Positions 1 through 64,000 of a DNA stretch of 64,000 nucleotides are shown in pieces; the first letter of the stretch is position 1; every line of letters starts with the position of its first letter. The DNA is from Pigmentibacter sp. JX0631. GTDB lineage: Bacteria; Bdellovibrionota_B; Oligoflexia; Silvanigrellales; Silvanigrellaceae. The notes under the pieces are model-generated. The model was not told the DNA's origin and searched no databases. It saw only the letters and a list, made by a program, of their open reading frames with translations. The stretch covers positions 124,001 to 188,000 of the forward strand of contig NZ_CP123622.1 in NCBI RefSeq assembly GCF_029873255.1, given 5' to 3'. Position numbers and translations under genes: made by a program.

Positions 1-602
1 ACTTTATTCGCATATTTTTTTCTAATAAAATTTGTTGCTTGCATTTTTAAGTTTAGAATACCAGATAATTCAAAAGAAGGTATATAAATTTGTGGAGTAT
101 CTTTCCAACGATTAGATACTAACCGAACACATCCGTCATCTTTGTCAAACTGAATATATGCCGCACTATTTGCGTTGTTTAAGTAAACTCTACTTGTACC
201 CATACTAAAATGAATTTTATTTTCATTATTTATATTTTTTGCTGCTGATAATATAGTCCCCTGAAAAATTAACGTATTTATGTTACGATTAACGCTAATA
301 TTTTTCCCAACTTTATCTTGACTTCTAGGTATAGAAATATGCGAACCAGTTTCAGCACAAAAATTTGAATCAAAATATTTTTTAACTAAATAAGCAGTTT
401 CAATATCATATACTTTTTTAATATTGTCTATTATTCTAGATTTTAAATTTTCTTTGTAAGGAAAATTTTTACTATCAGGTTTCCAATTACATGCTGGTTC
501 ATAATAATATTTTAGATTTTTACTATCTATAATTCTTTTGAAATGAGGATTAATTTCTAATAATTTAAAAATTATCTCAGAGTATTTTTGTTTGTCTAGC
601 AT
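1..602 (-). CDS. hypothetical protein, 3' end outside window
   Basis: An open minus-strand frame begins with ATG at 602 and runs about 200 codons without a stop to the window edge, so the C-terminus is missing. The visible protein is charged and hydrophilic, with no signal peptide or membrane segment. A central stretch reads CAETGSHISIPRSQDKVGK. I do not recognise the family. It lies 39 bp downstream of the BrnQ-like carrier on the same strand and could be co-transcribed with it. The frame is certain from translation; the function is unknown. Confidence 0.65.
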   Translation of the reverse strand, partial: MLDKQKYSEIIFKLLEINPHFKRIIDSKNLKYYYEPACNWKPDSKNFPYKENLKSRIIDNIKKVYDIETAYLVKKYFDSNFCAETGSHISIPRSQDKVGKNISVNRNINTLIFQGTILSAAKNINNENKIHFSMGTSRVYLNNANSAAYIQFDKDDGCVRLVSNRWKDTPQIYIPSFELSGILNLKMQATNFIRKKYANK

Positions 603-641
603 AATTAATTCTCTAATTTTAATAAAATTTATAAAACATTT

Positions 642-1859
642 CTAAAAAGATAAAGTCTTAAGTATAATTGTAATTATAAAAGTTGTAATCACTGACATTT
701 TCACATAGTTAAACCCCATTTTTTTATAAATTATATTGCAGATTGATAAAACGATAATTGCTGGATAACATATTTCAGCTAAAGGGATAATAATGTTCAT
801 AATGCCGCTAAATCCCAAATTAGTTAATATACAAGCTAATATAATTGTAAATAGTAAACAAATAATATATGATTTATCTTCTTTAAAATGAAATATTTTA
901 TTAAACATTTGTTGCAAGTAATTTGTAAAAACAGCTATTAAAGCAATTGCTGAAACTATGCTAGAAACTACAATTATTGCGCTAATTAACATTCCACTAT
1001 TTTTGCCTAAAATCATTGGAGCTAAGGTATTAATTATTTCATAGCGATCAACTCCCGCAAGTTCAGTACTATGAAATGAAGCTAGTAAACAGAATCCTAC
1101 ATACACAACTAAAAGTAATAAACCACCAATAATAGCTACTTTTACTGAGTCCATTTGGAATTTTTTGTCATTTTCTGACATTACTTTACAATCATTTTTT
1201 CGTAGATGAGAAGCGATAAATTGACCTATAAGTAAAACTCCAAGAAGATCTAAAGTTCCATATCCATCAATTAGTCCTTTTTGAATTGCCTGAAGTGGAT
1301 TTAAATCAGTTTGAATTTGTGAATTCATTCCAAAAAAGAGTCCATATATAACAAACATCAACAATATTATTATTTTAATAGGACCAAGAATTTTTCCAAT
1401 GTAGTCTATTATACTATTTTTCTTAAAAGTAAACAAAAGTAATATCGGAATAATTATAATACTAAATTGTATAAATGAAAGATCAGGTAAATACCAATTT
1501 AATGAAGTATATGCTGTTCCTAACAAACGTGGAATAACTCCTAAAGGGCCAAGCAAAATCATGCAAATAAAAATAATTAATTTCCCTGGAAAAATTCCCA
1601 CTTTTGAAAAATATTCTTCAATATTTCCATCATAAAGTAAAATTGATAATAGGCCAATAATGGGTAACAGTACGGTAGCTATTATAAAACCTATTAGGGC
1701 CCAATGTGTCATGTTACCCGAATCTTTTCCAAGCGCTAAGGCTAAAATAACACTTCCACTTCCAAATAACATTGCAAAAAAAGCAACTCCTGTAAAAATT
1801 AAATCAATAGATAAAAAAGGTTTTTTTAATTTTATGTTATGATCTATCGTATTTTTCAT
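642..1859 (-). CDS. brnQ: branched-chain amino acid carrier, BrnQ/LIVCS family
   Basis: This 405-aa, very hydrophobic protein has about 11-12 predicted inner-membrane segments. After a short cytoplasmic N-terminus comes the first helix with FFAMLFGSGSVILALALG, which resembles the family's 'gaGNlifPp' region. Helices with FIASHLRKND and a C-terminal VLSICNIIYKK follow. Known members import leucine, isoleucine and valine with sodium or protons; substrate preference here is inferred. It is slightly shorter than typical BrnQ (about 430-440 aa). No regulator is adjacent. The family call is fairly sure; the substrate is less so. Confidence 0.75.
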   Translation of the reverse strand: MKNTIDHNIKLKKPFLSIDLIFTGVAFFAMLFGSGSVILALALGKDSGNMTHWALIGFIIATVLLPIIGLLSILLYDGNIEEYFSKVGIFPGKLIIFICMILLGPLGVIPRLLGTAYTSLNWYLPDLSFIQFSIIIIPILLLFTFKKNSIIDYIGKILGPIKIIILLMFVIYGLFFGMNSQIQTDLNPLQAIQKGLIDGYGTLDLLGVLLIGQFIASHLRKNDCKVMSENDKKFQMDSVKVAIIGGLLLLVVYVGFCLLASFHSTELAGVDRYEIINTLAPMILGKNSGMLISAIIVVSSIVSAIALIAVFTNYLQQMFNKIFHFKEDKSYIICLLFTIILACILTNLGFSGIMNIIIPLAEICYPAIIVLSICNIIYKKMGFNYVKMSVITTFIITIILKTLSF

Positions 1860-2341
1860 TCAAAAATTACTCCATATAATAAATATTTATAGTAACTTTT
1901 TTAATAGAAATTTATTCCTATTAAATGCAGAAAAAGATTTTTAAAAATATAGATTTAAAATTTATAAATAAAATTACCTATACTTTTAATTTTTTATATT
2001 TTTGAGATTTGTTTTTTTGTTAGTCAACGACAGAGAGGAGCAGGTTTAATAAGACTAGTAAATTAACTTGAGATACTTTTGAAAAGAATTTGTTATTAGA
2101 ATTATAAAACCTTTTTATGACATAAAAATTGTAATTTTTCATAAGAAACAGCCTTTTCAAGAGACAGAAAAATTCTGTACCAATACATGTATAGTATTTA
2201 TCCTCTTTTATCAATAAGAAAATATAAATTTAATCAAATATATAAATTTTTAGGTAGTTACATTATTATTTTAGTATCCTCATAATTGAGAAATATATCT
2301 CTTTTAAAATTAATTACTGGTTTAGTATTCCATTTTACTTG
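1860..2341. other. non-coding gap, about 480 bp
   Basis: Very AT-rich sequence between the BrnQ-like gene and the acetyltransferase. A 64-codon minus-strand frame at 2020-2214 has no good ribosome-binding site and no recognisable protein features, so I do not call it a gene. It presumably contains the promoter of the BrnQ-like gene, but I cannot single out convincing -35/-10 boxes. Confidence 0.5.
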
Positions 2342-2860
2342 TCAATTCTTTACTTGTTCAAGATTAATATCAATTTTAGGAGAATCAATTGGCATTTTTA
2401 CATCACTTATTATATGATTTTTATCTAAAGATTTAATAAACATTTTAAGGTCTTTTATATATTGAAAGCCATTTTTAAGACAAAAATTACTTTCTTCTTC
2501 TATATTCGATTGGTTATATAAAAATACCTCTTTAAAACCACAATTTTTAGTCCAGTTTTCAGCATAATTTAGTAGTCTTCTACCTACTCCATTACCTCTA
2601 AACCTTTCATCAACAATTAAGGCAGAAATTTCTACTCTAAATGTAGAAAAAAGGAGGTAACGGATTTCTAAGTGCATCCAGGCAATAACATTTTTATCCG
2701 CAAGTGTTTCACCAACAACAAGATGATGATGTGGTAGTTTATTAATGAGCGAAAATCTTTTATCAAAATCGATTAATTGTTCTGGATAACCTAATTGGAC
2801 AGTTAATTCTTTGCATTTAACTGAATCAAATTTATTCATTTCACGTAAAACGAATTCCAC
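2342..2860 (-). CDS. GNAT-family N-acetyltransferase
   Basis: A 172-aa cytoplasmic protein with the GNAT fold pattern. A beta strand (VEISALIVDERF) leads into the acetyl-CoA loop RGNGVGRRLL (residues about 88-97), which fits the Q/R-x-x-G-x-G/A motif. Further on, VFLYNQSNIEEESNFCLKNG fits the C-terminal strand/helix where the acceptor enters. These enzymes move an acetyl group from acetyl-CoA to an amine; the acceptor cannot be read from sequence. It stands alone, about 125 bp from the MFS gene start side, on the same strand. Confidence 0.8.
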   Translation of the reverse strand: MEFVLREMNKFDSVKCKELTVQLGYPEQLIDFDKRFSLINKLPHHHLVVGETLADKNVIAWMHLEIRYLLFSTFRVEISALIVDERFRGNGVGRRLLNYAENWTKNCGFKEVFLYNQSNIEEESNFCLKNGFQYIKDLKMFIKSLDKNHIISDVKMPIDSPKIDINLEQVKN

Positions 2861-2985
2861 AGTTTGATCCTCACTCTAAAAGAGGTTTGTTCTATTAGAA
2901 CATAAGAATTTAAAAAAAACCAGATTCAAAAAAATGATTGATTATTAGCTGATTGCATAAGCTTTTTCCTAAAACTCTATTTTAC

Positions 2986-4425
2986 CTAGGTTTTCTTTGC
3001 TACAGAATTCGAAGTCCTTAACTTTTCCAGGATTTGTTTATTACTGATAGTTAGGGTTATAAAAACTGCCAAAAAAGATATTGCAGATAGTAATATGAAA
3101 ACTCTCTCAAATATTGGTAAAGAGCTTTTATTTAGCATTATATCCGTTGAAGAAATATTAAATTCACGAAATCCGCTAGCTAATACCAGCGATGACAATG
3201 CTACTCCAAAACTAATGGCTATTTGTCTACCAGCATTGAATAAGGAGCTTGCACGACCAGCATCTTCTTTCTTTATATTGAATAAAACTGAAGCTTGTAT
3301 TGGAGCATTAATGAGACCTAAAACAAGGCCTCGAACCCAAAGCAAACACGCTGCGAAGAAAAAGTCACTCTCAACTTGAATTTTAGGAATGAGATAGGTC
3401 ATTCCAGATAAGCCGATTAATCCCCAAAAAATTAAATATTTTGGCCCAAAGCGATTAAAAATTTTTGGAACAATAGGCAAAAGCATAATTGAGCCTATAG
3501 GTTGAGTACACATAGCCAGTCCACTTTGGAAAGGTGTCATTCCTACGCCAATTTGCAAATAAATAGCAATTATAAATAAAGAACCAAAATGCGTTATTTG
3601 TAAGCAAAATTGGATTAAATTAGCCTGAACAAATAGTGGTACTTTAAAAAATTTTAAATCTATTAAGGGATTTAAATGTATTTTCTCCCAAAAAATAAAA
3701 ATTCCCATAGAAAAAATAGCAATAAGTAAACAAACCCACACCAATTCATCACCTAATCCAAAGTGTCCTACTCTTGAAAAAGTATATAGCAATGAAGCTA
3801 ACCCAATGGCTGATAAGAAAAATCCAAACCAATCTAAAGGGGGAGCTGATGGCAATTTTTCTTCCTTTAAATAAATAATAGAGAGAAAAATTGCTAACAT
3901 TCCAATAGGAACATTAAATAGAAAAATCCATCTCCAGCTAAAATGCTCGAGAACAAAACCTCCAAAAGTTGGCGCTATCGCAGGGGCAACCAAAGTAGGC
4001 ATTAGTGTGTAACTAGCAGCTTTAGAAAATTCGGTATGTGAAAAAGCTCTATAGGTCATTGTCATACCAACGGGAACTAAAATTCCTCCACCTAAACCTT
4101 TTAAGACTCTAAACATAATTAGTGATGAGAGACTCCAAGAACTCGCACAAAACAATGAACCTAATGTAAAGATAATTGTTCCTAAAATAAAAATTTTTTT
4201 ATACCCAAACTTGTCTCCAAGCCAACCACTAATTGGAATTACAATTGCGAGAGACATCAAAAAACCAGTTGAAATCCATTCTGTTCTTGTAATTGGTACT
4301 TCAAAAACTTTTGCAAATGTTGGCATTGCTATATTAACTATCGTAACATCCATGCGATCTAAAAATAGAACGCAGGTATAAATTAACGCAACTAGATATT
4401 TATATTCCAGCCTTTTTATTATCAT
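2986..4425 (-). CDS. MFS drug efflux transporter, DHA2 (EmrB/QacA) family
   Basis: A 479-aa protein with about 14 transmembrane segments, as in DHA2 drug:H+ antiporters. The first helix carries LFLDRMDVTIVNIAMPTF with the family's D-x-T-I-V-N-V/I-A-L/M-P motif. The loop between helices 2 and 3 has motif A (GWLGDKFGYKKIF). APAIAPTFGGFV matches the helix-5 motif, and TPFQSGLAM is also family-like. It acts in the inner membrane and probably exports toxic organic compounds. No EmrA-type adaptor is adjacent, so it may work alone. It is followed 17 bp upstream in map order by the unknown gene at 4443-5822 on the same strand. Confidence 0.85.
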   Translation of the reverse strand: MIIKRLEYKYLVALIYTCVLFLDRMDVTIVNIAMPTFAKVFEVPITRTEWISTGFLMSLAIVIPISGWLGDKFGYKKIFILGTIIFTLGSLFCASSWSLSSLIMFRVLKGLGGGILVPVGMTMTYRAFSHTEFSKAASYTLMPTLVAPAIAPTFGGFVLEHFSWRWIFLFNVPIGMLAIFLSIIYLKEEKLPSAPPLDWFGFFLSAIGLASLLYTFSRVGHFGLGDELVWVCLLIAIFSMGIFIFWEKIHLNPLIDLKFFKVPLFVQANLIQFCLQITHFGSLFIIAIYLQIGVGMTPFQSGLAMCTQPIGSIMLLPIVPKIFNRFGPKYLIFWGLIGLSGMTYLIPKIQVESDFFFAACLLWVRGLVLGLINAPIQASVLFNIKKEDAGRASSLFNAGRQIAISFGVALSSLVLASGFREFNISSTDIMLNKSSLPIFERVFILLSAISFLAVFITLTISNKQILEKLRTSNSVAKKT

Positions 4426-4442
4426 TAGTAACCAATATTAAT

Positions 4443-5822
4443 TTAAAAAAATAAAGGACTACCATTATTAATATTAGATTTCTTCTTACTTAAAGTCGAG
4501 TCTGGAAAGAAAAAAGAAAAACTATACTTTTCCTGATCTGTGACTAATCTATCGACTATTTGTGATGTTATTTTTTCTTTCAATTTTTCCCATGGTAGTT
4601 GTTTATTTTTAACCAAATTTAGATTTTCACGGAATATTTTAATTTCAGCTATTCTATGCTCAAATACTTGACGCACTAAATCAAAGCCTTGAAGAGCAAC
4701 TATACATTTACTTAATTCAGAATCAATATATTTAAAATCGCTTTTTATTTCTTGATAAGTGTCGAACCAAGTTAAGTTAATATACTGATCATATTTCAAT
4801 TTTCTTCTTAATGAAATGATTATTTTTTCTCCTAAATCATTCCCATTGAAAGTTGTAAATGCTTGATGTAAATTTCCAATATCACCAAATCTTAAAACGT
4901 GCGTTCCAAGCTCAACTCCAACATCTTCTAAACTTTTTGCTATTGGGTCTAGCTGTTCAGTAAAATTCATAAAATTTTCAAATTGATCAAAAATATCATG
5001 AGAAGACGCTGTATCTCGCATAAATAATGCTTCAAAAGTTTGTACTACTGATTCAAATGTTCCACTACTCAAATTGATTGCAGAAACTACTGTTTTGGAA
5101 ATTTCATGAATATGAGGCATTAATGACATTAGATAACGTGATTTAAATTCACTAAAATTTGGTAAAATATTTTTCACAGAAAATTCTAAACAAGAAATTT
5201 TCGCACAAATATTTTGTAAACTTTCCTCAATTAAAATAGAAGTAGAATCTTGCGCTAACGAACATATTTCTAATACTAATTTTGTAAAACAAACATATTC
5301 ATAAAGAAAAGTACAAAAATCTTCATTCTCAATACACCACTTTGATACATAATTCTTTTTTGGTAACAAATAATCCTGAAAATACGGTCTACATAAATGA
5401 TGTAACGAGCCACTAATCATTTGTCCTGTTTGGATCTTTGCAAAGCGCCCTTGTTTTTTTCCTAAATCACTAAGTTTCTCTAAGGTAATATCTTGTTTTA
5501 ATATTCTATCATCTAATCCAAAAAATTCAATTTGAAAGCTTTTAATCCCAATTTTTCTTCCAAAATTAGGAAGTAAAAGCAAAATCCTATAAACATGTGG
5601 CGGTATATTAGATAACTTAATAGGATTTTCTATTTTTAATAAAATATCATATAGACGTTGAACACCAAGCCAACTAATAGAATTTAATTGACTAAAATTA
5701 ATTTCATTTGATTTAGAAAAAACTTCTTCGAAACGAGAAAATTCTGTAGAATCTACCAAATGTCCTTTGAGGGTAGCTACAGCATCTTCCAAAATTACGT
5801 CGAAATCATTTTCTACAACCAT
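4443..5822 (-). CDS. uncharacterised protein, about 459 aa
   Basis: I do not recognise this family. The likely start is ATG at 5822, preceded by AGGGG at a suitable distance; an upstream in-frame TTG at 5840 would add six residues but lies on that ribosome-binding site. The protein is hydrophilic, rich in helix-forming residues and has no signal peptide or membrane helix, so it is probably cytoplasmic. It lies 62 bp downstream of the cNMP-aspartase gene and 17 bp upstream of the MFS transporter, all on the minus strand, so the three may form an operon. No catalytic motif is evident. Confidence 0.7.
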   Translation of the reverse strand: MVVENDFDVILEDAVATLKGHLVDSTEFSRFEEVFSKSNEINFSQLNSISWLGVQRLYDILLKIENPIKLSNIPPHVYRILLLLPNFGRKIGIKSFQIEFFGLDDRILKQDITLEKLSDLGKKQGRFAKIQTGQMISGSLHHLCRPYFQDYLLPKKNYVSKWCIENEDFCTFLYEYVCFTKLVLEICSLAQDSTSILIEESLQNICAKISCLEFSVKNILPNFSEFKSRYLMSLMPHIHEISKTVVSAINLSSGTFESVVQTFEALFMRDTASSHDIFDQFENFMNFTEQLDPIAKSLEDVGVELGTHVLRFGDIGNLHQAFTTFNGNDLGEKIIISLRRKLKYDQYINLTWFDTYQEIKSDFKYIDSELSKCIVALQGFDLVRQVFEHRIAEIKIFRENLNLVKNKQLPWEKLKEKITSQIVDRLVTDQEKYSFSFFFPDSTLSKKKSNINNGSPLFF

Positions 5823-5884
5823 GTAAAAATACCCCTGCAATTTTGAAAATATCTGTAAGATTTTCGGAATTAGGGGTTGTTTCT

Positions 5885-7732
5885 TTAGCGGGAACTTAAC
5901 ATATTTTCAGGTTTTAATGCTTCTTCTAGCTGCTCTCTTGTCAGTAATTTATGTTTTAAAACTAAATTAAAAACACTTTCGCCAGATTCAAGAGCTTCTT
6001 TTGCTATCATAGTTGAATTTTCATATCCAATTAATGGATTTAATGCAGTCACTAATCCAATACTATGTTCAACAGCTCTGCGACATGCTTCTTTATTAGC
6101 TGTTATACCTTTCACACAAAGACGAGTTAAAGTGCGCATTCCTCGACTTAACATATTCACACTTTGAAAAATATTAAATACCATGACAGGTTCAAATGCA
6201 TTTAATTGCAACTGCCCACCTTCAGAAGCCATAGTCACAGTTAGATCATTTCCTATTACTTGAAATGCAATTTGGTTTACGACTTCAGGAATCACTGGAT
6301 TTACTTTTCCAGGCATAATACTGGAACCAGGTTGCATTGGAGGTAAATTAATATCACCAAAACCACAACGCGGTCCGCTGGATAACAGGCGTAAGTCATT
6401 AGAAATTTTACTTAACTTAACTGCTAAACGCTTTAAAATTCCTGAAAAAAGAACAAAAGCTCCCGTGTCAGGAGTGGCTTCTATTAGGTTAGGTGAAGAA
6501 ACAACATTTAATCCTGTAATTTCTTTAATTTTTCTCACAGCTGTTGCTGGATATTTTGGATGCGCATTGATACCTGTACCAATAGCAGTTCCACCTATAC
6601 TCAACTCTAAAAATAATTTCGCACCTTCACGAATTCTTTCAATATCTTCACTAAGCATGACTGAAAATGCTTCAAACTCTTGTCCTAAAGTCATCGGCAC
6701 TGCATCTTGCAACTGAGTTCTTCCCATTTTAATAACATCAGAAAATTCTTTAGCTTTTTCAGAAAATGTTTGGCATAGTTCTTCTAACGCTTCTATTAAA
6801 TATGGAATAGATTGAAGTGCTGCTAAACGAATTGCTGTTGGATAAGCATCGTTCGTTGATTGACCTAAATTTACATGGTTATTTGGATGAATATATTTAT
6901 ATTCACCTTTTTTCTTGCCCCATAATTCTAATGCTCGATTTGCAATGACTTCATTTGCATTCATATTTGTTGAAGTTCCTGCGCCTCCTTGAATCATATC
7001 TACAAGAAACTGGTCATGCCAATGGCCTGCTATAATTTCATCACAAGCCATAGAAATATAATTGCAAATTTCTTGATCTAGGATTCCAATTTCACAGTTT
7101 GCCATAGCTGCAGCTTTTTTAACCTGGGCTAAGCCTTTAATAAATATTGGGAAATCACTTAAAAGAACACCTGTAATATTAAAGTTTTCTATAGCACGTA
7201 AGGTTTGAACTCCATAATAGGCTTCATCAGAGATTTCTCTATCACCAAGTAAGTCGTGCTCTAAACGTTTCTTTCCAGAACTATATCCTGAATATTGCAC
7301 TTTGCCTTGACTTGCTCCTCGAGCCAATTTGCTAAATACGTAAGAACCAATATTCATTTGAATTTTACAAGATATTTCTTGATTTTCTTGCATTAATTTT
7401 AAAAACTGAGCTCTGGTTAAAATAATAATATCTACATCTGTTACTGTTTGTGCTTTTGCTTTGTGGAGCGTGCCTTCTTCTAATAACGCAGCTTCACCTA
7501 AAAATTGCCCAGGACCATAAATTGTAGAGGGTTCTTCAAAATCAAAGGTTTGTGCCGAAACTTCTATACGCCCTTTGACAATCAGCCGAAGTCTGTCTCT
7601 AATAAGTCCTGGAGAGTAAAGAGTTACATCTTTCTTAACAGATAGTGTTTCTAGGTAGTTAGACAAAATTTGCAGATCATTATCTGAAAGATTAGCGAAT
7701 AAGGGAAACTGCGAAATGAGAGCGATATCCAT
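5885..7732 (-). CDS. aspA: aspartate ammonia-lyase with N-terminal cyclic-nucleotide-binding domain
   Basis: A 615-aa two-domain protein. Residues 1 to about 125 form a cNMP-binding domain of the CAP/PKA-R type, with ending cassette FLGEAALLEEG and a downstream HKAKAQT where the usual phosphate-binding arginine is lysine. From about residue 155 a full aspartase/fumarase-superfamily enzyme follows: GAGTSTNMNANEV, NLGQSTNDAYPTA, and the signature GSSIMPGKVNPVIPE near residue 467. Aspartase splits L-aspartate into fumarate and ammonia in the cytoplasm; aspartase is preferred over fumarase from the overall match to AspA. The ribosome-binding site GGAGGTG precedes the ATG. The extra domain suggests allosteric control by a nucleotide, which is inference. 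Typical AspA is about 470 aa, so the extra N-terminus accounts for the length. Confidence 0.88.
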   Translation of the reverse strand: MDIALISQFPLFANLSDNDLQILSNYLETLSVKKDVTLYSPGLIRDRLRLIVKGRIEVSAQTFDFEEPSTIYGPGQFLGEAALLEEGTLHKAKAQTVTDVDIIILTRAQFLKLMQENQEISCKIQMNIGSYVFSKLARGASQGKVQYSGYSSGKKRLEHDLLGDREISDEAYYGVQTLRAIENFNITGVLLSDFPIFIKGLAQVKKAAAMANCEIGILDQEICNYISMACDEIIAGHWHDQFLVDMIQGGAGTSTNMNANEVIANRALELWGKKKGEYKYIHPNNHVNLGQSTNDAYPTAIRLAALQSIPYLIEALEELCQTFSEKAKEFSDVIKMGRTQLQDAVPMTLGQEFEAFSVMLSEDIERIREGAKLFLELSIGGTAIGTGINAHPKYPATAVRKIKEITGLNVVSSPNLIEATPDTGAFVLFSGILKRLAVKLSKISNDLRLLSSGPRCGFGDINLPPMQPGSSIMPGKVNPVIPEVVNQIAFQVIGNDLTVTMASEGGQLQLNAFEPVMVFNIFQSVNMLSRGMRTLTRLCVKGITANKEACRRAVEHSIGLVTALNPLIGYENSTMIAKEALESGESVFNLVLKHKLLTREQLEEALKPENMLSSR

Positions 7733-7872
7733 AAAAAATACACCTCCAAATATGGATTTAGTTTGTGTTACACTTAATTTTTTGTTGTGACAATGGGAGG
7801 AATAAGTGGTACTGACATATGGTTGATACTCTTGATAATTAGTAAAAATCTAGCACTACTGGGGACATTTTT

Positions 7873-8847
7873 TTGAGTTATAGAGAAACTGAGATTAACT
7901 TTGCTATATGGCTTTACCCTGAAAAAAAAGACTTTTTCAGTTTTATTCTTATTTATTCTATAATTCTTCATGTTTTTTTTGCTTTCATTCTAGAAAACTT
8001 AAATAAGTCAAAAGACACAAAAGAAGTAACGACTATAAGCCACCAAAATAAACCAATTCATATTCAATTTACAGACGGAAAACTACAATCTAATTTACCA
8101 AAAAATAAACAAAAAGAAAAACATCTTACAGAAAATATTCCTGAAAATATTGCGGGAGGAGTTTTAACTGATAAAAATCCAAACTCAAAAAGTAAAGTTA
8201 ATGTACCAGAAGAACTTGCAGCTAAAAACTTGAAAGCTAATTCAAATCCTTTTATTTCTAAACGACTTCCAACTTATAAAAAGAAAAATATTCCTCCTAC
8301 AATAGTTGATAAATCTGATAAAAATCGAAAATCAGAATTAGACAAATTTTTACCAAATGCAGATTCTGCATATATTGATAACCTAAGAAATCAATACAAA
8401 AATGAACCAAATATTGAGGGAGACAGTGGAGATATTCCTATTATGGGTGATGAATATACTCCATTAAGCGAACCAAAAGTTAGAGAACGTTATTCTGTTA
8501 GAGATTTAAGTCTATTTCAATTCAGTCAACAATTTAAAGAAAAATTTTCTGGAATTTGGAATTCAAAAGATAGAGTTGTTCCGCCAAGCTCACCTTTAAA
8601 ACCGGGAGATATTATTTATTATAAGCTTTACATTAAAGGAAATGGATCTTTAGAGAAGTATGAAAACCTAACACAAAAAAGATTTCCGCAAAAAGATTTT
8701 TTAGCAGTTGATAAAATGCTCGATGAAGTAGTATCTAAAGTTTTTCCACTTGCTTTACCAGGTAGGTTTGCAAATAACATTGTGACTGAAATAATAGCAA
8801 TTCAAGTGGTAGGAAGGAATAGTCCTGTCCAATATTCGTTTCAATAG
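7873..8847 (+). CDS. TonB-like periplasmic-spanning protein
   Basis: A 324-aa protein, apparently from a TTG start at 7873 preceded by TGGGGA. After about 20 cytoplasmic residues it has one membrane helix (FSFILIYSIILHVFFAFIL), then a long charged, low-complexity stretch rich in K, N, P and S. The C-terminus (from about residue 225) resembles a TonB/TolA C-terminal fold: a strand with YYKLYIKGNGSLEKYE and a helix before LPGRFANN. This architecture fits energy transducers linking the inner membrane to outer-membrane receptors. No ExbB/ExbD genes are nearby. It is transcribed toward mreB, 126 bp away, and divergently from the aspartase. The start and the TonB assignment are both moderate calls. 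Confidence 0.6.
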   Translation: MSYRETEINFAIWLYPEKKDFFSFILIYSIILHVFFAFILENLNKSKDTKEVTTISHQNKPIHIQFTDGKLQSNLPKNKQKEKHLTENIPENIAGGVLTDKNPNSKSKVNVPEELAAKNLKANSNPFISKRLPTYKKKNIPPTIVDKSDKNRKSELDKFLPNADSAYIDNLRNQYKNEPNIEGDSGDIPIMGDEYTPLSEPKVRERYSVRDLSLFQFSQQFKEKFSGIWNSKDRVVPPSSPLKPGDIIYYKLYIKGNGSLEKYENLTQKRFPQKDFLAVDKMLDEVVSKVFPLALPGRFANNIVTEIIAIQVVGRNSPVQYSFQ

Positions 8848-8973
8848 GTGAAAAAGTGTTTTGATTTTATAGAATAACCATTCTCAAAGTGATACCTTTT
8901 TTGATATAAGCATGAATTAAACTCTGAATGCACTTTAACTGTTCATTCTCTCAATTTTCCTTAGGGAGGATCC

Positions 8974-10002
8974 ATGTTCGATTGGTTTTTTAGACTTCTA
9001 TCCCATGATTTAGCCATTGACCTTGGGACAGCAAATACACTCGTATATGTAAAAAATAGAGGTATTGTTGCAAATGAACCCTCTGTTGTCGCTGTGCAAA
9101 GAGACTCTCGCGGTCTAAGAACTGTAAAGGCAGTGGGAAGAGCAGCAAAAGAAATGCTAGGTAGAACACCAGGCACAATAGAAGCTGTTCGACCTATGAA
9201 AGATGGGGTAATTGCTGACTTTGAACTTACTGAAAAAATGTTAAGTTACTTTATTGGCGTGGCACACAATCATCGTTCGCTGGTCAGACCACGTGCAGTT
9301 ATCTGCATCCCTTATGGAATTACTGAAGTTGAGAAAAGAGCAGTTAGAGAATCAGCAGAGTCCGCCGGTTGTTCCTCTGTTTACTTAATTGAAGAACCAA
9401 TGGCTGCTTCCATCGGAGCTGACTTGCCCATTCATGAAGCAAGCGGAAATATGATTGTTGATATTGGCGGAGGAACGACCGAAGTTGCAGTTATTTCTTT
9501 GCTTGGAATTGTTTATTCAAAAAGCGTTAGAGTTGGTGGCGACAAAATGGACGAATCCATTGTAAATTATTTAAAACGCCGTTTTAACGTACTCATTGGG
9601 GAAAGAACTGCGGAGCAAATTAAAATAGCTATTGGCTCTGCATACCCAGAAGAAGAAATTCGCACTATGCAAGTTAAAGGTAGAGACCTTGTTGCCGGAA
9701 TTCCTAAAACTATTGAAGTAACAAGTGAAGAAATTCGTGAGGCTATGCAAGAACCTGTTAATGCAATTGTTGAAGCAGTTCGTCTTGCACTTGAAAAAAC
9801 TCCTCCAGAACTTGCTGCTGATATCGTGGATAAAGGTATTGTCTTAGTTGGTGGTGGGGCTTTGATTCGTAATTTAGATGTTCTATTGCGCGAAGAAACT
9901 GGTTTACCGATTGTTGTGGCAGAAAATCCGCTAACAGCAGTTGTACTTGGCTCTGGCCGAGTTCTTGACAATCCTGAACTTCTCAGGGAAGTTACATTCT
10001 AA
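8974..10002 (+). CDS. mreB: rod-shape determining protein MreB
   Basis: A 342-aa actin-like ATPase with excellent family agreement. [22 protein letters not shown] is phosphate-loop 1, [14 protein letters not shown] and [20 protein letters not shown] make up connect-1 and phosphate-2, and [10 protein letters not shown] near the C-terminus is the adenosine loop. It polymerises under the inner membrane and guides the elongation machinery, so the host is probably rod-shaped. The start is fixed by a strong AGGGAGG six bases before the ATG. MreC/MreD do not follow, unlike the common mreBCD order. A 20-bp perfect hairpin covers its stop codon. Confidence 0.97.
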
Positions 10003-10034
10003 ATAAAAATTTTGTTTTTATTTAGAATGTAACT
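9990..10034 (+). terminator. perfect 20-bp inverted repeat at the mreB stop codon
   Basis: The arms 9990-10009 and 10015-10034 are exactly complementary over 20 bp around a 5-base loop (TTTTG). The left arm contains the last codons and the TAA stop of mreB. There is no U-tract after the stem, so this is not a classic intrinsic terminator. It could stabilise the mreB mRNA 3' end, act as an attenuator, or shape translation of the next gene, whose GAGG ribosome-binding site begins a few bases beyond the right arm. Confidence 0.6.
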
Positions 10035-10046
10035 GTTGAGGTTCTA

Positions 10047-10649
10047 ATGCCATTTATTTTCACTGCTGCCCAAAGAAGATCACTTGATAGAATTTCTGGG
10101 AATTATTTAAATTTTTTGGACGAAGAATCTGATTTTACTATTTCAGATATTTTCTCCTTAGGACTGTTACTAACACAAGCCACTCTTGCAAAAGATCGCA
10201 ATAAACAACTTATTGATTATTATAAATCTGCCTATTCTATCACATGCGGAGCTTTACACATTAAAAATCCTGAATTATTTTTGATTCGTGTTGCTGGGAA
10301 AGATAAGGTTGAATCATGGAATGATTTTTCTGATTTTAAAGCAGTTTGGTATCCTAAATGGTTTTCAAATCAATTAGAACTAAGAAAAAGTATTTTTCTG
10401 TTTACTAACGAAGAGCTACAAAAAAGTACTCCTGATTTTTGGGGAGAAACTTGCTCAGATGATTTAGTAAAAAATGAACTTTTAGCAGTAAAAAGTTCAT
10501 TTCAGCAAATTCATATTGGTGTCTTAGCTGTAGTTCTAAAAATAGATTTTGCCTTAGCTGCATTATTAAATTGGCCTTCGCATGTACAAATTCCTTGGAA
10601 AAATTTACAAGAAAATTATCATTTTCCTAGTTATCCAGGTCTTTCTTAA
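10047..10649 (+). CDS. uncharacterised protein downstream of mreB
   Basis: A 200-aa protein, starting 44 bp after mreB behind TGAGGT. No signal peptide or membrane segment is visible. It begins with MPFIFTAAQRRSLDRISGNY and ends with a tryptophan-containing segment, LLNWPSHVQIPW. I cannot name a family. Its tight placement suggests co-transcription with mreB, subject to the hairpin between them, so a role connected with cell shape is possible but not shown. Confidence 0.7.
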   Translation: MPFIFTAAQRRSLDRISGNYLNFLDEESDFTISDIFSLGLLLTQATLAKDRNKQLIDYYKSAYSITCGALHIKNPELFLIRVAGKDKVESWNDFSDFKAVWYPKWFSNQLELRKSIFLFTNEELQKSTPDFWGETCSDDLVKNELLAVKSSFQQIHIGVLAVVLKIDFALAALLNWPSHVQIPWKNLQENYHFPSYPGLS

Positions 10650-10871
10650 TTTTATTTTAAAAAAATAATTCAAATCAATTATTTTATGCTTAATGTGCAA
10701 AGTTAACATAATTGGTTTCTTTTTTAGCGTTAAATTTTAAATAATATATAAAATTTTTATTTTCATCTCTTAATATAATGAATCATTAAAATATAAAATA
10801 GCATAGCATTTACAACTTTTTTGAGTTAAAAAAAGAAAAACACTGTAAACTTAAGAAAGGTATATTTTATT

Positions 10872-12026
10872 ATGATATTTTCAAAATATTGGAAAATTAT
10901 CTACATTTTATTTTCTCTATTTAGTTTTAATTTTGGACATGCATACGAAAAAGAAGCATTTCCCCTAATCATTGACACAGATGCGGCCATCGATGACTGG
11001 CCTGCAGTTTTGTATTCTCTTAATCAAAAAGCGCATTCAGATTTGCTTGGTATCACAATTAGTGCTACAGGAGAAGCCCATTGTAAACCAGCACAAAAAA
11101 ATATAGCCGATTTAATATATTTGTCAGGTCGGGAAAGCGAATTTATCCCTGTTACCTGCGGAGATTCAGTGCCTCTCGAGGGTTTTCATACTTTCCCAGA
11201 TGAATGGCGAATTACTTCAGACAGTTTATTTGATGTTAAAATTCCTTCTAACCCTACCCCACATATTTTAACTAAACACTCTGTTGAATGGATGCATGAA
11301 ACTTTAAGTAAAAGTAAAAAGCCTGTAGTTTTTTTAACGATTGGACCGCTCACTAATCTTGGTCAATTAATTCAAAAATATCCTGATGATGTTAAAAAAA
11401 TTAAACGTATTTATATCATGGGCGGCGCTATCAAAGCAAAAGGAAACTTAAATGTACCAAATATTACAGAAAATTTACAAAATAAATATGCAGAATGGAA
11501 TATTTGGATAGATCCTCTTTCGGCAAAAATCGTATTTAACTCTGGTGTTCCTTTGTCTGTTATCCCATTAGATGCCAGCAATCAAGTAAGAGTAACACGT
11601 GAATTTTTAAAGAAACTAAAAAGCGAAATTCATTCAAAATCTGCACAATTTTATGCAGATATTTTAGATAAAAATTTAGACTTTATTGATTCTGGTGAAT
11701 ACTATTTTTGGGATGTCCTATCTACAGCTAGTATGTATATGCCTTTTTGTACTGAAAAAAAAGTAAAACTCGATGTCGTCACCAAATTCGATCCTAGTCA
11801 ATCTGGAAAAGAACAAATGAAAAGTTTTGGTAAAAATTTTAGTTTGGTATTTGCACAATTCGAAGGTAATATGCAAAATAGACACCCATTCGAACAAATT
11901 GAAAGTGGTAGAACAATTGAAATAGTAAAGCAAGATAAAAAATTAGATCATGTTATGTGCTTTAAAGTTGACGGGGATGTATTTAAAGATCACTTTATAA
12001 AGACTTTGAATAATTCGAAGGAGTAG
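10872..12026 (+). CDS. secreted nucleoside hydrolase, IUNH family
   Basis: A 384-aa protein with a signal peptide (hydrophobic IIYILFSLFSFNFGHA, cleavage near residue 24) followed by the nucleoside hydrolase calcium/ribose-binding motif DTDAAIDDW (D35, D37, D41, D42). Internal TIGPLTNLGQLIQKYP and YIMGGAIKAKGN are typical family segments. These enzymes split the N-glycosidic bond of ribonucleosides to give base and ribose. Export suggests scavenging of nucleosides in the periplasm. At 384 aa it is longer than usual (about 310-330 aa), partly because of the signal peptide. The ribosome-binding site is AAGAAAGG. It is transcribed alone. Confidence 0.85.
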   Translation: MIFSKYWKIIYILFSLFSFNFGHAYEKEAFPLIIDTDAAIDDWPAVLYSLNQKAHSDLLGITISATGEAHCKPAQKNIADLIYLSGRESEFIPVTCGDSVPLEGFHTFPDEWRITSDSLFDVKIPSNPTPHILTKHSVEWMHETLSKSKKPVVFLTIGPLTNLGQLIQKYPDDVKKIKRIYIMGGAIKAKGNLNVPNITENLQNKYAEWNIWIDPLSAKIVFNSGVPLSVIPLDASNQVRVTREFLKKLKSEIHSKSAQFYADILDKNLDFIDSGEYYFWDVLSTASMYMPFCTEKKVKLDVVTKFDPSQSGKEQMKSFGKNFSLVFAQFEGNMQNRHPFEQIESGRTIEIVKQDKKLDHVMCFKVDGDVFKDHFIKTLNNSKE

Positions 12027-12112
12027 TATTTTAGTTTTTTTTATAAGAATATATCTATGGTTCTCTATTTTTTTGCAAAATAGAATTAATTTATATTACT
12101 GAATTTTCTAAC

Positions 12113-12868
12113 TCATTTTTTATCTAAATCTGATGTTTCATTTGGAATATTATTCTCAGTCTCATCAATGATAATTGGCTGTGCAAAAGCATTTAGAATT
12201 TGTTCAAACATTTCTAAAAGTTCATCTTTAATTTTTTGAGGATGAACTTCATTTAAATAAATTAATGGATTCGAAGGAGACTCTGAATAACCTGGATAGT
12301 AAAACTCATGAACTGCTAAGCGCATTTTTTTAACTGAATATACCAGTCTATAATTCCAGCAGGATTTTAATTCTGAATAATAATTTTGTTTTTCTTCTAA
12401 AGATAATTCCATAAAGTTATTTGAAAAAAATTCTTTACTGTAAACGACTTGTTTTTTATTTTTAGTATCGTATATAAGAAAGCCTTTTGAATCATCATTT
12501 ATTTCAATTTCCTTAATTAAAAAAAATAAATTAGAACTTTCTTTTTTAATAAATATTTTTGCGTTATCTAATGTTGTATAGTTGAAAACTCTATTTTTAT
12601 TTTTTTGTATTTCAGATAGAGAAGGCTCAATTGAAGAAAAAGATTCTTTGTACCATTTATCTAGCTCATCTTTCGTTGGAAGCATCCCATTTTCAAAACA
12701 AACAACACTATCTATTCCACAATAGGGACATAGTGCAGTTTCATTATTGTCAACGTATTCGGTAATTTCAGAAGTTTCAAACGTTTTTAAACAATAAAAA
12801 CATGAGCATTTCTTATATTTTTCAAGAATATTTCGATTTTTAAAAGATAAATCCCCTTTGAATGACAT
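12113..12868 (-). CDS. zinc-ribbon protein of unknown function
   Basis: A 251-aa protein. Residues about 10-65 carry two paired cysteine motifs, CSCFYC and ALCPYCGID, which would bind zinc. This segment matches a short 'cytoplasmic protein' family known from other Gram-negatives as I remember it. The remaining 180 residues contain WNYRLVYSVKKMRLAVHEFYYPG and have no motif I recognise. There is no signal peptide. It stands alone with its start facing CRISPR array 1. The zinc site is inferred from cysteine spacing. Confidence 0.65.
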   Translation of the reverse strand: MSFKGDLSFKNRNILEKYKKCSCFYCLKTFETSEITEYVDNNETALCPYCGIDSVVCFENGMLPTKDELDKWYKESFSSIEPSLSEIQKNKNRVFNYTTLDNAKIFIKKESSNLFFLIKEIEINDDSKGFLIYDTKNKKQVVYSKEFFSNNFMELSLEEKQNYYSELKSCWNYRLVYSVKKMRLAVHEFYYPGYSESPSNPLIYLNEVHPQKIKDELLEMFEQILNAFAQPIIIDETENNIPNETSDLDKK

Positions 12869-13059
12869 TAGTTAATTCTCTCTCATTTGTTAAATTGTAA
12901 TTATGCTGGAATTAATTAATCCTACTTTTTCTCATCTACTTAATTAGATTAAATCATTTCTGTTAGCTAGTCCTCTTTAATTGGAACACTCATTGCACAT
13001 GTGACAGCATTTTTAGTAATAACAAAACTTTAAAATTTTAAAAGAAGGAATAAAATTTA
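12869..13059. other. non-coding gap before CRISPR array 1
   Basis: AT-rich sequence with no open frame of note. It should hold the promoter of the zinc-ribbon gene (minus strand). The terminator described next and a short AT-rich stretch separate it from the first repeat at 13163. Confidence 0.4.
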
Positions 13060-13099
13060 TAAAAAACAATCTTATGCAAAAAAATTTGCTCATAAGATT
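13060..13099 (-). terminator. intrinsic terminator for the array 1 pre-crRNA
   Basis: Read on the minus strand, AATCTTAT (13099-13092) pairs with ATAAGATT, with an inner GCAAA/TTTGC stem, and is followed by G and six T residues (13066-13061). This is a good Rho-independent terminator for a transcript that crosses array 1 from right to left. It has no role for plus-strand transcription of the array. Confidence 0.7.
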
Positions 13100-13162
13100 A
13101 TAGTTTTTATTATAAAAAATAACTAAATAATCCTTTAAAGTCAAAGCATTATATCAACATCT

Positions 13163-14890
13163 AGCGTATCAAAGCGTTTATTCTAGGCAAGTCCTAGCCC
13201 AGATATGACTGTTTTGTATATTAAAGAAAGCGTATCAAAGCGTTTATTCTAGGCAAGTCCTAGCCGAATGAGTGGCGAGATCGCAAAGAGATCGAGCGTA
13301 TCAAAGCGTTTATTCTAGGCAAGTCCTAGCAAAGCCATAGGTTATAAGGGATTCTTTTTAGCGTATCAAAGCGTTTATTCTAGGCAAGTCCTAGCTGACC
13401 TGTTTCAGTGTTCACCATCATTATAAGCGTATCAAAGCGTTTATTCTAGGCAAGTCCTAGCCTTGCCGACGGAACGATCAGGTACGGCCATTAGCGTATC
13501 AAAGCGTTTATTCTAGGCAAGTCCTAGCTCAATTTCAACACTGTCAAGAATTTTGTCTAGCGTATCAAAGCGTTTATTCTAGGCAAGTCCTAGCTAGTTT
13601 CTTTGTACTTTTCAAGTAATTCTGAGCGTATCAAAGCGTTTATTCTAGGCAAGTCCTAGCCACTATATCAACAGAGCCCAATGTATTAATAGCGTATCAA
13701 AGCGTTTATTCTAGGCAAGTCCTAGCAGCGATTCCAGTTTATTAAAACCAGAAAAAAGCGTATCAAAGTGTTTATTCTAGGCAAGTCCTAGCTAAACTAT
13801 CGCAATTCCACCCGCTTTGTTCAGCGTATCAAAGCGTTTATTCTAGGCAAGTCCTAGCTTGAGAGCAATTGGAAAAGAGAAAGCGGAAAGCGTATCAAAG
13901 CGTTTATTCTAGGCAAGTCCTAGCGAGAAGACAGACCCAATCTACTCACTAAATAGCGTATCAAAGCGTTTATTCTAGGCAAGTCCTAGCAAAGGCTGGA
14001 GACTGAAAATAAAGATTTAAAGCGTATCAAAGCGTTTATTCTAGGCAAGTCCTAGCAGAAGCCCTGGCATTAATGCAGACTGTAACAGCGTATCAAAGCG
14101 TTTATTCTAGGCAAGTCCTAGCTCTTCACATTCATGTGAGATATTTACTGTTAGCGTATCAAAGCGTTTATTCTAGGCAAGTCCCAGCTTTATTAATGAT
14201 TCATTTTTTGTTGCCCATAGCGTATCAAAGCGTTTATTCTAGGCAAGTCCCAGCTATAGCTTGCAAAGATGAAGATGAGCAAGGAGCGTATCAAAGCGTT
14301 TATTCTAGGCAAGTCCCAGCTACGGAGGAATATGAGTGAATCCTTGCTGAAGCGTATCAAAGCGTTTATTCTAGGCAAGTCCCAGCTGCCTCACGTAGGC
14401 AGTAGTAAGGATTGTAAGCGTATCAAAGCGTTTATTCTAGGCAAGTCCCAGCCAAGACGAGAACCATTTTCATAATAAAATTAGCGTATCAAAGGGTTTA
14501 TTCTAGGCAAGTCCCAGCTTCAAATTACTTACAGACACAATTAAAAGCAGCGTATCAAAGCGTTTATTCTAGGCAAGTCCCAGCCAAGACGAGAACCATT
14601 TTCATAATAAAATTAGCGTATCAAAGGGTTTATTCTAGGCAAGTCCCAGCTTCAAATTACTTACAGACACAATTAAAAGCAGCGTATCAAAGCGTTTATT
14701 CTAGGCAAGTCTCAGCAAAAATCTAAAAAAGTAACAAAAAACGGTAAGCGTATCAAAGCGTTTTTAGGCAAGTTCTAGCATAAAACTGTAGCGTATCAAA
14801 TCGTTTATACTAAGCAAGTCACAACATTTATCAAAATAAACCGAAAAAATAGTTAGTGTATAAATGGAATCATTTTGGGCAAACTCCAGC
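13163..14890 (-). CRISPR. CRISPR array 1, type II-C, 24 good plus 3 degenerate repeats
   Basis: Repeats of 36 bp start at 13163, 13229, 13295, 13360, 13426, 13493 and then every 66 bp to 14681. Spacers are 30 bp, with rare 29 or 31. In crRNA sense the repeat begins GCT(A/G)GGACTTGCC and ends TTTGATACGCT. Repeats 1-15 have A at crRNA position 4, repeats 16-23 have G, and repeat 24 has another change. Three decayed copies follow at 14747 (3-bp deletion), 14790 (after only a 10-bp spacer) and 14855. The minus strand is taken as sense because of the tracrRNA anti-repeat, the TAnnnT-type repeat end and the terminator at the left end. Spacer targets are unknown. Confidence 0.98.
14417..14680. repeat. 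tandem duplication of two repeat-spacer units in array 1
   Basis: The 132-bp block 14417-14548 is repeated exactly at 14549-14680. It includes two spacers and the unusual repeat with AAAGGGTTT instead of AAAGCGTTT (14483 and 14615). Because the point variant is duplicated too, this is one duplication event within the array and not two independent spacer captures. Confidence 0.95.
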
Positions 14891-14891
14891 C

Positions 14892-14931
14892 ACTTAAGAC
14901 GCAGTAAGGGTGAGTATTTCTGCGATTAAGT
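14892..14931. other. imperfect hairpin at the decayed end of array 1
   Basis: ACTTAA-GA-CGCAG (14892-14904) can pair with CTGCG-A-TTAAGT (14920-14931). It sits directly after the last degenerate repeat. No U-tract follows on either strand. Its role is unknown; it may be a relic of an old spacer or flank. Confidence 0.4.
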
Positions 14932-15012
14932 AATTCAACTGCAAATGAGAAGAATAATAAACTATTTTAGAATTTAAAGTTAAATTAGAATGAGAGTATT
15001 TATTGGAAATAA

Positions 15013-15108
15013 TAAAAAAAGGAGCCACGAAGGCTCCTAAAGCTGATTAAAGCTGCGGGCATAAACCCTTGCTAAAGCAAGCAAAGAATATCCGCTTTGA
15101 TACGCTTG
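15013..15108 (-). ncRNA. tracrRNA for the type II-C Cas9
   Basis: On the minus strand a 36-nt stretch (15106-15071) aligns without gaps to the entire CRISPR repeat complement, with 27 identities to the array 1 left-end repeat including the first 14 bases. After this anti-repeat come a nexus-like hairpin (GGG/CCC at 15069-15058), a small AGCT/AGCT stem, and an intrinsic terminator hairpin (GGAGCC/GGCTCC, 15037-15021) with seven T residues. The predicted transcript is about 95 nt. It would pair with crRNA repeats to allow RNase III processing and Cas9 loading. It lies between array 1 and cas9, on the strand opposite to cas9. Confidence 0.9.
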
Positions 15109-15114
15109 TTGTTA

Positions 15115-15143
15115 TAGATATTTCTATATTTATAATTTGTCAA
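15115..15143 (-). promoter_or_regulatory. tracrRNA promoter
   Basis: On the minus strand a perfect -35 box TTGACA (15143-15138) is 17 bp from a -10 box TATCTA (15120-15115). The predicted start is about 15108, two bases before the anti-repeat. Position and spacing fit the tracrRNA precisely. Confidence 0.8.
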
Positions 15144-15719
15144 GTAGCAAGTACTAAAAAATTTATTTTAACAGCTAAAATGTAAATTAAACTAAAAACA
15201 ATGTTATTTTTGTGCCGTGAAATAAATTTTTCCAGAAAATTCAATTAATAGTTAAATAATAATTCCAATTCTACTAAGTTTTACCGATAATGTTTTTTAA
15301 AATTACGAAAATTATATATACTTGATAATTTTGTTACATAATTTTCTCCATGCTTCTCTTCCATTTTTAATAAAATATTCTAATTTTAGTATAATTTTAA
15401 AGATAAAAAATTTTATTTAATAAGAATCAATTGCGGACTATATGATAGGAGAAAAAAATAATAATTTTGTTGTAAATATCTATCGTTAAAACATCTAATT
15501 CCATAAAGTGAAGTCATTTAAACTATTTATTCTAAATTTCAAAATTTATTTTTGGTTTGTTTTTGTAAATTATATTTTATTTTGGTTAGTTATTTTAAGC
15601 AAAAAATTTATCAGAATGTATGTTACATAATGCTAAAATTTAATGAAAGGATTTTAGGACCAAATATTGGATATTTTATTTTTTTATTATCAATAAATGA
15701 AATTTAATTAAATAAAGAG
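15144..15719. other. non-coding AT-rich stretch between tracrRNA and cas9 promoters
   Basis: About 575 bp, extremely AT-rich, with no open frame, no CRISPR-like repeat and no convincing hairpin. I see nothing functional here beyond acting as the spacer between two divergent promoters. Confidence 0.5.
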
Positions 15720-15749
15720 TTGACAAATTTTAATGTTTAGAAATAACTT
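15720..15749 (+). promoter_or_regulatory. candidate cas9-cas1-cas2 promoter
   Basis: TTGACA (15720-15725) is followed after 18 bp by TAACTT (15744-15749), a weak -10 box. A start near 15756 would leave a leader of about 95 nt before the cas9 ATG. The -35 is perfect; the -10 is poor, so low basal expression is possible. Confidence 0.5.
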
Positions 15750-15851
15750 ATCGCAATTGTTTATTTTAGCTATGATTTATTATTATAAGTTATTTTAAAT
15801 AAAAAAAATATTATTTTATTACTTAAATGCGATACAAGGAATTATGGAAAT

Positions 15852-18800
15852 ATGAGCAATCTAGAAATAAATGGTCTAATTTTAGGACTTGATTTAGGAA
15901 CCACTAGTATTGGTTGGTCTCTGATAAATGAAGAAGAAAAAAAAATAATTAAAATGGGTGTTAGAATTTTTGATGAAGGAGTAAATAGAGATCCATCAGG
16001 TAAAGAAAGTACCAAAAATGCACAACGAAGAGATGCAAGATCGGCTAGAAGGATGCGTGAAAGAAGATATATGCGCACCCAAAAGTTGTTTAAATTGCTG
16101 CAAAAATATGATCTTCTTCCTAAATATTCAAATGAGCAATTAAAAGAAATAGAAAATGTAACGTATACAAAACAAGCAAAAAAGAAAGAACAAAGAAGAC
16201 TCCAATTATGTTTTAGAAATAAAATAATTGAAAATCTAGACAAAGAATTAATATCAAAATGGGAAAAAATATTACCACATCGTCCAGAGCTTTATAAAAA
16301 ATATTCTAAATCTTTACATCTTATTTTTCCATTTTTTTTGAGAACGATAGCATTAAGCGAAAAACTAGAAAGATATGAATTAGGTAGGGCTATTTTCCAT
16401 TTAAGTCATAGAAGAGGTTTTTTAAGTAATAGGAAATCTGGTAAAGGCAAAGAAGATGGTGATGTATTAAAATCAATAAATAAACTTTTTGATGACATTA
16501 ATATTCATCAATATAGGACTATTGGCGAGCTATTTTCAACATTTGATCCGGAAAAAATTAGAATTAGGAAAAGATATACTTCTAGAATAATGTTTGTTGA
16601 TGAGTTTAATAAAATTATTAATTCTCAAATTGAAAGATTAAATCAAGTAGTTCCAGATGAGATAGGAATTAAGTCTATTTATAAGTCTATTTTTTATCAA
16701 AGGCCATTGAAGCCTGTCAGAAAATTTATTGGATTTTGTTCTTTAGAGAAAAATAAAAGAAGAATGAAGATATCTTTCTTAAATGCACAAGAATTTAGAG
16801 TAAGACAAACGCTAAACAATATTGTAATATTTAATGATTCTCTTGAAAGACGGTTAAGTAAAGAAGAGACAGAAATTTTGTATCAATATCTTCTTGAGAA
16901 CGAAAAACTAAAATTATCTTTAGCCAAAAAAATAATCAGGCTATCACCTAAAGAAAAATTTAAATATGAAGATAATGAAATTAAAGGAAATACAACTTCA
17001 GCTAATATATCAAAAATATATAAAGATTTTTTATCTTTTAATGAAAAAGACAAAGAAAAATTCGTTAACTCATTAATAAGTTTTGATAGTGAAAAGCATC
17101 TAACAACTCATTTGGTAAATAAATGGAATATTAAAGAAGAAATTGCATCAAAATTAGCAGAGATAACTTTTGAAGAAGGGTATTTGTCGTACTCTAGTCG
17201 AGCAGTGAATCGATTACTACCAATGTTAAGAGAAGGTTTAGATCTCCACAACTCGAAATTAGCAGTTGGATATAAAGAAAAATCAAATATTAATATTTTT
17301 AATTTTTTGCCATCTTATGAAACAGTTGATCCATCACTAAGAAACCCAATTGTATCTAGAGCATTATCTGAATTAAGAAAAGTGGTAAATGGCCTAATCA
17401 AAATATATGGAAAACCAAAACAAATTAGAGTAGAACTTGCAAGAGAATTAAAAAAAGGGAAAAAATATCGTGAAAATATATTAAAAGAAAATAAATCAAG
17501 AAGAAGCGATAGAGAAAAAGCTATCGCTGAAATTAATAAATTTAATCCAGCCTTAAAGGTTAGTAATAGAGATATTGAAAAGTTACTTTTATTTAATGAA
17601 TGTGGCAAGCAATGTCCTTATACAGGTAGGTCTATAAGCATGGAAGACTTATTCGGAAGTAATCCTCTATATGATGTGGAACATATCATTCCATTAAGTA
17701 GATGTTTAGATGATTCTTTCTTAAATAAAACTTTATGCTTTCATTATGAAAATCGACACGTGAAAAAAAATAGAACTCCTTATGAATCTTATGGATTAAA
17801 TAATCCGGAAAAATATAATGAAATTTTAAAAAGGGTTGAAAAATTTTCAGGAAAAGGAAAATATAGAAAGCTGGAATTATTCAAAAAGAAAATTTCAACT
17901 TCTGAAGAAGATTTTACAACTCAAATGCTTAATGATACCCGCTATATAACTAAATTAGCAAAAGGATTTTTAGGATTATTATATGGCGGCGAAGTAGATC
18001 CTAATCATATACTTCGAATAAGAGCGAGTACAGGTCAAGTAACATCATATTTAAGAAATATGTGGAAATTGAATTCAATTCTTTCTGAATCAAATTTTAA
18101 ATCTCGGGATGATCATAGACATCATGCAATTGATGCTTTAGTTATTGCTTTAACTACTGAAAATTCAATAAAATTACTAAATATTGCTTCTAAAAATTCT
18201 TATTTAGAAGGGAAAAATAAATTTGGGAAAATAAATCAGGTTTGGGATGATCTTTATGAGCAAACTAATGAACATGTTAGTTGTATTAAAATTTCTTATA
18301 GAGTAGAAAAAAAGATAAATGGTTCACTTCATAAAGAAAGTTTTTATGGGAAAAATAAAGATAAAATTGAAAATACAGAATATTATACAATTCGAAAACC
18401 AATAAATTCGTTATCTAAAAATGAACTCAACAGTATAATAGACCCTTACATTAAAAATGCCGTCATTGAAAAATTAGATTCTAGTGGTACTAGCGATGTA
18501 AGAAAAGCTTTTGATCTGGAAAAAATTGAAACCCTGCCGTACATTGAAGTAAAGCATAATAAGCAAGAAAATAGGCCGTATGCGAAAAATAAAGGTGAAA
18601 AAATATTTATAAAAAGTGTTCGTATAAGAGTTAAATATGTAAATAATTTAGAAATTGGAAAAGGGATACAACAGAGAGCGGTTCAACCAGATGAAAATCA
18701 TCATATTTCCTATTACTTATTTGAAAAGAATAATGGGACACTATGGAAGTCGGAAGTAACTTCTAGATTACAAGCTGTATTAAGAAAACAAAATAATTTA

Positions 18801-19091
18801 CCAGTAATAAACAAAGAGGTTATGAAGGAGCATGGAGGTAAATTTTTATTTTCATTGGTTAAAGGAGATACAATAGAAGTGAGTGAAGGTGATAAAATTA
18901 AATACTGGAATGTAAAATCTATTTTGTCTGATGGACGAATTTATTATTCACCAGTAAACGATGCAAGAACGCAACAAATAAGAGAAGAAAATAATGCATA
19001 CTTGAGAGTTTCAGCAAGATCGTTACAATCATTGAGATGTAGAAAGGTAATTATATCTCCAATTGGAGAAATTTATGAGTGCTCTGAATGA
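15852..19091 (+). CDS. cas9: CRISPR-associated endonuclease Cas9, type II-C
   Basis: A 1079-aa Cas9, the short size typical of II-C. RuvC-I is LGLDLGTTSIGW (D14). The arginine-rich bridge helix is AQRRDARSARRMRERRYMR (57-75). RuvC-II is RVELARE (E528). HNH is YDVEHIIPLS (H611) with downstream NRTPYE, and RuvC-III is HHAIDALVIA (H757, D761). All nuclease residues are present, so it should cut both strands of crRNA-matched DNA. The C-terminal 250 residues would hold the PAM-interacting part; the PAM cannot be read here. The ATG at 15852 overlaps the stop of a three-codon frame (15844-15855) that is closer to the AAGGA site. The 3' end overlaps cas1 by 4 bp. Confidence 0.97.
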   Translation: MSNLEINGLILGLDLGTTSIGWSLINEEEKKIIKMGVRIFDEGVNRDPSGKESTKNAQRRDARSARRMRERRYMRTQKLFKLLQKYDLLPKYSNEQLKEIENVTYTKQAKKKEQRRLQLCFRNKIIENLDKELISKWEKILPHRPELYKKYSKSLHLIFPFFLRTIALSEKLERYELGRAIFHLSHRRGFLSNRKSGKGKEDGDVLKSINKLFDDINIHQYRTIGELFSTFDPEKIRIRKRYTSRIMFVDEFNKIINSQIERLNQVVPDEIGIKSIYKSIFYQRPLKPVRKFIGFCSLEKNKRRMKISFLNAQEFRVRQTLNNIVIFNDSLERRLSKEETEILYQYLLENEKLKLSLAKKIIRLSPKEKFKYEDNEIKGNTTSANISKIYKDFLSFNEKDKEKFVNSLISFDSEKHLTTHLVNKWNIKEEIASKLAEITFEEGYLSYSSRAVNRLLPMLREGLDLHNSKLAVGYKEKSNINIFNFLPSYETVDPSLRNPIVSRALSELRKVVNGLIKIYGKPKQIRVELARELKKGKKYRENILKENKSRRSDREKAIAEINKFNPALKVSNRDIEKLLLFNECGKQCPYTGRSISMEDLFGSNPLYDVEHIIPLSRCLDDSFLNKTLCFHYENRHVKKNRTPYESYGLNNPEKYNEILKRVEKFSGKGKYRKLELFKKKISTSEEDFTTQMLNDTRYITKLAKGFLGLLYGGEVDPNHILRIRASTGQVTSYLRNMWKLNSILSESNFKSRDDHRHHAIDALVIALTTENSIKLLNIASKNSYLEGKNKFGKINQVWDDLYEQTNEHVSCIKISYRVEKKINGSLHKESFYGKNKDKIENTEYYTIRKPINSLSKNELNSIIDPYIKNAVIEKLDSSGTSDVRKAFDLEKIETLPYIEVKHNKQENRPYAKNKGEKIFIKSVRIRVKYVNNLEIGKGIQQRAVQPDENHHISYYLFEKNNGTLWKSEVTSRLQAVLRKQNNLPVINKEVMKEHGGKFLFSLVKGDTIEVSEGDKIKYWNVKSILSDGRIYYSPVNDARTQQIREENNAYLRVSARSLQSLRCRKVIISPIGEIYECSE

Positions 19092-19981
19092 TAAAACGAA
19101 TAATTGATATATCAAGCTTGAATGTTAAATTATCTGTTTCTCACGATTTGCTTGTTATCGAATCTCAAGAAAAGGTAACAGTTCCTTTAACTAATATTGC
19201 GGCATTGATAGTTTCTTCTCCCGCTGTAATCTATACCCATGCAGTGTTAGCAAAATTATCTGAATTTGGTGCAATATTTGTATGTTGTGATAATTATCAT
19301 TTGCCAATAGGTATGCTTCAGCCATTAGTTTCTCATTCAACTCAAACGCAACGTTTTGCAAAACAGATTTTGGCTACTATTCCTTTTAGAAAACAAATAT
19401 GGAAGAAAATTATCACTAGAAAAATTGAGGTGCAAGCCCAATTATTAATTAGAAGAAAAAGAGAAGATTTTGGTTTATTATCATTATCAAAAAATGTGAA
19501 AAGTGGTGATGAAGGAAATTTAGAAGCACAGGCTGCAAAAATTTATTGGAAGCATATTTCTAGCAACATTGATTTTAAAAGAAATATCTACGGTGATAAT
19601 GAAAATATATTACTGAATTATGGTTATGCTATTTTACGTGCAACAATAGCTAGAAACCTTTGTGCCACAGGATTAAATCCTTCTATTGGTATTTTCCATA
19701 AAAGCAAATACAATCCATTTTGTTTGGCTGATGACCTAATGGAACCATTCAGACCTTTAGTTGACAATGAAGTTTTCACAATTGTGGATGAAGGAAAATT
19801 TAATGATAAAATCCTTAATTCAGAAATAAAACATCGGATTATTTCTTTAATGTATAATAAATTTTTATTGAATAAAGAAAGTAGACAATTGCATGATATA
19901 ATTTCCATATCTGCACAGAGTTTGTCTGCGGCATTTCTTACCTCTAAATCAAATTTAGTTCTGCCGAATTTATTGAAGTGA
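19088..19981 (+). CDS. cas1: CRISPR integrase Cas1
   Basis: A 297-aa Cas1 of type II size. Metal ligands are visible: Glu in NLEAQAAKIYW (about residue 146), His in GIFHKSKYNPF, and Asp/Glu in CLADDLMEPFRPLVD. With Cas2 it forms the integrase that inserts new spacers. The ATGA overlap with cas9 indicates translational coupling. No csn2 or cas4 is present, which together with the short Cas9 defines subtype II-C. Confidence 0.97.
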   Translation: MIKRIIDISSLNVKLSVSHDLLVIESQEKVTVPLTNIAALIVSSPAVIYTHAVLAKLSEFGAIFVCCDNYHLPIGMLQPLVSHSTQTQRFAKQILATIPFRKQIWKKIITRKIEVQAQLLIRRKREDFGLLSLSKNVKSGDEGNLEAQAAKIYWKHISSNIDFKRNIYGDNENILLNYGYAILRATIARNLCATGLNPSIGIFHKSKYNPFCLADDLMEPFRPLVDNEVFTIVDEGKFNDKILNSEIKHRIISLMYNKFLLNKESRQLHDIISISAQSLSAAFLTSKSNLVLPNLLK

Positions 19982-20015
19982 AATTAAATTTACAAAATTA
20001 TTTAAGAAAATTCTT

Positions 20016-20357
20016 ATGAAGAAAGTTAGTACACCTGGAGGTTATGCGGCAGTGTGGCTTTTTGCGCTTTTCGACATGCCCAATAACACAAAAAATGAAA
20101 GAAAAGAATATACGAAATTTAGAAAAATTTTGATTTCTTCTGGTTTTAGCATGTTGCAATATTCAGTATATGTAATCTATTTTCAAAGCGAAGATGCGAG
20201 TATTAGTACTCAAAAGCTAATAGAAGCTCGTCTTCCTAGTTGTGGTCAAGTCAGACTCCTTTTAGTTACCGACAAGCAATTTGGAAAACAAAAGGTATTT
20301 TTTGGAAAAAATGAAGCTTTGCCAGAGATTCCATTGCCTCAAATACTACTTTTTTAA
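20016..20357 (+). CDS. cas2: CRISPR adaptation protein Cas2
   Basis: A 113-aa Cas2 with the ferredoxin-like start WLFALFDMPNNT, containing the family aspartate near residue 20. QYSVYVIYF is the dimer-interface strand, and the end is QVRLLLVTDKQF. It is the structural partner of Cas1 in spacer integration. The gene begins 34 bp after cas1 and ends 52 bp before array 2, with which its transcript is convergent. Confidence 0.95.
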   Translation: MKKVSTPGGYAAVWLFALFDMPNNTKNERKEYTKFRKILISSGFSMLQYSVYVIYFQSEDASISTQKLIEARLPSCGQVRLLLVTDKQFGKQKVFFGKNEALPEIPLPQILLF

Positions 20358-20360
20358 AAT

Positions 20361-20407
20361 GTAAAAAACAAACAAAACACTATGATTTTATCATAATACA
20401 TAGTGTT
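20361..20407 (-). terminator. intrinsic terminator for the array 2 pre-crRNA
   Basis: AACACTATG (20376-20384) and CATAGTGTT (20399-20407) form a 9-bp stem. On the minus strand the stem is followed by TTGTTTGTTTTTT (20375-20363). This would end a transcript reading array 2 leftward toward cas2. The hairpin may also serve the convergent cas transcript, but no T-tract follows on the plus strand. Confidence 0.7.
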
Positions 20408-20409
20408 CT

Positions 20410-21276
20410 AGCGTATCAAAGCGTTCATTCTAGGCAAGTCCCAGCATTTGCATATAGTTTGGAACACCAGGAATTAGCGTATCAAAGCGTTCATTCTAGG
20501 CAAGTCCCAGCTTGTCGTCGCCAATTAAAACACCTTCGACAAGCGTATCAAAGCGTTCATTCTAGGCAAGTCCCAGCGTGTTTTTTAACGACTCGCTATA
20601 AGTTTTAAGCGTATCAAAGCGTTCATTCTAGGCAAGTCCCAGCAGACCCTTGCGTATATTGCTGCTTTCATGAAGCGTATCAAAGCGTTCATTCTAGGAA
20701 AGTCCCAGCACAATGGCAATAGAAAGACCTGATGAATTAGCGTATCAAAGCGTTCATTCTAGGCAAGTCCCAGCACGGCTAAAGATCCTAATTCAGTCTT
20801 ATATAGCGTATCAAAGCGTTCATTCTAGGAAAGTCCCAGCAAGCCTCCCTCGTTTAGTGCATTAATCACTAGCGTATCAAAGCGTTCATTATACAACGCA
20901 AAAAAGGAAAAGCGTATCAAAGCGTTCATTCTAGGCAAGTCCCAGCAACTCATGAGGTTTATTACGGATAGGTGTAAGCATATCAAAGCGTTCATTCTAG
21001 GCAAGTCCCAGCAAACTTTGGTTAATAAAAAGAGCAAAGAAAAGCGTATCAAAGCGTTCATTCTAGGCAAGTCCCAGCGGATTTTGTTGTAAAGCAGTCA
21101 TGCAAAATAGCGTATCAAAGCGTTAATTCTAGGCAAGTCCCAGCTCATGCATAAAATTATGAACATCTGAAGACAGCGTATCTAAGCGTTTATTCTGGGC
21201 AAGTCCCAGCTTAAATCTATCAGGAAGAGAAAGTTCATTTAGTGTATAATAATTTTTATTCTGCACAAATTCTTAA
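20410..21276 (-). CRISPR. CRISPR array 2, type II-C, 14 repeats including degenerate ones
   Basis: Repeats of 36 bp start at 20410, 20476, 20542, 20608, 20674, 20739, 20805, 20871, 20911, 20977, 21043, 21109, 21175 and a strongly decayed copy at 21241. Spacers are 29-30 bp. The copies differ from array 1 by one consistent base (GTTCATT instead of GTTTATT on the plus strand). Repeats at 20674 and 20805 carry AGGAAAGTCCC. The repeat at 20871 is cut after 20 bp, giving a 40-bp unit and implying a 26-bp deletion. Variation increases to the right, away from cas2, as in array 1. Sense strand is minus. Confidence 0.97.
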
Positions 21277-21453
21277 TATAAAGTCGTTGTAAGTATTATC
21301 GAAGTAATCATTTTATAATTTTTTTTTCGCTAGTAAATTATATAATTTGCAATCAGAATTTATCAATAAATAATTTTTAAGTAAAAAATGATTCTATAAA
21401 AAAGCTTTGTTAACTTAAATTATAATAGTTTTAATTTATCCTGGAAATTTTCC
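21277..21453. other. non-coding gap after array 2
   Basis: AT-rich flank between the decayed end of array 2 and the antitoxin gene stop. A 5' source of the array 2 transcript would be expected here if the array has an external promoter, but I see no convincing boxes. Confidence 0.35.
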
Positions 21454-21801
21454 TCAATATCTTGAACCAATATGTAGATCAATTTTTAATCCAGTAACTT
21501 CACTAATCTCTGCTATTGTATCTAAAGTAATATTTGAATTCCCTTTAAGAATTTTTGATAACGTTGCTGAACTCATATGTAGTTGTTTTTTAAAATCATT
21601 AAAGCCTAGATGATTTTGTGCCATATATTGTATTAATGCTTTTGATAGAGCTTCAGTCATGTCATTTCTAGCTTTTGATCTTTTTAATGCTCGTTTATGA
21701 ATATCATTTATCTCATCTTCAGAAAATAACTCTTTTTCTAAATCATCTAGTGACTGAAAACTATCAAAATCTTTTTCAGAGAAATTCATTTTTGTTGTCA
21801 T
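21454..21801 (-). CDS. XRE-type antitoxin (HigA-like)
   Basis: About 115 aa from the ATG at 21801, which follows GAGGT inside the end of the toxin gene. The C-terminal two thirds form an XRE helix-turn-helix: HLGFNDFKKQLHMSSATLSKILKGNSNITLDTIAEISEVTGL. The N-terminal third is acidic and probably contacts the toxin. It would bind and neutralise the toxin and repress the shared promoter. Order toxin-then-antitoxin is the HigBA arrangement. The pair sits between the CRISPR locus and the insertion elements. Confidence 0.85.
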   Translation of the reverse strand: MTTKMNFSEKDFDSFQSLDDLEKELFSEDEINDIHKRALKRSKARNDMTEALSKALIQYMAQNHLGFNDFKKQLHMSSATLSKILKGNSNITLDTIAEISEVTGLKIDLHIGSRY

Positions 21802-21802
21802 G

Positions 21803-22138
21803 TTATACCTCATTCTTTAAACGTTTTTTAGCAAGATCAATATCTCTATCTTGGCTTTTTTTGGACCCTGCGTGCACAACTAAGCAAATTATTTGCGCCC
21901 CATTGAATCCAAAATAGATTCTAAACCCAGGCCCAGGGGAGCGTTTGTCTTTGATTTCCCATAACTCGCCCTCTAAATGTTTAAAAACCTTTGGCCTTGA
22001 GAAAGGGCCATCCGTGGCAAGATCTCGAAAGATATCTGCTAGATAGATTTGATCCTCTTTTCTAAGAGATTTCATCCATTTAGCCACTGGTTTTTCACCA
22101 AAACGATTCTGCCAAAACAAAACTTTAAAATTACTCAT
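21803..22138 (-). CDS. RelE/HigB-family toxin (phage Gp49-like)
   Basis: A 111-aa basic protein. FGEKPVAKWMKSL, VFKHLEGELWEIKDKR, FRIYFGFNGAQIICLVVHAG and DRDIDLAKKRL match the RelE/HigB-like 'phage-derived Gp49' family, whose members cut mRNA at the ribosome. The stop codon is one base before the antitoxin ATG, so translation is coupled. Toxic activity is inferred from family; nothing looks broken. Confidence 0.87.
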   Translation of the reverse strand: MSNFKVLFWQNRFGEKPVAKWMKSLRKEDQIYLADIFRDLATDGPFSRPKVFKHLEGELWEIKDKRSPGPGFRIYFGFNGAQIICLVVHAGSKKSQDRDIDLAKKRLKNEV

Positions 22139-22159
22139 CCTTAAATACCCTATCGGCTT

Positions 22160-22194
22160 TAGTTTATTATACTAAACTACTTCACTAAAGTAAA
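22160..22194 (-). promoter_or_regulatory. promoter and operator of the toxin-antitoxin pair
   Basis: On the minus strand, TTTACT (22194-22189), 17 bp, then a perfect TATAAT (22171-22166). The -10 box lies inside an inverted repeat TAGTTTA-6-TAAACTA (22160-22179), with a further TAGTTTA copy upstream. This fits autoregulation by the XRE antitoxin. Confidence 0.65.
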
Positions 22195-22731
22195 CTATTT
22201 TAATTCAAGAGTCAAAATTTTTGAACAAAATATATGTATAAAATACATTAATAAGATATTTATAAATGTTACATTGCTATTGATCCAAAACAAAAAATTC
22301 TACAGCTATACCATTACCTAAATGGATTTAGCTGTGAAACAAGATTTCTAGCTAAATGTTGAAACAATTTGCTCGATAAATTGATCTTTTTCAGTGAGCA
22401 TTTCAAAATGCCTAGGGGTTCAAATTTTAATAAGTCATTTTTCCACTGAATTAATCATTAATTCTTACATCTTTTTCTGAAAAGGGTTCTTTTGGATCAA
22501 CATAAATAATAGCTTCTTTATCTCTATAATCCAAAGAAAAGCAACATTAATTTTTCATCATTAAAACACCAAACTTCAAAAGAATCTTATCACCAACGTG
22601 TATTTGAATTTAATGATATAATTTTTCAGTTTCCTTTAACTTTTACATTTATTCAGTTTTCTTTATTCAAAAGTAACAACTTCAAATAAGGCCAGGATCA
22701 GAAACTCAACCTAATTTTTCATTTAAATTTA
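22195..22731. other. non-coding, possibly decayed sequence
   Basis: About 535 bp with no intact frame. On the minus strand, around 22600-22420, fragments in more than one frame look protein-like (for example DKEAIIYVDPKEPFSEKDVR) but are broken by stops. This may be a dead gene; I cannot name it. Confidence 0.3.
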
Positions 22732-22754
22732 AAATGCCAGTTAAGAGTTGAGAA
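22732..22754 (+). repeat. left terminal inverted repeat of the IS982-like element
   Basis: Exact reverse complement of 26311-26333 over 23 bp. It marks the outer left end of the split element. Confidence 0.85.
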
Positions 22755-23628
22755 AAATATTGTGAAGATTGAAGAAATAGCTCCAATTTGTTAGTTAATT
22801 GTTGCTTAAAACAAAGTAACAAAGGAGCTACCAATGGATTGGCAGAACCAACTCATTACCGTTTACCTTACTTCCTGCAAATTTTTTTCTCAACTTTCTC
22901 CCTACATTTTTTTAAAAATAAGTCCTAATTCAAATCCTTCGTTTACTGATGAAGAAACCATCACAATTTACATCTTTGGAATTTTGAATGAACTTAAAAA
23001 TATAAAATCAATTTTTAAATTTACAAAAAATTTCCTTAGTGAATGGTTTCCAAATTTACCTTCTTATGAAGGATTTTTATTTAGACTTAACAATCTGAAT
23101 CATCTTTTTCCTGAACTTTCTAAATTCCTTTTACAGAATAAAAAGTTCAAATTAAATTCAAATACTACTAAACCTTTCGTTCTAATTGACTCTTTACCAA
23201 TTATCTTGGCAAAGGGTTTTAGAGCTCACAAATGTAATACAGCAAAAGAAATTTCTTCAATTGGTTTCTGCTCTTCCAAAAATCTTTTTTATTTTGGATT
23301 GAAACTTCATCTTACTGCTTTATTTAAAAATAAACGCCTTGCTTCCCCGGTATCAATGAAAATAACACGTGCTGCAACACATGATTTAACAGCGGTTAAG
23401 AATGATCTTTTAAATTTAAATCACTCAGAACTATTTGCTGATCGAGCGTACTGCGATCAATTTACTAAACAAAAATTGGCTAAAAAAAATTCTAACTTGC
23501 ATACTCCAATTAAACTTTCAAGAAGTAAAAAAACTCTCTCATACGATGAAAAAGTATATTCAAAATCTGTTAGTTCAATTAGACAATCAATTGAAATCCT
23601 ATTCAACTGGCTAATTGAATCTAGTGGT

Positions 23629-23636
23629 ATTCAAAC
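23629..23636. repeat. 8-bp target duplication of IS66, left copy
   Basis: ATTCAAAC flanks the left end of IS66 and is repeated at 26205-26212. Eight bases is the usual IS66 target duplication. Confidence 0.95.
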
Positions 23637-23724
23637 GTAAATCATCGCACAAGCCCACATTTCAATAAAAATTAAATTTGTTAGATTAAAATAGTCATCA
23701 TAATAGAAGAGAAAGGAGATGATA

Positions 23725-24114
23725 ATGGAGAATGTAACCTTAAAAAGGAAGTTAAGTTCTTATGTATCAGATAAAGGGTATTTAAAGCATGTCCCCGATG
23801 ACATATTGTTTGAAGTGTTAGTAGCATGGGAGAATTGGACAGGTTCAAGTAAGGAATTTTATGCGACTTTAGGTTTTACACATGCACAAATGGCATCTTT
23901 AATTGGTAAAGCAAAAAGGTTAAAAAGAGAAGGTCACTTTAGTGACGAAGATTTTAAACAAATAAAGATATCAACGGAACAAAATTTAAATTCAGAACAT
24001 GCAACAGTAACAACATCTGTATGTGGTGCTGCAGAGTTAGTGTTACCAGGTGGTAAATTGATTCGATTTTCAAACATAGATTTTTTATTGGATTATTTAA
24101 AGAAAAGCGCATGA
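23725..24114 (+). CDS. tnpA: IS66 accessory protein TnpA
   Basis: About 129 aa from ATG 23725. An in-frame ATG at 23719 lies directly on the AAAGGAG site, so the second ATG, six bases away, is the better start. The middle resembles the TnpA helix-turn-helix (FYATLGFTHAQMASLIGKAKRLKREG). It is an accessory protein for IS66 transposition. Its end overlaps tnpB by 4 bp (ATGA). Confidence 0.85.
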   Translation: MENVTLKRKLSSYVSDKGYLKHVPDDILFEVLVAWENWTGSSKEFYATLGFTHAQMASLIGKAKRLKREGHFSDEDFKQIKISTEQNLNSEHATVTTSVCGAAELVLPGGKLIRFSNIDFLLDYLKKSA

Positions 24115-24482
24115 TTAATTTTAATAGAAGAACAAAGATATATGTAAATAAGAGTCCCACGGATATGCGAGAATCGTATGATGGGTTATTTAATCGTGCA
24201 AAAAATGTTCTTCGTAAGGATCCTTTTTCGGGACATTTATTTTTATTTATAAATAAGAAAAGGTCTTCTTGTAAGTGTCTTTATTATGATGGTACTGGAC
24301 TCGTAATCATATCCAAAAGGCTTGAAAAAGGGTTATTTTCAAGAATAAATCCGAGGTATAAAAAAGAAATTATTCTTACTCAAGCTGAATTTAGTTTATT
24401 TTTTGAAGGAACAGATCTAAACAAAAGATTTGTTGAAAGTCCTGCAGAAATTAGAAAATACACAACCAAATCAAATGCTTGA
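24111..24482 (+). CDS. tnpB: IS66 accessory protein TnpB (Orf2 family)
   Basis: A 123-aa protein with the typical TnpB layout: TDMRESYDGLFNRAKNVL, GHLFLFINKKRSSCKCLYYDGTGL and a late RINPRYKKE. It is required with TnpA for IS66 movement, with no separate catalytic site known. The start overlaps the tnpA stop. Confidence 0.93.
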   Translation: MINFNRRTKIYVNKSPTDMRESYDGLFNRAKNVLRKDPFSGHLFLFINKKRSSCKCLYYDGTGLVIISKRLEKGLFSRINPRYKKEIILTQAEFSLFFEGTDLNKRFVESPAEIRKYTTKSNA

Positions 24483-24513
24483 AATTTAATGAATTAGGTG
24501 TTATCTTGCGCGA

Positions 24514-26100
24514 ATGGAAAAAAATCTATTCGAAAAAATTACCGCGAATGATCTTTTAAAATTCAATAGCAAACAGCTGATTGAATTCTTTGAAAATCAA
24601 AAGAAATATACTGAGAAAATATTAAATTCTCATAATGAATTTATTCAAAAACACAATCTCATCCTTGAAGAACGAGATAGCTTAAAAAAGCATAATAAAG
24701 AGTTACTGGATAAAATTGTTGAAGTTGAGGGGCAACTTGTATTACTTAGACGAAGGATATTTAGAGAAAAATCTGAAAGGATTGTAAAAGATAAAAGTAC
24801 TTCAGAACCATCTGATAATATAAAGAAAAATAGTTCAAAAAAACGTGCCAATGAAATTAAAAGACTTCCTTCTGAGCGATATCCTGAAGCAGAAATAATT
24901 GAAGAACATGTAGAATTTAAGGAACTGCCTATTTGCAACTGCTGTGGTTCACAAATGCGTGATTCTGGAATGACTGAAGATAGTGAGTTTTTAACAACAG
25001 AGCCAAAAGATTACTACATAATAAAACAAAAGCGACATAAATACCGGTGTACCAAATGTCATGGAGATATTAAGACTGCTCCTACTCCTAAAAAAATAAT
25101 ACCAAGTTCAGTTTATAGTGACGAAATGATAGTCGATGTTGCAATGACAAAGTACTGTGATCTCATCCCTATTGAAAGATACAGTTCAATAGCAGGGCGT
25201 GAAGGCTTTGTGGATTTACCACCCAATAGTTTAATAGGTACGACACATAAACTAGCCGAATATGTTGAGCTGGCATATAATAAAGTAAAGGAAGAAATAT
25301 TATCTTCAAACGTATTACATGCGGATGAAACTCCTCACCGAATGTTAGAAGGAGATGAAAAAAAGAGCTGGTATTTATGGGGATTTTCCAACAAACAAAG
25401 CTCATACTTTGAAATCAGGAATACCAGATCAGGCGATGTCGCTTCTGAGATTCTTGGCAAATCTAAGTGTGAATATTTAGTCAGTGACATTTATTCCGGT
25501 TACGTTAAATCAACAACAGAAGTAAATAAACAGCGAGAGAATAAAAATATTCCATTAATTAAAAATATTTATTGCAATGCGCATAGTCGTCGCAAATTCA
25601 TGGAAGCTGAAAAATTCCCTGAAAGTAAATTCTTCATTGAACAGTATCATGAAATTTATAGGTTAGAATCAGATGGAAAAAAGGATCCTCAACTACTCCA
25701 AAAAAATAGAAATCAAATGAAAGCACTCTTTGAAGACATGAAGATAATAGGAAAAAAATTGTTACAAGGAGTTTCTGCTCAAAGTACACTAGCAATCGCT
25801 ATAAACTATTTTTTAAAAAACCATGAAGGGCTTACAAGATTTATCGAAAATATTGAATTGCCCATTGATAATAATCACCAAGAAAGACAACTTAGAAGTC
25901 CTGTTATAGGAAGAAAAACTTGGTATGGAACTCATTCAAAACAAGGTGCAAAAACAGCATCTATTATGTTTACTCTTGTAGAGTCTTGTAAATTAAATGG
26001 AATAAATCCTAGAGAATATTTTTCAATGCTTGTTAAGCATATTCATGCTGGGAAAAACGTCTTTACCCCAAAAGAATTTAATAATATAGACAGCGGATAA
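24514..26100 (+). CDS. tnpC: IS66 transposase TnpC
   Basis: A 528-aa full-length IS66 DDE transposase. It has an N-terminal coiled-coil leucine zipper (about 20-90), then a zinc-finger (CNCCGSQM and CTKC). The catalytic domain follows with HADETPHRM, LVSDIYSGY, CNAHSRRKFMEAE and the late glutamate in DNNHQERQLRSPVIGRK. It cuts and joins element ends. No frameshift or early stop is seen. Confidence 0.95.
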   Translation: MEKNLFEKITANDLLKFNSKQLIEFFENQKKYTEKILNSHNEFIQKHNLILEERDSLKKHNKELLDKIVEVEGQLVLLRRRIFREKSERIVKDKSTSEPSDNIKKNSSKKRANEIKRLPSERYPEAEIIEEHVEFKELPICNCCGSQMRDSGMTEDSEFLTTEPKDYYIIKQKRHKYRCTKCHGDIKTAPTPKKIIPSSVYSDEMIVDVAMTKYCDLIPIERYSSIAGREGFVDLPPNSLIGTTHKLAEYVELAYNKVKEEILSSNVLHADETPHRMLEGDEKKSWYLWGFSNKQSSYFEIRNTRSGDVASEILGKSKCEYLVSDIYSGYVKSTTEVNKQRENKNIPLIKNIYCNAHSRRKFMEAEKFPESKFFIEQYHEIYRLESDGKKDPQLLQKNRNQMKALFEDMKIIGKKLLQGVSAQSTLAIAINYFLKNHEGLTRFIENIELPIDNNHQERQLRSPVIGRKTWYGTHSKQGAKTASIMFTLVESCKLNGINPREYFSMLVKHIHAGKNVFTPKEFNNIDSG

Positions 26101-26204
26101 AGAAACAATTCTTATTCATTTATCAAATTACGTAAATAAATCACTATAAATTAAGTTACTTCATTGACGTTTACTCGGCAATGTGTGAAGGTTCGACGAT
26201 TTAC

Positions 26205-26212
26205 ATTCAAAC
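26205..26212. repeat. 8-bp target duplication of IS66, right copy
   Basis: ATTCAAAC, identical to 23629-23636, directly after the right inverted repeat of IS66. Confidence 0.95.
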
Positions 26213-26310
26213 GGCATCTAAAGTCCGTTCAACAAAGGGCTTGCTTGTACATGTTTTCGGAAGATTTTCTGCATGCCTTTTTAAGTACATGTTCTTTTTC
26301 TAAATACATA

Positions 26311-26333
26311 TTCTCAACTCTTAACTGGCATTT
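26311..26333 (-). repeat. right terminal inverted repeat of the IS982-like element
   Basis: Exact reverse complement of 22732-22754. It ends 32 bp from the stop codon of the DNA methyltransferase gene. Confidence 0.85.
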
Positions 26334-26365
26334 AAAGAATATAAAATTTGACTTTAAAAAATATT

Positions 26366-28228
26366 CTAATGAATAACATCTTCATAAAATTTTACATTAT
26401 ACAACGTTACTAATTTTTGAATCAAACTCTGCTTTAAATTAACAGAAAGTACAGGAAGAATAACTACTATTTTCCAAGAACTAAATTTTTCATGGATATG
26501 TTCTATATTTTTTAAAGAATTATCTAAATTTTTTTCACTATAATAAATTAATAATATTTTATTTGTTGGCTCATCAATTACTAAATAAAAATCATTTTTT
26601 ATATCATTCGTATTATTTGAAAATTTAAATTCTAAAGATAATTTTTCTAAAAATATAATATCCCAAATTAAATTCCTCCTGTGATTAGAAATTATATTAT
26701 CTCGATAATTTGTACTCTTTTTTACTGCTTCGCTATAACTAAGTAATTTAAATATTTTTTGATCTACAATTTTAAAGCACTTAAAGCCTATATTATTAAT
26801 ATTTTTACATTTACTATTATCTTTTAATATTTTTTCTATAGCTCGTCTATTTCTTTCTACAGCTAATTCATAGATAGAATTGAATCCGAAATTAACTTTA
26901 AGTAAATGACTTTTTTCTGCATTTTGGATTGAGATAGAATTCAAATTATAATGCCCTGATGCATTCATTTTTAAAATAGAATGTAAAGTTGAGCCTGAAC
27001 CGGCAAAAAAATCTAATATGTAGTCGTTTTCATTTAATTGCACTGATTTTAATAAATACTCTATTAATCCAGTAGGTTTTGGATTATTAAAAATCCCTTT
27101 TTGATTATTAAAAAGATGTTTTAATTCTTCTGATCCTTTTTCATTATAACAATCAGAATTATCCAAAAAATCATTCATAACAGATTTCTTCGATAATTCA
27201 ACCTGAAGTACATTTCTTCTAAATCCATTATTTTTTGTAATGAAAATTGTTGAGTTTAAAATATTTTGATTGATTCTCCAAGGACCTTTTACTTTTATAG
27301 ATTTATCTAAAACACTATTTTTTATAATCATGTCATTCAATATTTCAAAATGAATACTTCGTGTTTTGTAAATTCCAGCTTTATAAATACCATCAGGACA
27401 TTTTGCAACTGTACCTTTATGAACATCCCTAATTGAATTTTTATTTCCTTCATTAAATACAGGTCTAGTTACTTCAGTATTTTTTTGATTGCCCAAAAAT
27501 GGAAGTTTCGAATTTTTAGAATAAATAACAATATAGTCAAATAAATCTGACATACATTTAGATAAAAAAGTATTTTTCCTTGCAGCTCTTCTCTTTATTG
27601 TCCCACAATAATTTTCAGCTCCAAAAATTTCATCAAGCAAAATTCTTAAATTATGAATTTCGTTGTCATCAATTGAAACGAATATAATTCCATCTAAAGT
27701 CAATAAATTTTTTGCAACTTTAAGTCTTGGATATATCATACTTAACCAATTATCATGATAATTATTAACTTGACGATTTTTCATTACATCTTTAGAATTT
27801 TTAATTTTTTTATTCTTAAAATTATCGCTATAAACAAACAACTGACCTGTATTGTAAGGAGGATCAATATAAATAACTTTTATTTTATTTGAATATGCTG
27901 TTTGAAGAATTTGCAATACTTCTAAATTATCACCTTCTATAAAAAAATGTCTTGCATTATTTTCTAACACTCCACTTTCAAATTCGGGGCATAAAATTTT
28001 ATTACAATTCAATTTAATATTATTTAAACATTTTTCTTTTTCATACCAAGTTAATTGATATTTATTTTTTTCTTTAATTAAAACATTAAGCAAATAAGAA
28101 TAATTTATTTCCTGTTGATTTATAAAAAGGTTAGGAAATAATTCTTTTAAAATATCTTTACAACCGTTGTTCGATTCATGTATATTGATGCAAGATTCTA
28201 AATTATTTTTTAAATTTTCTTCCATCAA
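26366..28228 (-). CDS. adenine-specific DNA methyltransferase, type III Mod-like
   Basis: A 620-aa beta-class N6-adenine methyltransferase. The catalytic motif IV DPPY is at 122-125 (IDPPYNTG), and the SAM-binding motif I DFFAGSGST is near 405-413, with a presumed target-recognition region between. Length and motif order match Mod subunits of type III restriction systems. No res helicase-nuclease gene lies next to it. Its 3' side meets an insertion sequence after 32 bp. It may be an orphan methylase or the remainder of a broken system. The lysine-, asparagine- and isoleucine-rich composition is extreme even for this genome. Confidence 0.85.
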   Translation of the reverse strand: MMEENLKNNLESCINIHESNNGCKDILKELFPNLFINQQEINYSYLLNVLIKEKNKYQLTWYEKEKCLNNIKLNCNKILCPEFESGVLENNARHFFIEGDNLEVLQILQTAYSNKIKVIYIDPPYNTGQLFVYSDNFKNKKIKNSKDVMKNRQVNNYHDNWLSMIYPRLKVAKNLLTLDGIIFVSIDDNEIHNLRILLDEIFGAENYCGTIKRRAARKNTFLSKCMSDLFDYIVIYSKNSKLPFLGNQKNTEVTRPVFNEGNKNSIRDVHKGTVAKCPDGIYKAGIYKTRSIHFEILNDMIIKNSVLDKSIKVKGPWRINQNILNSTIFITKNNGFRRNVLQVELSKKSVMNDFLDNSDCYNEKGSEELKHLFNNQKGIFNNPKPTGLIEYLLKSVQLNENDYILDFFAGSGSTLHSILKMNASGHYNLNSISIQNAEKSHLLKVNFGFNSIYELAVERNRRAIEKILKDNSKCKNINNIGFKCFKIVDQKIFKLLSYSEAVKKSTNYRDNIISNHRRNLIWDIIFLEKLSLEFKFSNNTNDIKNDFYLVIDEPTNKILLIYYSEKNLDNSLKNIEHIHEKFSSWKIVVILPVLSVNLKQSLIQKLVTLYNVKFYEDVIH

Positions 28229-28260
28229 AAAACCTTATAATTAAATCTAATTTTTTTAGA

Positions 28261-29303
28261 CTAAAAAGATTTTAAATCAATAACAAATCTATATTTTACA
28301 TCGCTTTTAACAACTCTTTCATAGGCTTCATTTATTTTATCAGCTGAAATAACTTCAATATCTGCGGTGATATTGTGTTTTCCACAAAAATCTAACATTT
28401 CTTGCGTTTCTTTAATTCCTCCAATTAAAGATCCAGCTAACCTTCTCCTTTTAATTATCATCGAAAACATATTTAAAGTATTAGGTTTATCTGGAGCACC
28501 AACCTGCACCATTGTCCCATCTCTTTTTAATAAAAAAAGAAAATTTGTTAAATCTAAATTTGCAGACACTGTGTTAATTATAAAATCAAAAGAATTCATT
28601 TCATTTTGCATTTGGTCAGATATTGTTGAATTGATATAACCTTTTGCCCCAAATCTTTTTGCATCTTCCTTTTTATTTTCAGAATGACTAATTACAAAGA
28701 CATCAGCTCCCATTGCTACTGCAATTTTAACAGCCATATGCCCAAGCCCCCTAAACCTATTACACCTACTTTATGACCTTTTGTAATTTTCCAGGTATTT
28801 AATGGAGAATAAGTAGTTATACCTGCACATAACAAAGGGGCAGCCTTATCAAGGGGAAGATTACTAGGTATTTTTAATACAAAATCTTCATTAACGACTA
28901 GTTGTTTTGCATAGCCGCCGTAAATGGGTAATCCTGTGTCACGAAATTTATCATTATAAGTTAATGTAGCCCCTTTTTCACAATACTGTTCTAAATTCTC
29001 TGCACAAGAGCTGCAATCTTTACAGGAATTAATCATACAACCAACACCAACAGTATCACCGATTTTAAATTTTTTTACAGAGGAACCGACTTTCGTTACT
29101 TTACCAGTTATTTCATGGCCTGGCACCATAGGAAATATGCCCGGACTCCATTCGTCTCGCACTTGATGAATGTCTGAGTGACAAATACCGCAATAAAACA
29201 CTTCAATTTGTACATCCTCTGCTGTTAAATTACGTAACTCAAATTGAAAATGACGCAAAGGTTCTTTTGGCTTCATAGCAGCATAAGCATCAACTAAGTT
29301 CAT
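28261..29303 (-). pseudogene. zinc alcohol dehydrogenase (cinnamyl-type), frameshifted
   Basis: Two frames together make one full-length zinc-dependent, NAD(P)-linked alcohol dehydrogenase. Codons from ATG 29303 (ribosome-binding site TAGGAG) give CGICHSDIHQ, GHEITGKV, and the structural-zinc cysteines CKDCSSCAENLEQYC. The frame fails after GLGGLG. Codons from near 28737 give MAVKIAVAMGAD through to the C-terminus. Homologues read GLGGLGHMAVK, so one base is missing, most simply one G of a six-G run, now five C on the plus strand at 28747-28751. It may be a true pseudogene, a phase-variable tract or a sequencing error. Confidence 0.85.
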
Positions 29304-29416
29304 AAATTCTCCTAGCATTGTAACTTAACAAATTCAGTTTAGTTACTATCACAAACGGAAAATTAATTCAATGATTTCAATTATTAATAAATATTTGATA
29401 CTAATTCTAATAAACT

Positions 29417-30262
29417 CTATTGATTACTATAGTACTTAGATATTAAATTAGAAATTAATTCTTTATTACTATATACGTTTCTAATTTCGTTCCATAAACT
29501 AATTCTATGCTGCTTAGGAAATGATGATTTTTTTGAAAAAGGTATATAATATGATTTTTGTACATAAAATTTCTTATGAATTTTTAGTTGATCGGAAAGT
29601 TTCTGATATTTTTTAAGATCAAGAATATATGCAAAATGAGTAATCACACTTCCCTGCTTATCTCTTAATAGCTTTTGTAGATTTATCATATCACTTTTAC
29701 TAACTTCTAAATCATTTTTAAAAATATCTTCAAGATCGGAAACTATAGAATAACCTCTTGCAACTCTTACCGGTCTGGGTAGTAACTTTACATCTCCTTT
29801 GTACTCAAAAGGATTAGACTTTAAAGTAACTACAACATATCCCGAACAGGCTATTTTAAAAAGAGAAGCGCATGGTCTGCCTTCTTTTCCTCCTGCGTCA
29901 GGAGGATAATCTAAATACTTAGCCCGTTCTTCTTTGTGTGATGCTATCAAAGCTGCATCCATTTCACCTTTTTCAAGTAAAAATAAGCAACGACTCCAAG
30001 GCATGTATTCTATTTTCAACTCAATATCTGCTTTTTTTTTCATATTACTAACAGCTTGTTTTAATATATCGATGCTTACATTTGTATTTGGCGCGCTAGG
30101 ATCTTCCAGTCTTATATCATTTGCACAAATTTTTAATTCAATAGCAGAAGAGTATTGTTGAATAAAAAGACAACATATAGAGCAAAAAAATAAGAATTTT
30201 AAAAAAACAATACCTTTTGCTTTAACAAGTATATTGATCTTTTTAGTAATGTAAGTAAACAT
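29417..30262 (-). CDS. periplasmic solute-binding protein, SBP family 3-like
   Basis: A 281-aa protein. After a charged N-terminus comes the signal sequence (FLKFLFFCSICCLFIQQYSSA), then a mature domain. IEYMPWSRCLFLLEKGEMDAALIASHKEERAKYLDYP is typical of family-3 extracellular solute-binding proteins. Such proteins bind polar amino acids or related solutes for ABC import or sensing. No permease gene is adjacent, and the ligand is unknown. It lies 57 bp downstream of mnmE. Confidence 0.75.
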   Translation of the reverse strand: MFTYITKKINILVKAKGIVFLKFLFFCSICCLFIQQYSSAIELKICANDIRLEDPSAPNTNVSIDILKQAVSNMKKKADIELKIEYMPWSRCLFLLEKGEMDAALIASHKEERAKYLDYPPDAGGKEGRPCASLFKIACSGYVVVTLKSNPFEYKGDVKLLPRPVRVARGYSIVSDLEDIFKNDLEVSKSDMINLQKLLRDKQGSVITHFAYILDLKKYQKLSDQLKIHKKFYVQKSYYIPFSKKSSFPKQHRISLWNEIRNVYSNKELISNLISKYYSNQ

Positions 30263-30319
30263 AAAAATCCAAGTTACTATATTTTCTAATAACAGACAAA
30301 ATTCAATATGTATTTATAG

Positions 30320-31804
30320 CTATTTTCCGATACAAAATGTGGAAAATATTTTTTCTAAAACATCGTCTAATTGAATTTCACCAACAACTTCCTGTAATGA
30401 CTGTCTTCCTTGATTAATCACTGAAGATATTTTTTCAGGATAATCTTTTTTATAGATTAAATCTATGCCTTCATTTAAATTTTTGACAGCAATTTCGATT
30501 TTATTTCTTTGTCTTTCAGAAATTAATGTGGGATTATTCTTTTGCCCTAAAAGACCTGTCAATTGATCGTGCAGTTCTACTAATTCAGAAGAAAGAATTT
30601 CCGTATCTAAATATGAACAAAATATACATTTTTTACTGAGAATACTTTGGAAATTATGAAATTTTTTGTCTTTTATAATTATTGAATAGCTATTTTCTAT
30701 AATTTCAAGAGAATTATTCGGTATTGTATCCATTTTGCTAAACACCGGAAGAATTATTTGCTCAGAAAAAAATTCAGAACTCAAAAGAAATTCAGATAGT
30801 GATTCATCAATAAATTTATGATAGTCTTCATACTTAACATTTTCTAATGTAATAACTAGACAAATTATATCTGCTTTTGTTAAAGTCTTGATACTTCTTT
30901 CTACACCAATTTTTTCAACAGCATCTTCTGTTTCTCTAATGCCAGCTGTATCCATTAGTACAAAATCTTTATTTCGAATAATTAGCCTATCCTCTAAAAC
31001 ATCTCGAGTTGTTCCAGGAATGTGCGTTACTATTGCTCTTTCATATTTTAACAGAGCATTATACAAACTAGACTTCCCAGCATTAGGTTTTCCCACTAAT
31101 GCTATTTTCACTCCTTCTCTCGCTCTTAAACCTGAAGAATAAGACTTTAATAAAATTTGCATTTTATTTAAAGCTTGTTTCATTAATGGCAAAAGTGATT
31201 CAGGTTGGTAATCCCCGACTTCATCAGGAGCAAAGTCAATATGAGCTTCTAAATAAGCCATAATTTCAATCAATATATTTTTTACTTCTTCTGTTTCTTT
31301 AGATAATTCTCCTCCAACAGATTCTCTAGCTAACTGAATTCCACCTAAAGTTTCAGTATGAATCAATTGATTTATACCTTCAGCCTGAATTAAATCAATT
31401 TTACTATTTAAATAAGCACGCTGAGTGAATTCTCCTGGTAAAGCATCACGCAGTCCAAGGTGCCTAAATAATCTTTGCAACAAACTGCTTATAAGAGGAT
31501 TTCCATGGGAACTTATTTCAATTACATCTTCACCTGTATAACTATGCGGCGCCTTAAAATATGAAAATAATACATCATCAATAATGTTACCTTCAGTATC
31601 TTTTAGAATAAGATATTGAGTAAATGGCTTTGATTTAATTTGATCATTAATTAAAGAAGTATTTATTAATTCATTAGATTTTACTTTAAATAAATAGCCT
31701 TGAAAATATTTAAGTAAATTTATTCCTGATATTCTATGAATATGAATGGCACTTCTTGCATTAGCGGAAGAAAGAGCAAAAATAGAATCAATACTTGAGG
31801 TCAA
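30320..31804 (-). CDS. mnmE: tRNA modification GTPase MnmE
   Basis: A 494-aa MnmE. The N-terminal domain binds formyl-THF (DAFSFAPHSYTGED-like region, here FSYFKAPHSYTGEDVIEIS). The inserted G domain has GKPNAGKSS, PGTTRD and DTAGIRETED, and the essential C-terminal FCIGK is present. With MnmG it makes the 5-carboxymethylaminomethyl group on wobble uridine 34 of several tRNAs. It follows jag by 50 bp in the rnpA-yidD-yidC-jag-mnmE run. Its partner mnmG begins 32 kb away at the right end of the window. Confidence 0.97.
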   Translation of the reverse strand: MTSSIDSIFALSSANARSAIHIHRISGINLLKYFQGYLFKVKSNELINTSLINDQIKSKPFTQYLILKDTEGNIIDDVLFSYFKAPHSYTGEDVIEISSHGNPLISSLLQRLFRHLGLRDALPGEFTQRAYLNSKIDLIQAEGINQLIHTETLGGIQLARESVGGELSKETEEVKNILIEIMAYLEAHIDFAPDEVGDYQPESLLPLMKQALNKMQILLKSYSSGLRAREGVKIALVGKPNAGKSSLYNALLKYERAIVTHIPGTTRDVLEDRLIIRNKDFVLMDTAGIRETEDAVEKIGVERSIKTLTKADIICLVITLENVKYEDYHKFIDESLSEFLLSSEFFSEQIILPVFSKMDTIPNNSLEIIENSYSIIIKDKKFHNFQSILSKKCIFCSYLDTEILSSELVELHDQLTGLLGQKNNPTLISERQRNKIEIAVKNLNEGIDLIYKKDYPEKISSVINQGRQSLQEVVGEIQLDDVLEKIFSTFCIGK

Positions 31805-31854
31805 ATCATCTTTCCTTCTTTAATAAAATAAAAGCATATTTTATTATGTGAGAT

Positions 31855-32925
31855 TTATAAATGTTTCTGATGAGTATGAGGAAGCTCATCTTGATCATCT
31901 TTCGAATTATCTATTGAAGAAACTGCGCCTACTCTTTCAGTATTTTGTTTATCTTGGATAGAGAAGTTAGAATTTCTTTTTTTTGGAATTTTCTTTTTAT
32001 AGCGAGATTGATTTGAAGAATTAGGAAAATTTTTCTCTTGATTTTTAGGTAAATTATTTGCATGATTTCTTGGTTTTTTTTCAGTTGAATAAATAACCAA
32101 TCTTCTTTTATCACCTGTTCCAACACTACGAGTTGCAATCCCAGCCATACCATCTAAAGCTAAGTGAATAATTCTTCTTTCCTGACTACTTTTTGAAGAT
32201 AGTATTACACTTTTTCCAGTTTTTTTAACTTTTTCAGCAAGTGATTTCGCCATTCCAATGAGTCTTTCTTCTCTTTTTTCAGAAGAGTCACCTGCTTCCA
32301 CCGTTATTCGGGAGGAAATATCTCCTAATTTTTTTTGCGCAATTCTTTTAAAGACATGCTCAAAAGCCAAGGATAATTTATCACTTTTACTTAGATATTT
32401 TTCAATTTCAGAGTCAACAACTTTAACAACAGCTTCATTTTCTTGCACGATTATTTCAACTTGGTCTTGTGAAATACCAAAAGCAGAGAAAAATAACTGA
32501 TTATAATTTTCAAATAGTTCTTGTACACCTTCACTTTCCATATTCAAAAAAGTTCGCGGTGGGTAGTCACTTTGAGTATTCGAACTAATATTCTGTCTCT
32601 CTGTTTTTCTTTCTACCGTTTTAGGCTCAGAGAACATATGCGTTTCTTTTTTTACTTTCCCTACAGGAGACAAATTATTTTTAGTTGTGTTACTTTTTCC
32701 TAAAGTTTGCCTTACAACTTCACGGGCGGCAGCTTGTAAATCTTGTTTTACTGTTTCAACCCAAGCTTCAATTTTCACAGATCGCGAAAACAATCGAGAT
32801 AATATTCCGCCAGTAGGTTGTTGGATTACATTATAACAAAGCAAATCTTTATCAGTAGAAAAGGCTCTTGCTGCTTCAGATAAAGCATCGTCAAGAGTTT
32901 TTCCAGTAAATTGCCTTTTATCCAT
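31855..32925 (-). CDS. jag: RNA-binding protein Jag/KhpB (Jag-N, KH and R3H domains)
   Basis: A 356-aa protein with Jag-N (FTGKTLDDALSEAARAF) at the N-terminus, a variable linker, a KH-like domain (about 150-240), and an R3H domain with SQERRIIHLALDGM and GTGDKRRLVIYS. An extra basic tail of about 75 residues rich in N, K and Q follows and is not part of the core family. It binds RNA and is linked to cell-envelope growth control in other bacteria. It follows yidC with a hairpin between them. Confidence 0.9.
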   Translation of the reverse strand: MDKRQFTGKTLDDALSEAARAFSTDKDLLCYNVIQQPTGGILSRLFSRSVKIEAWVETVKQDLQAAAREVVRQTLGKSNTTKNNLSPVGKVKKETHMFSEPKTVERKTERQNISSNTQSDYPPRTFLNMESEGVQELFENYNQLFFSAFGISQDQVEIIVQENEAVVKVVDSEIEKYLSKSDKLSLAFEHVFKRIAQKKLGDISSRITVEAGDSSEKREERLIGMAKSLAEKVKKTGKSVILSSKSSQERRIIHLALDGMAGIATRSVGTGDKRRLVIYSTEKKPRNHANNLPKNQEKNFPNSSNQSRYKKKIPKKRNSNFSIQDKQNTERVGAVSSIDNSKDDQDELPHTHQKHL

Positions 32926-32950
32926 GAATACTCCATTTTTAAAAAAGTTT

Positions 32951-32979
32951 AAACAGCTACTGCAATGCCTTAGCTGTTT
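32951..32979 (-). terminator. hairpin between yidC and jag
   Basis: AAACAGCTA (32951-32959) and TAGCTGTTT (32971-32979) form a 9-bp stem with an 11-base loop. On the minus strand it is followed by AAACTTTTTT. It may partly terminate or process the message between yidC and jag. Confidence 0.45.
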
Positions 32980-33016
32980 TCAGAATCTAAAGGTAGACTC
33001 CTAATTATAGATTACT

Positions 33017-34735
33017 TTATTTTTCATGAACGTTCTTATACCGATGTGTCAGGAACGCCTGCCTAATCATAGAAATAATAGTATTTGTTATCACGTAAAG
33101 TGCCAACCCTGATGGATAAAAAACCATAAAGATGGAAAATACCAAAGGTAATATTTTCATCATTTTTGCTTGAGTTGGATCCATGGAAGGCATTGGAATC
33201 ATCTTCTGATAACCAAGCATCAAAACTGCCATTAAGATTGGTAATATGAAATATGGATCGTGTTGAGTAAGATCTTTTATCCAAAAAAAGAATGGTGATT
33301 GACGCAAATCAAATGTGTGTCTTAAACAGGAGTCTAAAGCAAAAAACACGGGTATTTGAGGTAACAAAGGAAGGCATCCGCTTAAAGGATTAACTCCGCT
33401 TTTTGACATTAACGCCATCGTTTCTCTTTGCAGAGCCTGTTTATCTTCTTTATATTTTTCTTGAAGAGCCTTCATTTGGGGTTGAATTTTCTGCATTTTT
33501 TGCCCAGATAAATAACCTTTAATTTGCAGAGGTAAAAAGACTATATTAATTAATATCGTTAAAAGAATGATTGCCACACCCCAGTTATTTACTAAACCAT
33601 GAATAAAAAATACGATGTGGTACATAGGACGAGCTATAATTTTGAAAAATCCATAATCAATAGTTTCACTTAAATGATATTGATCAAAGTCTTTTAAAAT
33701 TGTTTCTTTTTTAGGGCCAATATAAAGTTTATAATTCAAGGCTACAGATTGACCTGGCGCAAGATTTACAGGTTGTTTTACCCATGCTTCATAAACAGTT
33801 TGATCATAAGGAAGACCTACCGCTTTACTTAAATTAAATCCAGTTCTTACTACCTCAAAAGCAATTGGTGATTGATTTTGCGGGATAACTGCATTCATCC
33901 AATACAAAGAATCGACAGTGAACCATGAAAAAAAGCTGCCAGACTCGCTCAATAAAAGTTTTTGACCTGCAGATTCTTCGAATTGAGTCATCTCTCTTTT
34001 TACTGTTCCATCAGGCAAACGGACTGCAGCTGAATGATACTGAGGCATAACTGAAGATAAAAAGCCTCCATTATTTTTATTATCTGACGTTGCTCCAATT
34101 TCAAAGTCAACACTTGTACTTTGTGCATTTTGGGCAATATTTTTAACAACTACTTGCATTTCACCAGAATAATTAACATCAGCAAATTTAAATATACGGG
34201 TAATTTCTAAACCATTTACAGTTTGTACAATTTGCAAATCTCCTTGGGAATTTTTAGAAATTCCAGCAGGTACTTTACGTAAGTCGAATGATCCCACTCG
34301 AAATCCAAAAGCTTTACAAATATTATAATTTTCTATGACAGAAACAGGAGTAGAATCATTATAAGCTAATTTTTCACCAGTTAAAATGTTACTTCCTAAA
34401 CATCCTCCTACAGAAGTAAATTCAAAAGTAGCATATGATTTCTTGATGATGAGATCGCTTGGATTTGCTACCGGTAAAACAGCAGATGCATTTTCTATGC
34501 TTGTTTTTGGAGTTTCTGCGGGTACTGTGGGAATAACACTTTGAGAAGGAATTGTTGTTCCCTGTGCTGCTATATTTGGATCAGAATTTTTTGCTTGGGC
34601 TGCCTGTATATTTTTCTGATGCGCATCGATTTCTTGTTGCTGTTTTTGGACATAGTACTGGTTAATAGCAATATATCCGCCAATTAACAAAAATAAACCT
34701 AACATAAAACCAATTGATTCTTTTTTCACTTCCAA
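33017..34735 (-). CDS. yidC: membrane protein insertase YidC
   Basis: A 572-aa Gram-negative-type YidC. It has an N-terminal membrane helix (FMLGLFLLIGGYIAI), a Q/P-rich linker, the large periplasmic P1 domain (about 90-350), then the conserved insertase core with GVAIILLTILINIVFLPL, SGCLPLLPQIPVFFAL and a C-terminal IFMVFYPSGLALY. It inserts proteins into the inner membrane with or without Sec. It lies in the conserved order between yidD and jag, starting 26 bp after yidD. Confidence 0.97.
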   Translation of the reverse strand: MEVKKESIGFMLGLFLLIGGYIAINQYYVQKQQQEIDAHQKNIQAAQAKNSDPNIAAQGTTIPSQSVIPTVPAETPKTSIENASAVLPVANPSDLIIKKSYATFEFTSVGGCLGSNILTGEKLAYNDSTPVSVIENYNICKAFGFRVGSFDLRKVPAGISKNSQGDLQIVQTVNGLEITRIFKFADVNYSGEMQVVVKNIAQNAQSTSVDFEIGATSDNKNNGGFLSSVMPQYHSAAVRLPDGTVKREMTQFEESAGQKLLLSESGSFFSWFTVDSLYWMNAVIPQNQSPIAFEVVRTGFNLSKAVGLPYDQTVYEAWVKQPVNLAPGQSVALNYKLYIGPKKETILKDFDQYHLSETIDYGFFKIIARPMYHIVFFIHGLVNNWGVAIILLTILINIVFLPLQIKGYLSGQKMQKIQPQMKALQEKYKEDKQALQRETMALMSKSGVNPLSGCLPLLPQIPVFFALDSCLRHTFDLRQSPFFFWIKDLTQHDPYFILPILMAVLMLGYQKMIPMPSMDPTQAKMMKILPLVFSIFMVFYPSGLALYVITNTIISMIRQAFLTHRYKNVHEK

Positions 34736-34761
34736 ATCCCATTCTAAATTTAGTTAAAACA

Positions 34762-35007
34762 TTAAGGCAAATCAACTCCGCCTTTATGAAAAGGATGGCA
34801 TTTACAAATACGAACAGTTGTTTTGCCCAATCCTTTAACAGCACCATACTTCTGAAATACCTCAAGACTGTATTGTGAACAGCTCGGATAAAACCGACAA
34901 TGTGATCCAAGTGCTGGAGAAATACACTTCTTATAAAACTTGATCAACAGCACAAAAAATAAAGTCGCATAATCATTTAAAATTTTTAAACTTCTATTTC
35001 CTTTCAA
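34762..35007 (-). CDS. yidD: membrane protein insertion factor YidD
   Basis: An 81-aa YidD with [31 protein letters not shown] and the C-terminal [12 protein letters not shown]. It assists YidC-dependent insertion. The start appears to be TTG at 35007, inside the last codons of rnpA (14-bp overlap), since no in-frame ATG lies before the conserved region. The N-terminus is a little longer than usual. Confidence 0.93.
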
Positions 35008-35386
35008 ACCCTTTTTCTTTCTCTTTTAGCGATTTTTGAAGTATCAATGAAATTTCTTCTAATAACTGCTCCCAAGTTACTGATAGCACACTTCTGTTTG
35101 CCATAAATACAATATCCAAGGCAATCTCAGAAGGTAAATCAAATGTTTTTAATACAGAGAACAAAGCATGGCGAATCCTTCTTCTTGCTTTGTTCCGTTT
35201 TACAGCCCTTTTATGCACACCCTTTTTAGATGAAATAATTGCATATTTCAAGACACTGCTATCTATAAGGGAATTATTGACTTGAAAATAGAACAGAAAA
35301 TAATTTGTTTTGATTTTTCTCGCTTTTTCAAAGAAGAGAGAAAAATTTTCTATTTTCTCAATAAGAAAATTTGTTTGATTTTGCAT
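34994..35386 (-). CDS. rnpA: ribonuclease P protein component
   Basis: A 130-aa RnpA with the signature [13 protein letters not shown] after a divergent N-terminal half ([16 protein letters not shown]). It binds the RNase P RNA and helps process tRNA 5' ends. It is the first gene of the rnpA-yidD-yidC-jag-mnmE run. The rpmH gene that normally precedes it is missing here; a divergent FecR-like gene lies upstream instead. Confidence 0.92.
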
Positions 35387-35481
35387 TATTAAGTGTCGTC
35401 CTTTTTGGCACTAAACTAACCACTCTAAAGGAATACTAGTTATGCTCTAAATACAGTCAGAATCTAGGGCAAAGGGAAAAT

Positions 35482-36597
35482 ATGCTCATAAATGTAGATA
35501 ATCCAGTGCTTAACAATATTTACATCAAGATCATAAGGGTTATATTACTGTCCTTAGCTTTTGCAACATTTATAAATTCAAATTTTACTTACTCACAAAC
35601 TACAAATTCCCCCCCTGGGATAGGTAAAATAGCAAATATTATTGGAAAAATAGATATAATTAGAAATGGAAAGAACATTCCCGGAGAAAAAGACTCCATT
35701 TTGTATGAAACCGATGAGGTTCAAACTTATGAAAAGACTGCTGTAAAACTACTGTTTAATGATGGCAGCAATATAATGGCTTTTCAAAATGCGCACTTAA
35801 AACTTATTGAATACAAAATAAAACAAAAAGCTGAAGCGGTTAATGATGTCAAATCAGCAATTGATGTTGTGAAAGGAAAAGTCCGCTTTTTTGTAAAACC
35901 TCAAGAAAGTGAGAATGAGACAGGTAAAGTAGACGCAAAATTTAAAACATCAAACTCAGTTATGGGAATTAGGGGAACAAGTGGTTTTATCGATGCATCT
36001 ATTCCTGGAAACACTCAAGTTATCGTAACTACTGGAACTGTTCAAGTAACAAGTTTAGCTGATCCAAGTAAATCAGTCGTTGTTGCATCTAATTTGTATA
36101 CTGAAATAGTAGGAAATAAAGCTCCGACATTACCCAAAGCTATTCCACCAGCTGTTCTCAACAAATTAAATTCAGATGCAAAAGCTTTGGATCCAAACTT
36201 TAGATTAGACGATAAAAGAAATAATAATACTCCTGGTAAGGAGTCTGGTTCTACCAACACCCCTGGCAATAAAGTTGGCAGTGATAAAAGTGCAAATGCT
36301 TCTCCTGAAATTAACAGTGGGGTAACAGAACAAAGAAAAATAGTATTTAACCCAGATGGAACAAGTTCTGTTGTTAGTACAAATAGTGCTTTAAACGATT
36401 TACTAGTTGCTCAAGGCAATAACTCTTTACGCCCCAAAAGTTATGCTGATTATGACCCTATTAAAAATTCTCTCCAACAGATATCTGAAATAACTAATCA
36501 ATTAAATCGTCAAATAAGTCAAATTATTCAAACAAATACTGGATACTTAGTGAATAAAAACATAACTATAAATGTAAATAGTCCGAGTACACCATAA
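35482..36597 (+). CDS. FecR-domain secreted protein
   Basis: A 371-aa exported protein. The signal peptide lies behind a charged N-terminus (IIRVILLSLAFATFINSNFTYS). Next is a FecR-like beta-rich domain (about 45-200), with KIANIIGKIDIIRNGK, DEVQTYEKTAVKLLFNDGS and KFKTSNSVMGIRGTSGFI. The GVRGT-like segment is characteristic. The last 150 residues are low-complexity N/S/T/P-rich. In this setting FecR domains are often found on envelope proteins without a sigma factor. The ribosome-binding site is AAAGGG. It probably forms an operon with the next gene, 14 bp on. Confidence 0.75.
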   Translation: MLINVDNPVLNNIYIKIIRVILLSLAFATFINSNFTYSQTTNSPPGIGKIANIIGKIDIIRNGKNIPGEKDSILYETDEVQTYEKTAVKLLFNDGSNIMAFQNAHLKLIEYKIKQKAEAVNDVKSAIDVVKGKVRFFVKPQESENETGKVDAKFKTSNSVMGIRGTSGFIDASIPGNTQVIVTTGTVQVTSLADPSKSVVVASNLYTEIVGNKAPTLPKAIPPAVLNKLNSDAKALDPNFRLDDKRNNNTPGKESGSTNTPGNKVGSDKSANASPEINSGVTEQRKIVFNPDGTSSVVSTNSALNDLLVAQGNNSLRPKSYADYDPIKNSLQQISEITNQLNRQISQIIQTNTGYLVNKNITINVNSPSTP

Positions 36598-36611
36598 TTT
36601 CAGGAAATAAC

Positions 36612-37691
36612 ATGCTGCATATTTTCAAAGAAATTCATTATCATCTAAAAACAGTAGAAAAAAATACAAGATTAATTGACTTACTCTCAGCAGCTGCAAT
36701 TATTAATAATCAAGATGAACAAATATCAAGCCTTCAAAAAGATTTTTTAATTACTGAAGTTGCCTTTTCTTACAAACATTTTGGATTCAGTTTATTTTGT
36801 CCAACAAGTGTCAATTTTATAATAAAAGAAATATCAAGATTAGCAAATTTAAGTCCAATTTATATAAAAAAATGGCTCATGATAGTTGCTGATTTGCTTT
36901 TACAAGAACTAGACCCTGATGAAAAAGAAAGAATTTTTGATAATACAAGTAATATATTAGAAGAAATATTTGCACAAGAGTTTATAAAACGAATTTTTTG
37001 TACAGAACAAGAAGAAGATTATCTTACTGGAATGTCAATATTTCCAACAGATTTTATAGATAATATTAGAAGTTATAGCAGAAATAAAATTAGTAAAATC
37101 ACTTTAAATAGCAATATTAATCATGATGACTCTGTTTTTGATGAAAACGAATTTTTTCTAGATGAGTTTGATACTTTAAAAAATTCTGTCTTTAATTTTC
37201 TAAATAAATTACAGGAAGATCCTTTATCTTTACTTTCTTGGAGATTAGAATCATTTGTTTGTGTTTCTCAAAAAAATAATACCTTATTTTTACTAAAAGA
37301 TGATCGAACAGGAAGAACAAACGATCCCAAAAAAGTAATGTCTATAATTTCTTTGTTAGTACCGCATAGAGATCAAACTGGTAACTTATTACTCCCTGAT
37401 TCTCCAATATCAATATCACAGTTGGCAAAAATTTTTTCAGAAGAATTTAAATCAGATAAGTTTCAAGTAGATATAATAAAAAACTGGTTAAATCTTAAAA
37501 ATCCAGAAAATATCAAAAAGGAAATAGAATTTCTACTTAATTCTGGTGTTGAAAATGGTATATTTTTTAAAATTCCGAATGGAAATAAATCTTTCTCATA
37601 TGGATTGAGTGATAATGGCTTAAAAATTATCAAACCATTTCATAAAGTATTAACGGACACAATTTTAATACAGAATATTGACCAATTTTAA
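36612..37691 (+). CDS. uncharacterised protein, 359 aa
   Basis: I do not recognise this family. It is a soluble, helix-rich protein without signal peptide. It starts with MLHIFKEIHYHLKTVEKN and carries an acidic middle (HDDSVFDENEFFLDEFD). The C-terminal third could be a winged-helix-like segment (SISQLAKIFSEEFKSDKF). The gene begins 14 bp after the FecR-domain gene, so the two products probably work together, though one is exported and the other seems cytoplasmic. Confidence 0.7.
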   Translation: MLHIFKEIHYHLKTVEKNTRLIDLLSAAAIINNQDEQISSLQKDFLITEVAFSYKHFGFSLFCPTSVNFIIKEISRLANLSPIYIKKWLMIVADLLLQELDPDEKERIFDNTSNILEEIFAQEFIKRIFCTEQEEDYLTGMSIFPTDFIDNIRSYSRNKISKITLNSNINHDDSVFDENEFFLDEFDTLKNSVFNFLNKLQEDPLSLLSWRLESFVCVSQKNNTLFLLKDDRTGRTNDPKKVMSIISLLVPHRDQTGNLLLPDSPISISQLAKIFSEEFKSDKFQVDIIKNWLNLKNPENIKKEIEFLLNSGVENGIFFKIPNGNKSFSYGLSDNGLKIIKPFHKVLTDTILIQNIDQF

Positions 37692-37746
37692 AATACAGAT
37701 ATTCTAACGGGCAACTAGGGTTTTTCCCCAAGATTAGAGGACAACT

Positions 37747-38388
37747 ATGCCAAGACCCGTTATTGATCACTATGAAACAAATGAATACTACACCATTAAA
37801 GTAACAAAACCTAGTTTAAGGTATATCGACTTTTTTTTAAAACTAAAAGCAGGTCCTAAACTTTTAAGCACGGGTTTTTACCCGAATGCTAAAGAAATCT
37901 CAGAAACACAAGGCGCATTTGAAGCTGTAAGGCATAAACTAAAGTTAAATTATTCTGATGAATCTGTAGCTGTTGTTATTGTTGGAGATGGTATTAATCC
38001 TCGTACTGGGTATTATATTGCAAACATGACAAAGTGGCATGTATTTTCAATTGATCCTGAAATGCAAAGAAATTACCAAGAAATATTAGAAAAAATCAAA
38101 GACAAAAAAAACCTTTCTATTTTCCCCCAGAAAATTGAAGATTGTCAATTAGATCTAAGTAATTTTAGTACAATTGTTTTATTATTCGTCCACTCACATG
38201 CTAGTCTGAAAGCATCAATACAAGCGATTACGAAAAAAAGTGATACGACAATAATTCATGCTGTTTCGATGCCTTGTTGCTTTGATGATGACTTAGGAAT
38301 TCCTTTTGATTTAAAATTCGATGACCCTTATGTCATTTCAGTACATAGAACATTATTTATTTATAAAAATATAATGAAACATTTTTAA
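37747..38388 (+). CDS. uncharacterised protein with Rossmann-like segment
   Basis: A 213-aa protein with no signal peptide. The segment VAVVIVGDGINPRTGYYIA followed by WHVFSIDPEM looks like a nucleotide- or SAM-binding beta-alpha-beta unit ending in an acidic residue, and NFSTIVLLFVHSHASL could be the following strand. This is suggestive of a class I methyltransferase fold but not conclusive, and no catalytic motif is clear. Its last 4 bp overlap the convergent small membrane gene end. Confidence 0.65.
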   Translation: MPRPVIDHYETNEYYTIKVTKPSLRYIDFFLKLKAGPKLLSTGFYPNAKEISETQGAFEAVRHKLKLNYSDESVAVVIVGDGINPRTGYYIANMTKWHVFSIDPEMQRNYQEILEKIKDKKNLSIFPQKIEDCQLDLSNFSTIVLLFVHSHASLKASIQAITKKSDTTIIHAVSMPCCFDDDLGIPFDLKFDDPYVISVHRTLFIYKNIMKHF

Positions 38389-38600
38389 TTATCAAATGCC
38401 CTTGAAATAGCATCTATTACCTTTTGTCTATCAATTTGTTTTTTATTTGAATTATCATCGTCTTCTTCAGGAGCAACTTTTAATTCTTTTTGAATGGCTG
38501 CAAATAAAGTCGTTTTTTTAGACACTTGAATTGAAAAAATGCCAAACCAAACCAATCCAATAATAAAAAATATTGATAGATATTTAAAAAATGCGGCCAT
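38385..38600 (-). CDS. small single-pass membrane protein, 71 aa
   Basis: A 71-aa protein with an N-terminal membrane helix (FFKYLSIFFIIGLVWFGIF), followed by a hydrophilic, acidic and lysine-rich tail (KVAPEEDDDNSNKKQ). The orientation is probably N-in or as a signal anchor. The ATG follows directly on a hairpin that contains its ribosome-binding site. Function unknown. It lies downstream of the OppA-like gene on the same strand. Confidence 0.7.
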   Translation of the reverse strand: MAAFFKYLSIFFIIGLVWFGIFSIQVSKKTTLFAAIQKELKVAPEEDDDNSNKKQIDRQKVIDAISRAFDN

Positions 38601-38632
38601 AAAACTCTCCTTCTTAAATTTCGGAGAGTTTT
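38601..38632 (-). promoter_or_regulatory. hairpin sequestering the ribosome-binding site
   Basis: On the minus strand AAAACTCTCC (38632-38623) pairs perfectly with GGAGAGTTTT (38610-38601), and the ATG of the small membrane protein follows at once. The GGAG ribosome-binding site lies within the 3' arm, so folding would hide it. This could be a thermosensor-like or other translational switch. Confidence 0.6.
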
Positions 38633-38646
38633 CTTACTAATCAAGA

Positions 38647-38660
38647 GTCACTTAAGTGAC
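38647..38660. promoter_or_regulatory. 14-bp perfect palindrome
   Basis: GTCACTTAAGTGAC reads the same on both strands and lies between the OppA-like gene and the small membrane protein gene. It may be an operator. No regulator can be assigned. Confidence 0.4.
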
Positions 38661-38691
38661 ATGTCTTAAAAGTAACAATTTTTCTTAAAAT

Positions 38692-40320
38692 TTAATGCTC
38701 TTTTATATACATATCAAAACTTGGATTAAAATCTTGTGAATTTTTACCAGTATAACCACCAACGTAACTTTTTACTAGATGAGTGGTTACAGCTGAATAT
38801 AATGGAACAATAGCATAGTCATGCATAAACAAAAGAGAAGCATCTTCTAGTAACTTTCTTCTTTTCTTAGCATCTATTTCAAAAGAAGATAATTTTAGCA
38901 ACTGATCAAATTTTTTGTTACTATATTTGGGACTATTCATTTGACTATCAGAACGAACGACATCTAAAAAAGTATTTGGATCGTTATAGTCTGCAACCCA
39001 TCTATCCCATGCAACGTCATAATCTCCTTTGTGTCTTGTATTTAAAAATACTTTCCATTCTTGATTTTCTAAAGTTACATCAACATTCAAATGCTGTTTC
39101 CACATTGAAGCTACAGCTAGAACCAATTTTTTATTATTTTCATTAGTGCTATAAGTTATCTTTAATTTTAAAGGATTTTTATCACCATATCCTGCCTCTT
39201 CATATAATTTTTTAGCTTTTACTACTCTTTCTGTAAAAGGTAAATTTACCCACTCATATTTTTGTTGGGAATAGTTTTTAGTTCCTAATGCAACTATATC
39301 ATATGTAGGTATTTCACCTCTTCTTGTTACTTGTTTAGTTAAAATGTCCCGATCAACTACCATTGAAAGTGCTTGTCTTAATTTCAAATTATCTTTAAAA
39401 GGTTTTTTTTGCATATTAAATGACAACCAATATGCTGCTAAATAAGGATTTATTTTGACTTCTCCTGGAAGTTTTTTCTTCAAATGATCAAATAGGTCAG
39501 TAGGAATTTCATTGGTAAAATCAATTTGTCCAGTTTCATACATTTGCACAACAGTACTTAGACTTTGAGTTGGATAGTAATTAACCTCTTCTAAAAGTGT
39601 TTTTTTTGCATTCCAATAATTAGGATTTTTTACCAAAGTTATTTTATCACCAACTTTCCAGTACTTTAAAAGAAAAGGTCCATTATTTATCATTTTTCCA
39701 AGTTGAAAAAAATCATCTTTATGTTTGTTCAATGCATCTTTTTTTGCAGGTGAACAATTAATCATTGCTATAATTTCTAAAAAATAAGGAGTTGGAGAAG
39801 TCAATGTAATTTCTAATGTTTCTTTGTCTAGTGCACGGACGCCTAACTTATCTACAGATAATTTACTTTGATTTATAGCTTCACTATTTTTTATTGGGAA
39901 AATTAAAAAGGAATATGAGGATGCTACTTTAGGATCAACTAATCTTTGAAATCCAAAGACATAATCATCTGCTGTTATTATATCACCATTAGACCATTTT
40001 GCATTTTTTCTCAGATGAAAGATATAAGTAAGACCATCTTTACTTACTTTCCAACTTTCTGCTCCTGCGGGTTTTAAGTTACCGCTAGCATCATTTCTTA
40101 TAAGACCTTCAAATAAATCTTGAACAACATTTGTTGTAGGAGCATCTTCTGCTTTTTGCGGATCTAATGTTGCAATTTCTGTTCCATTTGAAATATTTAA
40201 TTTTTGTACTTTTGCAGCCTTTTGATTGTTTTCTAGTTCAGCCGAAATTGTTTGTATAGAGACAAAGGTACTGTAAAATATAAGAAAGTATTTAAGGATT
40301 ATTTTGAACTTAAGACCCAT
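38692..40320 (-). CDS. oligopeptide-binding protein, OppA family (SBP family 5)
   Basis: A 542-aa exported binding protein. The signal peptide is KYFLIFYSTFVSIQTISA. The mature part begins with GTEIATLDPQKAEDAPT and has the SBP_bac_5 pattern LRKNAKWSNGDIITADDYVFGFQRLVDPKVASSY and LRQALSMVVDRDILTKQV. It binds peptides in the periplasm for ABC import. The oppBCDF permease genes are not adjacent. A relation to MppA-like proteins is possible. The length is typical. Confidence 0.9.
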   Translation of the reverse strand: MGLKFKIILKYFLIFYSTFVSIQTISAELENNQKAAKVQKLNISNGTEIATLDPQKAEDAPTTNVVQDLFEGLIRNDASGNLKPAGAESWKVSKDGLTYIFHLRKNAKWSNGDIITADDYVFGFQRLVDPKVASSYSFLIFPIKNSEAINQSKLSVDKLGVRALDKETLEITLTSPTPYFLEIIAMINCSPAKKDALNKHKDDFFQLGKMINNGPFLLKYWKVGDKITLVKNPNYWNAKKTLLEEVNYYPTQSLSTVVQMYETGQIDFTNEIPTDLFDHLKKKLPGEVKINPYLAAYWLSFNMQKKPFKDNLKLRQALSMVVDRDILTKQVTRRGEIPTYDIVALGTKNYSQQKYEWVNLPFTERVVKAKKLYEEAGYGDKNPLKLKITYSTNENNKKLVLAVASMWKQHLNVDVTLENQEWKVFLNTRHKGDYDVAWDRWVADYNDPNTFLDVVRSDSQMNSPKYSNKKFDQLLKLSSFEIDAKKRRKLLEDASLLFMHDYAIVPLYSAVTTHLVKSYVGGYTGKNSQDFNPSFDMYIKEH

Positions 40321-40480
40321 TTTTTATTTTCCTTTCATAATTTATTTAAAGTAAAGTACCACTAGCTAAAAAAAAAAGCTAACTAATAGTAAAATATTTC
40401 ATGCATAAATTTAAAATATATCATTAAGCATTTTTATTTAAAAACTTAAAGAATAAAAATAAAATATGTCTTTAGGGAAT

Positions 40481-40516
40481 AAAAAAAAGCCTTACTAAAA
40501 AACTAGTAAGGCTTTT
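40481..40516 (-). terminator. intrinsic terminator of the DksA-like gene
   Basis: AAAAGCCTTACTA (40485-40497) pairs with TAGTAAGGCTTTT (40504-40516). On the minus strand the stem runs straight into eight T residues. A strong Rho-independent terminator 15 bp after the stop codon. Confidence 0.9.
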
Positions 40517-40531
40517 AAGAAAAATAATAAA

Positions 40532-40933
40532 TTATGTTGCCCGTTTACCCCTTTCAAGATCTTCTTGATGGCGCAAAGAATACAGAGCCCATGGTTGAAT
40601 TTGCAGACGTTTGAAACCAATAGGATCTCCGGTTCCTTCACAAAGACCGTAAGTTCCATCATTAGCATCTATCTTACGCAGAGCTTTTTCTATGAGAGCA
40701 ATTTTGTTTCTATCTGCTTCAGCAAGTTTCATATTTACTTCTTGATCGGTTTCCACAGAGGCAAGGTCAGTCTCATCTGAAATATCGTCACGACTGATCT
40801 CATAAGCTCCTTCATTCTTACGTGCCTGTTCTTTTGCGTAGAGTTCATCTCGCAATTTCGTAAGGAGTGCTTTTAATTGACCGACTTCTTCACGAGTCAA
40901 TTCCTGTGGTTGAGAAGGCATTTTAGGCGGCAT
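40532..40933 (-). CDS. DksA/TraR-family protein without zinc cysteines
   Basis: About 133 aa from ATG 40933, which follows GGAGAA; an upstream in-frame ATG at 40972 has no good site. The coiled-coil with its tip acidic motif DETDLAS (compare the DxxDxA of DksA) is present. The C-terminal finger region reads YGLCEGTGDPIG...PWALYSLRHQEDLE, with only one of the four zinc-binding cysteines. Cysteine-poor DksA paralogues are known to act without zinc. It would bind the RNA polymerase secondary channel and tune transcription, possibly with ppGpp. Confidence 0.88.
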   Translation of the reverse strand: MPPKMPSQPQELTREEVGQLKALLTKLRDELYAKEQARKNEGAYEISRDDISDETDLASVETDQEVNMKLAEADRNKIALIEKALRKIDANDGTYGLCEGTGDPIGFKRLQIQPWALYSLRHQEDLERGKRAT

Positions 40934-41067
40934 CGTTTTCTGTTCTCCTACACAACACGGATACCAATTCAAATAAACGTTGGTATGACTTTATTGGATG
41001 CAAATTAAAACATCAATTGTCTAAATTCGCCTTTTTATTAGTGGGTTGAATTTACCGCACCGGAAAA

Positions 41068-41096
41068 TTGACATACAATAAATTCTCACCAATAGT
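41068..41096 (+). promoter_or_regulatory. candidate promoter of the mmsA-URC operon
   Basis: A perfect -35 TTGACA (41068-41073) with AATAGT 17 bp on (41091-41096). The -10 box is only fair. The predicted leader is about 55 nt. Confidence 0.45.
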
Positions 41097-41156
41097 CTAG
41101 GGATAGTATGCATACTCTTTTTGTTCAGTAAAGCCAAGAAAAAGGATAAGGATTTT

Positions 41157-42635
41157 ATGTTCTCGCCCAATAACATTGAGAATATTCAAGAATGTCTTAA
41201 TTTTATTTCAGGTAAATGGGAGCTTCCTGAAGAAAAAATGGGACACATTACGAGCCCTTTTACAGGACAGATCATAGCGAATACCTATCGTAGCAAAAAT
41301 GCAACCGTTAATTCAGCTGTACTCAGTGCAAGTAAAAGTCAGCAAGAATGGGAAAAATATAGTTACCGAGATCGAGCTGCTATTTTTCTAAATTATCGTA
41401 AATGGTTAATAGAAAATCTAACAGAACTAGCAAAAATTATTAGTAATGAATGTGGGAAGTTACCGAACGAAGCGAAGGATGGATTGTTAAAAGGAATTGA
41501 AATTTTAGATTATGCTGTTTCTATTCAAAATCTCGATCAACTTGGAAAAATGACTGTTTCTAAAGGTGTGCAATGCGAATATAGGCGCGAACCTTTAGGA
41601 GTCGTAGCAGGTATAACTCCAAGCAATTTTCCAGCTATGGTTCCAATGTGGATGTTTCCTATAGCAATTATGGTTGGAAATAGTTTTATTTGGAAACCAT
41701 CAGAAAAAACAGCGATGACTGCATATTATTTAGCGCAAGGTTTCAAAGAAGCAGGTTTACCTGATGGTGTTTTAAATGTTATTCAAGGGGATAAAGAAAC
41801 AGTAGATTTATTATGTGATCATGAAAATATTAAAGCAATTGCTTTTGTTGGTTCTACACCAGTTGCAAAACATGTTTATACAAAAGCTACTACGTCTGGA
41901 AAAAGAGCTCTTACCTTGGGTGGAGCTAAAAATCATATATTTTTAATGCCAGACGCAATTAATGAACTTGCCGTTGAAGGAATTCTTTCTTCATTTACCG
42001 GTTGTTGCGGACAACGCTGCATGGCCGCTAGTGTTTTACTTGCAATAGGTGATACACAAAAAATTATCGAAGATATTATTATTAAAGCTAAGAATTTTAC
42101 GCCTGGAAAAGATATCGGAGCCTTAATAACGAAACAATCTTTACAGAAAGTAGAGAAAGCAATTTCTACGGCGAGTTTAAATAAAGAACAAATTTTAGTT
42201 GATGGACGAAACCCAAAAGTTGAAAAAGAATTATCTCTAGGTAATTGGTTAAACCCAACCATTATTGATTATGTTTTACCTGAAAGCATTCTTGCAAAAG
42301 AAGAATTATTTGCGCCAGTACTATCTATTATTCGTTGTAAAAATATTGAAGAAGCAATGCAAATAGAAAATGCTAACCCCTATGGCAATGCCGCATCAGT
42401 TTTTACAACGAGAGGTGATATTGCAGAATTTGTTACATTAAATGCTAGAGCTGGAATGATTGGTATTAATGTTGGAATACCGGTTCCAAGAGAACCTTTT
42501 TCTTTTGGAGGCATTAATCATTCGAAATTTGGGCATGGAGATATTACAAGTGATGGAGGCTTAGAGTTCTGGAGCAACCGGAAAAAAGTAACAACTAAAT
42601 GGTTTCAAATAAAAAATCAAAATTGGATGTCCTAA
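41157..42635 (+). CDS. mmsA: CoA-acylating methylmalonate-semialdehyde dehydrogenase
   Basis: About 492 aa from ATG 41157, behind AAGGATAAGG. The upstream TTG at 41121 is less likely. Family features are GVVAGITPSNFPAMVPMWMFP and the catalytic cysteine in GQRCMA (about residue 288), and the end GLEFWSNRKKVTTKW is typical of MmsA/IolA. It oxidises (methyl)malonate semialdehyde to propionyl- or acetyl-CoA, CO2 and NADH. Next to URC-type genes it probably clears malonate semialdehyde from uracil breakdown; this last step is inferred from context. Confidence 0.92.
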   Translation: MFSPNNIENIQECLNFISGKWELPEEKMGHITSPFTGQIIANTYRSKNATVNSAVLSASKSQQEWEKYSYRDRAAIFLNYRKWLIENLTELAKIISNECGKLPNEAKDGLLKGIEILDYAVSIQNLDQLGKMTVSKGVQCEYRREPLGVVAGITPSNFPAMVPMWMFPIAIMVGNSFIWKPSEKTAMTAYYLAQGFKEAGLPDGVLNVIQGDKETVDLLCDHENIKAIAFVGSTPVAKHVYTKATTSGKRALTLGGAKNHIFLMPDAINELAVEGILSSFTGCCGQRCMAASVLLAIGDTQKIIEDIIIKAKNFTPGKDIGALITKQSLQKVEKAISTASLNKEQILVDGRNPKVEKELSLGNWLNPTIIDYVLPESILAKEELFAPVLSIIRCKNIEEAMQIENANPYGNAASVFTTRGDIAEFVTLNARAGMIGINVGIPVPREPFSFGGINHSKFGHGDITSDGGLEFWSNRKKVTTKWFQIKNQNWMS

Positions 42636-42652
42636 TTAAATTGGAGAATATT

Positions 42653-43900
42653 ATGGTTAACTTTGGACATGTTTTGTTAACTTCACATCCAGCAAGTATA
42701 TTTAAACAGGCCGCACCTTTAAATTGGGGAGAAGCCGATCCTTTACTAAGAGGACCTGTCGTAGCATCTTTAACGAAACGTGAGCACAGAAATGCTATTG
42801 GAACTCATAGCGGAAGTTATTCAGTATATAGAGCATTAGCTAATGCCTCAGGAGCTCTTACGGTAGAACACCGACCAGATTTAACAAATACATCACCCGT
42901 GGTTGATATTGGACCATTTCCATCTTGGGGAGATCCCGAAAAAATTGTGAGCTTAGATCCTTGGGGAGCTAAAGTTGGAGAAGTTTTTCAAAGTTTTTTC
43001 ACAAAAGGGTATGATATACGCCCAACAATCGCTATTACAAAAGCACATATTAATATGCCCGAAATATCTTCGGCAATTGATGCTGGCAGACTTCATATAG
43101 ATGATAAAATTATTTCAAAAAATAAAGATGTTCTTGTTACCAAAGCCGCAATCGATCCGGTCTGGTATCTTCCAGGAATAGCAAAACGTTTTCAGGTTTC
43201 AGAAGGAGATCTCAGGCGGGTATTATTCGATCAAACTGGTGGAATGTTTCCAGAACTCATTACAAGACGAGACTTAAAAGTACTACTACCGCCTATAGGA
43301 AGTACAAGTATTTATATTTTTGGTGAAGTAAATCATGTAAGTGATTTATCAAAAAAACTTACTGTAAGAATCCACGATGAATGTAATGGTTCAGATGTTT
43401 TTGGCTCAGATATTTGTACTTGCAGACCCTATCTTACACATGGAATAGAAGAATCTATTCGTACTGCTCAAGAAGGAGGAGCAGGAGTTATTGTTTATTT
43501 TCGAAAAGAAGGAAGAGCACTAGGCGAAGTAACAAAATTTTTAGTTTACAATGCGAGAAAACGCCAAGAAGGTGGAGACAGTGCAGCAACATATTTTCAT
43601 CGCACAGAATGTATTGCTGGTGTTCAAGACATGCGTTTTCAGCAACTCATGCCAGATGTTTTACATTGGTTAGGAATTCGTAGAATTGATAATTTAGTCT
43701 CAATGAGTGATATGAAATATAATGCAATAGTAAATAGTGGGATTGAGATTGGAAGAAGAGTTTCTATACCTGATGAATTAATTCCACCAGATGCACAAGT
43801 AGAAATGGAAGCCAAAAAAGCTGCTGGTTATTATACTGAAGGTAAAACAAAAAGTGTCACAGAACTTAAAAAAGTAAAAGGACGCAAATTAGATGAATGA
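42653..43900 (+). CDS. GTP cyclohydrolase II-like protein, URC1 type
   Basis: About 415 aa from ATG 42653, six bases after GGAG; an in-frame ATG at 42599 lies inside mmsA. The C-terminal half matches GTP cyclohydrolase II: RIHDECNGSDVFGSDICTCRPYL holds the three zinc cysteines, then YFRKEGRALGEVTKFLVYNARK. The CRPYL ending instead of the RibA CGPQL and the long N-terminal part are features of the URC1 uracil-catabolism branch, not riboflavin synthesis. It overlaps the next gene by 8 bp. The role comes from the yeast URC pathway and from its neighbour. Confidence 0.82.
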   Translation: MVNFGHVLLTSHPASIFKQAAPLNWGEADPLLRGPVVASLTKREHRNAIGTHSGSYSVYRALANASGALTVEHRPDLTNTSPVVDIGPFPSWGDPEKIVSLDPWGAKVGEVFQSFFTKGYDIRPTIAITKAHINMPEISSAIDAGRLHIDDKIISKNKDVLVTKAAIDPVWYLPGIAKRFQVSEGDLRRVLFDQTGGMFPELITRRDLKVLLPPIGSTSIYIFGEVNHVSDLSKKLTVRIHDECNGSDVFGSDICTCRPYLTHGIEESIRTAQEGGAGVIVYFRKEGRALGEVTKFLVYNARKRQEGGDSAATYFHRTECIAGVQDMRFQQLMPDVLHWLGIRRIDNLVSMSDMKYNAIVNSGIEIGRRVSIPDELIPPDAQVEMEAKKAAGYYTEGKTKSVTELKKVKGRKLDE

Positions 43901-45137
43901 TATGCTCAAAGATCTTAGTGGAGATATTCACGATATAGAATATATTTTTTCTCCGCTTACTATTAGAAAAAAAGCTTTAGAAATATTTAACTTATCTTTA
44001 GCAAACAAGACTTTTTTTCAAGTAAATTCTGACAAATTGGATGAAGTATCTACTTTTGTTTCTTCTGTTACTTTAGATAATTATCCAAATTTAAATATCC
44101 CCTTTCATTCGCGTTGGAATCATTTTAATGTTGGTCATTTTGATAGATTATCTGAACTAAAATTAGCATTAAAAGATTTAACTACTTATCAAATAACTAA
44201 ATCAAAAATAGATTTAGTTATTATAAGCGTATTACTTGATGCTGGCGCTGGAAGTAGATGGAAATACTTTGAAAAATCTACTGGAAAAGAATATTCTCGT
44301 TCCGAAGGTTTGGCCGTAGCTAGCCTGCGCTTGTTTCTTTCTGGCTTTTTTTCTCTTGATTCTAATAAACCATATCAAGTCCATGCAGAAAAATTAAGAC
44401 AACTTACATTAGAAGAATTAGCAAATGCACTCCAAGTATCAGAGAAAAATTTTCTAATTGGCTTAGATGGTCGCTTAAAATTACTGCAAAATTTAGGGGA
44501 AACTTTACTTAAAGATCCTGAAATGTTTGGAGCTGATAAACCAAGAATTGGAAATATCTTAGATTATTTGCAAGAAAAATTCCCAACTGGGCACATGACT
44601 GCTACTCAAATTTTACGTACAATACAAAGAGGTTTAGGATCAATTTGGCCCGGTCGTATTTCTATTAATAAAATAAATTTAGGTGATGTCTGGAGCTATC
44701 CTTTATTAGGTGATGGTATAGAGTCTTTGGTTCCTTTTCATAAATTGTCACAATGGCTTTCATACTCTATGTTTGAACCCTTAATGGAAGCTGGTTTTAC
44801 CATTGGACAAATCGATAATTTAACAGGTCTTGCTGAGTATAGAAATGGTGGATTAATGCTTGATTCAGGATTAATTTCATTAAAAAACAAAGATGATTTA
44901 GATAAACTGCATCATCCCGGTTCACCCATAATTGTTGAATGGCGAGCATTAACAATAGTTTTATTAGATGAAATTGCTAAAAAAGTAACAGAAAATTTAG
45001 GAAAAAAATCTACTGAATTTCCATTAGCTAGAGTTCTTGAAGGTGGAACATGGTGGGCAGGACGAAAAATTGCAGCGCAACTTAGGAAAGATGGTTCTCC
45101 GCCAATAAAAATTGATAGTGATGGCACTGTCTTTTAA
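43893..45137 (+). CDS. DUF1688 protein, URC4/Urg3 type
   Basis: A 414-aa cytoplasmic protein matching the DUF1688 family (URC4 of Lachancea, Urg3 of fission yeast). Conserved stretches include FNVGHFDRLSELK, SRWKYFEKSTGKEYSRSEGLAVASL, LLGDGIESLVPFHKLSQWL and GLMLDSGLISLK. The family is essential for the URC uracil pathway in yeast, but its reaction is not firmly settled as far as I know. Overlap with the cyclohydrolase-like gene indicates tight coupling. Confidence 0.88.
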   Translation: MNDMLKDLSGDIHDIEYIFSPLTIRKKALEIFNLSLANKTFFQVNSDKLDEVSTFVSSVTLDNYPNLNIPFHSRWNHFNVGHFDRLSELKLALKDLTTYQITKSKIDLVIISVLLDAGAGSRWKYFEKSTGKEYSRSEGLAVASLRLFLSGFFSLDSNKPYQVHAEKLRQLTLEELANALQVSEKNFLIGLDGRLKLLQNLGETLLKDPEMFGADKPRIGNILDYLQEKFPTGHMTATQILRTIQRGLGSIWPGRISINKINLGDVWSYPLLGDGIESLVPFHKLSQWLSYSMFEPLMEAGFTIGQIDNLTGLAEYRNGGLMLDSGLISLKNKDDLDKLHHPGSPIIVEWRALTIVLLDEIAKKVTENLGKKSTEFPLARVLEGGTWWAGRKIAAQLRKDGSPPIKIDSDGTVF

Positions 45138-45195
45138 TATATATAAAATTTATACTATAATGGTATATATTTAATTTGGCGGAATAGGTTTTGCT

Positions 45196-45807
45196 ATGAA
45201 GACAAATAAGCCGCAAAAATTTAATGCAACTGTTTTATTTTGTGATATCCGTAAATTTACTACATTATTCGATGAAAAACCGCCTGAAGAAGCGTTCTCT
45301 TTTGCAAATTATGTCCTTTCTAGTTTAAGTAAAGTTATTATTAAAAATAAGGGAACAGTAGATAAAATAATGGGGGATGGAATTTTAGCGCATTTTGGTA
45401 TCACTGATTCACAAAAAGAACATGCAAAATTTGCATGCATTTGTGCGCTAAAAATATTAGACGAAATAACGGTTATTAATTCAAATTACTATTTCTTAAA
45501 AAAACCTATTATTTCAGTTGGGATAGGAATTAATACTGGTGATGTTGTTTTTGGTAATATCACGGTTGGAAACAAACTAGTCTCTTCTATTTATGGAGAT
45601 GTTGTAAATACTGCTTCAAAAATTGAGCACTTAACTAGAAATTTCTTAGTTGATATTATTTGTTCAGAAAGTACATATTTATCTTGTAGTAATTATCTTA
45701 ATTTTAACGCTCTTGGAAAAGTAAATATAACTGGAAAAAAAAATCAGCAGTCCCTTTATTGGCTATTACCTACAAATTTCAGTAAAATCAAAAAGGATGA
45801 CTTATGA
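45196..45807 (+). CDS. stand-alone class III nucleotidyl cyclase domain
   Basis: A 203-aa protein made of just one cyclase homology domain. The two metal aspartates are in FCDIRKFTTLF and KIMGDGILAHFG; ISVGIGINTGDVVFGNI and YGDVVNTASKIE follow. In the last motif the usual transition-state arginine (NxASR) is lysine, and the base-contacting position before YGD is serine. It would convert ATP or GTP to a cyclic nucleotide if active. It overlaps the next gene by 4 bp. The cNMP-binding aspartase in this window is a possible, unproven target. Confidence 0.85.
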   Translation: MKTNKPQKFNATVLFCDIRKFTTLFDEKPPEEAFSFANYVLSSLSKVIIKNKGTVDKIMGDGILAHFGITDSQKEHAKFACICALKILDEITVINSNYYFLKKPIISVGIGINTGDVVFGNITVGNKLVSSIYGDVVNTASKIEHLTRNFLVDIICSESTYLSCSNYLNFNALGKVNITGKKNQQSLYWLLPTNFSKIKKDDL

Positions 45808-46118
45808 GTTTTGAAGAAAATTCTTTATTAGATCAGAATGGGAAATTAACAAAAGATTCTATTCAAAAGCTGAAAGATAATGCTGACATGTTAGAATGCC
45901 AGTGCCCAAGCAAACTCATAGAAATTATTGAATTAATAAATAATTACGAAGCGTATACTGATGATTGTATTCTTAAATATCCAAATGATAAAACTACACA
46001 TGAATGGCTAAAATATTCTGCAATTAATATTAATAAACTTCTTTCCTCAACCCTGTTGCAATTAGCAAGATTAGAAGGTTTCCTTACTGATAACAATACA
46101 ATTAAGAAAAGAAGATAA
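45804..46118 (+). CDS. uncharacterised protein coupled to the cyclase gene
   Basis: A 104-aa soluble, helical, acidic protein (SFEENSLLDQNGKLTKDS at its start). No motif or family is recognised. The ATGA overlap with the cyclase gene suggests it is made in a fixed ratio with the cyclase and may regulate it; this is inference from gene order only. Confidence 0.7.
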   Translation: MSFEENSLLDQNGKLTKDSIQKLKDNADMLECQCPSKLIEIIELINNYEAYTDDCILKYPNDKTTHEWLKYSAININKLLSSTLLQLARLEGFLTDNNTIKKRR

Positions 46119-46122
46119 TATA

Positions 46123-46494
46123 TTAATTATTTATATAAATATGACTTGGAACAGTTTTAATGTTATATTTTTTTGTTAAAACTCTATTTTTATCAAAGTA
46201 ACAATCAAAATCAACATTTAGTGCTTTTAATGCTTTATTAGCATTTTCAATTCTGTCAAAAGTATTTATTATCACAATTTTATTTTTTAATATTTTTTGT
46301 TCTTTGCTTAACTTTAAAAGATCATCTTTACAATCAGAGCACCAAGATGAGAAAAATATTAATTCAATTTTGCTTTCACTATTTAAAAGAAAATCAAAAT
46401 TTTTCTCTTCAAATTCTTTACATTGAGCAATAATTTGATTTGTAAATACAAAAGAAAGTAGTAATATAATTTTTTTAATTACATTTAGTCGCAT
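46123..46494 (-). CDS. exported thioredoxin-like protein
   Basis: A 123-aa protein with an N-terminal signal sequence (IILLSFVFTNQIIAQ). It has a TlpA/thioredoxin-type active site in FFSSWCSDCKDDLLKL (CxxC with Ser-Asp) and the cis-proline segment IKTVPSHIYI. It probably acts on disulfides in the periplasm. It lies 9 bp downstream of the cysteine-containing envelope protein gene, so that protein may be its substrate. Confidence 0.8.
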   Translation of the reverse strand: MRLNVIKKIILLLSFVFTNQIIAQCKEFEEKNFDFLLNSESKIELIFFSSWCSDCKDDLLKLSKEQKILKNKIVIINTFDRIENANKALKALNVDFDCYFDKNRVLTKKYNIKTVPSHIYINN

Positions 46495-46503
46495 TATTTA
46501 CTC

Positions 46504-47502
46504 TTAAAAGAATGTTTTTTCATATGCAATTAATGCTGAATTTGATGTGGTTTGATTTGAATTTGTAAAAGGTCCTAAATTACCATCATATGCACCACCA
46601 ATTGTGTAAGAAAATCTTAAAGTATCTTGTTCTGTAACATTATATTTAACTAAAAAGAAAACAGAGTTAGATTGTTGAGTAGGGTTAACATATTTAGTTG
46701 AATAACCAGTAGCTTCATTTTTACGATAAATTGTTTCTTCACCTATATAATCAAGAATCATTCCTGTTTGGAATGCTAATTTATATTCTTTCAGAACATG
46801 GCCTAAAGTTAGTACAGTAGTATATTGCATATCTCTTGTTCTTTTATATTGAGTCATACCACTAGCATTAACATTATCTGGTTTTCTATCAAATGAATAA
46901 GTAAATAATTGACTTGCACCAAATTGTAACCAACTCATTCCCCACCAAAAATCTATACCACCACCGACTTGATGAAAGCCATTTCCGACTGTATCTATTG
47001 CGTCTCCATCCAAATCAACCATATTTTTTGCTATTTTAGGTTTATAACTTCCGACTAATTGTACTTGTGGTCTGTATACATTGTCTATCCCCATATTAAC
47101 CAAATTATAACGTCCTGATAAAATAGGATCTCCTAAAACATATTTAACTTTATTTCCTTTTGATAGATCTGTTGTATCTATAGGTCCTTCATTTTGATTC
47201 AACGTTCCTGTTAATGTAATAAAAGCATCATCAGTAAGTCTATAACCAATAGCAAGAGTTAAAGTTTTTCTTGTTATTAATTTTGGATTCGTTGTTCTTA
47301 TTGCTCCTTGAGAATCACTTTCCTTATAATTCATGTATCCAAAATTTTGTGAAATACCCAAATACGCTTTTAAATTTTCATTTGGATTTAAAACTAAAGG
47401 AGTTGTTGCGCTTGAACCACAAGATGAACATGCATAAGAATAAGAGGAAATTAAGGATAAGGTAGCTAATCCAGATGTTAAAGATAATTTTGAAAATTTC
47501 AC
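46504..47502 (-). CDS. envelope protein, probable beta-barrel with N-terminal Cys motif
   Basis: A 332-aa protein with a signal peptide followed at once by CSSCGSSATTPL. The rest alternates polar and hydrophobic residues with many aromatics, and ends in ALIAYEKTFF, as expected for an outer-membrane beta-barrel. The CxxC directly after the cleavage site, together with the adjoining thioredoxin-like gene, suggests redox or metal handling. I do not recognise a named family. Confidence 0.65.
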   Translation of the reverse strand: MKFSKLSLTSGLATLSLISSYSYACSSCGSSATTPLVLNPNENLKAYLGISQNFGYMNYKESDSQGAIRTTNPKLITRKTLTLAIGYRLTDDAFITLTGTLNQNEGPIDTTDLSKGNKVKYVLGDPILSGRYNLVNMGIDNVYRPQVQLVGSYKPKIAKNMVDLDGDAIDTVGNGFHQVGGGIDFWWGMSWLQFGASQLFTYSFDRKPDNVNASGMTQYKRTRDMQYTTVLTLGHVLKEYKLAFQTGMILDYIGEETIYRKNEATGYSTKYVNPTQQSNSVFFLVKYNVTEQDTLRFSYTIGGAYDGNLGPFTNSNQTTSNSALIAYEKTFF

Positions 47503-47666
47503 GTATTAATTCCTAACTTAGAGTAAAAATAATATTTCACAACAAAATTAGAAATATTTTGTTCCTATATTTTCTCAACACCTTTTATGAAACAAATTGT
47601 TGCAGTATGAAATTTTTGCAATAAATAATTATATTTTATGAATTTAGTAAGGAAAAAGAAATATTC

Positions 47667-47990
47667 CTATTTTTTATCATCAGGAAATGAACTGCTAAAA
47701 CTATAATTATAAACCGTATCATTAGAATTAAAACGAATTGTTAAATCTTTGGTTTGACTTTCAGAAAAAGCTGAATATTTATAATATCCATAAGAATATG
47801 TTTTCAAACCAGAATCATATCCAACCCGAAAAGGAGGGCCATAGGCCTTTTCAATTTCGGCACGTGTAGTTTCATTAGCTTTTATCCAAACTACTGTACT
47901 TGGAAATTGATTACCTACAGTTAAACATGAAGTAATGCTAACCGAACTAAACAATGTCAGAATCATGATAAAAATATTTTTTGACTTCAT
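47667..47990 (-). CDS. small lipoprotein, BamE/SmpA-like fold possible
   Basis: A 107-aa protein with a lipoprotein signal (ILTLFSSVSITSC, lipidated Cys near residue 22). The mature part, NETTRAEIEKAYGPPFRVGYDSGLKTYSYGYY, resembles SmpA/OmlA-like folds in which 'T-xx-ev-x-x-lG-P' is common. The function is not known; outer-membrane attachment is expected. Confidence 0.7.
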   Translation of the reverse strand: MKSKNIFIMILTLFSSVSITSCLTVGNQFPSTVVWIKANETTRAEIEKAYGPPFRVGYDSGLKTYSYGYYKYSAFSESQTKDLTIRFNSNDTVYNYSFSSSFPDDKK

Positions 47991-48048
47991 TTCTTAAGTT
48001 CTCCTCTTTCAGTAAAATAATTCATAAACTAGGTAAAGGGTAAAGCAA

Positions 48049-48846
48049 TTGAAACAACTAAATAGATTTTGTTTCTTTATTCTCTTTATATCATATTCTG
48101 CTTTTGCTCAAAGAGGTAAAGATTCAATTCAGCAATCTGCTCCAACAGCAACCCCACTAAGTATGTTTGCTGGTTATTTTGACACAGGGATGGTTCCAAA
48201 AAATCGTTTTACTTTTGATCTACCTTTAACTGGTGTAGATTATGGCGTTAGCGAAAACTTTACACTTGGGGCAAATTCAGCTTTAGGGGTTTTAACTTTA
48301 TTTACCCTTCAACCTTTTTTATATTTGAAAGCCAGATATCGCTTTTTTAGTAATAAAGATATTAGTTCTGTGATCACTGGTTATGCTAGTTACGTTTATC
48401 TTTCGCCACAAGGAAATAATTTAAAAACTACTTTAAGTTATTATAACTTCACAAATAACACTTCCTATTTTTTTAATTCATACAATATTCTTACTTTTCA
48501 TTTAACAGCTCTCAATTTAAATTTACAATCAGGTGAACCTCAAGACTTAAAATATTACAAACTTTCAGTTAGCACTGTTGCATTTGGCTTTGGCTATCAA
48601 CTTTTCTTTAATGATTATATTGGTATTGAAGGTCAATTTCTTTATGCACCTTTTTTTCGCATAGGATATGATGATCCAGGGCAACAAATATCACTTGATT
48701 ACACTGCAGGAAGCAATTCTATTCCCTATTTTGGAAGATTCTTAATGAATATTAAAACGGGAAAAGAATCAAATTTAAATTTTGGTTTTTTTAATTTAAG
48801 CGATCTTATTTACGGTCCTTGGTTAGGTTGGCAAGTTTTATTTTAA
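48049..48846 (+). CDS. outer-membrane-type beta-barrel protein
   Basis: A 265-aa protein. TTG at 48049 is the only suitable start before the signal peptide (FCFFILFISYSAFAQ). The mature part has barrel-like strands with many Y/F residues (YLKARYRFFSNKD, GFGYQLFFNDYIGIEGQFLY) and ends in aromatic residues (GWQVLF), the typical C-terminal pattern for Bam insertion. Family unknown. It is followed closely by the metalloprotease-like lipoprotein gene. Confidence 0.65.
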   Translation: MKQLNRFCFFILFISYSAFAQRGKDSIQQSAPTATPLSMFAGYFDTGMVPKNRFTFDLPLTGVDYGVSENFTLGANSALGVLTLFTLQPFLYLKARYRFFSNKDISSVITGYASYVYLSPQGNNLKTTLSYYNFTNNTSYFFNSYNILTFHLTALNLNLQSGEPQDLKYYKLSVSTVAFGFGYQLFFNDYIGIEGQFLYAPFFRIGYDDPGQQISLDYTAGSNSIPYFGRFLMNIKTGKESNLNFGFFNLSDLIYGPWLGWQVLF

Positions 48847-48866
48847 GAAATATGCTGGAGAAAAAT

Positions 48867-50138
48867 ATGATATTAAATAAACATTTCATAATATTTTTTC
48901 TTATTTCTGCTATTTTTTTTATGAGTTGTCAAAACCAAGACTCTGTTTCAGGACCGCCTTATTCAGCATTTGTTTTACAGCTTATTCCTTTAATTAGCTC
49001 CCAGCAGAGATCAGAAGCTCCAACATATAAATACGATATTGGTACTTATGCTAGTTTGCAAGATTTAAATAATTTATCTGGAACTTACTTTCAAATGTAT
49101 CAAGGAGGAAAATTAACAGCTAAATATGTGACAGGCTCAATTGTATTTGCAAAAAGTTTTGAACAAACGAAAAATGTAAATTTAAGATATAAAGTTGTAA
49201 ATGGTGCAGTATCACCAAAAGATTACTCAACAGCGGCTATGTTATCAGCATATTTTCAATTTGATACTGTTATGAGTAATATTTTAACAATGACGGGTTT
49301 TAGTCCCAGTTATATCAATTCAATATACGGATCAATTAAAGTTTTTTTTGAACCTTCTATCATACTTTCCGGTGATGGTTCTACAATTCAAGCTTCAGGG
49401 AAATTAAATGCAGCTTATATGCCTGGAGCCCACCAGTTTTTACTATATCAAAGATCGTCTTTAGAAAATATTCCTTTATCTAGTAATTTACAGGTAATTG
49501 CGCATGAATCTGGGCATTCTATTTGGGAACTTGCCTTTGATAGCGGAAGTACTCCTGATTGTAATCGCATTAATCAAGAATACGTAATTAGAGGACTCAA
49601 TGAAGGATTCGCAGATCTTCTTAGTTATACAATGACCGGAAGTACTAATATATTAAAAAACAGTATAGATATTAAAGGAACAAGTGGACAAAGAAATTTC
49701 TCATCTATTACTTTCAATTATGATCAAATTTCAAATGGTGTAGCTGATTCAAATAATTCTATATGCCAACAAAGCTTTTACTGTATTGGTACTTTATTTG
49801 CCAATGCCATTTTTAAAGCACAAGCAAATTTAGGCCAAGATCAAACTACGTTATCTGGTAGAAGCACTATGATGAATTTATTAACAAACGCTTTAAAGAC
49901 AACAAAAAATAATATGTTAAATTTACCAACGCCAAATTTTTCAGATTATTGTAGTCCTAGTAATGGGGATAGCAATAATACTAGTTATAATGGACAAATA
50001 TTAGGTTCATTCTTTCAATCTCTTCTAAACCAAATAGGAACAGGTAGTTCCCAAACGCAAATTTGTTCTCAATTAAAAAACAACTTTGGATCAACTGGAT
50101 TTCCAAGTAATTATAGAACAGGTTTTACATGTCCATAA
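48867..50138 (+). CDS. lipoprotein zinc metalloprotease-like (HExxH)
   Basis: About 423 aa from ATG 48867, six bases after GGAG; earlier in-frame starts lie in the preceding gene. A lipoprotein signal ends in FFMSC. The zinc motif HESGH (in VIAHESGHSIWELAF) and a downstream NEGFADLLSY fit a gluzincin (M4/M36-like) active site, the second glutamate supplying the third ligand. It would act at the cell surface or in the periplasm. The next gene overlaps its end by 10 bp. Family assignment beyond gluzincin is open. Confidence 0.75.
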   Translation: MILNKHFIIFFLISAIFFMSCQNQDSVSGPPYSAFVLQLIPLISSQQRSEAPTYKYDIGTYASLQDLNNLSGTYFQMYQGGKLTAKYVTGSIVFAKSFEQTKNVNLRYKVVNGAVSPKDYSTAAMLSAYFQFDTVMSNILTMTGFSPSYINSIYGSIKVFFEPSIILSGDGSTIQASGKLNAAYMPGAHQFLLYQRSSLENIPLSSNLQVIAHESGHSIWELAFDSGSTPDCNRINQEYVIRGLNEGFADLLSYTMTGSTNILKNSIDIKGTSGQRNFSSITFNYDQISNGVADSNNSICQQSFYCIGTLFANAIFKAQANLGQDQTTLSGRSTMMNLLTNALKTTKNNMLNLPTPNFSDYCSPSNGDSNNTSYNGQILGSFFQSLLNQIGTGSSQTQICSQLKNNFGSTGFPSNYRTGFTCP

Positions 50139-50719
50139 TAAAAATAAAATTTTTATTTCTTTTTTTACCTTTTTTTTGTTTCGCTTCCTCAATACAAGCT
50201 GCTGAGTCTGCAAATTTTCATCTTGCAGGCGGAGGAGCAGGAGTATTTTATATTAGGCAAGACTATGGGGAAGCGACTTTTTCCCAGTTCGCACCTGAAG
50301 TCGTTGTTTATGGGTATATGCCTATTTTTTCTCGCTTTTGGTTTCGTCCAGGATTTCGGTTAAATTATTCATGGATACAGCCAGATATGCCACAGGGGCT
50401 TCAAATTAAAGAAACAGATTTACGCTATATGCTTGAAACCGGTCTTGTTTTTGACTGGATTATTCTTCCTAGTCTTTCTTATGCTTTTGGATTCACATAT
50501 AGAAATACGACTTTAGTCACAAATTACCCTATTGTATCAGTAAATGATAGCGTCTCTGGAAGTGAAAATATCTTTTATTCCCATGTCCAATTAGGGATTG
50601 GATTTCCTATCCTCAGTGGTTTTATTGTCATTGAGCCATTTGGAAGATTTGTAATGGTGCAAAATGACTATAGATTTAAGTGGGCTTATGGTCTGGAAAC
50701 GACTTTTCAAATTTTTTAA
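50129..50719 (+). CDS. envelope protein, probable small beta-barrel
   Basis: A 196-aa protein with a signal peptide (FLFLFLPFFCFASSIQAA). Alternating strands such as FWFRPGFRLNYSWIQP and LSYAFGFTYRNTTLV end in GLETTFQIF with a terminal phenylalanine. It overlaps the metalloprotease gene by 10 bp, so the three genes 48049-50719 form a unit. Family unknown. Confidence 0.7.
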   Translation: MSIIKIKFLFLFLPFFCFASSIQAAESANFHLAGGGAGVFYIRQDYGEATFSQFAPEVVVYGYMPIFSRFWFRPGFRLNYSWIQPDMPQGLQIKETDLRYMLETGLVFDWIILPSLSYAFGFTYRNTTLVTNYPIVSVNDSVSGSENIFYSHVQLGIGFPILSGFIVIEPFGRFVMVQNDYRFKWAYGLETTFQIF

Positions 50720-50924
50720 CCCCTAAGTCTATTCATTTTTTTTGCAGGAACATTTTTCTCTTGCAAGTAAACACGTTCCATGAAACACTATCCCATGAGA
50801 ATAGTGCGTGCGTCATGAAAAATATTCAGAGCCACCGAAGTCTCATAGTTTTTTAATGTTCGATACAACGCGTGGCATGGGGCTTTTGTGTTTGGTCGGC
50901 ACGTAGAATTCATCAGGAGATCCT
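50720..50924 (+). other. leader region of the RRM gene
   Basis: About 200 bp with lower AT content than most gaps here. CACTAT (50788 region) and ATAGTG nearby can form a small hairpin. A long structured 5' leader would suit a cold-shock type RNA-binding gene, but I cannot show more. Confidence 0.35.
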
Positions 50925-51245
50925 GTGGGTACCAAGTTATATGTAGGCAATTTGCCTTTTTCTGCTACAGAGAATGATATTGCTAGCCTTTTTGAAAAAG
51001 CTGGGAAAGTTGAATCTGTAAGAGCAGTTATGGATCGTGAAACAGGACGTTTTAAAGGGTTTTGTTTCGTAGAAATGCAAACAAAAGAAGATGCTGACAA
51101 AGCAATTGAAATGTTTAATGGAAGTGAACTAAATAATCGCCCTATGGTTGTTAATCCAGCTCGTCCACCAGAACCTCGCAATCACCGTGGAGGCTTCAAC
51201 GGAGGCCAACGTGGTGACCGCCAAGGCCGCCCTACGCGTTACTAA
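50925..51245 (+). CDS. small RRM RNA-binding protein
   Basis: A 106-aa protein from GTG 50925, behind AGGAGA. A single RRM domain: RNP2 is KLYVGNLPF and RNP1 is RFKGFCFVEM. The last 25 residues are rich in R, G, N and P, like RGG tails. It is similar in layout to the cyanobacterial and deltaproteobacterial Rbp proteins, which bind RNA and are often cold induced. It stands alone with its own terminator. Confidence 0.93.
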   Translation: MGTKLYVGNLPFSATENDIASLFEKAGKVESVRAVMDRETGRFKGFCFVEMQTKEDADKAIEMFNGSELNNRPMVVNPARPPEPRNHRGGFNGGQRGDRQGRPTRY

Positions 51246-51252
51246 AAACGAA

Positions 51253-51289
51253 GCAGTAATTTAACTCCTTTAAATTACTGCTTTTTTTT
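51253..51289. terminator. bidirectional intrinsic terminator
   Basis: GCAGTAATTTAA (51253-51264) pairs with TTAAATTACTGC (51270-51281), followed by eight T residues on the plus strand. The minus strand also has a T-run after the stem (from the A-run at 51244-51248), and the convergent gene ends at 51288. Confidence 0.93.
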
Positions 51290-51779
51290 ACCCTGCTTTG
51301 GGTAATGGATTGCTTTCCTGCAACCACTTCTTCCAATTTTCTACCATTTTAATAAATTTTTTATCCTCTTGAACTTTAGCTAAATCTGCTAACCAAGTTC
51401 CAATCATTTTATCTTCTTGCTGAACCTTTGCACTTTTTTTCATAGATCTATACTTAACTTTATATAATTTTGTTGGAATTTCTCCCTCATAAAAAGAAGC
51501 AAGGGCAAATTCGGGCGGAACTCCTATTTCCTTCGCAAGAAGTGTTGAGATATTTCTAATAATTTCCTCTTTTGAAGCAGACTCCCCACCACTTGTTGTC
51601 AACTCATCAAATGAGTAAACTACAGCATCAGCTAATTGTTGCTCTAAGTTCTCAACTTCATTAGCCATTACAACAGGTAAGGCATAGCTCAAAAACCCAC
51701 GCCAAAGCTCTCTATCTCTTGCATGGGAAGGGTCGGAATAAGCTGAGACACCTGTTAAATCTAATTCAAGCTTTTCCAT
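51288..51779 (-). CDS. uncharacterised protein, 163 aa
   Basis: Start at ATG 51779, seven bases after GGAGG; a longer version from 51830 lacks a good site. A soluble protein with acidic N-terminal half, no signal peptide and no recognised motif (WRGFLSYALPVVMANEVENLEQQ in the middle, and a lysine-rich end). It is convergent with the RRM gene and divergent from tmk. Function unknown. Confidence 0.7.
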   Translation of the reverse strand: MEKLELDLTGVSAYSDPSHARDRELWRGFLSYALPVVMANEVENLEQQLADAVVYSFDELTTSGGESASKEEIIRNISTLLAKEIGVPPEFALASFYEGEIPTKLYKVKYRSMKKSAKVQQEDKMIGTWLADLAKVQEDKKFIKMVENWKKWLQESNPLPKAG

Positions 51780-51905
51780 AGGAAATCCTCCAGCGAATTT
51801 CTTATTTCCACTTCTTTCTCTTTCGGTCATGTTTTATGCTAGCTAAGATGGGGGGATTTTTACCCATGGCAAAAACCACATTGCACAAACTTAGGACTGA
51901 CAAAA

Positions 51906-52562
51906 ATGGCGTTTATTGTATTTGAAGGCGGAGAAGGAGCAGGAAAAACGACACAACTCGAGTTTCTTCATAAAGCTTTAAAAAAACAAGGAAAAATTTG
52001 CCTACTAACTAGAGAACCAGGCGGAACCCCGTTTGCAGAACAAATTCGCTCATTGTTTAAACAAGTCGATCCTAGTATAGAATCTCCTCTCCCTTTAACA
52101 GAATTGCTTTTAGTTTCTGCATCCCGAGCTCAACATGTAGCCAAGGTTATTCAACCTGAACTTGGTGAAAAAAAAATAATTTTATGTGATCGTTTTCTAG
52201 ACAGTACCTATGTCTATCAAAGTATATTAGGAAAAATTCCAAAACAAACTATCGATAAAATTTCCCATATTTTTTTAGAAGATCTTGTTCCAGATCTCAC
52301 TTTTATTTTTTCGGCGGATCTTGATATTGCTTTACAACGGATGGCGAAAGAAAAAAAACGAACATTAGATCGCATGGATTCACAAGAAAAAGAAATTCAT
52401 CAAGTGATAAAAGAAGGATATACAAAAATATATCAAGAACGATATACATACCCTAATGGCAAAGTACCTAATCGAGTTTTAATAGATGCCAATCAAAGTA
52501 AAGAACAGATACATATGCAAATTAAAGTCGCGTTAGAAAAACATTTAGGTATTTCTATATGA
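51906..52562 (+). CDS. tmk: thymidylate kinase
   Basis: A 218-aa Tmk. The P-loop GGEGAGKTTQ starts at residue 8. REPGGTPFAEQIR, the CDRFLDSTYVYQ motif and the lid region MAKEKKRTLDRMD follow. It phosphorylates dTMP to dTDP in dTTP synthesis. The ATGA overlap with holB is a common arrangement. Confidence 0.96.
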   Translation: MAFIVFEGGEGAGKTTQLEFLHKALKKQGKICLLTREPGGTPFAEQIRSLFKQVDPSIESPLPLTELLLVSASRAQHVAKVIQPELGEKKIILCDRFLDSTYVYQSILGKIPKQTIDKISHIFLEDLVPDLTFIFSADLDIALQRMAKEKKRTLDRMDSQEKEIHQVIKEGYTKIYQERYTYPNGKVPNRVLIDANQSKEQIHMQIKVALEKHLGISI

Positions 52563-53401
52563 TTTCGTTTGAAGAATTTATTCAAAATACAATTTATTAT
52601 AGACATCATGCATTTTTATTTGTGTCGAAATACTTTGAAGCAAATAGCTTGCCTGAAAATGATTTTTGTTTGTTACTAAAACATTTAGCAGGTATTGAGT
52701 TAACACAAATAAAAGATGGAAATATTTTTGAAACCGCTACTCAACATAATGACATTTTTGTTGCTGACAGGACAAGAAAAATATTAAGGCTTGAAGATTT
52801 AAATAAAGTAAAAGAATTAATTCTGTATCAACCATCCGAAGGTAAAAGAAGAGTTATCTATATTGAAAACTGCGATAGAATGAATTTAAACTCTGCAAAT
52901 GCTTTACTTAAAGCTTTAGAAGAACCTCAAACAAAAACAGTTTTTATTTTAACAACTAGAAATATTAATACAGTAATTCCTACTATTGCGAGTCGCTGTC
53001 AAAAAGTTTTTATTTCTTTTCATAATTTTTCACAAAATAACATTTTAAATACAATCAATATTGATGATTTTAATTTAATTAAAAATTTAATTAGTAGTTT
53101 CAAAAATTATTTTCCTAATCTTCCAAAATCTCTTTTCGAAAAACCTACCAAAAACTTGCAAGCAGCTGAAATAAAAAGTGTGCTCGATTTATGTGAAAAA
53201 ATAGCCAAAGAATATTCTCCACAAACAATTCAAGATATAATTGTGTTAGCTACAAATGAAAACTTAAAAAAAGACCATAGTTTCCTTATGATAGCCAAAT
53301 CAATTTTAGCGAATGTAACAGAATGGAAACAAGCTGAAAACCTTAATCCATCAACATATTTATGGTTAACAAGAATTTTTTTAGGTCACAAAATAAATTA
53401 A
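52559..53401 (+). CDS. holB: DNA polymerase III delta' subunit-like
   Basis: A 280-aa clamp-loader protein. The core VIYIENCDRMNLNSANALLKALEEPQTKTVFILTT and IPTIASRCQ with its sensor-1/arginine-finger SRC motif identify it. The N-terminal P-loop is not recognisable, as expected for delta'. It is short relative to usual HolB (about 330 aa), mostly at the C-terminus. It is paired with tmk by a 4-bp overlap. Confidence 0.88.
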   Translation: MISFEEFIQNTIYYRHHAFLFVSKYFEANSLPENDFCLLLKHLAGIELTQIKDGNIFETATQHNDIFVADRTRKILRLEDLNKVKELILYQPSEGKRRVIYIENCDRMNLNSANALLKALEEPQTKTVFILTTRNINTVIPTIASRCQKVFISFHNFSQNNILNTINIDDFNLIKNLISSFKNYFPNLPKSLFEKPTKNLQAAEIKSVLDLCEKIAKEYSPQTIQDIIVLATNENLKKDHSFLMIAKSILANVTEWKQAENLNPSTYLWLTRIFLGHKIN

Positions 53402-53464
53402 CAGAGTTGCAATTCTCCTAAATTCAAGCAAGTATTCAATGGACAAAAACTTAGGGGAATATTC

Positions 53465-55939
53465 ATGCGTACTATACAACTACATATACGTTCTTCTTTA
53501 CCTAAAAATCTAGAAGCTCTTTGGGAACTTGCTAGGAATGTCTGGTGGTCTTGGAATAGTAATGCCATTAATTTATTTAGAAGAATAGATCCTCAAGAAT
53601 ACGAACTCAGTGGTCCCTGTCCATTAAAACTTTTAAATACATTGCCTTCTGCTACATGGGAAAATTTAAAAGATGACAATGGATTTTTAGAACATTTAAA
53701 TGAAGTTTATAATGAATTTAAAGAATATTTAGAAAACGGAATTACTAAAGTTCAAGATTATCATGAAAGAAATACAATTGCATATTTTTCAATGGAATTT
53801 GGCTTGCATGAAAGTATTTTACTTTACTCTGGCGGACTTGGTATCTTATCAGGCGATCATTTAAAAACAGCGAGCGATTTGTGCTTGCCTTTAATTGGTG
53901 TTGGACTTTTTTATTCTGAAGGTTATTTTCGCCAAAATTTAAATAAAGAAGGTTGGCAAACTGAAAAATATGATATTAATGATCCTTTTTATTTGCCAAT
54001 GCAACTTGTTACGGAATCATCTAATAATCCTTTACTAATCGATATAAAAATTAATCAACAAAAAGTTTATGCCCAAGTCTGGAAACTTAATGTAGGAAGA
54101 ATTCCATTGTATTTGCTTGATACAAACATAAGAGAAAATTCTCCTGAATTTAGACAAATTACATCTAGATTGTATTCCGGCGGTCAGGATCTAAGAATAC
54201 AACAAGAATTGATTCTTGGAATTGGCGGAATCAAAGTACTAAATAAACTAAATATAAATCCCGCTGTTTATCATTTAAATGAAGGCCATTCAGCATTTCT
54301 GACTTTAGAAAGAGTAGCTCAATTCACTCAAAAAGGTTTAACATGGCAAGAAGCATTACTCGCAACAAAAGGAACACAAGTGTTTACAATTCACACACCT
54401 GTCCCTGCTGGAAATGATGCTTTTCCTATTCCTTTGCTTGGAAAATATTTGGGAAATATTAAAGAAACATATGGTATACCAGATGATGACTTTTATCAAT
54501 TAGGTCGACTTCCTGATAATTTTTCAGAATTTTCTATGCCTGTATTTGCTTTAAAAACAAGTGGGCATCGAAATGGTGTTAGCCAATTACACAAAAAAAT
54601 ATCTAAAAAAATATGGAAACAACTTTGGCCAAGTTTACTTGAAAACGAAGTTCCTATTCAAGGGATCACAAATGGCGTACATATTCGAACTTGGATTTGT
54701 AATGAATTAGTTGAATTATTTGATTTTTATTTGGGTAAAGGGTGGGATGCCAAACTTGCTGATCCCGTTATTTGGAAAAGAGTTGAAAACATTCCAAGTA
54801 CAGAACTTTGGAATGTACATTTGAATAGAAAAAGTAGATTGTTATCAAATATCCCAAATTGCAATTTTTCAAGCGAATATTTAACAATAGGCTTTGCAAG
54901 AAGATTTGCTAGTTATAAACGTGGTCATCTTATTTTTAGAAATATTAATAGACTGAAAAAAATTCTCCAAAATTCTGAACGGCCTATCCAATTAATTATT
55001 TCTGGAAAAGCACATCCAGCTGATCATTTAGGCAAAGAAATTATTCAAAAAGTTGTTCAATCAATTCAAAAAGAAAATTTATCTGCAAATATTTTATTCT
55101 TAGAAAATTATGACATGCATATTGCTCAAAAATTAGTTCGAGGTGTTGATGTTTGGTTAAATAATCCTATCAGACCACTAGAAGCATCTGGAACTAGCGG
55201 AATAAAAGTTGCAATTAATGGTGGATTAAATTTATCAATTTTAGATGGATGGTGGGATGAAGCATACGAACCTGATTTAGGTTGGAGTATAGGTAACAGA
55301 GAAGAAATTCATGATGAATTTCAACGCGACGATAAAGATGCTGAAAGTTTATATGATAAATTAGAATTAGAAATTGCCCCTTTATACTATAGCAATAAAA
55401 TACCGGTTGAATGGATTGAGAAAATGAAAAAATCCATTGCTATTTTAATACCAAAATTTAGCTCACATCGAATGCTAAATGACTATATTAAAAAATCATA
55501 CAAACCAGCTTCGATATTTCATGAAAATTGGTCTTTTCATTCTAACGACCAAATTGAGTCCTTGAAGCAGCATATAAATAATGTCCAAATATTAAAAGAA
55601 AATTGGAAGCAAGTTTCAGTTGCTAAAATTGAGTTAAAACCATCAGATACCGTTATTGTTGGTGAAAACGTTACTTTAATAGTTGAATTATTTTCACCAT
55701 TTCCTGAAGCATGGTTAGAGGTAAATCTAGTTTTAGAAAGTTCCGATAATTTTCACATATTTCATAATCAGAAAGATTTAAAATTAAAATGTATAGAGAG
55801 TGACCAGCATAATCATCACTTTCTTTACAAAATAGATTTAGAAACAATGAATCCAGAAATTAGAACTTACACAATTAGAATTTGTCCAAATCCCATAATA
55901 TTTCCAGAACATCTTGATTTGGATTTAGTCGCAAGGTAA
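53465..55939 (+). CDS. glgP: alpha-glucan (glycogen/maltodextrin) phosphorylase
   Basis: An 824-aa phosphorylase of the type with an N-terminal DUF3417 segment (NVWWSWNSNAINLFRRIDP). Core features are FSMEFGLHESILLYSGGLGILSGDHLK, YHLNEGHSAFL, and the PLP-lysine region ASGTSGIKVAINGGLNLS with Lys near 581. It releases glucose-1-phosphate from alpha-1,4-glucans. It heads a four-gene glucan cluster. Confidence 0.95.
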   Translation: MRTIQLHIRSSLPKNLEALWELARNVWWSWNSNAINLFRRIDPQEYELSGPCPLKLLNTLPSATWENLKDDNGFLEHLNEVYNEFKEYLENGITKVQDYHERNTIAYFSMEFGLHESILLYSGGLGILSGDHLKTASDLCLPLIGVGLFYSEGYFRQNLNKEGWQTEKYDINDPFYLPMQLVTESSNNPLLIDIKINQQKVYAQVWKLNVGRIPLYLLDTNIRENSPEFRQITSRLYSGGQDLRIQQELILGIGGIKVLNKLNINPAVYHLNEGHSAFLTLERVAQFTQKGLTWQEALLATKGTQVFTIHTPVPAGNDAFPIPLLGKYLGNIKETYGIPDDDFYQLGRLPDNFSEFSMPVFALKTSGHRNGVSQLHKKISKKIWKQLWPSLLENEVPIQGITNGVHIRTWICNELVELFDFYLGKGWDAKLADPVIWKRVENIPSTELWNVHLNRKSRLLSNIPNCNFSSEYLTIGFARRFASYKRGHLIFRNINRLKKILQNSERPIQLIISGKAHPADHLGKEIIQKVVQSIQKENLSANILFLENYDMHIAQKLVRGVDVWLNNPIRPLEASGTSGIKVAINGGLNLSILDGWWDEAYEPDLGWSIGNREEIHDEFQRDDKDAESLYDKLELEIAPLYYSNKIPVEWIEKMKKSIAILIPKFSSHRMLNDYIKKSYKPASIFHENWSFHSNDQIESLKQHINNVQILKENWKQVSVAKIELKPSDTVIVGENVTLIVELFSPFPEAWLEVNLVLESSDNFHIFHNQKDLKLKCIESDQHNHHFLYKIDLETMNPEIRTYTIRICPNPIIFPEHLDLDLVAR

Positions 55940-55978
55940 AAGATAAAAATCTTATTTTGACAAATTTAGTGGTGAATT

Positions 55979-57397
55979 ATGAAAATACTAATGTTAGGTT
56001 GGGAATATCCTCCAGTAATATCTGGTGGTTTAGGTACAGCAACGGAAGGTTTAGTGCAAGCACTCATTTCTATGGGGCATAAAATAACTTTAGTTTTACC
56101 AAATTATCCTCATCGTTTGCAAACAAAAAATCTCACAATTGTTAGTCCAGAAAATCCTTTTGATATTGCAAAAAATAAAGATAATAATAACATAGATATT
56201 TCATTAAGTAATACAAAACTAAATATAGAATCTTCACTAAATGAAACCTATAAAGAAATTTCAGAAATAGTTGAAAAAAAATCTATTGAAACATTAAATT
56301 CCCATTATAATTATGTAATAAATAAAAAAGAGCTTACTAGTAAAGAAAAAAATATCGTAAAATTAAAATTTAATGAATATCAAAATTATCTTCATGAATT
56401 AAAATTAAATAGCAATAATAATTTTGAAAAAAAGGATAAAATAAATTATAATTTTTCAGCTAACTGTAATGTTAATGAAAAATGTTACATTTTAGGTTTA
56501 CTTGCACTTGATATTTTAGAAAAAGACGCTGACTATCAAGTCATACATGCACATGACTGGATGTCATTTACTGCAGCAAAAATGATTAAAGAAATTTATA
56601 ATATTCCTCTTGTTGTACATATTCATTCAACAGAATTGGATCGTTCTGGTGAAATCGATAATAATAAAGAAATTTTACAAATTGAACAAATAGGAATTCA
56701 ATTATCTGATTTAGTAATAACTGTTTCAGAATTTACTAAACATTTAATTGTTGATAAATTTCATACTCCTGCCGATAAAATTAAAGTTGTTTATAATGCT
56801 AATAATAGTCAACATTTAATTAATAGTAGTGATCCAGAAAACACTTTACATAATGTAACAAATGCAAAACTGCCGGTAGTAACTTTTGTTGGAAGAATAA
56901 CTTTTCAAAAAGGACCTTCTTATTTTGTATTTGCAGCAGAAAAGGTTTTAAAATTTAATCCAAATGTTATATTTAAAGTTGTAGGAACTGGAGATTTATT
57001 GCCTGCAATGAAACAATTAACTTGGGAATTAGGAATAGATAAACATTTTCAATTTGAAGGTTTTTTAAATGCTCAAGGTGTTCAAAAGACATTACAAGAC
57101 TCAGATATTTTTATTATGCCAAGTGTTTCAGAACCTTTTGGAATTGTTGCGCTTGAAGCTATTGCTCAAAATATTCCAGTAGTTATTTCAAAACAATCTG
57201 GTGTTTCTGAAGTATTAAATCATGCATTAAAAGTTGATTTTTGGGATACAGATCTTATAGCAGATAGAATTATCAGTTTATTAAAGTACCAGTCAGTAAG
57301 ATCTGAAATGATAGAAAATTCACTAAAAGATCTTGATAATCGAACTTGGTTAAATTCAGCAAAAATTTTGCTTGAAGCTTATAAAGAAATTAATTGA
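55979..57397 (+). CDS. glgA: glycogen synthase-like glycosyltransferase
   Basis: A 472-aa GT-B enzyme. The N-terminus LMLGWEYPPVISGGLGTATEGL is the sugar-nucleotide loop, and the C-terminal part has VTFVGRITFQKGPSYFVFAAEK and MPSVSEPFGIVALEAIA with the family E-x7-E. It resembles the GT4/GT5 boundary. An asparagine- and lysine-rich insert of about 100 residues (60-165) is not typical. It would extend an alpha-glucan from ADP- or UDP-glucose. It lies between phosphorylase and the GH57 gene. Confidence 0.88.
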   Translation: MKILMLGWEYPPVISGGLGTATEGLVQALISMGHKITLVLPNYPHRLQTKNLTIVSPENPFDIAKNKDNNNIDISLSNTKLNIESSLNETYKEISEIVEKKSIETLNSHYNYVINKKELTSKEKNIVKLKFNEYQNYLHELKLNSNNNFEKKDKINYNFSANCNVNEKCYILGLLALDILEKDADYQVIHAHDWMSFTAAKMIKEIYNIPLVVHIHSTELDRSGEIDNNKEILQIEQIGIQLSDLVITVSEFTKHLIVDKFHTPADKIKVVYNANNSQHLINSSDPENTLHNVTNAKLPVVTFVGRITFQKGPSYFVFAAEKVLKFNPNVIFKVVGTGDLLPAMKQLTWELGIDKHFQFEGFLNAQGVQKTLQDSDIFIMPSVSEPFGIVALEAIAQNIPVVISKQSGVSEVLNHALKVDFWDTDLIADRIISLLKYQSVRSEMIENSLKDLDNRTWLNSAKILLEAYKEIN

Positions 57398-57409
57398 AAG
57401 GAAAGTTAA

Positions 57410-58735
57410 ATGGTTGCAATATGCTTTTATTTTGAAGTACATCAGCCTTTTAGAATTAATCATTATCGAATAAAAGAAATAAATAAACATAAGCCTTATT
57501 TTAATTCTGAATCAAATGAACAAATATTCCAAAAAGTAGCAAAAAAATGCTACTGGCCCGCTGGATTACTATTTGCATCGTTATTAAAAAACTTTCCTGA
57601 AAATTTCAAAATTTCATTTTCAATGTCTGGTACATTCCTTGAGCAATGTGAATTGTATGATAAAAAACTTCTTGAACTGTATCAAGATATTTTAAGTCTC
57701 CCTAATACAGAAATTATTTGTGAAACTTCACATCATAGCTTAGCTTCCTTATATGATGAAGAGGAATTTTATGCACAAGTAGATAGACAAAAACAAAAAA
57801 TATTTGAGCTATTTTCTAAAGTACCAACAACTTTTAGAAATACAGAATTAATCTATTCAAATAGAATTGGAAATTTAGTTTCCAATTCGGGCTTTAATAT
57901 TTGTCTGTTGGAAGGTTGGGATCCCTTTCTTCCTGATGGTTGGAATCCGCACCATGTTTTTCATCATCCCGAAAATCACAATTTAAAATTGTTGCCAAAA
58001 AGCTATAAACTATCTGACGATCTTGCATTTCGTTTTTCAAATAGAGCTTGGGCAGAATGGCCATTAACCGCAGACAAATATAAAATTTGGTTTGAGAAAC
58101 TGCTCGATGGAAGTCATGAATTTGTTGGTTTATTTATGGACTATGAAACATTTGGGGAACACCAATGGGCTGAAACAGGTATTTTTGAATTTTTAGAGCA
58201 TTTTATAACGAATATGACTCATGATCAAAGATTTGAATTTTTAACTGTATCTGAAGTAGCAGCTAAATTTCAATCAAGAGCTTCCATGAGTGTTGATAGA
58301 CCTCTGAGTTGGGCTGATACTGAAAGAGATATTTCTGCATGGTTAGGTAACAGAATTCAAGAAGATGCCATTCAAAAAGCTTATAAACTAAAATCTCAGG
58401 TTTATGCACTTAACGATCCACAAATTTTAGAAGAATGGCGGAAACTTTTAACTAGTGATCACTTTTACTATATGTGTATCAAATGGTCTAATGATGGAGA
58501 TGTTCATAAGTATTTCAGTCCTTTTGACAGTCCATATGAAGCCTACCTTGATTATGTAAATATATTGGAAGATTTAGAATGCAAATGTAACAAACTTTAC
58601 CAAGCTAAAATTAAAAGTTATGAAAGAAATATTCATCGACATGCTGCGGGAGATATTTCAGTATGCGAGAAAACTACTCCAGTATCACAGCCTCAGAAAA
58701 ACTTCTCGCCTGCCTTGGAGAAGACGGCCAACTAA
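57410..58735 (+). CDS. GH57-family alpha-amylase/glucanotransferase
   Basis: A 441-aa GH57 protein. The hallmark FEVHQPFR near the N-terminus is conserved region 1. ETSHHSLASLY is region 2, FRNTELIYSN and CLLEGWDPFLPDG belong to the catalytic core, and FMDYETFGEHQW is region 4 with the acid aspartate. It acts on alpha-1,4-glucans, probably in the cytoplasm as there is no signal peptide. Its 3' end overlaps the GH15 gene by 73 bp. Confidence 0.92.
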   Translation: MVAICFYFEVHQPFRINHYRIKEINKHKPYFNSESNEQIFQKVAKKCYWPAGLLFASLLKNFPENFKISFSMSGTFLEQCELYDKKLLELYQDILSLPNTEIICETSHHSLASLYDEEEFYAQVDRQKQKIFELFSKVPTTFRNTELIYSNRIGNLVSNSGFNICLLEGWDPFLPDGWNPHHVFHHPENHNLKLLPKSYKLSDDLAFRFSNRAWAEWPLTADKYKIWFEKLLDGSHEFVGLFMDYETFGEHQWAETGIFEFLEHFITNMTHDQRFEFLTVSEVAAKFQSRASMSVDRPLSWADTERDISAWLGNRIQEDAIQKAYKLKSQVYALNDPQILEEWRKLLTSDHFYYMCIKWSNDGDVHKYFSPFDSPYEAYLDYVNILEDLECKCNKLYQAKIKSYERNIHRHAAGDISVCEKTTPVSQPQKNFSPALEKTAN

Positions 58736-60546
58736 AAGGACTCTTTTGGCCTTATAAAGATAGTAGACATTCTCATCTTGAATTTGCAATTTGTGGTTTT
58801 GCTATTAATGGAGAAAGTATTTGGCTAGATCCATTAAGAGATCAGCTGCAAATTCAATTTTGTCCAGATGAAAAAATTGTAATTTCAAGTTGGGAAGTTA
58901 AGCATCCAAAGTTTTTTGGTGCAGTTGTAAAGAAAAAAACATTAGCTGTTCATGAATCTGTTGTTGAAAAATGGGAATTGACTGTTCCGAAAGAATTAAG
59001 TAGTTGTAAAATTAATTTATGGTTACTTTCATCTTGGAATATTTGCTCTGAAAAAAGATTTCAATCAGTATATACAGAAACAGGCGAAGATATGATTTTT
59101 GCTTATTCTAAAGATATTTGGGTAGGAATTGGAGCATGTAATGGTTCTTTTTATTCCCACTTTCAAGCTGTAAGGGCTATTCAAAGTAACAGTTTTTCAA
59201 CCCTTGGTGAAATAGTTGATCATTTTTTACTAGAACCAAATAAGTTTAGAAGAATTGAAATGGGAAAAGTATATGCCGCTGCTTGCACACAGCCATTTGT
59301 TTTTACCAGATCAAATGACAATTACTACGAAGGTAAAGTAACAATTTTTTATGGTTTTGGCAAAAATCAAGAAGAATTGGAATATAGACTTTCATTATAT
59401 TTTGATAATAATGCCTTAGAAAAAGAAGTGAATGAAACAATAGAAAAGTTACAGAAGAACTCTAATTTAAAACTAAAAAATTTGAACTTTCAAGAAAAAA
59501 GAAACTATCTTAAAACTGTTTCTCTTTATGTTTTACAATCTTTAACTGATCAATCAAGCGGTGGTATAATAGCTGCTCCGGAATGCGATCCTGATTTCAA
59601 ACATAGTGGAGGATATGGATTTGTTTGGCCAAGGGATGCTGCTTTTTGTGCTTTATCTTTAATAAAGTGCAAGGAATTGGATTTGGCAAAAAAAATTCTT
59701 TTATTTTTAGCAAAAACACAAAATCATCATTCTGACTATTTTCAAAGATATGATATTCAAGGAAACAAAGCTCCGAGTTGGTGTGAATTACAGGCTGACC
59801 AGCTGGGTTTAGTTATTTGTGCAGCTATCGAATATTTACAATATGAAAATAACATTCTACTTCTAGAATTAATTAAAAAAGGTACTCAAAAATTAATTCA
59901 TGATTTTTCTGAAAAAGGATCTTTGCAAAATAGTTTTGATTTATGGGAAGAATGTTATGGCTTACATTTCTATGCGCATGCAGCAGCATATTCTGCCTTA
60001 TCTCGATCTGTTTCATTACTCCCAGAACTTGCAGAGCAAATTCAACAATCTTTAAAAATATGTAAAAATTTTTGTTTTCATTACTTATTTGTGGCAAAAC
60101 AAAAACGATTTGCTCGGACAGTTGATCCTCATAGCAACAGAGACCTCCAAGCTGATATTTCATTATTGTCTTGTATTTTTCCATTTAATGATTTTCCAAT
60201 TGAAGATGACATAAAAATTTCTATTTTTGAATTTTGTTATGATAAACTAACTACTAAAATAGGAACCTTAAGATACGAGAACGATCACTACATAGGAGGT
60301 AACAGCTGGGTTTTAGCTGGATTTTGGATGTCACTTGCTGCTTTTGAATTAACAAAAATTCAACCATCAATGCAAGAATTAGCAGAGGAAATTTTTAAAA
60401 AATCCATTGATCTTAGTAATGAAGCCGGCTTTTTTCCCGAACAAGTTGATTCAGTAACAGGAAAACCTATTTGGATAGTACCATTAGCTTGGAGTCACGC
60501 TTTTTACTTATGGGCAAATGAAATTTTTAACTTAACAAAGGATTAA
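58663..60546 (+). CDS. GH15-family glucoamylase
   Basis: A 627-aa GH15 protein. The N-terminal beta-sandwich region (LLACLGEDGQLKGLFWPYKD) precedes an (alpha/alpha)6 barrel with GGYGFVWPRDAAF, SWCELQADQLGLVI (general acid Glu) and FFPEQVDSVTGKPIWIVPLAWSHA (general base region). It releases glucose from alpha-glucans. The start is ATG 58663; conserved residues fall inside the overlap with the GH57 gene, so the 73-bp overlap seems real. The next gene starts 2 bp after its stop. Confidence 0.92.
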   Translation: MRENYSSITASEKLLACLGEDGQLKGLFWPYKDSRHSHLEFAICGFAINGESIWLDPLRDQLQIQFCPDEKIVISSWEVKHPKFFGAVVKKKTLAVHESVVEKWELTVPKELSSCKINLWLLSSWNICSEKRFQSVYTETGEDMIFAYSKDIWVGIGACNGSFYSHFQAVRAIQSNSFSTLGEIVDHFLLEPNKFRRIEMGKVYAAACTQPFVFTRSNDNYYEGKVTIFYGFGKNQEELEYRLSLYFDNNALEKEVNETIEKLQKNSNLKLKNLNFQEKRNYLKTVSLYVLQSLTDQSSGGIIAAPECDPDFKHSGGYGFVWPRDAAFCALSLIKCKELDLAKKILLFLAKTQNHHSDYFQRYDIQGNKAPSWCELQADQLGLVICAAIEYLQYENNILLLELIKKGTQKLIHDFSEKGSLQNSFDLWEECYGLHFYAHAAAYSALSRSVSLLPELAEQIQQSLKICKNFCFHYLFVAKQKRFARTVDPHSNRDLQADISLLSCIFPFNDFPIEDDIKISIFEFCYDKLTTKIGTLRYENDHYIGGNSWVLAGFWMSLAAFELTKIQPSMQELAEEIFKKSIDLSNEAGFFPEQVDSVTGKPIWIVPLAWSHAFYLWANEIFNLTKD

Positions 60547-60548
60547 GA

Positions 60549-61532
60549 ATGCATAAATTTTTATCTATTCTTTTTTTTCTCTTCCTAAATATTGGAAATG
60601 CTTTTGCTGGTGAAAAAGATATTGTGGTTGTTGAAAGTTATTCCCAAAATATAAAATGGGATGTTGATTATGCAAATGAAATTAAGAAAATTTTAGGCAA
60701 AGATTATAAATTAACGTTTTTTGAAATGAATACAAAAGTTCTTCCACCATCAGAACATGAAGGCATGGGAAAAAAAGCATGGGCATTAATTGAAAAAATA
60801 AACCCAACTTTAGTTGTTGTAGGAGATGATCCTGCTTTGAAGTATGTTGGTCCTCCTTTAGAACAAAATCAAATAAGAACTGTTTATTTAGGCATCAATG
60901 ACAATCCAAGAATTTATTTTTCTCAAGAACCTAAATATGTTACTGGTGTTTTGGAAAGACCTTTAATAAAAAGATCTGCTGCATATATTAAAAAAATATT
61001 ACCTAATGCCAAAAAAATGCTTATCCTTTTTGATAAATCAAGAACATCTCAAATTATAGATAAAGATTTCTTTAATAATCAAAAATCTATTTCAATTTCA
61101 GATATTACTTATGATATTGCTTTAATTGATCAATATAGTGATTGGAAAAAAATTATTAGTAAAGCGAACAAAGAATACGATGCCATAATATTAGGTATTT
61201 ATTACTCTGTCTTTGAAGATAAAAAATATGTAGATCATGAACAACTTATAAAATGGTCAGAAAAAAACTCTAAAAAACCAATATTTGCATTTTGGGATTT
61301 TGCTGTAGGGAAAGAAAAAGCAATTGGAGGTTTAGTATTAACAGGAGCAAGTCAAGGCAAAGCTGCAGCTGAAATAGCTTTGCAATTACTTAATGATCCA
61401 AAAAAATTACCAAATTCAATTTATCCTTTATTTTTACAAGAAGGTAAATTTATTTTTAGTAAAACAGAACTAAAAGCAAAAAACATAACTCTACCGAAAG
61501 ATATACTAGACGATACTATCTTTGTTGATTAA
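60549..61532 (+). CDS. ABC-type substrate-binding protein (ABC_sub_bind family)
   Basis: A 327-aa exported protein with the signal peptide FLSILFFLFLNIGNAFA. The mature domain begins EKDIVVVESYSQNIKWDVDY and has IGGLVLTGASQGKAAAEIALQLL near the end. These are features of the uncharacterised ABC_sub_bind family. The ligand is unknown, and no permease is adjacent. Placed 2 bp after the glucoamylase gene, it may be co-expressed with the glucan cluster. Confidence 0.8.
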   Translation: MHKFLSILFFLFLNIGNAFAGEKDIVVVESYSQNIKWDVDYANEIKKILGKDYKLTFFEMNTKVLPPSEHEGMGKKAWALIEKINPTLVVVGDDPALKYVGPPLEQNQIRTVYLGINDNPRIYFSQEPKYVTGVLERPLIKRSAAYIKKILPNAKKMLILFDKSRTSQIIDKDFFNNQKSISISDITYDIALIDQYSDWKKIISKANKEYDAIILGIYYSVFEDKKYVDHEQLIKWSEKNSKKPIFAFWDFAVGKEKAIGGLVLTGASQGKAAAEIALQLLNDPKKLPNSIYPLFLQEGKFIFSKTELKAKNITLPKDILDDTIFVD

Positions 61533-61618
61533 TAGAATTGACCTCATTTAATTTTTTTACTACAAACACAACTGCGTTTATGTATTGAGAATAAAGCTAA
61601 AATTGTACGAGAAATTAA

Positions 61619-62302
61619 ATGAATCTTTTTTCTGCAAAAATTACTGACTTATCGCACCTTGTCACAGAACAATCTCCCACATGGGATAATGTCTCTATTA
61701 AATTAACAACTCATTATGAATCTATAACAGAAAATTCAGACGCTAAATTTAAGATACAGTGTTTAGAAACCCCTATGGGAATTGGAACACATATTGATTT
61801 GCCAAATCATTTAAATAAAAATTTAACGACTGCAGATAAATTTAATATTGATCAGCCATTTTATGATACTTATGTCATTAAATTATCGCATTTTATGCAA
61901 GAAAATTTTAAAATCAGTCTTCAGCATATTCATGCATTCGAAAAAAAATATGGCACAATTAAAGCTAATAGTTTAATTTTTTTTTATACTGGATGGGATC
62001 AATTTTGGGAAAATGCCGAGAGGTATCGAAACAATTTAATATTTCCAAGTATTTCCCCAGAAGCAGCAAAATATTTAGTAGATAGAAATATTGCAGGAAT
62101 AGGTATCGATACCTTATCTCCCGATGCCGGAAATAGTATGTTCGAAGTTCACCAAGAAATGCTGCAAAACGGAAAATTTATCTTAGAAAATGTTGCTAAT
62201 TTAAGTTTAATTCCTGAGATAAATGCAAAAACTTTAGTTTTGCCTCTTAAATTATCAAACGCTACAGAATCGCCTATTCGCCTGATAGCACTACATGAAT
62301 AA
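61619..62302 (+). CDS. cyclase-family hydrolase (kynurenine formamidase-like)
   Basis: A 227-aa metal-dependent hydrolase of the cyclase family. The motif GIGTHIDLPNHL matches the HxGTHxDxPxH metal site with the first His absent or replaced, and AGIGIDTLSPDAG is also typical. Related enzymes act on N-formylkynurenine, isatin or other amides. The substrate is not predictable. Confidence 0.82.
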   Translation: MNLFSAKITDLSHLVTEQSPTWDNVSIKLTTHYESITENSDAKFKIQCLETPMGIGTHIDLPNHLNKNLTTADKFNIDQPFYDTYVIKLSHFMQENFKISLQHIHAFEKKYGTIKANSLIFFYTGWDQFWENAERYRNNLIFPSISPEAAKYLVDRNIAGIGIDTLSPDAGNSMFEVHQEMLQNGKFILENVANLSLIPEINAKTLVLPLKLSNATESPIRLIALHE

Positions 62303-62607
62303 TATGTAATCCATATCAAGAGTATTTGCACTCAAAGCAAGAACAATTGGTAAATATTTAAAAAGATAGTAATACATTTCTTTTCCTCAGTTGCAAAAAT
62401 GCAATTCATTATTGCAAGAAATTTTTTAAATTTTAAGTAAATCTATTTATTTTAAGCATATTTTAATCTAATTTTAAGAAAAGTACAGTGTACTAAGTTC
62501 TAAATGCTGAAAATGCGAATAACTGTCATTTTTTTTTCACTCATGAATATCAAAATAAAAATGTTAGAATTACTGAAACCGAATTTTAAATGAAAGAAAG
62601 GACAGTT
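62303..62607. other. non-coding gap
   Basis: About 300 bp, very AT-rich. TTGCA...TGCAA short inverted repeats occur around 62391-62425, but they are short and of no clear function. It likely contains the promoter of the solute-binding protein gene that follows. Confidence 0.4.
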
Positions 62608-63348
62608 ATGAAAATTTCAAAATTTGTTTTTTACCCACTAAGTTTTCTTTTAGCCTTGTTCATTCATTCTGTTACTTTTGCAGCAACTAAAATTAAATTA
62701 GTTACAGAAAACTATCCTCCTTTTAATATGGAAGAAAGTGGAAAAATAGTTGGAATGTCCACTGATATTTTAAAAGAGCTATTAAAAAGAGAAAATATTG
62801 AATATAGCTTAGAACTTTTTCCTTGGGCTCGCTCTTATAAAATGGGTATGGAAGAAAAAGACACTGTTGTTTATTCCACAACAAGAACACCGGAAAGAGA
62901 AGCTTTATTTAAATGGGTTGGTCCTTTAGTTTCAAATGACTGGGTGTTTTTTGCAAAAAAAGGAAGCTCAATAAAAATAAATAGTTTAGACGATGCCAGA
63001 AAATATTCCGTTGGTGGTTACAATGGTGATGCTACTTCAGAGTTTTTATTAAAAGAAAAGTTTGAAAAAGGTAAAAACTTACAACTAGCAACAAACGACA
63101 AACAAAATGCATTGAAACTTGAGGCTGGCCGTATTGACCTATGGGCTACTGGCTCACAACTAGGCCCATGGATTGCTAAAACCGAAAAGACCGGCAAAGT
63201 GGTTCCACTTTATACCTTCAAAAAGACTGAAATGTATGCAGCTTTTAATAAGGATTTCGATGCCGCTTTAATTAAAAAATTAAACGATGCTCTAGACAAA
63301 ATGAAAAAAGAAGGATTTGTCAATAAAATATATGACAAGTATAGGTAA
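62608..63348 (+). CDS. periplasmic solute-binding protein, SBP family 3
   Basis: About 246 aa from ATG 62608, with AAAGGA seven bases before it; ATG 62590 would put that site inside the gene. The signal peptide is FYPLSFLLALFIHSVTFA. The mature domain has LVTENYPPFNMEESGKIVGMSTDIL, FPWARSYKMGMEEKDTVVYSTTRTPEREALFKWVGPL and GRIDLWATGSQLG, typical of amino-acid-like binding proteins. No permease is adjacent. Confidence 0.88.
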   Translation: MKISKFVFYPLSFLLALFIHSVTFAATKIKLVTENYPPFNMEESGKIVGMSTDILKELLKRENIEYSLELFPWARSYKMGMEEKDTVVYSTTRTPEREALFKWVGPLVSNDWVFFAKKGSSIKINSLDDARKYSVGGYNGDATSEFLLKEKFEKGKNLQLATNDKQNALKLEAGRIDLWATGSQLGPWIAKTEKTGKVVPLYTFKKTEMYAAFNKDFDAALIKKLNDALDKMKKEGFVNKIYDKYR

Positions 63349-63552
63349 TATATAGATTAATTTCACCATTCTCCCATTCCCTACTCTCTCAAATTTTATC
63401 CTTCCCCATAAAAAATTCTTTTTTATTTCTTTTTCCCTCTTTTGAATAACCCTTGTACGGTAACAGATTTACGGGTAAGAAAAGGAGCTGCTCAGGCATT
63501 TTCCTGTTTTTAAGAAACAAGCTGTTCAAATGATTGGTAAGAGGTTCATAAA

Positions 63553-64000
63553 ATGCGTTCATTAAAATATGATGTTGTCGTTGTTGGTGGTGGTCATGCA
63601 GGCTGTGAAGCTGCTTTGGCGGCAGCCCGTATGCAACAAAAAACACTCCTCATAACAATGAGTATCGATCGCATCGGGCAAATGTCATGCAACCCTGCCA
63701 TAGGCGGCACCGCAAAAGGTCATTTAGTTAAAGAAATCGATGCTTTAGGCGGAGAAATGGGTGCAGCCATCGATAAAACTGGTATCCAATTTCGTATTTT
63801 AAATAAAAGCAAAGGACCTGCTATTTGGTCTAGCCGTGCGCAAGCTGATATGGATCTTTACCGTAGTTATATGCGCAAAACTTTAGAAGATACTGATAAT
63901 CTTGATATATTACAAGACACTGTCGCATCTTTACTCATTGAAAATGATCAAGTGCAAGGTGTTAAAACAAATCTTGATCAACTTATTCATTCGAATTGTG
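63553..64000 (+). CDS. mnmG: tRNA uridine modification enzyme MnmG, 3' end outside window
   Basis: The first 149 codons of MnmG (GidA). The FAD-binding motif [19 protein letters not shown] is near the N-terminus, and [23 protein letters not shown] is its signature. With MnmE it installs the cmnm5 group on tRNA wobble uridines. The ATG follows AGAGG. The C-terminal three quarters lie beyond the window. Confidence 0.97.

Follow-up and report, generated by a model that had tools for sequence, protein, structure and literature searches.

Two CRISPR arrays in the window, the 64,000-nucleotide stretch of Pigmentibacter sp. JX0631 DNA analysed here, raised the question of which end of each array receives new spacers and how the crRNA precursor ends there. 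The initial annotation had noted decayed repeats at the right of both arrays and a hairpin with a U-tract at the left of each. It had proposed minus-strand transcription, with the left ends, 3' in the transcript, receiving new spacers (features in Table 1).

Table 1. Features of the CRISPR-Cas9 locus, in window coordinates
Feature	Position	Strand	Remark
Putative intrinsic terminator, array 1 leader (3') end	13060..13102	-	hairpin + U-tract, -11.3; about 61 nt past newest repeat
AGA directly after last repeat, array 1	13160..13162	-	also at array 2 (20407-20409) and in Spirobacillus leaders
CRISPR array 1	13163..14890	-	24 full repeats + 3 decayed or truncated at right (5')
Decayed/truncated repeats, old (5') end of array 1	14747..14890	-	mismatch counts in text
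tracrRNA	15020..15115 (about)	-	full-length anti-repeat, then hairpins and terminator; between array 1 and cas9
cas9, 1079 aa	15852..19091	+	TIGR01865, 615 bits; Pfam HNH_4, RuvC_III
cas1, type II (NMENI) kind	19088..19981	+	TIGR03639, 259 bits
cas2	20016..20357	+	TIGR01573; PADLOC Cas2_II
Putative intrinsic terminator, array 2	20360..20409	-	hairpin + U-tract; 1 nt past newest repeat
CRISPR array 2	20410..21276	-	14 repeats; partly deleted one at 20871; decayed at right (5')
Decayed repeats, old (5') end of array 2	21175..21276	-	mismatch counts in text
Sigma-70-like promoter, TTGATA-18-TATAAT	21337..21366	-	upstream of oldest repeat of array 2; consensus match only

Organization and subtype of the locus

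The Pigmentibacter locus is an ordinary type II-C CRISPR-Cas9 immune system. Its Cas9 contained RuvC and HNH domains, a tracrRNA carried an anti-repeat to the CRISPR repeat, and tracrRNA, cas9, cas1 and cas2 lay between the two arrays, both of which had 36-nt repeats and spacers of about 30 nt (crRNA-strand repeat of array 1, GCTAGGACTTGCCTAGAATAAACGCTTTGATACGCT). The cas genes were cas9, cas1 and cas2, and profile scans of the neighbouring ORFs found neither the csn2 of subtype II-A nor the cas4 of subtype II-B. Subtype II-A was rejected because no csn2 was found in these ORFs and because the polarity of acquisition was reversed. As in other II-C systems, the arrays would be read from the strand opposite the cas operon (cas genes plus, crRNAs minus as judged from the tracrRNA and the PAM). 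The repeat had no other copy in the 3.65-Mb genome and none in seven congeneric genomes.

On the crRNA strand, array 2 was immediately preceded by genes for a HigA-like antitoxin and a RelE/ParE-like toxin (21454-22138, minus strand), and no terminator was found in the 150 nt preceding the array, downstream of these genes. A transposase gene (DDE_Tnp_1_3; 22834-23640, plus strand) adjoined the CRISPR locus.

Transcribed strand of the arrays

The anti-repeat and the minus-strand repeat formed a duplex of -41.1 kcal/mol, and the tracrRNA ended in a terminator, AGGAGCCTTCGTGGCTCCTTTTTTT, at 15038-15020 on the minus strand; Rfam gave no model match for the tracrRNA. The window repeats aligned with those of other II-C loci, their crRNA strand (minus) ending in the -10-like motif TAnnnT. 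Recognisable protospacers existed for six spacers, on plasmids AP029161 and AP029162 of P. ruber, in a Mu-like prophage carried by the Spirobacillus genome G003 and in related viral contigs. The PAM of Cas9 is located 3' of the protospacer on the crRNA-orientation strand. In that orientation, five of the six protospacers were followed by N4CC, the CC occupying positions 5 and 6 of the 3' flank (CACTCC, AGCGCC, ATCGCC/AGCACC, TACTCC and AACTCC/AACGCC), and the sixth flank was CTCGTC, without CC. At the local CC frequency, five matches among six would arise by chance with a probability of 2.7e-8, for positions picked after inspection. Because the PAM fell 3' of the protospacers in the minus orientation, the strand was settled as far as sequence allows. 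The tracrRNA with its own terminator, the repeat alignment and the PAM agreed, and they support the earlier proposal that the crRNAs come from the minus strand.

The opposite arrangement would be plus-strand transcription starting in a classic 5' leader on the left, with the hairpins as chance or neighbouring-gene terminators and the decayed repeats as a 3' trailer, as in II-A. Pairing between repeat and anti-repeat was also strong on that strand (-37.1), and the left is the leader end in the sense of acquisition. However, a proper tracrRNA terminator was present on the minus strand only, the PAM was 3' of the protospacers in the minus orientation only, and the repeats matched the II-C orientation of relatives. 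Plus-strand crRNAs were rejected on the PAM and tracrRNA evidence, and this arrangement as a whole is extremely improbable.

The P. ruber plasmids targeted by window spacers were pGTC16762-2 and pGTC16762-3 (AP029161 and AP029162; L178-L180). pGTC16762-2, deposited as a plasmid, carried terminase and baseplate genes, had a relative in IMG/VR and so resembles a phage-plasmid. No credible protospacers were found in the INPHARED phage records, and two more scans of viral contigs with prophage proteins were negative.

Age order of the arrays

The right end of array 1 contained a truncated copy (about 14747-14778) and repeats with 6 mismatches at 14790 and 13 at 14855; at the right end of array 2, the repeats at 21175 and 21241 had 3 and 14 mismatches, respectively. 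The left-end repeats of both arrays showed 0-1 differences from the local consensus. Repeat position 33 was T in the 15 leftmost repeats of array 1 and C in all of its older full-length repeats, and it was C in every copy of array 2. The array 2 repeat at 21175 had T at position 17, as in array 1; going left from there, this position was A and then C in the rest. Since new repeats copy the leader-side repeat and the derived states sit at the left, the left is the new end even when decay is left unused. The decay gradient and the repeat-variant genealogy together support the right end of both arrays as the oldest, so that the initial annotation held both in placing the decayed repeats there and in the age it gave them.

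A 132-bp block of two repeat-spacer units was exactly duplicated in tandem in array 1 (14417-14680), and the spacers at 14453 and 14519 were each present twice; this is an internal duplication and not a fresh acquisition. In array 2, a shortened repeat fused to the next repeat (20871-20910) represented an internal deletion.

Subtype II-C has been reported in Spirobacillus cienkowskii (PMC12321486). Its loci (L016, L017 and L023) resembled the window in the homologous repeat, the decayed 5' repeat and a leader beginning with AGA, and their Cas9 was 42-43% identical to that of the window. They had a single array between cas9 and a convergent cas1-cas2, in contrast to the two arrays flanking the cas genes in the window. 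The initial annotation had named spacer comparison among related strains as a check, and this was made between two Spirobacillus genomes, G007 (L016) and G003 (L017), relatives that share about 42% Cas9 identity with the window and do not belong to its species. With flanks 96-99% identical, the two arrays had exactly one spacer in common (TGTAACGCTCTCCCTTAAAAACCCAATTTG), which adjoined a decayed repeat with 8 mismatches. All other spacers differed, and the variable end adjoined the terminator CCCGTCAATAA...TTATTGACGGGATTTTTTT, 3 nt past the last and newest repeat. Because only the spacer at the decayed end was shared, the terminator (3') end is where new spacers come in. The genealogy in the window and the comparison in its relatives both placed acquisition at the 3' end of the transcribed array, as in subtype II-C and as had been proposed for the left ends here.

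The decay at the right ends could also reflect relaxed selection on a useless first repeat; it would then not mark age and would be silent on spacer entry. This explanation gains something from the proposal that a mutated extra 5' repeat benefits the II-C cell (PMC12080349), but the age order followed, without any use of decay, from the repeat variants of both arrays and from the Spirobacillus comparison, and we consider this reading very improbable.

One spacer of L016 (13303-13332) matched its own chromosome (G007:C1:1564406) and G003 at 30 of 30 positions and two congeners at 26-29 of 30. It is probably a tolerated self-matching spacer, because the flank of the target in G003, CGACAT, is without the N4CC PAM.

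Comparison with known type II-C systems

Acquisition at the 3' end, promoters within repeats and a decayed 5' repeat are not new in principle and have already been published for type II-C. 3' acquisition has been described in this subtype (PMC4283603, PMC6008519 and PMC8092290; summarized in PMC12638026), and reversed polarity is its published norm (PMC12080349, PMC12638026, PMC4283603, PMC6008519, PMC8092290). The extra 5' repeat of II-C arrays decays, mutations being found in 60% of the extra repeats and 5% of the others (PMC12080349). In C. jejuni, each repeat contains a promoter with an extended -10 at the repeat end, and transcripts start at spacer position five (PMC3656092). The C. jejuni system was similar to the window in having only cas9-cas1-cas2 and a tracrRNA (PMC3656092, PMC4283603, PMC12080349), and also in the reported distal 3' acquisition, the mutated extra 5' repeat and, more loosely, the promoter-like 3' end of the repeat. 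The -10 of the window repeat, TGATACGCT, was a loose, weak match to TGnTAnnnT, and the relatives' TGATATGAT fitted better. The promoter-like site upstream of array 2 matched 11 of 12 consensus positions, the best in the region.

The published terminator of C. jejuni lies upstream of the array, at its 5' end, whereas the window hairpins were at the 3' leader end. In Flavobacterium columnare and Riemerella anatipestifer, experiments put new spacers at the leader/cas2 end, and F. columnare arrays are transcribed in the direction of the leader, both as in the window; the available text of these reports describes no leader terminator, and the repeat lengths and PAMs were unlike those of the window (PMC8092290, PMC6008519). 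A study of II-C insulation against extraneous crRNA found Rho-independent terminators and decayed first repeats at arrays, as here, but it covered the upstream (5') side only, where terminators were unenriched, whereas leader-side (3') hairpins were enriched in the present survey (PMC12080349). The polarity of the locus conforms to known II-C, and it is the junction hairpin that merits further attention.

Hairpins at the leader ends

On the minus strand, the RNA of 13055-13105 folded with -11.8 kcal/mol (z -3.8, 0 of 200 shuffles as good) and was followed by GUUUUUUAUAA; that of 20355-20410 folded with -12.1 (z -2.7, 4 of 200 shuffles as good) and was followed by UUUUGUUUGUUUUUU. Both left hairpins thus had the form of an intrinsic terminator, a predicted stable hairpin with a U-tract directly after it, and the hairpin of array 2 occupied nearly the whole 52-nt leader between cas2 and the array. 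Since a generic terminator scan flagged neither of them (3 candidates in the region against 3.6 in shuffles), their identity as terminators is supported by the fold z-scores, by where the hairpins lie and by the relatives. The hairpins of both Spirobacillus copies had a clear U-tract on the crRNA strand.

The hairpin and U-tract noted earlier at the left of each array were recovered by this analysis, whereas the statement that they work only on the minus strand went too far for 13060-13099. On the plus strand, this hairpin folded with -8.8 and had TTTTTATT about 4 nt past the stem, appearing as a weak candidate (-7.1) within 160 nt. It may therefore have a weak plus-strand function too and be partly bidirectional. 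The AGA directly after the last repeat is a candidate leader-proximal integration motif.

Proposed mechanism

It is highly likely that this is a II-C system whose two arrays are read from the minus strand in the direction of left (3') leaders and grow there, with leader hairpins that would end the precursor. Cas1-Cas2 would insert each new repeat-spacer unit between the short leader and the newest repeat, and the oldest spacers and the decayed repeats would therefore remain at the 5' end of the precursor. Each repeat would have a promoter-like 3' end, as in the published II-C mechanism, and the leader hairpin with its U-tract would terminate the precursor just past the newest repeat. The hairpin of array 2 would also block the outward promoter of the newest repeat from antisense readout into cas2, cas1 and cas9, and the gene shielded by that of array 1 would be the co-directional one at 12113-12868. 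A promoter in every II-C repeat would leave the newest one firing out of the array, in many cases into cas2, and a junction terminator would solve that.

Gene content, strand, age polarity and terminator-like folds were read from the sequence; promoter activity, actual termination and the insulating role are what we infer. On this basis, the reversed II-C polarity is seen in Silvanigrellaceae from genome data only, the strand being given by PAM and tracrRNA and the age by repeat genealogy.

Survey of leader hairpins at Cas9 loci

About 950 genomes were searched for Cas9 loci, which gave 67 arrays oriented by repeat sequence alone, after exclusion of arrays of unclear strand and of the near-duplicate L017. 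The orientation rule (repeat starting with G and ending in TANNNT) has the promoter idea built in and used neither decay nor terminators. The 5' terminal repeat was mutated in 34 of the 67 arrays and the 3' terminal repeat in none of them. Terminators starting at most 12 nt from the array were found at the 3' end on the crRNA strand in 12 arrays; the three other side-and-strand classes contained 0, 0 and 1, and 30 shuffles gave a mean of 0.8 and a maximum of 2. Terminator candidates at 55-67 nt in several loci, probably at the cas2 end, were not counted as junction terminators.

The junction terminator is a lineage-dependent trait. It was absent from arrays with C. jejuni-type GTTTTA repeats (0 of 32 in the Campylobacter/Helicobacter-like group, with a 3'-end terminator in 1 of 32, such groups being named from repeat sequence alone), unlike the window arrays with their putative terminators. 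The other 35 arrays were compared with convergent gene ends in the same loci, in statistics that treat the loci as independent though they are related. A terminator within 12 nt was present at 12 of 35 arrays (34%) vs 4 of 64 gene ends (6%; p 0.0005), a junction hairpin of -8 kcal/mol or better at 28 of 35 (80%) vs 23 of 64 (36%; p 2e-5), and any terminator within 150 nt at 16 of 35 vs 15 of 64 (p 0.02). Over the first 48 nt the fold z-scores were strong, averaging -3.65 in the GTTATA group; over the next 48 the signal was gone.

Part of the hairpin signal may be other than termination, because many hairpins were without a U-tract. The left hairpins could accordingly be leader DNA or RNA elements that serve the integration of spacers, such as a dyad recognised by Cas1-Cas2 or by a host factor, and not terminators. 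The 28 strong junction hairpins against only 12 with a U-tract fit such a role, as do some very stable leader hairpins that lack one (L101, L112 and L122), and poly(A)/poly(T) stretches in II-C leaders have been suggested to act in integration (PMC8092290). However, both window hairpins and both Spirobacillus copies had clear U-tracts on the crRNA strand, the hairpin sequences were not conserved across leaders, and Campylobacter/Helicobacter-like loci were mostly without a hairpin; we regard an integration element as unlikely.

Returning to termination, it is possible, though we hold it only tentatively, that several distant lineages have been selected for a hairpin or terminator 1-12 nt past the newest repeat as part of their II-C leaders, where it tracks the growing end, sets the 3' end of the precursor and silences the outward promoter of the newest repeat. 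No published description of a terminator or hairpin at the leader junction was found in the open-access literature searched, and a stop-signal hairpin beside the newest repeat appears to be hardly described and to recur in distant bacteria. Placing II-C leaders and array ends is hard for orientation tools (PMC12638026), and a fixed junction terminator would help to do so. Very stable hairpins, down to -38 kcal/mol, immediately followed the last repeat in the leaders of L101, L112, L098 and L122, all without a U-tract.
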